DNA of 28,156 nt from IMG/VR virus record IMGVR_UViG_3300037502_000572, positions 1-28,156 of that record, one strand, 5' to 3'. How positions within the stretch are numbered: position 1 is the first letter of the stretch; each line of letters begins with the position of its first letter. The translations under genes and the position numbers were made by a program. This document shows positions 1-28,156 of the stretch, piece after piece. The notes beneath the pieces are model-generated. The model ran no database searches. It was not told the origin of the DNA and worked only from the letters and a program-made list of their open reading frames with translations. Source of the stretch: a virus.

Positions 1-685
1 ACATGGCCTCGATCTCCGCAAGAAAATCCTTGGCCTCTTTTTCCACCGCCTCGATTTGCGCGTCGCTCGGATAGAAACGACGAACAAATAGTCTCTGCTC
101 CTCCGGGAGCCTTGGGTCAAAGCTCACAAAGTCGCACCATCCCCTTTGCGTGACCGCGCATTGGAGGGTCATCTGGTCAATATGCTCCTCGGGGATTCCG
201 CCATCGATCACCCATTGCAAGTGCGTCGCGGTCGTTGGGCATTTGATCTCGATGAGACCGTCTCCGACCAACCCGTCTGGCGAGGCCCCCAGAAACTCGA
301 TAGAGTGATGCTGGACGAACCCGACATCTATGACCTTCCGACCCGTTGCGGCCTCGTATGCGGCCTTTGCGTTGGCCTCTTGATCGGTTCCCCATTGCAT
401 CGCGGCGGTGACATATTTCGGGACAATGTCTCCGGTCATTCTCTCAGCAAGAATTTCGATCTTGAGATTGCGTCGCTCGCTTGAGTCCTCTCCGTTCTTG
501 AGCCGTTTGCGACTTGCCCGCATCCTGCTCCCGGTTAGGTGTCCGCATCGGGCGTTAAACCACGCGCCATTCAATTGGTGCGGGTTGTTTTCTCTTTCCA
601 TCTTCTCTCTCCACGGCCTCTCGGCCTTCTCAATTTCTTTGCATAAACAGATCACATTCCCGCATTCTGGGCAGTATCCGCTCAT
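1..685 (-). CDS. YqaJ/lambda-type viral exonuclease (3' end cut by window edge)
   Basis: This is a DNA 5'-3' exonuclease that would resect double-strand ends for the ERF annealing protein in the same operon. The frame is open from the window edge. Visible YqaJ signatures are an N-terminal WFNARCGHLTGSR segment, a MQWGTDQE segment, and the metal-binding core LGASPDGLV...GLIEIKCP, whose Asp and Glu-x-Lys are catalytic in the family. Two starts are possible. ATG at 685 overlaps the previous stop as ATGA and adds 28 residues with a CPECG...CLC zinc-ribbon-like motif. ATG at 601 has a better-spaced GGAG and matches the usual family length. I list the longer form because of the coupling and the cysteines. 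The C-terminus lies outside the window. The family call is strong; the start is uncertain. Confidence 0.9.
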   Translation of the reverse strand, partial: MSGYCPECGNVICLCKEIEKAERPWREKMERENNPHQLNGAWFNARCGHLTGSRMRASRKRLKNGEDSSERRNLKIEILAERMTGDIVPKYVTAAMQWGTDQEANAKAAYEAATGRKVIDVGFVQHHSIEFLGASPDGLVGDGLIEIKCPTTATHLQWVIDGGIPEEHIDQMTLQCAVTQRGWCDFVSFDPRLPEEQRLFVRRFYPSDAQIEAVEKEAKDFLAEIEAM

Positions 686-882
686 CTCTCGACCTGTTTC
701 CCGGCCCACATTCCGACGCAGACCTGTTCGAGCTCCCAATTGGGATTGCCATTGATTCTGACCTTGAGTGCGTCTGCTCGGCCCTGTTTGTATGCCTCGA
801 CTGGATCTGCCCCGTTGCCGTATGCGGTGACAACCCATCCCGCAATAAGACCCGAGACCATTCCGATGATGATTGCTTTCAT
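682..882 (-). CDS. Small N-terminally anchored protein, 66 aa
   Basis: Unrecognised small protein. Residues 1-21 form one hydrophobic segment (starting MKAIIIGMVSGL) with no lipobox, so it is either a signal anchor or an uncleaved signal. The remaining 45 residues are polar and probably periplasmic. A GGGGA sits 5 bases before the ATG. The start is one base after the stop of the HTH gene, and the stop overlaps the exonuclease start as ATGA, so it belongs to the recombination operon. No enzymatic motif is visible. The length and topology would also suit a spanin-like or superinfection-exclusion protein, but nothing in the sequence decides this. Confidence 0.65.
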   Translation of the reverse strand: MKAIIIGMVSGLIAGWVVTAYGNGADPVEAYKQGRADALKVRINGNPNWELEQVCVGMWAGKQVER

Positions 883-883
883 A

Positions 884-1078
884 TCAGTCCCCGATCAAGC
901 GATAACGCGCAAAGGTTTTCTCATGTTGGTGGACTGTTTCTTTGACAATCTTATGTCCATCGCGCTTGAGCTCAAGAATCCGAGCCGCCAGACGCAGGCA
1001 TCCATACTCTTGCAGGGCCTCGATAGGCGTTATCGGGTTTTTTCTCAGATGACTGAGGATCGCATCATTTTGTGACAT
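884..1078 (-). CDS. Small helix-turn-helix phage protein, 64 aa
   Basis: This matches the short phage HTH family with the pattern 'ILxHL...ITPIEALQEYGCLRLAARILELKRDGH', a winged-helix-like DNA-binding fold common in phage early regions. I chose ATG at 1078 (MSQNDAIL) because GGAG lies 8 bases upstream. A longer in-frame ATG at 1114 adds 12 residues and would push the overlap with the preceding gene to 50 bases. The C-terminus is short and basic. It probably regulates phage or host transcription, but family members have no settled target. Confidence 0.75.
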   Translation of the reverse strand: MSQNDAILSHLRKNPITPIEALQEYGCLRLAARILELKRDGHKIVKETVHQHEKTFARYRLIGD

Positions 1079-1337
1079 TGTTGAATCTCCCAAGTGCTGA
1101 TTTAAGGTTTGCAAGGGCTCCGGTCATTTGGTGCATGAGCTCGGACCATTCCTCGTCGTTTGTTTTCGGACTACGCTCGATTGCCCATTGCTCGATAAGC
1201 CAGAGTTGAAACTGAGCGTCTCGACTGATCTCGATGATCGATTCGAGGTTTTCCTTGATCGCAGGCCCAAGCTCCTCCCGCAATTTGCGGACGGCGTGTT
1301 CGACTTTGACCAATTGGGCAGACGGATCATTTTTCAA
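1065..1337 (-). CDS. Hypothetical helical protein, 90 aa (TTG start)
   Basis: Unrecognised soluble protein, predicted mostly helical and acidic (EELGPAIKENLESIIEISRD). I place the start at TTG 1337, not ATG 1358. The TTG overlaps the preceding TGA as TTGA, the same 4-bp coupling used by several neighbours. An ideal GGAGG lies 8 bases upstream, whereas the ATG has no ribosome-binding site. The C-terminus overlaps the next gene's start by 14 bases. No function can be assigned. Its place between the Rap1a-like and HTH genes suggests an accessory early role. Confidence 0.65.
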   Translation of the reverse strand: MKNDPSAQLVKVEHAVRKLREELGPAIKENLESIIEISRDAQFQLWLIEQWAIERSPKTNDEEWSELMHQMTGALANLKSALGRFNNVTK

Positions 1338-1657
1338 GACTGTTTCCTCCCTTTGCATGGATAGTGTTTGCTCAAAATAGCCACGATCAAAACATCTGCG
1401 GGCTCATTTCGGATTTGCGGAGTCCGCTCGAGGGCGACTTGTATCGTGTCGGATACTTGCCCGATGGTCATCCCGTTTTGCAGGCAGTAGATACTCTGAT
1501 CCAACCCGTCCGCAACCCCGGTCACATAACCGACCGCAAACATCCGGTCCACAATGTTGTCGGATTGGAGCTCCGCGAGAAGTTTGTTTCCGCTCCGAAA
1601 CTCTGCGTCCGCAGTTCCAGCCAATAAGACAAGCGCAAGGCCGAGAGCGAGCTTCAT
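1334..1657 (-). CDS. Rap1a/Tai-like periplasmic protein, 107 aa
   Basis: Residues 1-18 are a classic signal peptide ending ADA before EF, so the protein is probably exported to the periplasm. The mature part follows the Rap1a/Tai family pattern: GNKLLAEL near the start, GYVTGVADGLDQ in the middle, Cys58, a GMTIGQVSDTIQ segment, an 'ERTPQIRNEPADVLIV' helix pair, and a C-terminal HYPC (Cys101). In the family, members act as immunity proteins against type VI secreted peptidoglycan amidases, and the cysteines form a disulfide. Phage copies are known, but I know of no proven role for them. The start overlaps the ERF stop as ATGA. The family call is good; the biological role is inference. Confidence 0.78.
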   Translation of the reverse strand: MKLALGLALVLLAGTADAEFRSGNKLLAELQSDNIVDRMFAVGYVTGVADGLDQSIYCLQNGMTIGQVSDTIQVALERTPQIRNEPADVLIVAILSKHYPCKGRKQS

Positions 1658-2208
1658 TTGAGCCTCTCCTTGGCCTCGTCTTTAAGGTCTAGGCATACCG
1701 TCCGCTCCTCGGGCGAGAGCGTCCCCCAGAGGGTTTTGAGGTCATTTAGAGAGGTGAGTCCCGCAAAGACATTCGAGAGGGTCTTGAGACGCTCTGGGTC
1801 CACGGTCTTGGCCTTGGGTTTGGGAGGTGCGCTTGCGGCCTGATTGCCGTCGTCGTCCTCCGGAGCCACCCCGAATGCCGCGCTCAGAGAGTAGCGTCGA
1901 GCATAGGTCATCGCCGAGCCGAACCCCTGCGCGTCGTTCTTGGAGACCGGGACCGCGACCACTCCTGCGGACATTGTTTCGCCAGAGGCGTGGACGATAA
2001 CCGTCTCGATTGCCGCGTGGTCCGGAATGTTATGTGAGACCTGACAAAACCAGAGGCCATGCTTGGTGAGCGCGGGTTTGATTGCGTCCACCACATTGCC
2101 GAGGTCCGCATACTTTGTCCGAAAGTGCGGATTGGTCTTGTCTTTTACTGCTCCCTCGATCTCAGGGAATGCCGAGGCCATTGCCTTGGCGAGATTAGCT
2201 GAAGTCAC
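1654..2208 (-). CDS. erf: ERF-family single-strand DNA annealing protein
   Basis: This is a recombinase that anneals complementary single strands exposed by the exonuclease encoded at 1-685. The ERF hallmark is plain: NPHFRTKYADLGNVVDAIKP at residues 26-45, then SAMTYARRYSLSAAFGVAPE followed by DDDGN at about 98-122. The C-terminal part is a low-complexity linker rich in Ala, Lys and Pro, then a helical tail of the kind seen in ERF proteins. The start is GTG 2208, with AAGGAG 8 bases upstream; no ATG fits. It overlaps the tail of a 36-residue gene upstream and the Rap1a-like gene downstream (ATGA). Annealase and exonuclease in one operon form a complete Red-like pair. Confidence 0.93.
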   Translation of the reverse strand: MTSANLAKAMASAFPEIEGAVKDKTNPHFRTKYADLGNVVDAIKPALTKHGLWFCQVSHNIPDHAAIETVIVHASGETMSAGVVAVPVSKNDAQGFGSAMTYARRYSLSAAFGVAPEDDDGNQAASAPPKPKAKTVDPERLKTLSNVFAGLTSLNDLKTLWGTLSPEERTVCLDLKDEAKERLK

Positions 2209-2305
2209 TTGCGAGTCTCCTTGCGATTCTGAATGAATGTTTGCGTCCGAAGCCTAAAGCCCGATACGCCCGATAATGCCGCCAGAAATAAATGACCCAC
2301 CTCAT
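2195..2305 (-). CDS. Basic microprotein, 36 aa
   Basis: A very short gene beginning MRWVIYFWRHYRAYRALGFG and ending RRLASDFS. It is strongly basic and aromatic, resembling small phage proteins with an aromatic start and an Arg-rich amphipathic helix. Support comes from tight packing: its ATG overlaps the stop of the 34-residue gene as ATGA, and its end overlaps the ERF start by 14 bases. A GTG-initiated alternative frame over the same DNA exists but gives a less convincing peptide. No function is known. The amphipathic basic helix could bind membrane or nucleic acid. Confidence 0.55.
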   Translation of the reverse strand: MRWVIYFWRHYRAYRALGFGRKHSFRIARRLASDFS

Positions 2306-2406
2306 ACAAAAACAATCACGCCGAGGATCATTGCCAACCCGACCGAGCTCAGAATCTTGAGCCAGAGCGGTTCGTCGTTTTCTTCTGTTTGGATGATGAC
2401 CTTCAT
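2302..2406 (-). CDS. Single-pass membrane microprotein, 34 aa
   Basis: The protein starts MKVIIQTEENDEPLWLKIL, continues into one transmembrane helix (residues about 16-34) and stops at once, giving an N-out or N-in tail anchor. GGGAG lies just upstream of the ATG. It sits 10 bases after the lipoprotein gene and its stop overlaps the next ATG. Size and topology are typical of phage membrane microproteins of unknown role. Confidence 0.55.
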   Translation of the reverse strand: MKVIIQTEENDEPLWLKILSSVGLAMILGVIVFV

Positions 2407-2416
2407 TGCTCTCCCT

Positions 2417-2767
2417 TTATTCAAGAACCGAATACCCGCGACCTTGCAGACACTTGGTCACGATTTTTGCCCGACGACTGTTGGTGTCGTAGGCTCCCTT
2501 TCCTGCGCCCGCTACTGCGCCAGATGCCGCGCCGATTCCCCCCGCGTTGGGAGATTGGCCCATCGCGACCCCGACGATCCCCGATAGGATTCCCTGGAAC
2601 AGTGCGCCCTTGAGCATCTCGTTTCCATAAGAAACATTCTGCGAGATACGCTCGCATTCCATTTGATCGAGATAAAAGTTCTCTGGGGTTTTGCTTGCCT
2701 TGGGGTCAATGATCGGCCCCGACGCGCACCCTGCCAGTAGCAGGGCCGCGATGATGATTGATCTCAT
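2417..2767 (-). CDS. Glycine-zipper lipoprotein, 116 aa
   Basis: The N-terminus is a lipoprotein signal with lipobox LAGC and Cys14 as the lipidated residue. A conserved-looking Tyr-x-x-Asp...Glu-Cys segment follows at about 32-39, then a glycine/alanine-rich hydrophobic zipper at about 58-90 (GILSGIVGVAMG, GGIGAASGAVAG) and a C-terminal 'CLQGRGYSVLE'. Glycine-zipper lipoproteins insert in or line the inner face of the outer membrane. A phage copy could act in superinfection exclusion or envelope change, which is inference. A GAGGGG precedes the ATG, 4 bases after the upstream stop. Confidence 0.8.
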   Translation of the reverse strand: MRSIIIAALLLAGCASGPIIDPKASKTPENFYLDQMECERISQNVSYGNEMLKGALFQGILSGIVGVAMGQSPNAGGIGAASGAVAGAGKGAYDTNSRRAKIVTKCLQGRGYSVLE

Positions 2768-2771
2768 TCCG

Positions 2772-3050
2772 TTATCCCCTCATATATATTTCAAATTCGC
2801 GAACCTCATGCGCGTCGCCAAAATCAATTCCCAATTCCTGCTCGACTATCTGAAACCAGACCGCAAGCGGGCATCGCGCATTGCCGTTACGATCAAGAGG
2901 CCGCTCCTCCAGAATGCGAGCGAGTAGCCCCAATTTGTAGTCGATCATTGAATTGTCAAAAAGATCGAATGCGTCTTTGATGCCATAGTGATTCGCAACG
3001 ACTTGGATCATCTCAACGGCCTTGGCGCGGGTGATTGGATAAGTAACCAT
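2772..3050 (-). CDS. Hypothetical protein, 92 aa
   Basis: Unrecognised soluble protein starting MVTYPITRAKAVEMIQVV. I chose ATG 3050 because GGGAG lies 8 bases before it. A longer open frame reaching 3197 would run through the neighbouring 59-residue gene and the intergenic hairpin and is unlikely. The middle is acidic and helical (IKDAFDLFDNSMIDYKLGLL) and the end is FEIYMRG. It lies second in the operon behind the promoter near 3340. Confidence 0.7.
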   Translation of the reverse strand: MVTYPITRAKAVEMIQVVANHYGIKDAFDLFDNSMIDYKLGLLARILEERPLDRNGNARCPLAVWFQIVEQELGIDFGDAHEVREFEIYMRG

Positions 3051-3073
3051 TTGTGCTTCTCCCTTGTTTAGAT

Positions 3074-3089
3074 GGGGGCCGAGGCCCCC
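3074..3089 (-). other. Intergenic GC hairpin
   Basis: GGGGGC-CGAG-GCCCCC forms a perfect 6-bp stem with a 4-base loop between the 59- and 92-residue genes, 24 bases before the latter's start. On the minus strand no U-run follows it, so it is not a standard terminator for the operon. It may be a processing, stability or attenuation element. On the plus strand it is followed by a T-rich run, but no plus-strand gene needs a terminator here. Confidence 0.5.
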
Positions 3090-3096
3090 GTTTGTT

Positions 3097-3276
3097 TTAG
3101 GCGTTGGCGAGGCGAACATTGTGAAGGCCAAATGACTTCTCGGCCTTGAGCGCAATTTCGACTGCAAGTTTCTGAGTGCAAGGGATGGTGTAGTCAACCC
3201 ATTGACCGTCGCGGTTGACTTGAACCTTGGTGTTCTTGCGGAAGTTGTGGTGTTGCTTGGTGTAGTTGCGTTGCAT
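3097..3276 (-). CDS. Small basic protein, 59 aa
   Basis: The first gene behind the promoter at about 3340. It starts MQRNYTKQHHNFRKNTKVQV, a Lys/Arg/His/Asn-rich stretch, then has a hydrophilic strand (GQWVDYTIPC) and a helix ending HNVRLANA. A strong AAGGAG lies about 8 bases before the ATG, and the leader from the predicted transcription start is about 45 bases. Coding character is clear, with a clean stop at 3097. The function is unknown. A first-expressed, very basic small phage protein could bind nucleic acid or a host factor. Confidence 0.7.
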   Translation of the reverse strand: MQRNYTKQHHNFRKNTKVQVNRDGQWVDYTIPCTQKLAVEIALKAEKSFGLHNVRLANA

Positions 3277-3328
3277 TTTTGACTTCTCCTTTTTTCATCC
3301 GGTCTAGGAGTGATTCGACCGTGAAAAC

Positions 3329-3357
3329 AGTATAACGCACCTTTTGCAGAATTGCAA
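3329..3357 (-). promoter_or_regulatory. Sigma70-like promoter of the recombination operon
   Basis: On the minus strand a -35 box TTGCAA (3357-3352), a spacer of exactly 17 bases and a -10 box TATACT (3334-3329) read toward the leftward genes. Transcription would begin near 3322 and lead into the AAGGAG of the 59-residue gene. It lies in one of the longest gene-free stretches of the window. Confidence 0.7.
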
Positions 3358-3358
3358 A
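3343..3358. promoter_or_regulatory. Operator candidate overlapping the -35 box
   Basis: TTTGCA-GAAT-TGCAAA is a perfect 6-4-6 inverted repeat covering the -35 hexamer and part of the spacer, where a bound repressor would block polymerase. The sequence AAACAGTAT also occurs twice as a direct repeat at 3325-3333 and 3356-3364, 31 bases apart, about three helical turns. Confidence 0.45.
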
Positions 3359-3366
3359 CAGTATTG

Positions 3367-3382
3367 CTAGGGATAACCCTAG
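3367..3382. promoter_or_regulatory. Second inverted repeat upstream of the promoter
   Basis: CTAGGG-ATAA-CCCTAG is a perfect 6-4-6 palindrome beginning 10 bases upstream of the -35 box, the usual place for an activator or an auxiliary operator. It is not followed by a T-run on either strand, so it is not a terminator. Confidence 0.4.
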
Positions 3383-3418
3383 ACTTGTTGTGCGGTGCGG
3401 AAAGGGTGCGGGACTGAC

Positions 3419-3453
3419 CAGATTCGAGGGAGAGTGTGCATTGACCGAATCTG
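3419..3453. repeat. 8-bp inverted repeat in the gene-free stretch
   Basis: CAGATTCG (3419-3426) and CGAATCTG (3446-3453) are exact inverted copies separated by 19 bases. The stretch from about 3277 to 3480 holds no gene I can support. It contains this repeat, the promoter and the two operator candidates. The repeat could be a further regulatory site or a weak RNA hairpin. Confidence 0.35.
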
Positions 3454-3480
3454 TGGACTAAGGGCCAGCCCCGCAGGAAA

Positions 3481-3624
3481 CTACATAGAGGCCCAGATCA
3501 GGCCGACATTGGCAAAAGCATACCCGAGAAAAGCCACCGCCATCCCCGGTTTTCCCTCAAGCGCAAAAGATATTGCGACCCCGAGGTAAATAACAGTCAC
3601 GATCCCGATGAGCCATGCGCTCAT
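3481..3624 (-). CDS. Two-TM membrane microprotein, 47 aa
   Basis: The protein starts MSAWLIGIVTVIYLGVAISF, has a short polar turn (LEGKPGMA) and then a second hydrophobic segment (VAFLGYAFANVGLIWASM), so it is a two-pass hairpin. The motif of a charged turn 'GKPGMA' between two helices recurs in small phage membrane proteins. GAGGAGG precedes the ATG, which overlaps the metallophosphoesterase stop as ATGA. It is the last gene of the lysis-side operon. It could be an accessory holin or antiholin, but function is not shown. Confidence 0.7.
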   Translation of the reverse strand: MSAWLIGIVTVIYLGVAISFALEGKPGMAVAFLGYAFANVGLIWASM

Positions 3625-4577
3625 ACCTCCTCGCCTCGGAAGTAAGCCTTGCCCGCAATAACCTCGCAGATTTCCGGGTGCAAGAGTTTGCCGTCCTTAA
3701 AGGTCAAAACGACGAACCCAGAGGCCCACGGGACGGGGTTGCCCTCAAGATACGCAAAAGACTCGTGATCGGGCTCCGCAAGCGTCCCCGAGTCCACGCC
3801 ATACCGCCGTCCATCGTAATCGCCCCACGGGGTTATCTGGAGCTTGTGGAGGTGGCCTGTAACGATATTGCGTCCCGACTTGAGCGTGTTGTTGTAGGTC
3901 GCATGGATTCCGTTGTGCCATCTGTGTTTGATGATCGTGTCTTTGTTTATCTCTAAAAGATACCCATGCCTCCAGCCGGGGAAATAGTCAAAAATGTCCG
4001 TTCCGGGCAGGCCAGATACCTCCGGTGAGTTGACCCGTATATAACGCCAGAGCCGCGTGTCGTGATTGCCATAGAGCCAGATCAGAGCCGAGCGGGAAGC
4101 CTTCTCGATCTCCCCGAGCCTTTCCATGCAAACATCGAGCTCCTGCTTAACAGAGGGCGGGTCGATCCCATAGAGCGGATCGTGGCGGGAGATTCGAGCC
4201 CCGTCGAGAACATCGCCGTTCAGGACCACGGCCTTGGGCTTGAGCTTCTTAATAACTCGGATGAGGGCTTGATGGGCAACGCTTGGCTCTCCGGGCCAAT
4301 AGTGACAGTCGGAGGCCACCACCACCGTCCCATTAAGACACTCAAAGTCGAGTTTCTTGGGGGCCATTGTCCGGACAGAGCGGTCCAGTTTGAGAGCGTC
4401 CGGGGAATTGTGGGATTGATGGGAGACCAGACTGATCCCCCTTTTTGCCTCTATTTTGCGTCGGCGCAGATACACGCCACGGACACTCAATCCGGTCGCC
4501 TTGGAGATTTTCTCTGGAGACCCGTAAAGGTGGAAAAGCTCGATTAACTTATCGTCACTTACTCTTTGCGCGGACAT
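3621..4577 (-). CDS. HTH-metallophosphoesterase, 318 aa
   Basis: A calcineurin-like phosphoesterase with an N-terminal helix-turn-helix. Residues 10-45 (ELFHLYGSPEKISKATGL and following basic helix) look like a resolvase/terminase-type HTH. The metallophosphoesterase metal ligands are in order: D90-x-H92, GD at 121-122, GNHD at 170-173, and GHLH at 241-244, with further His at 218-221. The substrate is unknown. Family members hydrolyse nucleotides, cyclic nucleotides, RNA or protein phosphates. The start region overlaps the Ntn-hydrolase stop by 23 bases. An HTH fused to a phosphoesterase suggests action on nucleic acid, which is inference. Confidence 0.85.
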   Translation of the reverse strand: MSAQRVSDDKLIELFHLYGSPEKISKATGLSVRGVYLRRRKIEAKRGISLVSHQSHNSPDALKLDRSVRTMAPKKLDFECLNGTVVVASDCHYWPGEPSVAHQALIRVIKKLKPKAVVLNGDVLDGARISRHDPLYGIDPPSVKQELDVCMERLGEIEKASRSALIWLYGNHDTRLWRYIRVNSPEVSGLPGTDIFDYFPGWRHGYLLEINKDTIIKHRWHNGIHATYNNTLKSGRNIVTGHLHKLQITPWGDYDGRRYGVDSGTLAEPDHESFAYLEGNPVPWASGFVVLTFKDGKLLHPEICEVIAGKAYFRGEEV

Positions 4578-4989
4578 TCGGAACCCTCATTGTGTCGATT
4601 GGGCCACCAGTCCCGGGGTCGTAAAGCATCGCAATCTCGACCGCCTCCTGCGGAGATTTCCCGAGGTGCATTGCCGCGACCGCATAGGGAGCTCCGGTTC
4701 CAATAGCCCAGAATCGTTCTTTAATAGGGAATGCCAATAAAGACCCGTCATACACATAGAGCGAGTCTTTCCTCAGTTCTAAAACGGTGACATCGCATTC
4801 CCCCTCGATCTCACCGTTTGCCTCAAGTGCCGAATAAAACTTGAGAATCTGCTCCCAAGTGCCTGCCGCCCCAAATGCGCTCTGCGGTCCAGCCCTGAGT
4901 TTGTGAACATTAAACATCCACCCGTCCGTAGAGCAACGGGAGTCTGCGGCGATCATTTGATGGTCCAAAGATGCCGCAATGGTCGTCAC
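4555..4989 (-). CDS. HslV/proteasome-like Ntn hydrolase, 144 aa (GTG start)
   Basis: GTG 4989 overlaps the endolysin stop as GTGA, with GGAGG upstream. This start gives M-TTIAASLDH...IAADSR, close to the start of HslV (MTTIVSV). After Met removal the N-terminal Thr would be the nucleophile. Asp16 and Lys30 sit where the proteasome/HslV catalytic Asp17 and Lys33 are expected. A conserved-looking AIGTGAPYAVAAM turn-helix at about 95-107 and a C-terminal 'AVEIAMLYDPGTGGPI' complete the fold. A longer frame to 5088 would bury the Thr and lie inside the endolysin gene. It is shorter than HslV (about 175 aa). No unfoldase is encoded nearby, so it either works alone or borrows a host ATPase. Confidence 0.8.
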   Translation of the reverse strand: MTTIAASLDHQMIAADSRCSTDGWMFNVHKLRAGPQSAFGAAGTWEQILKFYSALEANGEIEGECDVTVLELRKDSLYVYDGSLLAFPIKERFWAIGTGAPYAVAAMHLGKSPQEAVEIAMLYDPGTGGPIDTMRVPNVRAKSK

Positions 4990-5450
4990 GCCACCAGTCC
5001 CTCCAGATAAACAGTTTTGCCATCGCGCTTGACTGCGGTGAGAACCTGTTTTTTGTTGTCCTCTGCGACATAGGAAACATGGACCCATCCAGAGTCCGCG
5101 ATTCCGGGCGTGTAAAACTCAAGAATCACCTGGCGAAAGTCGAGGTTGTCTACGATCCACTTTGCGAGCTCCGCATTTGCGACACCGGGAATCTCAATGT
5201 CTGCGGCCTGCCCGCGACAATGATCGGAAGTCTTAGACCCTCCGACCTTGGCATTTACCTCCGGGTGGCGAAAGCCAGAATTGACCTTCACGCCCTTGCC
5301 GTAATGATCCCGAATCGGTTGCAAGACCTTCTCGCATAAGAGCTTTAGAGAGGCGATTTCGGCCTCTCCGGGAGTGTTATCCATGTCATGCCGCAAGGCC
5401 ATCTCGCTCTTGGTCATCTCCGAGAGCGTAAAGTTTTTGCTCAGATTCAT
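4986..5450 (-). CDS. Peptidase M15A-family endolysin, 154 aa
   Basis: A zinc D-Ala-D-Ala-type carboxypeptidase/endopeptidase that cleaves peptidoglycan peptides. The family pattern is complete: NSGFRHPEVN at 57-66, S-x-H at 75-77 (His77), GQAADIEI with Asp84, and a C-terminal WVHVSY with His124 as the third zinc ligand. No signal peptide or TM segment is present, so release through the adjacent holin is expected. The ATG overlaps the holin stop as ATGA. The last 20 residues form a small strand-rich tail. Confidence 0.92.
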   Translation of the reverse strand: MNLSKNFTLSEMTKSEMALRHDMDNTPGEAEIASLKLLCEKVLQPIRDHYGKGVKVNSGFRHPEVNAKVGGSKTSDHCRGQAADIEIPGVANAELAKWIVDNLDFRQVILEFYTPGIADSGWVHVSYVAEDNKKQVLTAVKRDGKTVYLEGLVA

Positions 5451-5884
5451 TTTTTCCCCAGAAGTTCGTCGATTTGAGAGCTTTTCTCTTTTGATCCAGC
5501 CGATGATCCAAAGTAATAACCGAGGACCATAGTGACCGCAGAGGTCAGCGCACCCAAGACATAGATCAGGATGTCTTTAGAGTCCGCATCAACATCCACA
5601 AAAATGATGACCCCAAACAGAATAAAGGTCAGGCCAACAGTACCGAGGGCCAAAACCGGAGTGACAATTTTGTTAATAAACGGAGCCTTTTCGCTCGTTG
5701 CAATCTGAATCTCGCGGTTGCGGGCAGACTCCATCTCTTTGACTTGAGCCTCCAATTGCGCGAGCTCACCGCGTTGGGCCATCTCCATGAGCTTGGCCTG
5801 CGCCTCTGCCTTTGCCGCAGGATCAGGCATAACCTTGTCGAGAACCTTCTCTCCGATAGATAAGATCGCTCCGAGCGGAATCAT
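5447..5884 (-). CDS. Holin of the 3-TM (gene-transfer-agent release) type, 145 aa
   Basis: I chose ATG 5884 (MIPLGAILSI): it overlaps the preceding stop as ATGA and has AAGGAG upstream. The layout is that of the GTA-release holin family: an N-terminal amphipathic helix, a long charged coiled coil (about 22-62), TM helices at about 73-96 and 104-125, then GYYFGSSAGSKEK and a charged tail. It would form the lesion that lets the M15 peptidase reach the cell wall. A longer frame to 5962 would run inside the neighbouring gene. Confidence 0.88.
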   Translation of the reverse strand: MIPLGAILSIGEKVLDKVMPDPAAKAEAQAKLMEMAQRGELAQLEAQVKEMESARNREIQIATSEKAPFINKIVTPVLALGTVGLTFILFGVIIFVDVDADSKDILIYVLGALTSAVTMVLGYYFGSSAGSKEKSSQIDELLGKK

Positions 5885-6141
5885 TCCTTGGCCTCCTTCA
5901 TTGCGTTGATTGCAGAATAAGCTCCCTTGCGGCCCACGATCCCACCAATGGCTCCAATGCACAAAAGCATTATGTCCTTGAGGATCGCCAGAAAAGCCTC
6001 ATCGATTGGCGCAATCCCGGTCATATCTTGCTCGACAAATGTTACGGCCCCAAGAATCGCCAAGACCGAAAGCGCAAGAATCCCGCAAAGAGTCAGGACA
6101 ATGATCGCCCAGACTCGAACCTCAATTTCCTCAGTCGTCAT
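5881..6141 (-). CDS. Two-TM membrane protein, 86 aa
   Basis: Residues about 9-35 and 50-69 are hydrophobic, joined by an acidic loop (VEQDMTGIAPIDEAF), with a positively charged C-terminus (GRKGAYSAINAMKEAKE). Both ends overlap neighbours as ATGA. It lies directly upstream of the holin, so a second holin or antiholin role is plausible, but the sequence does not identify a family with certainty. Confidence 0.75.
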   Translation of the reverse strand: MTTEEIEVRVWAIIVLTLCGILALSVLAILGAVTFVEQDMTGIAPIDEAFLAILKDIMLLCIGAIGGIVGRKGAYSAINAMKEAKE

Positions 6142-6596
6142 TTCAACCCCTCAAATATAAAAACCCAATAAACAATAAAAATGAGGATTCCCAAGAGGAC
6201 AGCAATCCCGAGGGAGATCATCACATTGTTGAAAAGCTCCTCAAGCTCCTCCTTCTTCTTGAGCTCGGCGAGTTCTTTGTCTCTTGCGGCCTGATCCCGC
6301 TTGCGCTTGGCCTGCGACTGGAATTTGAGCCAATCATCCCAGAGACCGGGACGGCCTTGGATAATCATCAGGTCTTTAAGTTCTTGCTCGCGCTTCTTGA
6401 GTTCCTCCAGCGCGAAAAATTCCTCTAGGTCTCCACGCCCATCGTGCGGAGCCTCCTCGACTTTTTTCTGAATTGCGGTTTTTGCGGTGAAGTAATCAAC
6501 GACCGCTTTTCCTGCGGACATTAGCTCGCCAGAGTTTTGGACCGCCTCTTTTATGACCGCAAATGCGGCGTTGGCGGCGGCGAGTTCGACCAGCAA
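6138..6596 (-). CDS. Tail-anchored coiled-coil protein, 152 aa (TTG start)
   Basis: The N-terminus is an Ala-rich helix (LAAANAAFAVIKEAVQNSGE), followed by a long charged coiled coil with runs of Lys/Glu (ELAELKKKEELEELF), then a single C-terminal TM helix at about 127-148. I place the start at TTG 6596, with AAGGGG 7 bases upstream, just after the preceding stop. ATG 6635 has no clear ribosome-binding site and would overlap the preceding gene by 35 bases. Proteins of this build are common next to phage lysis genes and are of unknown function. Confidence 0.7.
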   Translation of the reverse strand: MLVELAAANAAFAVIKEAVQNSGELMSAGKAVVDYFTAKTAIQKKVEEAPHDGRGDLEEFFALEELKKREQELKDLMIIQGRPGLWDDWLKFQSQAKRKRDQAARDKELAELKKKEELEELFNNVMISLGIAVLLGILIFIVYWVFIFEGLK

Positions 6597-6600
6597 GGGA

Positions 6601-6825
6601 TCACCCCTTTTGCGCGAATAAGCTCCATATCGCAAGGCCCGCAGTCCAGATCAGGGAGACCGCAATTGCGATCCCGGCCCCGATCCCTCTCCACTTGGTC
6701 AGACTGTCCTTGACTTGGTGCATTTCCTCGCGCATCGACTTGATCTCATCGCGTGTCTCGACCAAGACCCGCATCAGTTCTTGATGTTGGGCCTCCAGTC
6801 GTGCGATTCGTTCTCTTTCGTCCAT
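6601..6825 (-). CDS. Coiled-coil plus TM protein, haemolysin XhlA-like build, 74 aa
   Basis: Residues 3-43 form an amphipathic coiled coil (RIARLEAQHQELMRVL and on) and 47-70 form one TM helix, ending AQKG. This architecture resembles XhlA-type lysis accessory proteins. I see no clear Shine-Dalgarno before the ATG; the upstream 25 bases are A/T rich. It heads the string of four membrane or coiled-coil genes before the endolysin. Confidence 0.72.
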   Translation of the reverse strand: MDERERIARLEAQHQELMRVLVETRDEIKSMREEMHQVKDSLTKWRGIGAGIAIAVSLIWTAGLAIWSLFAQKG

Positions 6826-6875
6826 GCGGGTTTTTTAGCGGATAAATGTTGAAAACAAAAGCCTTTGCGGACTGT

Positions 6876-7157
6876 TTATGCCCCCGAAACATCTCCGTCA
6901 TTGGTTGATGATTCGGTGCCTGCGGAGCCATTCATCTGAAAAGTTGAAATGACCTCTGGCGTGTGCGTTGCCTGACAAATTGCCTGCACCCGAGCATCCT
7001 CGTTGGCATAGTCCTGACCCGGCACTACAACATGGCGGTGAAACGATGATGAGATGACCTTGCCATCCTCGACAATGCGGGTGGCGGTGCGTACTTGCAC
7101 GATGCCATTCTCAACTACTTCAATCTTGTCTACGACTACTTGTTTTTCTAAAGCCAT
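6876..7157 (-). CDS. Small conserved-type phage protein downstream of the fibre, 93 aa
   Basis: Begins MALEKQVVVDKIEVVENGIV and has a beta-rich first half (VQVRTATRIVEDGKVISSSF), then 'HRHVVVPGQDYANEDARVQAI' and 'THTPEVISTFQ'. Proteins of this pattern recur directly after tail-fibre genes in many phages, with no known function. AAGGAAA precedes the ATG. The C-terminal 20 residues are Ser/Asn/Asp-rich and look disordered. The 50 bases to the next gene are A/T rich and hold nothing I can name. Confidence 0.75.
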   Translation of the reverse strand: MALEKQVVVDKIEVVENGIVQVRTATRIVEDGKVISSSFHRHVVVPGQDYANEDARVQAICQATHTPEVISTFQMNGSAGTESSTNDGDVSGA

Positions 7158-7205
7158 GATATTTCCTTTCGTTAAATGTCCGTCTGCATCATCCGAGGCA
7201 GATAA

Positions 7206-8603
7206 TTACGCTGATTGATAAGTCATGTTTAAGTAAAAGTCTGTTACGCCACTGCTGGTGTCTGAAACAAGTACATATGATGCAGTAGTTCCGGTAACAT
7301 TTTTAGCAATTCTTGCGTAGGTTGTGTTATCAAAAAGAGCAGGTGTAAGGTAGCCAGAAAAGGTTATATTTTGAACAATTATTGAACCTGGGATAATTAC
7401 TGTCCCAGTTACCGAAGCAGCAGTAAACGGAAATCCTTGAATTGTGTAGTTGTTACCAGCTGTCATTCCGGTTGTATCCACATTGGTAAAGAAACACTGC
7501 ACAGTTACCATACGACCAACCTTGGTGTAGATCGCAGATGTTGCCGCAGTTGGTGAAAGGTTACCGCCAGAGTTAGCGTCCGAAATAACAGGAGTCCAAG
7601 TCCCTTCCTCGTAGTCATCCAACGCATTTCCTGCTGCGGTGTCGCCGTTAAACTGAATACCACCAGTGCCAGAGGCCATGCGCAGATACTTGTCCTGCGT
7701 AAACCGAGCAACCTCAGCAACAGTTGCACTCCCAACTGGAGTAGTACCAAACACCAAGTCTGTCGGGTTATCACCTGCGGCGTGAGTGCCGGATGCGGCT
7801 GCTTCAATATAAGCAAGTTGTGTTGGGGTGTTGCTTGTTGTGTCGTTACCGTAAAAACCAATCTCACCCAAAATATCGGCACTAGCAATGCTTAAATCAT
7901 TGCGATACAAATATACTTTTGCTGGCGTATTGGCTGGTGCCGCTGCGTTTTGAACCGTCAATCCCGCCGCACTACTAATCTCCGTAGTCCCACCCACCAG
8001 CACCTCGCCTGCGGAGGTTATACGCATACGCTCGTTGTTGTTGGTGTAAAACCACATATCATGCGTGGTGACACCAATGCGGTTATAAGCACTACTGCTG
8101 TTTGAATCTTCTAAAACAATATAAGCGTCTGCATCGCTAGACTCAAAACGAGCAACACCATCAGTAGTTCCACTATTTACTTCAAGTTTAAAAGTAATCG
8201 AACTCGTACCAATCCCCACATTCCCAGACGAATCAATCCTCATCGCCTCTGCCCCACCTTCTGCAAAGGCTATGGTGTCAGCAGCAGGGAAGAAAATGCC
8301 TGTGTTGGTGTCGCCCGCAACGCCATAAGCGACTTGCGAGGCCGAGCCACCCGCAGGACTGAAAACGAATTTGTCTCCGGTCTGGTCAATCGTCCCAATC
8401 GTGATCCATGCGTCGTTATCAGCATTCCGCATTTTCAGAATGCTCGGGTTTGCGGCGGTGTCCACCCAAAGTTGATGCGCGAACATCGTGCTTGGCTCGG
8501 TTGCCCCGGAGTTGTTCGAGACAATTGCCGCAAGTGCATTATTGAGGTCAGAGCGAAACGCAGGGAAACCCTGATTCGCGATGGTGTAGTCATGTTGGGC
8601 CAT
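7206..8603 (-). CDS. Tail fibre protein, 465 aa
   Basis: The N-terminus (MAQHDYTIANQGFPAFRSDL) is a tail-attachment domain typical of fibres. Repeated beta-fibre units follow, with the recognisable 'MRIDSSGNVGIGT' and 'MRITSAGEVLVGGT' turns and Ser/Thr/Gly/Asn-rich strands. A distal beta domain begins near 'YEEGTWTPVISDANS'. No S74 intramolecular chaperone is visible at the end. AGGAG precedes the ATG. A hand count of 7201-7320 gives 45 of 120 G/C, far below the roughly 60 percent of packaging genes, so the fibre is probably a recent acquisition. It probably binds the host surface. Confidence 0.85.
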   Translation of the reverse strand: MAQHDYTIANQGFPAFRSDLNNALAAIVSNNSGATEPSTMFAHQLWVDTAANPSILKMRNADNDAWITIGTIDQTGDKFVFSPAGGSASQVAYGVAGDTNTGIFFPAADTIAFAEGGAEAMRIDSSGNVGIGTSSITFKLEVNSGTTDGVARFESSDADAYIVLEDSNSSSAYNRIGVTTHDMWFYTNNNERMRITSAGEVLVGGTTEISSAAGLTVQNAAAPANTPAKVYLYRNDLSIASADILGEIGFYGNDTTSNTPTQLAYIEAAASGTHAAGDNPTDLVFGTTPVGSATVAEVARFTQDKYLRMASGTGGIQFNGDTAAGNALDDYEEGTWTPVISDANSGGNLSPTAATSAIYTKVGRMVTVQCFFTNVDTTGMTAGNNYTIQGFPFTAASVTGTVIIPGSIIVQNITFSGYLTPALFDNTTYARIAKNVTGTTASYVLVSDTSSGVTDFYLNMTYQSA

Positions 8604-8615
8604 ACTGTTTCACTC

Positions 8616-11600
8616 CTAAGTGATTAACTCGCCATATCCTCGGGCCACCCAATCAAAGGTGCGGTCAACCACCGTACCGCCCGAATTCTTAAACCGTATT
8701 GTAAAGCCGGAAGCCGACTTTAAGACTATTTCATAATAGTCGCCGGAGGTTAAATTTTGAGCGGTGATCGCTATTGCCGGGGTGACTTTGAACGCATTAG
8801 AGAAGGTTACCACATAGCCTCCTGCCGCAGTACCCGACGCAATATCGCCATTGGATAGACTGCGCTCGGGCATATCCACCGTCACCCGCAAATTCTGCAC
8901 TCCGGGACTCGCGTTGGCATCGTTAGAGGTCAAAACCGCTTTAAACTCAAGACCCCACCCTTTATAGTCACCGACTACAAACTCCCGCCAATCCGTCCAT
9001 GTTGGCGAGCCCGTGGGATCGTCATTCGTCCGTCGGACATAGAGAGCCACATTCACATCGCCCTGCTCGTCTGCGTCACCATCAAATAGCCCTTCGCGGT
9101 CGTCAAACAGACCTTTAGCCGAGTCAAAAGTGTCAACATAGTCGACCCGTTGCGTCTCTAATACCGCAGTAACTCGCGAGGTATAGATCGCACCCAAATT
9201 GACCGCATTGGCAAACAGATATTCGCCCTCGGTCGAAACAGTACCGCCGCCACCGTCAAAGTCACCGTCAGCGTCGTCAAACAATCCGGAAATGTCATCG
9301 AAGTCTGCCGCAGTATCCAACACCAGCAAGCCGGAGTCGTTGACGAAGCACTCGGTTTTCGCTCCCGCAAACGACGGGTCTTCGGTGATCGTCTCGACGA
9401 GATTGAGGTTCGGGATTGTGTCGATCAAAACGACCGATTGTGCGGCCACAAGCGATTGGATTCCAAGTTTGTCCACCGCCTTGATGAAATATGTCCCCGT
9501 CATTGCTGGGACGACGGTCGTGACCGCAGGCCGTGGAACCTTGGTCTCGATGTCGATAGCGTTTGCGTAAGTCGCCCCAGAGGTCAGTCTCGAATGCCGA
9601 ATGCGATAGTGAGAGAGGTCCAGATCGGTGACAGGGAGCCATGAGAGGTGAGCTTGCGCGCCAACGATATTGACCGAGAATCCACTCACATTCTGCGGAG
9701 GGGCCGTCTTGCCGACGACTTGGTGATTTCCTTCGACCCATGCGGAGCGGACCCCGATTGCGTTGATAGAGCGAGCCCGCACATTGTAGGTCGCACCATC
9801 CACCGCCCCGGTGAGCTCAAAAATGTTCCCGGTGGCCTCTCCGAGGTTGATATATGTTGAGTTGGTCGAGAGCTTTGCTTGGACCTCATATAGCTCTTGG
9901 AAGGTGTTTGTGCCTGTAACAGTAACCACCAATTTGGTGACCACTTGCTCGGCATTCACGATCAGCGTGTCCGCAATCGCAAGTCCGGGAGGATTAACCA
10001 CGAATGGATTGGGGAGGTTTGTATTGGGCGCAAGATCGATTCGAGTCTCAGCCAAAGACCAGTCATAAATCGTGGAGGCCGTCTCTCTGAGTTGAAGATT
10101 GACCACCGGGACCAGACCATCATCTCCCGAGCCGATGCTGAATTCCCATGTCAACACCTCGAAAACCTTGGAGCTCCAACCATAGCGGTCGAAAGTAAGC
10201 TGGACCGTATCCCCCGGAGCTAGAGCGAATGCGTTTTTAATCGAACATGAGACATTGACCGAAATCTGTTGCCGCGACTTCTCCAGATCAATTTTGGAGA
10301 GTCTCTGACAAGTTGCCGCCGAGGTTGTAAATGGAAATTGAACATCCTTCCAGATTTGCTCTCCGTCCTGCGTCTCATAGGTCGAATTGATGATCGCAGG
10401 AAATGAGAAGGGTTGATAAGACTCGGTTGGCTCCGAATAAAGCCCTTTGATCGCGTTGAAAATGTCCCTGCGAGATTGGCTCGCCTGCACCGAAATCTGC
10501 CCGATGATGTCGTTCTCATCCAGAGTCACGGTGGGAGCGTAGTATTTTGCGACCTTCAGAATCCACTTGCCACCCTGATAAGTCAGTTTCCCGCCGCAGG
10601 CCGTGAGCATTTTCCGCAGGATGTCTTGAGGTTGCTCCTCGGTCTTAAATGCTCCGTTGATCGTGTATCGCTTCTCATAGACCGTCCCGAATGAGAACGC
10701 GAGTCCGGTAAGAGTCCCCTCTGTGAGAGTCACCAGAGCTCCATCCTCGGTGAGAGATAGATCGCAAGAAAAACCAGCGCTTGTGCGTCCTACAATGCGA
10801 CCCGCTTTATATAAAATTTTCGGGTTTCGGACATAGTAAGTTCCCGCAGAGATTCCAGTCGCGGTTCCGGTCAGAGTTCCGGTGACCACAATCGTCCCCT
10901 TTGATCCGGGGAATTTCGTTGCGCTCATCTGGAATCGATCATCTGAATTCACGATTGCGGACTGATAGGTGTAAGCATTGACTTCGACATCCTCGTCGCA
11001 AACATCTGCCGCGTCCTCGAATGATTGCTCATCGATCTCAGAGGTGGCCCCAGAGCTTCTCACTCCGAGACCGTATTGCGTATTGACCAAATAATCACGA
11101 ATCACCAATGCCGCATTGTTTGAGAATGCCGTCGTGTCGGTGCGCGGGTCATAAAGATTTTTCCCGCTCACTTCAAAGGTCAGATTTGGGAGACCGTTGG
11201 GGAATGCGTCCGCATCATATTTGAGCTTCACATGGATGACCGCGAGCCCCTGGAATCTATAAGAGGCCGCTTCAGTCTCGGAGAGAATTGCGGGATTGAC
11301 AGAGCTCTGTGAAAGCTCAAAAGTTATAAGATCAGTTTTTTCTTCATAAACGATATACCCTGCGTGACTTGAGGTATAGCTCATCGAATAGGGCTCATCG
11401 TTTACAAACATTATTTTGGGTCGGGTAGAAACACTATCGAATCCAGCGTCTCTCCCGAGACCGATACTCATATAAATCGTCTCGTTTTTCTCTCCAGCCG
11501 ACTCTATAAAAAGAATTGGGCCACCGACTCGAGTCTCTCCATAAATAACCCGCATTGCCTCATTGGGGGATCGCGTCGTGATAAGTTGCCCACTGATTTG

Positions 11601-11822
11601 GGAGGAGAGATCATATTTGGGCGCATCTCCCGCCATCAAGCTGGAGACCGTATAAGTCGCCGCCGATAAGACCGCAGAGGTCAGCACATAGCTTCCCAAT
11701 GCCGCCGCGCTTCCGACTCCAATTGCCGCGCCAAATCCGCCAAAAAGTGCAACCCCTCCGATTAAGAGACCTCCGGTCGCTCCAATGACTGCGGCCTTGA
11801 AAAGATTGCCTAAAAAACTCAT
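8616..11822 (-). CDS. J-like central tail hub / host specificity protein, 1068 aa
   Basis: The tail-tip hub that links the tube to the fibres. After a Gly/Ala-rich hydrophobic N-terminus (residues about 6-65), the lambda-J-type signature 'SPNEAMRVIYGETRVGGPI' appears near residue 83. Ring-forming hub domains and DNPN-like beta domains follow, then two fibronectin-III-like modules (about 640-790). Near 839-858 and 896-916 are acidic FDD repeats (FDDISGLFDDADGDF; FDSAKGLFDDREGLF). The C-terminus is a beta domain. The ribosome-binding site before ATG 11822 is weak. No separate lambda K or I gene is present upstream. Confidence 0.88.
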   Translation of the reverse strand: MSFLGNLFKAAVIGATGGLLIGGVALFGGFGAAIGVGSAAALGSYVLTSAVLSAATYTVSSLMAGDAPKYDLSSQISGQLITTRSPNEAMRVIYGETRVGGPILFIESAGEKNETIYMSIGLGRDAGFDSVSTRPKIMFVNDEPYSMSYTSSHAGYIVYEEKTDLITFELSQSSVNPAILSETEAASYRFQGLAVIHVKLKYDADAFPNGLPNLTFEVSGKNLYDPRTDTTAFSNNAALVIRDYLVNTQYGLGVRSSGATSEIDEQSFEDAADVCDEDVEVNAYTYQSAIVNSDDRFQMSATKFPGSKGTIVVTGTLTGTATGISAGTYYVRNPKILYKAGRIVGRTSAGFSCDLSLTEDGALVTLTEGTLTGLAFSFGTVYEKRYTINGAFKTEEQPQDILRKMLTACGGKLTYQGGKWILKVAKYYAPTVTLDENDIIGQISVQASQSRRDIFNAIKGLYSEPTESYQPFSFPAIINSTYETQDGEQIWKDVQFPFTTSAATCQRLSKIDLEKSRQQISVNVSCSIKNAFALAPGDTVQLTFDRYGWSSKVFEVLTWEFSIGSGDDGLVPVVNLQLRETASTIYDWSLAETRIDLAPNTNLPNPFVVNPPGLAIADTLIVNAEQVVTKLVVTVTGTNTFQELYEVQAKLSTNSTYINLGEATGNIFELTGAVDGATYNVRARSINAIGVRSAWVEGNHQVVGKTAPPQNVSGFSVNIVGAQAHLSWLPVTDLDLSHYRIRHSRLTSGATYANAIDIETKVPRPAVTTVVPAMTGTYFIKAVDKLGIQSLVAAQSVVLIDTIPNLNLVETITEDPSFAGAKTECFVNDSGLLVLDTAADFDDISGLFDDADGDFDGGGGTVSTEGEYLFANAVNLGAIYTSRVTAVLETQRVDYVDTFDSAKGLFDDREGLFDGDADEQGDVNVALYVRRTNDDPTGSPTWTDWREFVVGDYKGWGLEFKAVLTSNDANASPGVQNLRVTVDMPERSLSNGDIASGTAAGGYVVTFSNAFKVTPAIAITAQNLTSGDYYEIVLKSASGFTIRFKNSGGTVVDRTFDWVARGYGELIT

Positions 11823-11833
11823 TTTTTAGCCAT

Positions 11834-12442
11834 TCATCTTCTAATTCTTCTCAGACGACCAATATCATCAGAGGTCGACGCTTTTTCAGTTGCTCGACCC
11901 CAAACAATCTGTCGATCTTGCAGGCCCGCGACCTTAGAGAGTGAGAGATCATTCGGATAAAGAGCCTTTTGCTCCTCGTCCGTGTATAGCCTGATCCTTG
12001 GACGCTCTAGGTCGATCAAAATGTTCTCAATCTGAATCTGGACGGTGGCGGTCGTTCCGTCCTCGACGAATGACATAACATCCATGCGACCCGCCCAAAG
12101 CTGATATAGATCAGTCGGTGTTCCGTTGACCAAAGCTCCAACATAAACCCGAGCGACGCGGCCCCGATAGTTTTCGGTCAGCACAAAAGAGATCACCGTG
12201 GTGTCGAGGCCAGAGAATGTCAGACTCAGCCCATTCGCAGAGAGATCGGTGTTTTCCTGCGAGTTCGAGATTGCCATGACCAATCCAGACCCCGTCCATG
12301 TCTCGCCATTGGCGCTCAGATCGCCATATCCGGTCCAGAATCTGAGAGTCTGAGAAGAAAAACCCAGCTCGACCGCGTAAAAAAGTTCGAGCTCATCTTT
12401 GCCGAATTCCGTTGCGAGAGCGGCGGGCAGGGAGCGAGACAT
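11834..12442 (-). CDS. Minor tail protein (tail-tip, DUF2163/L-like position), 202 aa
   Basis: The ATG at 12442 (MSRSLPAALATEF) shares one base with the preceding TAA (TAATG) and has GGAGG 7 bases upstream. An in-frame ATG at 12502 lies inside the upstream gene and is rejected. The body is beta rich: a pattern LRFWTGYGDLSANGETWTG, then NGLSLTFSGLD, VYVGAL and 'QLWAGRMDVMSF', as in tail-tip adaptor proteins that precede the hub. The C-terminus is Arg-rich (RLRRIRR). The exact family is not certain. Confidence 0.72.
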   Translation of the reverse strand: MSRSLPAALATEFGKDELELFYAVELGFSSQTLRFWTGYGDLSANGETWTGSGLVMAISNSQENTDLSANGLSLTFSGLDTTVISFVLTENYRGRVARVYVGALVNGTPTDLYQLWAGRMDVMSFVEDGTTATVQIQIENILIDLERPRIRLYTDEEQKALYPNDLSLSKVAGLQDRQIVWGRATEKASTSDDIGRLRRIRR

Positions 12443-13059
12443 TAGATCGCCTCCCGAGCCCCGAATGTAATCCCGTAGATTGCCGCCTCGTTTATGTCCC
12501 AATAGGGCGCAACAGTCAGTCTAAAAACGCCCTTGGGATTGCTCACCGTTATCGTCGCGTTGTTCGATGGGCTCGACCGCAGACTAGGCCAGATTGTGAG
12601 GGTCGCATTGCCAGACCCGTCCGAATTGACATCATCGAGAACCTTGTAAAGTTTCGCAGTCGCTCCCGAGCCGAGTTGAATGTAATCTCCAGCCTTGAGA
12701 ATTCCGGTTTGGCCTGCGGTCCATCCATCGGTAATGAGCTCATTACCCGTCTGAGACCCGCCATTGACTACCGGAGTCCCGGTCGCCACGCCTCGGGCCG
12801 TTCCGCCATTGGGATCGCCTAGCAGGAAAGTTCCAAATGGTCCGTTGAGCTTCATTAAAAACGAAATCCAATATTCCGCATCGGCCCGCTTCATCGGAGG
12901 GAGAGTGACATCGGCCTCCCAGAATTGTCCGGGGTATTTGTAGACCTGTTGCGCCGCAGTAAAAGACGACTGAGAGATTCCGACAATGTCGTTTGCCGAC
13001 AATCGCACCCGAGCGATTCCAGCCTGAGTCGGAAGGGATAGCGGATAAGAGATTGCCAT
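12442..13059 (-). CDS. Minor tail protein, 205 aa
   Basis: Starts MAISYPLSLPTQAGIARVRL and contains 'WEADVTLPPMKRADAEYWIS' followed by FLLGDPNGG, a pattern I know from the minor tail gene between tape measure and tip adaptor (lambda M position). The second half holds two beta repeats (GDYIQLGSGATAKLYKVLDD; ATLTIWPSLR) and ends GVFRLTVAPYWDINEAAIYG. The ATG follows the tape-measure TAA directly. The structural role is sound; the fold is inferred. Confidence 0.72.
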   Translation of the reverse strand: MAISYPLSLPTQAGIARVRLSANDIVGISQSSFTAAQQVYKYPGQFWEADVTLPPMKRADAEYWISFLMKLNGPFGTFLLGDPNGGTARGVATGTPVVNGGSQTGNELITDGWTAGQTGILKAGDYIQLGSGATAKLYKVLDDVNSDGSGNATLTIWPSLRSSPSNNATITVSNPKGVFRLTVAPYWDINEAAIYGITFGAREAI

Positions 13060-14760
13060 TTAGGTGAATGCCTTTGCGAATGATCCGCCGCGCCGTTTCT
13101 GATCCACGACCGCGGCCTTGGTTGCCTCCATTATTTTAGGCAACATCCCGATGATTTCGGCGCGAACAGTCTGAGAAACTCCTGTCGAAATGTTGATGTT
13201 TTGCACGATGGTCGGTGCGCCGCCACCCATCTTGTCATTTGCAATTATTGAACCGCTTGCATTTGGCACAAACAATTCTGGGCCTCGCTCGCCGACTACA
13301 TACGGTGATCCAGCCGAGACCGATCCGCCAATAGCCGCACCTGGGACTCTGAGGCCAGACCCGAGGTTTCCGCCTGTTGTTTGCACACCGCCACCCAATA
13401 GACCTCCAAGAGCATCCGCAAGCGGCCCTGTGATCGAGCGTTGAATCTGAATGCGGATTAAGTCTTGAATGATCGAGATTGCCATTGACCGGAATGCGTC
13501 TTTGACCGACATTGTCCCGGTCATAACCCCAAGAAGCGCATCTTCCATCCGGCGCAGTCCAGAGACCGCAACATTCTGCAAATTCCTGTTTAAGTCTTTA
13601 CTTGCCTCTGAGTATTGAATAAGCCCGCCGCTTGATTCCGCAAAATTCTCTCGGAGTTTTTTCAAGACAAGCGCATATTCCTCTGTGCTGAATCGGCCCT
13701 CCTCATTGAGGACATTGACCTTTGCGAGCTCCTCCGCATACTTTTGAGCTGGGGTCTGTATATCTTGAAGATATTTTGCCGCTTGCCGACTACGCTCCTC
13801 TGCACCTTTTTGAGCGGTTGCCTGTTGCTGAAAAATCCTGTCGGTGCGGTCTGAATAATCTTTTGAGATTGCAATGAGTCGCTCGATCTCTTTTGCTTGC
13901 TCTTGCGCGGCCTTTGCGGAATCAATGAGCGTCCGCGTCATCTTCTGAGTTGCTCCGCCTACTTTAGCCGCCGCTCCTGCGGTCGCCTCCATGCGTTGAG
14001 GGAGGTCTCCAGTAAAAGCATCGAAAGTTCCAGCGATTGCCTCTCGATTTGCTCCGCGCTCAATAAACTCAAAAAACTTGTTGAATCCCTCGACCACCGG
14101 ACCGAGCAAAGTCACCGCAACGGACTGGAGCTTCTTGCTCAGTTTGTCAAGGTTGTCATTAAACTCACCGGCCCTCTTGACAAAGTCATCGTCAAAAGTT
14201 GCCTGATATTGTTTGAGCGCATTCGAGCCTTGATTGAGAACCGGGATCAGATTCGTCCCAGAGCGTCCCAAAAGGTCTTGGGCGAGTTTTGTCTTAGTGG
14301 CCCCCTCTGCGGTGACTGCCATCGCGTCCACAAATTCATAAAAGAGGGAAGTCGTGTCTTTATAGGCCCCGTCTGAATCTTTCAGCGAAATGCCGAGTGT
14401 CTTAAATGCGTCGGATTGCGAGCCAATTCCCTTTTGGGCCTCCGCAAGAGACTTTTGGAATTTGACAATCGCATCGTTAAATTCTTCTGCGCTCGACCCG
14501 TTGAATTGAGCCGCATTGCCGAGGGCCGAGAGCTCCTTGACCGTAATACCAGTTTTTTCGGACAGGTCTCCGAGAGCGTCTGCGGTGTCGATCACGCTCT
14601 TTGCGAATGTTGTAATGGCGACGGTGGAGAATGCCGCCGCAAGAGGTCCAGCGATCCCTTTAAGACTTCCGGTGAGCCCGGAAATGTTGCTCTGAACCGA
14701 GCGGAAAGCCTCGCGGGTCTGGTCAATCGCGCTTATTCGGATCGTCGTGTCATTTGCCAT
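13060..14760 (-). CDS. Tail tape measure protein, 566 aa
   Basis: This sets tail length and is probably ejected with the DNA. It opens with 'IRISAIDQTREAFRSVQSN', then a Gly/Ala-rich stretch and the tape-measure signature SVIDTADALGDLSEKTG...ELSALGNAAQ (about 55-90). Long helical and coiled segments follow up to about 430, then a Gly-rich hydrophobic region (GGLLGGG) and a C-terminal 'QNINISTGVSQTVRAEI' segment. At roughly 0.15 nm per residue, 566 residues imply a tail near 85 nm, shorter than lambda. AAGGG precedes the ATG. Its first bases overlap the end of the GT frameshift product. Confidence 0.93.
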   Translation of the reverse strand: MANDTTIRISAIDQTREAFRSVQSNISGLTGSLKGIAGPLAAAFSTVAITTFAKSVIDTADALGDLSEKTGITVKELSALGNAAQFNGSSAEEFNDAIVKFQKSLAEAQKGIGSQSDAFKTLGISLKDSDGAYKDTTSLFYEFVDAMAVTAEGATKTKLAQDLLGRSGTNLIPVLNQGSNALKQYQATFDDDFVKRAGEFNDNLDKLSKKLQSVAVTLLGPVVEGFNKFFEFIERGANREAIAGTFDAFTGDLPQRMEATAGAAAKVGGATQKMTRTLIDSAKAAQEQAKEIERLIAISKDYSDRTDRIFQQQATAQKGAEERSRQAAKYLQDIQTPAQKYAEELAKVNVLNEEGRFSTEEYALVLKKLRENFAESSGGLIQYSEASKDLNRNLQNVAVSGLRRMEDALLGVMTGTMSVKDAFRSMAISIIQDLIRIQIQRSITGPLADALGGLLGGGVQTTGGNLGSGLRVPGAAIGGSVSAGSPYVVGERGPELFVPNASGSIIANDKMGGGAPTIVQNINISTGVSQTVRAEIIGMLPKIMEATKAAVVDQKRRGGSFAKAFT

Positions 14761-15237
14761 TGTCTTTGCCCTTCACCCGAAAATAAGCCACCCATTCGTG
14801 AAACTCATCGAGAGAGATTTCCTCTATCTCCCCGATTGTCTTGCCTAGCCGATCCGCCAAGGCGATGAGGTTAAACCTCAACGAATCGGCCCTTAGTTTT
14901 TTTCGGCCTCCTCCACCGAAACGACTGAACCAAACACTTCAGCCGCAACCCTGCTCATCAAGATGATTGGCTCACGCATTAGGAAAGGTTTGTCCTCCAG
15001 CGTAAACATCCTCTCACCGTCTTTCGTTTCAGCCTTGAGAATCAAGAGGTCAACCATCGCCTCGATCCCCATGTTGGTCAGAAAATCCTTGTGTTTTTTC
15101 TGGAGCCTGTCGACATCGTAGCAAGTGAGAACCGCCGCAAAAATTTCAAGCGGTTGGCCCTCATCTCCCCATTCTGCGACAACGATTTTCTTGCGGGTCT
15201 TTTGCCGTCTAGCGGCAATCTTCTCTCCCAGACCCAT
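14750..15237 (-). CDS. Tail assembly chaperone GT fusion, made by -1 frameshift
   Basis: Frame 0 (residues 1-114) is the G-type chaperone. Slippage of one base at 14902-14896 (A AAA AAC) continues into the -1 frame for 48 more residues, starting LRADSLRFNLIALADRLGKT and ending DNGK at 14750, inside the tape-measure start. The extension has the typical T-domain feel (SLDEFHEWVAYF). The fusion is 162 residues. In lambda, G and GT coat the tape measure and recruit tube subunits. Read directly from the sequence; production of the fusion is inferred from the site and the lambda precedent. Confidence 0.82.
14848..14902 (-). promoter_or_regulatory. Programmed -1 ribosomal frameshift element
   Basis: The slippery heptamer A AAA AAC (14902-14896) is in the right phase (GAA AAA AAC TAA). 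After a 5-base spacer, GCCGAT (14890-14885) can pair with ATCGGC (14853-14848). This stem encloses two small hairpins, TGAGG-TTTAA-CCTCA (14880-14866) and CGCC-TT-GGCG (14864-14855), giving a branched stimulatory structure. Confidence 0.8.
14893..15237 (-). CDS. Tail assembly chaperone G (frame-0 product), 114 aa
   Basis: Begins MGLGEKIAARRQKTRKKIVV and continues with 'EWGDEGQPLEIFAAVLTCYD', the usual strand-helix pattern of G-type tail chaperones, and ends ...SVEEAEKN followed by TAA just after the slippery site. It is placed between tail tube and tape measure, as in lambda. It would be the abundant chaperone, with the GT fusion a minor product. The gene starts 2 bases after the tube gene's stop. 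Confidence 0.85.
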   Translation of the reverse strand: MGLGEKIAARRQKTRKKIVVAEWGDEGQPLEIFAAVLTCYDVDRLQKKHKDFLTNMGIEAMVDLLILKAETKDGERMFTLEDKPFLMREPIILMSRVAAEVFGSVVSVEEAEKN

Positions 15238-15239
15238 AA

Positions 15240-15629
15240 TTAAACCGTCGTCTCAGATAGCGCACCAGTTCCTTGGAAAGCGAAGCTAGCCTCGACCATT
15301 CCATCGAATGAGGCCGTGATCGATTTCTCGGTCACGATCACCGATCCGGTGTAATAGGTGTCGCCAGAGGTCGATCCCTCGGGATAAATGTTGATCGTTA
15401 CGGTCGAGCCGACATCGAGGGTCAATTGACCATTGGTGTCAGTCTCGTCCCAGAAACATTCAATCGAGCCAGAGAATGTCTTGAGAGAGGCCAAATAGGT
15501 GCGACTGGAGTCACCCATTGTCGTATCTTCAAGAGTATCTGCGCTTTCCGTGATTGTGTAGGAGCGGATTTCAGCGATCGCGTTTGCGCCGCTTTTTACC
15601 GTCCCCTCTGAACCTTTGTGAGTCGCCAT
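15240..15629 (-). CDS. Major tail tube protein, 129 aa
   Basis: Starts MATHKGSEGTVKSGANAIAE and reads as a beta-sandwich tube protein: 'TITESADTLEDTTMGDSSRT', then 'SLKTFSGSIECFWDETD' and VGSTVTINIYPEG, the pattern of TP901-1/lambda-V-like tail tubes ('D...T..FSG...G...'). AGGAGG lies upstream of the ATG. It is one domain, without the extra Ig domain of lambda gpV. Its stop is 2 bases before the chaperone gene. It should be among the most abundant virion proteins. Confidence 0.9.
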   Translation of the reverse strand: MATHKGSEGTVKSGANAIAEIRSYTITESADTLEDTTMGDSSRTYLASLKTFSGSIECFWDETDTNGQLTLDVGSTVTINIYPEGSTSGDTYYTGSVIVTEKSITASFDGMVEASFAFQGTGALSETTV

Positions 15630-15672
15630 TTTGGAAATCCTCCTGTGGGTTGTGGCTTGCTAGATTCTAGGG

Positions 15673-16116
15673 TCAAACCGGGGTTTCTGCATCATTTTCG
15701 ACGGTTGCATATAGGACGGTGAAAGTCATCCGCACGATTCCTGCCTGCGTCTCACCCTCTCCCACTTGCTCGATCTCCACCGAGGCGAGCTCGGTGTCCT
15801 TGGCCTTGCCGCCACGGGTGACATCCGTGACCATTGCCTCCTCGATCTCAAGACTAATCTGGTCGAGCGTGTCGTCCAGATTGGAGTTCGCCAGAGCGTA
15901 GCCCTCGACGACAACATCCAGAGTCCGCATTTTGGTCCGGGGACGGGTCATTGTGCCACTCTCGACCGTCTCGGATTGTGTATATACACAAAGGCCGGGG
16001 AGCTTCCCAGAGGCGATAGGATAAACCCGTGACCGATAGACACGGGTTGAGGTCGTGGTCAGGCCCGTGACCGTCGTGATTACATTGTCCCGAATCTGTT
16101 TGCGAACATGGGCCAT
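15673..16116 (-). CDS. Tail terminator (lambda U-like / DUF3168-type), 147 aa
   Basis: Caps the tail tube and joins it to the head connector. It starts MAHVRKQIRDNVITTVTGLT and shows the alternating pattern of the family: 'STRVYRSRVYPIASGKLPGL', a central 'TKMRTLDVVVEGYA' strand pair, an acidic helix (DDTLDQISLEIEEAM) and 'GIVRMTFTVLYAT'. Its ATG shares one base with the preceding gene's stop. Order (connector, terminator, tube) supports the call. Between it and the tube gene lies a short CTAGA-T-TCTAG palindrome of unknown meaning at 15660-15670. Confidence 0.82.
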   Translation of the reverse strand: MAHVRKQIRDNVITTVTGLTTTSTRVYRSRVYPIASGKLPGLCVYTQSETVESGTMTRPRTKMRTLDVVVEGYALANSNLDDTLDQISLEIEEAMVTDVTRGGKAKDTELASVEIEQVGEGETQAGIVRMTFTVLYATVENDAETPV

Positions 16117-16424
16117 TATTGTTTTTCCAAGATCAGATTGGTCATTCCGGTCCCGTCGTGCTGGACCACCTTGATTTTATAGGTCGTCCCGGAGATCAGC
16201 AGGGTGTCATCTTCGACCGCCGATGCGACATCCGCAGTCCGGGCCAAGAATCGGGGTTGTTGCATCGCAAACGGGACTCCGCCTCCAGCATCGACCTCGA
16301 TAAAGTCATTGTCGAAAATGCCCGAGATTGTCGTAACAGTTGCCCCGCGAGTGAATGTGACCGAAGTCCCGAAATCGTTTGCCGACAAGAAAATCGCTCG
16401 GTCGTTTGCGCTCTCGACTGCCAT
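16116..16424 (-). CDS. Head-tail joining protein, lambda FII-like, 102 aa
   Basis: Starts MAVESANDRAIFLSANDFGT, with an acidic beta body ('ISGIFDNDFIEVDAGG'), the characteristic 'QQPRFLARTADV' and 'LLISGTTYKIKVVQHDGTGM' strands, and a short end LILEKQ. These are features of FII/Gifsy-2-type joining proteins that sit between connector and tail terminator. Placement directly before the U-like gene agrees. Interestingly, it is separated from the capsid gene by the glycosyltransferase/methyltransferase cassette. Confidence 0.85.
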   Translation of the reverse strand: MAVESANDRAIFLSANDFGTSVTFTRGATVTTISGIFDNDFIEVDAGGGVPFAMQQPRFLARTADVASAVEDDTLLISGTTYKIKVVQHDGTGMTNLILEKQ

Positions 16425-16425
16425 T

Positions 16426-17073
16426 TTATGCCCTTGTGAAGATTACATCGCGGTGAATTCGCTTGGAGATTTTATAACCCAAACCCGCAAGAAAATCGAC
16501 TGTTTCCGAGTCCTCGACCCCATATCGCTTGCCCAATCCCTTGAGCTCAAGACAGATCACCGGACTGCATCGGTCAATCGTGTCCTCGGCCCCAAGCATC
16601 GCGAAATGCTCGAAACCTTCGATGTCGAGCTGGATGAGGTCAACATCGTCGTATTCAAACGAATCGATGGGCATGATCTGGAAATCATTGCCATCTTTGA
16701 TTTGGTGCGCCCCGATATTGTCGGGGTCAATATGATCCATCGCGCCCGTGTCGAAACAGTCTCCGAGGCCGCCTCTTGTCCGCAGGATGTTTATGACGCC
16801 TGCAGTGTTTTGGATGAGAGCCGCATAATTGTCCACATCTGGCTCGAAGGTATGCACCGCGCGAAACTTCTCGGAAAGGGCCTTGGGCCATATCCCGACA
16901 TTCCCACCCGCTTGGACCACCCTGCGGTAATCCTTGCAGAGGGGAAGAATCTCGGCGAGATCATTGACCTCCCGCAGGATGATGTCGAGAGCGACCTGAT
17001 CTTTAGCGGGAACCCACCAACCGCGCCTCTGGATAAGGGATGCGAGACTGCTCCCAAGGTCTTGGTTTTCCAT
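16426..17073 (-). CDS. FkbM-family SAM methyltransferase, 215 aa
   Basis: The SAM-binding motif is VVQAGGNVGIWPKALSE, followed by 'VHTFEPDVDNYAAL' as the acidic ribose-binding strand. 'DLIQLDIEGFEHFAMLGAED' and a C-terminal 'VICLEL' follow, the FkbM pattern. Such enzymes O-methylate sugars or other small hydroxyls. I use ATG 17073 (MENQDLGSSL), with GGTGG about 9 bases upstream; ATG 17133 would deepen the overlap with the glycosyltransferase gene, already 71 bases. Its partner is likely the adjacent glycosyltransferase, methylating the sugar that enzyme transfers. The target is inferred, not shown. Confidence 0.85.
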   Translation of the reverse strand: MENQDLGSSLASLIQRRGWWVPAKDQVALDIILREVNDLAEILPLCKDYRRVVQAGGNVGIWPKALSEKFRAVHTFEPDVDNYAALIQNTAGVINILRTRGGLGDCFDTGAMDHIDPDNIGAHQIKDGNDFQIMPIDSFEYDDVDLIQLDIEGFEHFAMLGAEDTIDRCSPVICLELKGLGKRYGVEDSETVDFLAGLGYKISKRIHRDVIFTRA

Positions 17074-17620
17074 GAAATATGACCACCTTTCCGTCTGCGT
17101 TGCGAGCGAGAACATCGGCCTTGAAACTGACAATATCGTCCGTGAAATCTTGAAAATATGTTGCGGTGACTGTTTGCTCTAGGTATTGCTGGTCGCCATG
17201 CGGAAGATCAAAGACAGGATGCGCCGCATACTTCTCATAGAGCCAAGTCATATCTTGCGACCAATACATAATCGAGCTCTGCATTGCCTTTGGATTGGCC
17301 TTGCCCCGGTAGACATCCCGCAAAATCACAAAGTTCTCATCCGCAATCTTGTCGAGGAAACTAATTGGGCCTTGAATGACCGTGTCGAGGTCCATGTATA
17401 AGATCGGAGGTTTTAGCCTAAAGATCTCCATTTTGGACCACCACCCAGGCCATTTGTGGACCATTGGGACATAGTCGGAATTGACCACCTGATCCGACAC
17501 GCAAACAAATGGAAGTTCTAACCGCCTCTCGACCATCCATTTCAGAGCGGAAACATGGGAGGGGGTGTAGTCACCCCCGCCCCGCAAGACGCAAGCTACT
17601 CGGAGTCCTTGCGTTTCCAA
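17003..17620 (-). CDS. Glycosyltransferase with DxD motif, about 205 aa
   Basis: The N-terminus reads RVACVLRGGGDYTPSHVSAL, then LPFVCVSD, WPGWWSKMEIFRLK and the donor/metal motif LYMDLDTVIQGPI. A late 'PHGDQQYLEQTV' and 'FHGKPRPWE' follow, a pattern shared with GT8-like enzymes found in phages. The start is unclear: no ATG or GTG fits. TTG 17620 keeps the first strand but has a poor ribosome-binding site; TTG 17587 removes part of the strand. A frame open to 17791 exists but its N-terminal part is a shadow of the neighbouring gene. It is translated probably by coupling to the 76-residue gene it overlaps. Confidence 0.78.
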   Translation of the reverse strand: METQGLRVACVLRGGGDYTPSHVSALKWMVERRLELPFVCVSDQVVNSDYVPMVHKWPGWWSKMEIFRLKPPILYMDLDTVIQGPISFLDKIADENFVILRDVYRGKANPKAMQSSIMYWSQDMTWLYEKYAAHPVFDLPHGDQQYLEQTVTATYFQDFTDDIVSFKADVLARNADGKVVIFHGKPRPWEQSRIPYPEARLVGSR

Positions 17621-17826
17621 GTGCGTTTTGTGAGCTTGGGTTGCTCGGAGGTCTCGACCTCGACCACGCGATTCACAATCGTGGCCACCTCGCCAGAGTA
17701 AGCCTTGGCCTTGCCGCGACCGATGAGCCACGCCGCGTCCGCGTCCTTGACCTCGATGACATCGCCGCAATCCCGATGATGTCCGTCCCAATGCACGGGG
17801 CTAATAATTTCGACCTGTTGCTTCAT
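17596..17826 (-). CDS. Small hypothetical protein, 76 aa
   Basis: Starts MKQQVEIISPVHWDGHHRDC and continues 'GDVIEVKDADAAWLIGRGKA', a short beta-rich module ('Gd.iev.d.dAawLi..GkA') that recurs in small phage head-region proteins. The tail is Lys/Arg/Glu rich and probably disordered (KLTKRTWKRKDSE). The start overlaps the upstream gene's stop by 4 bases. It sits among the sugar-modification genes, but its module suggests a structural-region origin. Function unknown. Confidence 0.7.
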   Translation of the reverse strand: MKQQVEIISPVHWDGHHRDCGDVIEVKDADAAWLIGRGKAKAYSGEVATIVNRVVEVETSEQPKLTKRTWKRKDSE

Positions 17827-18359
17827 TGATGCACCTCCTTTAATCGTCCAGAGACAAAGTATATTCTCTCAGGGTTTTGCAAACCATTGAGAAATTCTTT
17901 CCATCGGTTTAAATCGTCTCGGGCCGAGCGATGTTTCGACTCGAAAGGCCAAGATTGCGGACCCTGCCACCAATACTCCCGGCCCCCATAATCCTGATAT
18001 TGGTCCATCCCGCAGACATAAATAGTATCGAACCCCATCTGGTCAGCGCACCAGACCGCCATCGCCCCGGAGAAGCCTATCGGTGGGCATTCCCCGGCGT
18101 GGATAAAGTCGGACCTAGATTTCCAATGATTGAGGGTCGTGAGCTTCTTGATGTCTCCATATCCCTCGACGAAATCGAACATATGCCGATCTAAAAAGGC
18201 CACATAGTCGAGCGGGAGGATAAGTGAGTGCTGATTGACTCCGATCAGGACATCCACTTGCGGGATTGCCCGAAGATCAGAGGGGAGAGAGACTCCGCCG
18301 CCCAAGACCGCGCAAGTCTGCCCTTTGTGAAAATCCCTGTATTGCCTGATTGATTCCAT
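17823..18359 (-). CDS. DUF115-like Rossmann protein, 178 aa
   Basis: Starts MESIRQYRDFHKGQTCAVLG and has a glycine-rich first turn (VLGGGVSLPSDLRAI), a following 'VDVLIGVNQHSLILPLDYVA' strand-loop, and 'GFDTIYVCGMDQYQDYGGRE' late in the chain. This pattern resembles the DUF115/6-hydroxymethylpterin-kinase-like fold, seen in glycosylation-associated proteins such as flagellin Maf-type enzymes. The resemblance is by pattern only. Its ATG lies directly at the U-run of the capsid terminator, without a Shine-Dalgarno. It opens the cassette whose other members are a glycosyltransferase and an FkbM methyltransferase. Confidence 0.65.
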   Translation of the reverse strand: MESIRQYRDFHKGQTCAVLGGGVSLPSDLRAIPQVDVLIGVNQHSLILPLDYVAFLDRHMFDFVEGYGDIKKLTTLNHWKSRSDFIHAGECPPIGFSGAMAVWCADQMGFDTIYVCGMDQYQDYGGREYWWQGPQSWPFESKHRSARDDLNRWKEFLNGLQNPERIYFVSGRLKEVHQ

Positions 18360-18387
18360 AAAAAAAAGGGAGGACCGAAGCCCTCCC
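18360..18387 (-). terminator. Rho-independent terminator after the capsid gene
   Basis: On the minus strand GGGAGGGC-TTCG-GTCCTCCC forms an 8-bp stem (one G-U pair) closed by a UUCG tetraloop, followed by eight U. It lies about 20 bases after the capsid stop at 18408 and its U-run touches the ATG of the next gene. A terminator at this place would keep capsid mRNA abundant and lower expression of genes further on. Confidence 0.93.
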
Positions 18388-18407
18388 TCTCTCTCAAGAC
18401 TAGACCA

Positions 18408-19670
18408 TCAGGTCGTGGTCACATCTTTGATTGCCGCGAAGCTCTCGGCGTGGCGGACCTTAACATCGACCTCTTGGAAAGCGGCGATGCGGATCGTGCC
18501 TGCGCTCGAACCCGTATAAGGATCGACCAGCACATCGGGCGAGTTCCACATACCGATCATCAGGTCGGAGAAGTTTCCGAAGATCACGGCGGAACAGACA
18601 CCGGAGCTCGTTCCCTTGGTCAGATCGCTCGGGACCAGAGTCGTGGAGGCCACATTGTAGCCAAGCAGGACATTGGTGTCGTTGAGGATGAAGTTGCCCT
18701 CAACACCCGAAGTCTGACGGGGACGGTTACGCATAGCGGCGACCACTTTGGGGTTGGTCAGGAATGCGAGGTTGCCCATGAGTGCGTTGTCGATTGCGAC
18801 TTCACGCTCAAGGTTGACCAGCGAGGCGAAAGTGATCGCGCCACCGTTGGTTCCGATAGCAACCGAGCCGATTCCGTTGGTTCCGAGGATACCGGTGGGC
18901 TCATTTGCACCGCCGCCCTCGATAGCCACCTCGTCGATCTTGCGAGCGAACGATTGGAGGATGTCCTCACGAATGATCTGCTCGACCGAAGGATCGGACT
19001 GGATCGCCAATTTGCGGGAAATGTCGGTAAACGAAGCCAGAGTCTTGGGAGACATAGTCACTTGCGTGAATGTCTGGGCCGACTCGGAGGGAGCGGAGTT
19101 CTCACCCACGAAAGCCACGGTCGATCCGGTTCCCATCTTGGGGATCGCAACATCACCTTTGAGGCCAGTCATCATCCGGGCTCCGAGGTTGCCAATCACT
19201 AGATTGGCGCGGAGGCGGTCGATAAACTCGCCAGCCATGTAGTCCTCGGCGATGATGTTCGAGCCGTTGGCGGGAGAAGTCGTGAGAATGTCGCGCTTGG
19301 CGAATACGCTCATGGGGACAAAGAAACCGCGAGCGGCCTTGCCCGTATTGCGAGCGATTTCCTCAGAAACCTCAGCCTCGAAACCAGTCACGCGACCATG
19401 CTTTGCCATCGAGTCGATAGCGCGCAGGAGCGAATAACGCTTCTGCTCGGTCTTGGTCATCTCAACATCGGGAGCGTGGAGGGGTTTGTCGAGGTTGCGC
19501 TCCAAGAGGAAACCTTGGAATTCACCGTAGGACATACCGCGCTCGATAGCTTGGGCCACCAGATTGCTCTTGTTGTGGCGAGCGGCGAGCTCGGAGATTT
19601 GCTTCAATTCAGCGTTGCGCTTTGCAACGGCGGCCTCTGCGGTGACCGCGCCCGTGTTTTCTTGAGACAT
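18408..19670 (-). CDS. Major capsid protein from an internal start, 420 aa
   Basis: ATG 19670 (codon 513 of the fusion, MSQENTGAVTAEAAVAKRNA) has AAGGA 7 bases upstream, a good ribosome-binding site in the middle of a reading frame. The product is 420 residues, a normal HK97-fold capsid length: a delta scaffold domain (residues about 1-125, helical) that would be cut off, then N-arm, E-loop and P/A domains (GDVAIPKMGTGSTVAFVGEN; SPKTLASFTDISRKLAIQSD; NEPTGILGTNG). Most capsid subunits are expected to come from this start, with the fusion a minor product carrying protease, as lambda C/Nu3 are nested. The internal start is inferred from sequence. Confidence 0.75.
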   Translation of the reverse strand: MSQENTGAVTAEAAVAKRNAELKQISELAARHNKSNLVAQAIERGMSYGEFQGFLLERNLDKPLHAPDVEMTKTEQKRYSLLRAIDSMAKHGRVTGFEAEVSEEIARNTGKAARGFFVPMSVFAKRDILTTSPANGSNIIAEDYMAGEFIDRLRANLVIGNLGARMMTGLKGDVAIPKMGTGSTVAFVGENSAPSESAQTFTQVTMSPKTLASFTDISRKLAIQSDPSVEQIIREDILQSFARKIDEVAIEGGGANEPTGILGTNGIGSVAIGTNGGAITFASLVNLEREVAIDNALMGNLAFLTNPKVVAAMRNRPRQTSGVEGNFILNDTNVLLGYNVASTTLVPSDLTKGTSSGVCSAVIFGNFSDLMIGMWNSPDVLVDPYTGSSAGTIRIAAFQEVDVKVRHAESFAAIKDVTTT

Positions 19671-21206
19671 TTTCGTTTCCTTTTCAGAAATGGTTTGGAT
19701 AAAAACGGGTTGCGAAATCTCCGCCGACCGACCCACGCCGACCGACGGGTCTGCGGGAATAGATACGACTGAAACTTCTAGGGGTTGCCACGAAGTCGCC
19801 CGATATATTTTGCCCTCGGATTCCCTCGCGACCTTTTTGACATAGTAGCCAATACTCACATTTCCGCGAATACCGTCTGCGATGTCATCATAAACCTCGG
19901 AAGCCCGCGCACCTTTTCCAAAGCGCACCGTGGCCCGTAACTTACGGGCAGACTCATCGAGGGTTACTGATTCGACGACCCCAATCTGTTGGGTCGGGTC
20001 ATGGTCTAGCAGGAGCGGAGCCCTGCCAGAGTTCAAAAAGCTGAGATCAATGCTGGAGGCCGAGTGGTCGAGAACCTCCATGCCACCCATACGCTCAACG
20101 GGAAGCTCGCTCGAAATCGCCATCCGCACCCTGCGGTCATCCTCGATCACGGGCTCCATGTTGTCTGCCCGCAACACTAAGGGCTCACCCTTGCGGTCGC
20201 CATAAGAAGCCTCTACCAATTCCTCGACCAGCTCCTCGGTTATTTCCTCGACCTCGGACTCGGGCATTTCGGCCTTGGCGAATTCGACGACGAAACTGTT
20301 TTCAGTTTCAGTCACCGCCACAATATGTCTTTGCTCTTGATCCATACGCTCCTCGCTTGCTGGCTCAAATATTAAAGCCGAAAAGTTATGTTCGTCTAGC
20401 CATTGGCGGGCCTCATCCGCAGAATATCGCGCCGCATCAAACCGAATCGCTTGAATTTCCGATTCTCCGCCCTTGATGCCATAAATAAAGTCGATTCCGG
20501 GGCCTCCAGCGTCAGCCTGCCGAGCGAATGAATCATATTGGTCCGGGTCGGTCAGACGGGCCGCGTGTTCATTCGGATACGGTCTGGCCTCCATTTGGCG
20601 GAGGTCGTTGATCTTGGTCAGAGTCGAGAATTTATGGGCCACCAGAGTATCGGTCGCGCTCCATCCGTCCTCGCCCTCACGATATAACCGAATCAAGGCC
20701 GCAGGATCATCCGGTGAGCCTGTAATCTCGAAACTGGACTCCGGGACATTTATCGTGCCATCGCGCTCGATTCGCTCGACGCGGCCCCGAGCCCTCCCGC
20801 CGGGATTGTCCCAAGAGACAAAGTCGCCGACCGATAGTGCGTCCGGTGCGGCCCGATCCTGATTGTCAATCGTGTCCATTCTGCTTACCCTCTCATTTGC
20901 CCAAGACTCTCCGGGATCACCACCCCATAAAGCCCAAGCGATGCGGCCTGCGCTCGGATAACCTTGCTCTCCGGGCCTAAATCCCTCGGCCTCTTTATCT
21001 ACTGAATGACGCGAAAAAAAACTCGCCATGCGTCGGACGGTATCCAAGCTGAGTTCGCGACGGTTTGCAAGGTCTCTGGCTCTAGCAACGCCAATCTCCG
21101 TTCCACCTCGTCCAAATTCAGCTCTCCAGTCGAGACCGCGTTGAGCCTCCTCTGCCATCGCCTCCGTCGGTCGCGTGTCGATTTCAACACCTTTATATTC
21201 CGCCAT
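18408..21206 (-). CDS. Prohead protease-major capsid fusion with Tudor-like insert, 932 aa
   Basis: Domains in order: residues 22-105, a helical phage module ('FFSRHSVDK...GYPSAGRIAWALWGGDP'). At 125-200, a hypervirulence-associated Tudor-like domain (VGDFVSWDNPGG...LVAHKFSTLTKI). At 238-282, a small module (IDFIYGIKGG...IQAIRFD). An acidic linker follows, then an HK97/XkdF-type prohead protease at 350-500 (His402 in LLLDHDPTQQIG, Ser451 in GNVSIGY, as in the His-Ser protease family). At 513-640 is a helical delta domain, and at 640-932 an HK97-fold capsid. One frame encodes all; no stop separates protease from capsid. The ATG directly follows the upstream TAA. Confidence 0.88.
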   Translation of the reverse strand: MAEYKGVEIDTRPTEAMAEEAQRGLDWRAEFGRGGTEIGVARARDLANRRELSLDTVRRMASFFSRHSVDKEAEGFRPGEQGYPSAGRIAWALWGGDPGESWANERVSRMDTIDNQDRAAPDALSVGDFVSWDNPGGRARGRVERIERDGTINVPESSFEITGSPDDPAALIRLYREGEDGWSATDTLVAHKFSTLTKINDLRQMEARPYPNEHAARLTDPDQYDSFARQADAGGPGIDFIYGIKGGESEIQAIRFDAARYSADEARQWLDEHNFSALIFEPASEERMDQEQRHIVAVTETENSFVVEFAKAEMPESEVEEITEELVEELVEASYGDRKGEPLVLRADNMEPVIEDDRRVRMAISSELPVERMGGMEVLDHSASSIDLSFLNSGRAPLLLDHDPTQQIGVVESVTLDESARKLRATVRFGKGARASEVYDDIADGIRGNVSIGYYVKKVARESEGKIYRATSWQPLEVSVVSIPADPSVGVGRSAEISQPVFIQTISEKETKMSQENTGAVTAEAAVAKRNAELKQISELAARHNKSNLVAQAIERGMSYGEFQGFLLERNLDKPLHAPDVEMTKTEQKRYSLLRAIDSMAKHGRVTGFEAEVSEEIARNTGKAARGFFVPMSVFAKRDILTTSPANGSNIIAEDYMAGEFIDRLRANLVIGNLGARMMTGLKGDVAIPKMGTGSTVAFVGENSAPSESAQTFTQVTMSPKTLASFTDISRKLAIQSDPSVEQIIREDILQSFARKIDEVAIEGGGANEPTGILGTNGIGSVAIGTNGGAITFASLVNLEREVAIDNALMGNLAFLTNPKVVAAMRNRPRQTSGVEGNFILNDTNVLLGYNVASTTLVPSDLTKGTSSGVCSAVIFGNFSDLMIGMWNSPDVLVDPYTGSSAGTIRIAAFQEVDVKVRHAESFAAIKDVTTT

Positions 21207-21815
21207 TTATGCCGCCAATAACCAAATGATTTCGTCGTCCGTCGGGTTGATAATACCCTCGGCCTTCAATCCTTGAATATCTGTTTGTGCTTTAAGAGTA
21301 ACCACCGAAGCCATACCCGAGACAGTCGCCGAAGCCGAGACGGGCGCAACGGAGGATTGCCCGGAAAGTCCAGCGATTTGCGCTTGGCCTCCAACAGAGA
21401 TTTGGACTGGTCTCGGATTAAATTCCAAAAACTTAGCATTTGTCTTGCGTCCCTTCCGTGTAGATTCTGCGCTCGCGGTTACATTTGCAAGGATCGAGCT
21501 CGCAGAGACTCCCGTGACCGATGCGATTGCGCTTCCCTCGCCGATTGCGATTGCCGATCCGATTGAGCTCTGGGCCTCTTGGCCCGTGACAATTGCGGTT
21601 CCGGTTCCGACCGCAGTCACATTCCCAATCGAGGTTTGCGCTTCTTGACCTGTTATCGTCTCAGTCGGGGATTGAATTCCAGCCGCAGAGACCGAGCCAA
21701 TTGCCGAGGTGGAGCTTTGCCCCGTGACCGTCGCGGTCGCGTTGACGACTCCGCCATCATCGAATAGCCCGGAAGCATCATCGAATAGGCCGAAACCGTC
21801 GTCGAAATTTATCAT
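21207..21815 (-). CDS. Repeat-rich structural protein, 202 aa
   Basis: The N-terminus is an acidic FDD triplet (INFDDGFGLFDDASGLFDDG). Four or so degenerate 20-residue repeats follow around 'TGQEAQTSIGNVTAVGTG' (TGQ-x4-SIG-x3-A-x-G), rich in Ala, Ser, Thr, Val and Gly. A basic linker (STRKGRKTNAKF) and two more beta repeats precede a short acidic end (TDDEIIWLLAA). Beta-repeat proteins of this kind are common in marine phage head regions and may decorate or bridge capsomers. It sits between portal and protease, with its stop directly before the fusion's ATG. Confidence 0.7.
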   Translation of the reverse strand: MINFDDGFGLFDDASGLFDDGGVVNATATVTGQSSTSAIGSVSAAGIQSPTETITGQEAQTSIGNVTAVGTGTAIVTGQEAQSSIGSAIAIGEGSAIASVTGVSASSILANVTASAESTRKGRKTNAKFLEFNPRPVQISVGGQAQIAGLSGQSSVAPVSASATVSGMASVVTLKAQTDIQGLKAEGIINPTDDEIIWLLAA

Positions 21816-22225
21816 GCGAGTCGGATCAGACTGCTCGCTCCAGCACCGGGAAAATCAACAGTAAAAGTCCCGTTTACCGACGAAACATTCTGACCAAAGT
21901 CAAATACCGCCACGGCCTTATTGCTCTTGCTGGAGTTGTAGATCAAACACCCGCGAGCGGTAATCGTGGAATCCGCCCATGCTGGATCGGAGAATGTCAG
22001 ATAAGCGGTGGACCCAGACAGGCCAGAGGAGTAACCTGAGAGAGTGACCCCTCCTGCCGTGTACCCCGTCCCCTCGACTTCTCCAGAGGTGGAATAGGCC
22101 GTGGTCGACGCGCTTAGATTTGAATTGGAATTGAAAAGAGCAATTTTGTAGGTATCCGTTGAGGCGTGGACCCCCTCAAGAATCTCTTGTTTGTAGGAAT
22201 TGCAGAGTGCGCTTGTGATTGCCAT
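21812..22225 (-). CDS. Marine-type structural protein, 137 aa
   Basis: Starts MAITSALCNSYKQEILEGVH and then 'TDTYKIALFNSNSNLSAST', 'GEVEGTGYTAGGVTL', 'TARGCLIYNSSKSNKAVAVFDFG', 'TFTVDFP'. This beta-rich pattern is one I know from many aquatic phages beside head genes; it is thought to be structural but has no proven role. Both ends overlap neighbours (start with portal stop, stop with next ATG). Single copy, no signal or TM segment. Confidence 0.78.
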   Translation of the reverse strand: MAITSALCNSYKQEILEGVHASTDTYKIALFNSNSNLSASTTAYSTSGEVEGTGYTAGGVTLSGYSSGLSGSTAYLTFSDPAWADSTITARGCLIYNSSKSNKAVAVFDFGQNVSSVNGTFTVDFPGAGASSLIRLA

Positions 22226-23877
22226 TATTCCTCCACGGCCCCGGTGACGACACCTTTAGCGTCCCGCACCAGTTTGATTTTCTTTGCTTCCTTTTTGACC
22301 TCAGTCTCGACCTTGAGATTCATCTCCATCGGGGCTGATTTGACCTCGAAAGTCCCGTTCAAGACCGGATGAATGTTGATCGTCTGCGACCGCTCTTGCT
22401 CTGGAGCGGCCTCGGGCTCCGCGCTTCCCGTGATCGTCGGCGGGGCTTGCATCTTTTGACCGAATGGCTCGAAGGCCATCTGGACTCCGTATTGCTCCGC
22501 AAGTTGCTTCTCAAGCGCAATCTGCTCGAAGGTCTCCTCGACATCTCGCCCATATACATTCGCAATGTCTTGCATCGAAAGAATGCCGTTTTGCAGGCCG
22601 ATCACATTCGCTTGAATCTCTCTCTGCGGATCGACCCAAGCGAAACCGCGAGCTCGGAATTGTGCGTTATCTGCGAATTTCCCGTATTTGGTAATCGGGA
22701 GCGGGAATCGATTTGCGGTCATTGCCTGCAACATCCAGCGACGGAAAACGGGCTCGACGAAATGCTGGATCAGGATGTTTTGAAGCATCTTGTAAAAGTC
22801 ACGGTCCGCAAGCTCCCCGGCCCGAATGCTCGAATATGAGACCGCAGTCAGATCATTTGCGAGCGCATAGTAAGAGACCCCGAGGCCAGAGGCGATGCCC
22901 CTGAGAATCGCCTTTTCAAACTCGCCGAATGCCGTCGAAGGATGGTTGGGGTCGAATGCCTTGAAGTCCACGCCTGCGGGAAGCTGATGGAATGTTCCGG
23001 GCTCCGCATTCATAATCGGGACGAATTGCTCCTCGGTGTCATCTGGGACAAAACCATCGCCCTGCGGGGAAGTGAAAAAGCCCATCTTGCTTGCGCCCGT
23101 CCGAGCGGCGACCAGTTCGGCCTCACGATAACCGTGGAGCATCTTAAGAGACTCAATCGCGCAAGACATCCACGGGACTCCGCGAGTCTGTTGGGCGCGG
23201 TCGGGAAGATATATGTGGAGAATCTTCTCAGCCGCAACCCGCTCATGGAATCGAGTCAGGCCGCGAGAGTATTCGAGGTCGCCCGGATGTTCGGTGAGCA
23301 TATAGTAGGCCAGAGGACGACGATATTCGTTAAGCTCCACGCCCATGCGGACCCGTTTGCCGTCCTTGAGAATCTCGTTTTTTTCCTCGTCGAGCTGGTC
23401 TGGCTCGATGAATTCAATTGCGAATTTGTCCTCGTTGTCATAGTTGACCAGACGGACAATCACCTCGCCATCGCGGGCCAGAGATTCGATGAATAGTCTC
23501 TGAGCATCCACAAAATTCATCTTGCCATCGACGGTGCAATTTCCGAGTTTGCACCAGCGAGCCCAAGCGTTTTCGACGATAGTGTTTCCGACTTTGTCGA
23601 ATGTCCCGTCCTCGTTCTTGGCCTTAACTTGCAGAGTCACGCCCTTCTCGCCGACCACATTGGTCTTTAGAAGGTTGAGATACCGTCGCGCATACTCGTT
23701 ATTCCGAGACAGATCACGCGCTCGATTCCGCAAAACCTTGAGCGCGTATCGAATCTCGGAGTCTGGTGAGCGGGTGGAGGTCAGGAAATCAGCGAACAGT
23801 CGGTTATTCTGCGCCCCCTGATACATCCGCACCGCCCGTTTGGGTTGTTTGCGCTTTAAAAAATCCAGAAGTTTCAT
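22225..23877 (-). CDS. Portal protein, lambda B-like, 550 aa
   Basis: The dodecameric DNA channel at the head vertex. Features of the lambda portal family: N-terminal Arg-rich 'RNRARDLSRNNEYARRYLNL', 'RDGEVIVRLVNYDN', 'EFIEPDQLDEEKN', then 'AEKILHIYLPDRAQQTRGVP', 'LKMLHGYREAELVAARTGAS', the wing/clip region, and 'ALANDLTAVSYSSIRAGELA'. The C-terminus has a charged tail (SQTINIHPVLNGTFEV...KKEAKKIKLVRD) that probably lies in the head interior. Start overlaps the upstream stop by 4 bases. Length is normal for the family. Confidence 0.93.
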   Translation of the reverse strand: MKLLDFLKRKQPKRAVRMYQGAQNNRLFADFLTSTRSPDSEIRYALKVLRNRARDLSRNNEYARRYLNLLKTNVVGEKGVTLQVKAKNEDGTFDKVGNTIVENAWARWCKLGNCTVDGKMNFVDAQRLFIESLARDGEVIVRLVNYDNEDKFAIEFIEPDQLDEEKNEILKDGKRVRMGVELNEYRRPLAYYMLTEHPGDLEYSRGLTRFHERVAAEKILHIYLPDRAQQTRGVPWMSCAIESLKMLHGYREAELVAARTGASKMGFFTSPQGDGFVPDDTEEQFVPIMNAEPGTFHQLPAGVDFKAFDPNHPSTAFGEFEKAILRGIASGLGVSYYALANDLTAVSYSSIRAGELADRDFYKMLQNILIQHFVEPVFRRWMLQAMTANRFPLPITKYGKFADNAQFRARGFAWVDPQREIQANVIGLQNGILSMQDIANVYGRDVEETFEQIALEKQLAEQYGVQMAFEPFGQKMQAPPTITGSAEPEAAPEQERSQTINIHPVLNGTFEVKSAPMEMNLKVETEVKKEAKKIKLVRDAKGVVTGAVEE

Positions 23878-24461
23878 AGGAATCGCACCTTAATCGTGGC
23901 TCCGGTCGGTTGTTTCTTGCTGATCCGTTGCGCGACCACTTCTTTGTTGTATTCCTCTTGATAGTAGTCCCGCGCCTTGATGAGCTCATCGAATGAGAGC
24001 TTGGTCAGACTGCGACCAGCGATTGAGTAATTGGCGACATCTGCATCGGCCTTGCCCTCCAACAGACTCTTGATCTTTGCCAACATAATCTCGGCATGGG
24101 TCCGAGGGTCTGAACCGTTGACATCAAGGTCTGGGATCGCCGTGAAAAAACCTCGATCAATAACAATTCGATTCGAGTCGGAGAGCCGCACCGCCTCCAG
24201 TTGCCAATGATAGAAACCCGGGACAAAGTTTGTAGAGGTTGCGGAGCTTACTGTAAAAAGATAGTCCGAGCCATAAGCGGTCCCCGCAAGCTGAATCTCT
24301 GTGTTGCCGCCCGCAGTAATCCGAGCGACATAGGTCATTGTGTAAGCGGTATTCGGGTAATCTGAGCCGAGATCGGTCCTCCGCCATTGGATGAAATCAC
24401 CGACGACAACGGTCTCGGGCTCTACGGTCGGGGATTGTGCGGGATCAAATAAATTTGCCAT
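23874..24461 (-). CDS. Possible gpW-like head-tail joining protein with extra N-domain, 195 aa
   Basis: The first 130 residues form a beta domain (VVVGDFIQWRRTDLGSDYPN; ARITAGGNTEIQLAGTAYGS; FVPGFYHWQLEAVRLSDSNR). The last 55 are helical with 'YSIAGRSLTKLSFDELIKAR' and DYYQEEYNKEV, which resembles gpW-type joining proteins ('..Y...GRSLT..s.eEL...R..Y..E'). The gene lies between terminase and portal, which is the lambda W position. The fusion of an extra N-terminal domain is unusual. The gpW similarity is a pattern match only. Confidence 0.6.
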   Translation of the reverse strand: MANLFDPAQSPTVEPETVVVGDFIQWRRTDLGSDYPNTAYTMTYVARITAGGNTEIQLAGTAYGSDYLFTVSSATSTNFVPGFYHWQLEAVRLSDSNRIVIDRGFFTAIPDLDVNGSDPRTHAEIMLAKIKSLLEGKADADVANYSIAGRSLTKLSFDELIKARDYYQEEYNKEVVAQRISKKQPTGATIKVRFL

Positions 24462-24488
24462 GCGCTCCTCGCATTTGTTTGCCCGATT

Positions 24489-26333
24489 CTACCGCCAAGA
24501 CTGCACAAAACCACCAGTTTGCCGAGAATTTCTTTTCGGTTGGGCAGACTGTTTCGGTTCGGGCGGGTTTTCGTGCCGCATAAATTCCCGATCCGCCATC
24601 GAGTTAATGTTTAAGTTGAGGATTGAAAAAGCCGCCATAGAATAGACACGGACATCGAGAGCTTCATTTCGAGGGCGAACCTTTACCCATTCGCGCCGTG
24701 CGAAGCCTTTGTGGTATCTGGTGACTAACTTCTCTGCGGTCAATTGTCTGAAGTATTCGTCCGACCGCGAGTGCGGAAAGTGCATATACCCCGGCCCCGG
24801 TTCCGTGATCCGCATCCAAGAAAAGAGAACATCCTTGGCGGTATCAACGCCAATCGGAAACAGTTTGATCTTTCCGATGTTATTGCGGGACGGTTTGCCG
24901 ACTAGCGGTTTGCCCTCGCCTCCCACGCCCTTGATCGCAAAAATGCGATGACCTTCTCGGGGTCGAACATAGTTGTAGACCGAATTTGTATGATGCCCGC
25001 CAGAGTCCACGCAAGCGGCCCGTACCGTGAGAATCTTCCCATCTTCCCTCTCGAATTGTTGCTTCAAGACTGAGTCTAAATCCTGCCAGACCGCAGGACT
25101 CGACGGATCGCCATAGAGCGTCCGATAGTCCAGAGACCAAGACTCTTGATCCCTGCCCCATCCGACAATCTCCACCTCCAAGCGGTCATCTTGGCAGTCC
25201 ACCCCTGCGGTCAATAACAGAATCCCTTGATCGAGAGTCGGGCCAAACTCCTCCCGACGCTCCGCAATCTGATAGTCGTCCACCGACTCGCCCTGCTCCT
25301 CCCAGACTTCTCCGAGGTAGGTATTGACCCAGACCCGCAGGGTGGCGGGTTGCTTCTTGGCCTCCAGAAACTCCCGCACCGCCGCATCGAGCGGAGTCCA
25401 CGGGGAATATAGGCCAGAGAGGTGGAATCCAGCCACGCGCTTAAACTCTGCGGTCGCCTTCCACCGACCATGCCTGATCGCCCGGACCCGCTCCGCATCC
25501 GTCCAGAGAGCCCCGCAATCCTCGCAGGCGTATTGGGCGGTCTCCGGTTTGTCTTGCTCCCATTGGACGCTCGACCACTTGAGGGACTGCTCATGCTTGC
25601 AATGCGGGCATGGGACGAAATAAAGCCGCTTGTCAGACTCCTCGAATGCGGCCTCAATCCGCGAGTTGCCCTTATTGGTCGGGGTCGAAAACAGTCCGAT
25701 CCGCCGATTCCAGAATGTCGAGGCCCTCTTGCGGGCCAGAGAGACAGGATCACCCTCTGATCCAGCGGACACGGGATAGCGGTCCACCTCATCGCAGAGG
25801 ACGATCCGCACCGGACGGGAGGCGAGCGAGCTCGGGGAGTTTGCACCGCAAGCGGTTATGTGACCACCGGGGAAGATTTTGTGGAGGGTCGTATTGCCAG
25901 AGTCGCGGGCGCGAGGGTCCGAGACCAATCCAGCGAGAGCAGGAGTGTCGCGGAGCATCGGGGCCAACCGATCCTTGGACCAAGTCTGGGCCATGTCGAG
26001 CGTCGGCTGGACGACCAGCATCGGGCTCGGGTCTTGCGATACATGGTAAGCCACGCAATTGTTAAGAATCTCGGTCTTGCCGACTTGAGCGGAAGTCATC
26101 ACCACCACCATATCGACCGACGGATCTGCGAATGCGTCCATAATCCCGCGCTGATACTCAGCCCGAGAAGTGAGCCATTGCCCCGGTTCCGCGCTTGCCT
26201 CTGGAGAGAGCCGACGGAAATGATCGGCCCAATCCGAGATTAGGAGGTCAGGCGGAGGCCGTAGGACCGCCAGCGAGCTCTGGATCACCGGGACCAGACT
26301 CGGATGAGCGGATAGGGTTTTTAACTTGGACAT
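24489..26333 (-). CDS. Terminase large subunit, GpA-like, 614 aa
   Basis: The packaging motor ATPase and nuclease. Seen: variant Walker A 'TSAQVGKTE' (80-88), Walker B 'RIVLCDEVDR' (176-185), coupling motif 'FSTPTN' (215-220), a zinc finger C242-x2-C245 and C270-x2-C273, and the nuclease start 'AGVDCQDDRLEVEIVGWG' with Asp379. The C-terminal tail is basic and Pro/Gln rich. GpA-type motors are associated with cos packaging. The ATG at 26333 overlaps the small subunit by 86 bases and has no clear Shine-Dalgarno; GTG 26288 is an alternative start. Confidence 0.95.
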   Translation of the reverse strand: MSKLKTLSAHPSLVPVIQSSLAVLRPPPDLLISDWADHFRRLSPEASAEPGQWLTSRAEYQRGIMDAFADPSVDMVVVMTSAQVGKTEILNNCVAYHVSQDPSPMLVVQPTLDMAQTWSKDRLAPMLRDTPALAGLVSDPRARDSGNTTLHKIFPGGHITACGANSPSSLASRPVRIVLCDEVDRYPVSAGSEGDPVSLARKRASTFWNRRIGLFSTPTNKGNSRIEAAFEESDKRLYFVPCPHCKHEQSLKWSSVQWEQDKPETAQYACEDCGALWTDAERVRAIRHGRWKATAEFKRVAGFHLSGLYSPWTPLDAAVREFLEAKKQPATLRVWVNTYLGEVWEEQGESVDDYQIAERREEFGPTLDQGILLLTAGVDCQDDRLEVEIVGWGRDQESWSLDYRTLYGDPSSPAVWQDLDSVLKQQFEREDGKILTVRAACVDSGGHHTNSVYNYVRPREGHRIFAIKGVGGEGKPLVGKPSRNNIGKIKLFPIGVDTAKDVLFSWMRITEPGPGYMHFPHSRSDEYFRQLTAEKLVTRYHKGFARREWVKVRPRNEALDVRVYSMAAFSILNLNINSMADREFMRHENPPEPKQSAQPKRNSRQTGGFVQSWR

Positions 26334-26787
26334 TGACCGATGCTAATTCTGAAAGGGCCTCATTGACTGCGGTTTTTAATAGGGATTTGACCTCGACCAG
26401 AGACTCAGCCGCAAAGACCTCGGGAGCGGCCTTGGTCGGAATGCTCAACATCTTTGCGCGACAGTTAGCCATTACATCCACCCACGCGGCCTCTACATCT
26501 TCTGCAGGGATTAGTTTGCCCTCCGCTTGGGCCTGCTCCATTTCCAACAGATCAGCGCGAACCTTTACCAATCGAGTGCGGTGGGCAGAGTAATCGTCGC
26601 CGTGGACATCTCCCTTGACTGCCCGATCCCGCAAATAGCGGATATAAGACTGGACCACGGGGACCAGCTCATACCGTCCACGCTCGGCCCTTGGGACAAC
26701 CCCCTCCCGCACCAGTTGGTTGACCCTTTGCGGGGTCAGGTCCAACAGTTTGCAGATGGTATCAAGCGGAAATGTCTGCGCCGCCAT
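26248..26787 (-). CDS. Terminase small subunit, Nu1-like, 179 aa
   Basis: An N-terminal winged helix (FPLDTICKLLDLTPQRVNQLVREGVVPRAERG) matches Nu1-type DNA recognition proteins, followed by a linker and a helical dimer/motor-binding part (RLVKVRADLLEMEQAQAEGK and 'VMANCRAKMLSIPTKAAPE'). It would recognise the packaging site and deliver it to the large subunit. The Asp/Glu/Gly/Pro-rich end is the large-subunit contact region. The ATG overlaps the methyltransferase stop by 26 bases. Confidence 0.88.
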   Translation of the reverse strand: MAAQTFPLDTICKLLDLTPQRVNQLVREGVVPRAERGRYELVPVVQSYIRYLRDRAVKGDVHGDDYSAHRTRLVKVRADLLEMEQAQAEGKLIPAEDVEAAWVDVMANCRAKMLSIPTKAAPEVFAAESLVEVKSLLKTAVNEALSELASVNVQVKNPIRSSESGPGDPELAGGPTASA

Positions 26788-28087
26788 TTAACAATTTGGC
26801 CTTTTGGCCTGTGAAGTCCTCCCACCGCTTGACGATGACATCGCAATACTTGGGATCAAATTCCATTAGCCGCGCCTTTCGCCCGATTTTGTGGCAGGCA
26901 ATTAGCGTAGACCCAGAACCACCAAACAGGTCCAAAACAAAATCACCTCGGCGGGATGAGTTCTTGAGCATTCCGAGGATAAGTTCTACAGGTTTCATCG
27001 TTGGATGCTCGGCGTTTCTTTTAGGCTTTTCGGCCCGAATAGTTGAGCCAATAACCTCCTCGGCCTGTAAATTTTGACCAGAGATTCGCAGAATACTGTT
27101 TGCGAGTTCGACGGTAATTGAGCCATCTGGCTGAACGGTAAACGGAAGTTCTTTTGCATCGATGACTGTGGTTTTTGCTCGACCACCGTACCACTTATGT
27201 GCCGCACCCTCTTTCCAGCCATAGAGGATTGGTTCATGCCGCCATTGATAGTCGGAGCGACCTAACACCAGACTGTTTTTGACCCAGATAAGACATCCCG
27301 ATAATTTGAATCCAGCCTCAAGCATTGCACCTCGAAAGTTGTAGCCTTCAGTATCCGCATGGGCTATATAAATTGGAGCCCCTTCTCGCATTACTGAGTA
27401 ACCACTAACAAACGCATCTTGTAGAAACTGTCTGAAGGCCGAGTCCTCGAGGTTGTCGTTTTTAATCTTCCCGGCAGTTCCCTCATAGTTCACATTGTAT
27501 GGAGGGTCCGTCCAACAACAGTCGATCAGAGAATCACAAAGCGATTCAACATGGTCAATGCGGGTCGAGTCACCGCACATAACCCGATGGTCTCCAAGAA
27601 CCCAAATGTCGCCAAGTTTTGATTTGGGCTCCTCCGGTATTTCTGGGGCCGCATCATCATCGGTCAACCCCTGCTCCTCAATGTCATCCCCAATTAAAAA
27701 CAATTCGTCAATCTCTTCTTTAGAGAAACCAGTCAGCGACAGATCGAAATCCTCCTCCCGCAATTCCCCGAGCTCCACCTTCAGCATCTCATCATCCCAG
27801 CCGGCATTGAGGGCGAGCTTATTGTCGGCAATGACATACGCCCGCTTCTGCGCCGGGGTCAGGTACGTGAGTCGAATCGCCGGGACTGTTTTCATTTGGA
27901 GCCTCTGCGCCGCAACAGTCCGACCGTGGCCCGCAATGATCTGCCCGTCCTCATCGACCAGCACCGGGTTGGTAAAACCAAACTCCTTGATGGAAGCCAT
28001 GATCTGAGCGATTTGCTCGTCCGAATGCGTCCGCGAATTCCTCGCATACGGAATCAATTTTTCTGTTTCTATTTGCTCGATCTTCAT
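26762..28087 (-). CDS. ParB-domain DNA methyltransferase (beta class), 441 aa
   Basis: N-terminal ParB/sulfiredoxin-type domain (residues 4-90; 'IIAGHGRTVAAQRL' with the GHGR motif), then an acidic linker (about 100-158), and an amino-methyltransferase domain. The catalytic TDPPYNV (193-199) precedes the SAM-binding FGGSGST (388-394) with 'PTMKPVEL' before it, the beta-class order seen in N6-adenine and N4-cytosine enzymes. 'MEFDPKYCDVIVKRW' follows. GGGAG lies just upstream of the ATG. It probably modifies phage DNA against host restriction; the target site cannot be read from sequence. It is the first gene of the packaging operon in this window. Confidence 0.9.
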   Translation of the reverse strand: MKIEQIETEKLIPYARNSRTHSDEQIAQIMASIKEFGFTNPVLVDEDGQIIAGHGRTVAAQRLQMKTVPAIRLTYLTPAQKRAYVIADNKLALNAGWDDEMLKVELGELREEDFDLSLTGFSKEEIDELFLIGDDIEEQGLTDDDAAPEIPEEPKSKLGDIWVLGDHRVMCGDSTRIDHVESLCDSLIDCCWTDPPYNVNYEGTAGKIKNDNLEDSAFRQFLQDAFVSGYSVMREGAPIYIAHADTEGYNFRGAMLEAGFKLSGCLIWVKNSLVLGRSDYQWRHEPILYGWKEGAAHKWYGGRAKTTVIDAKELPFTVQPDGSITVELANSILRISGQNLQAEEVIGSTIRAEKPKRNAEHPTMKPVELILGMLKNSSRRGDFVLDLFGGSGSTLIACHKIGRKARLMEFDPKYCDVIVKRWEDFTGQKAKLLNGGADISA

Positions 28088-28156
28088 TCTCTCCCTCGAA
28101 ATGAAAATACTGTTTTGTGAGTTGTCGCTAACTTTTTATCGCGGTCGCGAATTACC
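28088..28156. other. Upstream edge with palindrome
   Basis: The 69 bases upstream of the methyltransferase hold its GGGAG site and, at 28139-28150, the palindrome TCGCG-GT-CGCGA. Neither strand shows a U-run after it. It could be an operator or a hairpin; the adjoining gene lies outside the window. I see no promoter. Confidence 0.3.

Follow-up and report, generated by a model that had tools for sequence, protein, structure and literature searches.

A candidate dnaX-like -1 frameshift site for the G and GT tail assembly chaperones of a marine-type phage

The tail assembly chaperones gpG and gpGT of a marine-type phage are very likely produced by a dnaX-like -1 frameshift at the slippery heptamer A AAA AAC, which is probably promoted by a downstream hairpin and an upstream Shine-Dalgarno (SD)-like element. 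The sequence analysed, hereafter the window, is the virus record IMGVR_UViG_3300037502_000572 of IMG/VR; it comprises 28,156 bases, and its major genes are all on the minus strand. A sequence-only reading of the window had proposed a programmed -1 frameshift for a G/GT pair, and this main claim gained strong support from conservation, gene order, fold, and the T-domain match. Lambda G/GT and dnaX are the frameshift precedents (PMC5009743), and reporters of phage tail chaperones have given 6-7% frameshifting (PMC3711429). The mechanism most likely belongs to the class known since lambda, to which the conserved hairpin adds a detail. No description of frameshifting in the present phage group was found in the literature searched, the coverage of which was incomplete.

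Gene neighbourhood and coding content of the junction

The features of the locus are listed in Table 1. The G-like gene is located between the tail tube and tape-measure genes, which is the lambda-type position of G/GT. Genes for a head closure protein, a tail terminator, and the tail tube protein lie 5' of G; the tape-measure gene and, further along, a gene for a J-like tail fibre protein lie 3' of G/T.

Table 1. Features of the G/T junction in the window and unannotated T frames of isolate genomes
Feature	Position	Strand	Basis or remark
Major tail tube protein gene	15240..15629	-	PF06199 E 1.9e-5, phrog_1407 E 1.2e-16; neighbour upstream of G
G-like tail assembly chaperone gene, zero frame, 114 aa	14893..15237	-	phrog_344 via relatives; AlphaFold/2OB9
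SD-like element GGAGGAGG	14907..14914	-	conserved GAGG core, ending 7 nt before heptamer
Slippery heptamer A AAA AAC	14896..14902	-	in phase; zero-frame stop TAA (14895-14893) directly after
T domain, -1 frame, 48 codons + TGA	14750..14896	-	phrog_337 'tail protein' E 1e-6; codon-position pattern
Probable stimulatory hairpin, 17 bp, 11-nt loop	14847..14891	-	minimum free energy, shuffles, covariation, synonymous-codon null
Tape-measure protein gene	13060..14760	-	PF09718 E 7e-12
Unannotated T frame, CRP-823	L082:1845-1984
Unannotated T frame, CRP-406	L083:1845-1984
Unannotated T frame, HTVC026P	L084:1794-1961

Three other regions of the window were also recorded. An FkbM-type methyltransferase (16426-17133) and two unidentified ORFs occupy 16426-18359, between the capsid and head-closure genes. 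A single 932-aa ORF at 18408-21206 is a prohead protease (S78) fused to the major capsid protein, and its extra N-terminal part includes a weak Hva1_TUDOR match. At 26762-28087, an N6/N4 DNA methyltransferase is fused to a ParB-N domain.

The zero frame of G ends GAA AAA AAC TAA, and the heptamer is in the phase that had been claimed for it. Heptamers of the classes A6N, T6N, T3A3N, and G3A3[CG] were searched for in the 30 genes of the window, and the one at 14902-14896 was the only in-phase heptamer within 80 nt of a stop codon. The -1 frame, translated as LRADSLRFNLIALADRLGKTIGEIEEISLDEFHEWVAYFRVKGKDNGK, is open for exactly 48 codons, and its run into the tape-measure gene was confirmed with a measured overlap of 11 nt between the end of the TGA at 14750 and the start of the tape-measure ATG at 14760.

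The T-like character that had been read from the -1 frame was corroborated by the phrog_337 match (Table 1) and by a conserved alignment; Pfam Phage_tail_T scored 12.6 bits against this frame, under the family cut-off. Differences from the window fell at T-frame codon positions 1, 2, and 3 in the numbers 666, 396, and 1051, respectively, as expected of a coding frame. The -1 frame thus encodes a conserved T domain that reaches the start of the tape-measure gene.

It could be argued that T is translated separately, by internal initiation or coupled re-initiation, and is not fused to G. Some members have a TTG or ATG in the T frame shortly past the junction, and in the window codons 7 and 14, numbered from the heptamer, are TTG. 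However, a T-frame start codon upstream of the site was found in 0 of 50 sequences, and 14 of the 50 lack any ATG, GTG, or TTG before T-frame codon 15, yet conserved T residues start from the first T codons. Separate initiation is therefore not general in the family. It also leaves the heptamer and its phase unexplained, and we consider it scarcely probable.

The T frame is unannotated in the deposited genomes of the Roseobacter phages CRP-823 and CRP-406 and the Pelagibacter phage HTVC026P. Because the T domain is left unannotated in such isolate genomes, gene callers overlook a T-bearing protein that these marine phages probably cannot do without.

G alone gave no significant sequence match. 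Among the members of the G family, 20 of 28 matched phrog_344, 'tail assembly chaperone', with a best E of 1.2e-7. When G was modelled with AlphaFold (mean pLDDT 86), the structure that best matched the model was 2OB9, the tail assembly chaperone of HK97 (E 5e-4 in Foldseek; Z 9.4 over 100 aligned residues), followed by YqbN. G is accordingly predicted to adopt the tail assembly chaperone fold. The likeness to the HK97 protein lies in this predicted fold, whereas the sequence identity is merely 16-20%, and a sequence-profile search of solved structures with G returned nothing significant.

Conservation of the heptamer and the homopolymer variant of a sister clade

Relatives of G were found in viral contigs, and none was found in bacterial genome contigs. 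The 79 viral-contig relatives having the junction span 33-96% identity in G. Loss of the heptamer or of the -1 frame among them was checked for, and 77 keep both: A AAA AAC adjoins the zero-frame stop in phase, and the T frame stays open for 137-179 nt past the heptamer. In locus L051, A AAA AAC is replaced by G GGA AAC, which is also an in-phase slippery sequence and is followed by a matching T frame. In locus L042 (3300-3370), the SD-like element and heptamer are duplicated in tandem, which disrupts the frame relation; the duplication is missing from the near-identical contigs L040, L041, and L043 and may be an assembly error. With further scans included, 139 distinct 60-base junctions carry the arrangement.

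These counts bear on the possibility that G and T are one ordinary fusion gene into which sequencing or assembly has introduced a frameshift at the junction. Homopolymers are prone to indel errors, and the duplication in L042 looks artefactual. Nevertheless, the same frame relation recurs in all 139 distinct junction sequences and in the complete isolate genomes of CRP-823, CRP-406, and HTVC026P. The isolate genomes are decisive against an error, the probability of which is practically negligible.

A variant that was not visible from the window was found in an AT-rich, pelagiphage-like sister clade (loci L085-L164, L247, L249, and L084), in which a run of A9, A10, or A11 occupies the G/T junction in 53 of 53 distinct junctions, sometimes without the C (A AAA AAA or A AAA AAG). 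The 201 kb of sister-clade DNA contain 55 runs of A or T of at least nine bases, against 53 junctions, and nearly all long A/T runs in loci L085-L164 fall at the G/T junction. No clear hairpin signal was seen at the 53 sister-clade junctions (mean z -0.65; 6 of 53 below -2).

Slippage by bacterial RNA polymerase is highly efficient at a run of nine bases (PMC5009743), and the A9-A11 runs make a change of mechanism plausible. It is a tentative possibility, somewhat short of even odds, that one chaperone family exchanged a ribosomal slip at A6-A7 with hairpin and SD stimulation, as in the clade of the window, for slippage at A9-A11, probably by RNA polymerase, without a hairpin, as in the AT-rich clade. 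Such an exchange, if true, would mirror in phages the dnaX pair of E. coli and Thermus, and the A9-A11 clade allows ribosome and polymerase slippage to be compared at homologous junctions.

For the window itself, transcriptional slippage would mean that RNA polymerase adds an A at the junction run and the altered mRNA is translated normally into GT. The sister clade lends this some weight, having at the same place runs of lengths with known polymerase slippage (PMC5009743). However, the window has only seven As, below the homopolymer of 8-9 or more that is expected of transcriptional slippage; 4 of 50 aligned rows have six, and G GGA AAC of L051 contains no long run. The exact phase of the heptamer, the downstream hairpin, and the internal SD-like element are also left unexplained, and transcriptional slippage is very unlikely in the window.

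Elements upstream and downstream of the heptamer

The SD-like element upstream of the heptamer had been missed by the sequence-only reading. Predicted pairing with the anti-SD sequence was strongest at the position of GAGG. The Glu codon at -11 is GAG in 38 of the 43 relatives with Glu there, whereas in the rest of G 197 of 511 Glu codons are GAG (Fisher p 1e-10, a significance that is overstated since the rows are related).

Downstream of the heptamer, the minimum-energy fold is one 17-bp stem at -25.9 kcal/mol (shuffle z -2.65), in which 14891-14875 are paired with 14863-14847 and which starts about 4-5 nt after the heptamer. A branched structure, a 6-bp outer stem enclosing two almost perfect hairpins, had been proposed for this place. 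The fold did not bear it out: the three-way junction reaches -15.5 kcal/mol, or -19.4 kcal/mol with extra pairs allowed, and is thus 6.5-10 kcal/mol less stable than the single hairpin. The bases of its outer stem (GCCGAT/ATCGGC, 6 bp) do exist and are used by the hairpin too. Both of the small palindromes are present as well, but in the form proposed the second inner hairpin would require a loop of 2 nt.

Conservation of the stem was evaluated in 50 distinct, gapless, and unselected aligned rows. Of the cells of the long stem, 78.5% are paired, and both-side changes occur at 12 of 17 stem pairs; these changes are not independent events, because the rows are related. The covariation score of the stem was 0.315, above the 0.205 of shuffled controls and the maximum of 0.168 reached by slid ones. 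A subset of 41 hairpin-type rows was picked after inspection of the hairpin, a structure derived from the window itself, so the test on 50 unselected rows is the fairer one. In the 41 rows, the continuous stem is paired in 88% of cells; pair 20-48 is CG in 27, UA in 9, and AU in 5 rows with zero breaks, and pair 14-54 occurs as G-C, C-G, A-U, and G-U variants. Consensus folding predicted the central 7 pairs from the 41 hairpin-type rows and no pairs from all 50 rows, which include hairpin-less clades. Synonymous recoding of the T domain gave far weaker folds than the natural sequences (p <= 0.05 in 43 of 50 rows, including all 41 hairpin-type rows; window z -6.2). No consistent complement for a pseudoknot between the loop and downstream sequence was seen on inspection by eye.

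These comparisons also bear on whether the frameshift is real but stimulated by the three-way junction. Such a stimulator has a precedent in IS911 (PMC5009743), the outer stem that it has in common with the hairpin covaries, and both inner hairpins are perfect in the window. Across relatives, however, only about 61% of the cells of the inner helices are paired, against the 88% given above for the continuous stem in hairpin-type rows. Covariation thus favours one long hairpin. An IS911-like stimulator was rejected as a candidate, since its inner hairpins are poorly conserved and less stable than the continuous stem, and a three-way junction at this site is highly improbable.

The single hairpin is present throughout the clade of the window, and strong stems also occur in the distant loci L074 and L262. 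It is absent at the same position in L072, L083, and many or most CRP-type loci, all of which keep A AAA AAC; hence, it is not essential to the family. Seven CRP-type loci with six As (L183, L193, L199, L204, L212, L215, and L237) have a strong stem about 20 nt after the heptamer, a distance that exceeds the usual one for a stimulator.

Proposed mechanism and comparison with known systems

In the proposed mechanism, most ribosomes translating G would stop at the TAA and release gpG. A minority, with tRNA-Lys and tRNA-Asn on AAA AAC, would shift one base backwards to AAA AAA and continue for another 48 codons, yielding a 162-aa gpGT. The slip would probably be promoted by the 17-bp hairpin, which the elongating ribosome meets 4-5 nt downstream, and probably be aided by the internal GAGG 7 nt upstream, which could pair with the anti-SD sequence of 16S rRNA. 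In E. coli, the heptamer A AAA AAC has a low efficiency (PMC4066793), a weakness in keeping both with stimulators being present and with a low GT:G ratio. On the model of lambda, the tape-measure protein may be coated by gpG, and tail tube subunits may be recruited by the T domain of gpGT. The covarying hairpin and SD-like element offer a natural phage series for testing how stimulators tune chaperone ratios.

Frameshifts in the tail chaperones of dsDNA phages were reportedly surveyed by Xu et al. in 2004. The window shares with lambda G/GT the order tube, G, T, and tape measure, a -1 shift near the end of G, a T frame overlapping the start of the tape-measure gene, and the expectation of two chaperone forms. 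It differs in its heptamer (G GGA AAG in lambda), in the length of the T domain (more than 100 codons in lambda and 48 here), and in its hairpin, as a comparable test of lambda, run with the T codons of lambda, showed no downstream hairpin (z +1.2).

In Thermus thermophilus, dnaX relies on transcriptional slippage at a nine-base run. The sister clade resembles it in having A9-A11 and no hairpin at the homologous junction, whereas the window has A7, a hairpin, and an SD-like element.

The closest counterpart in the layout of the signal is dnaX of E. coli, with an SD-like element upstream, an A-rich heptamer, and a hairpin about 5 nt downstream, and this placement of three elements is established for dnaX. 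Our likening of the two also draws in part on published accounts (PMC4066793, PMC5009743). The dnaX heptamer is A AAA AAG, which is much more efficient than A AAA AAC, and the shift ends the protein in dnaX but extends it here. The signal of the window, with both its SD-like element and its hairpin, would work like the dnaX signal but differs in the heptamer.
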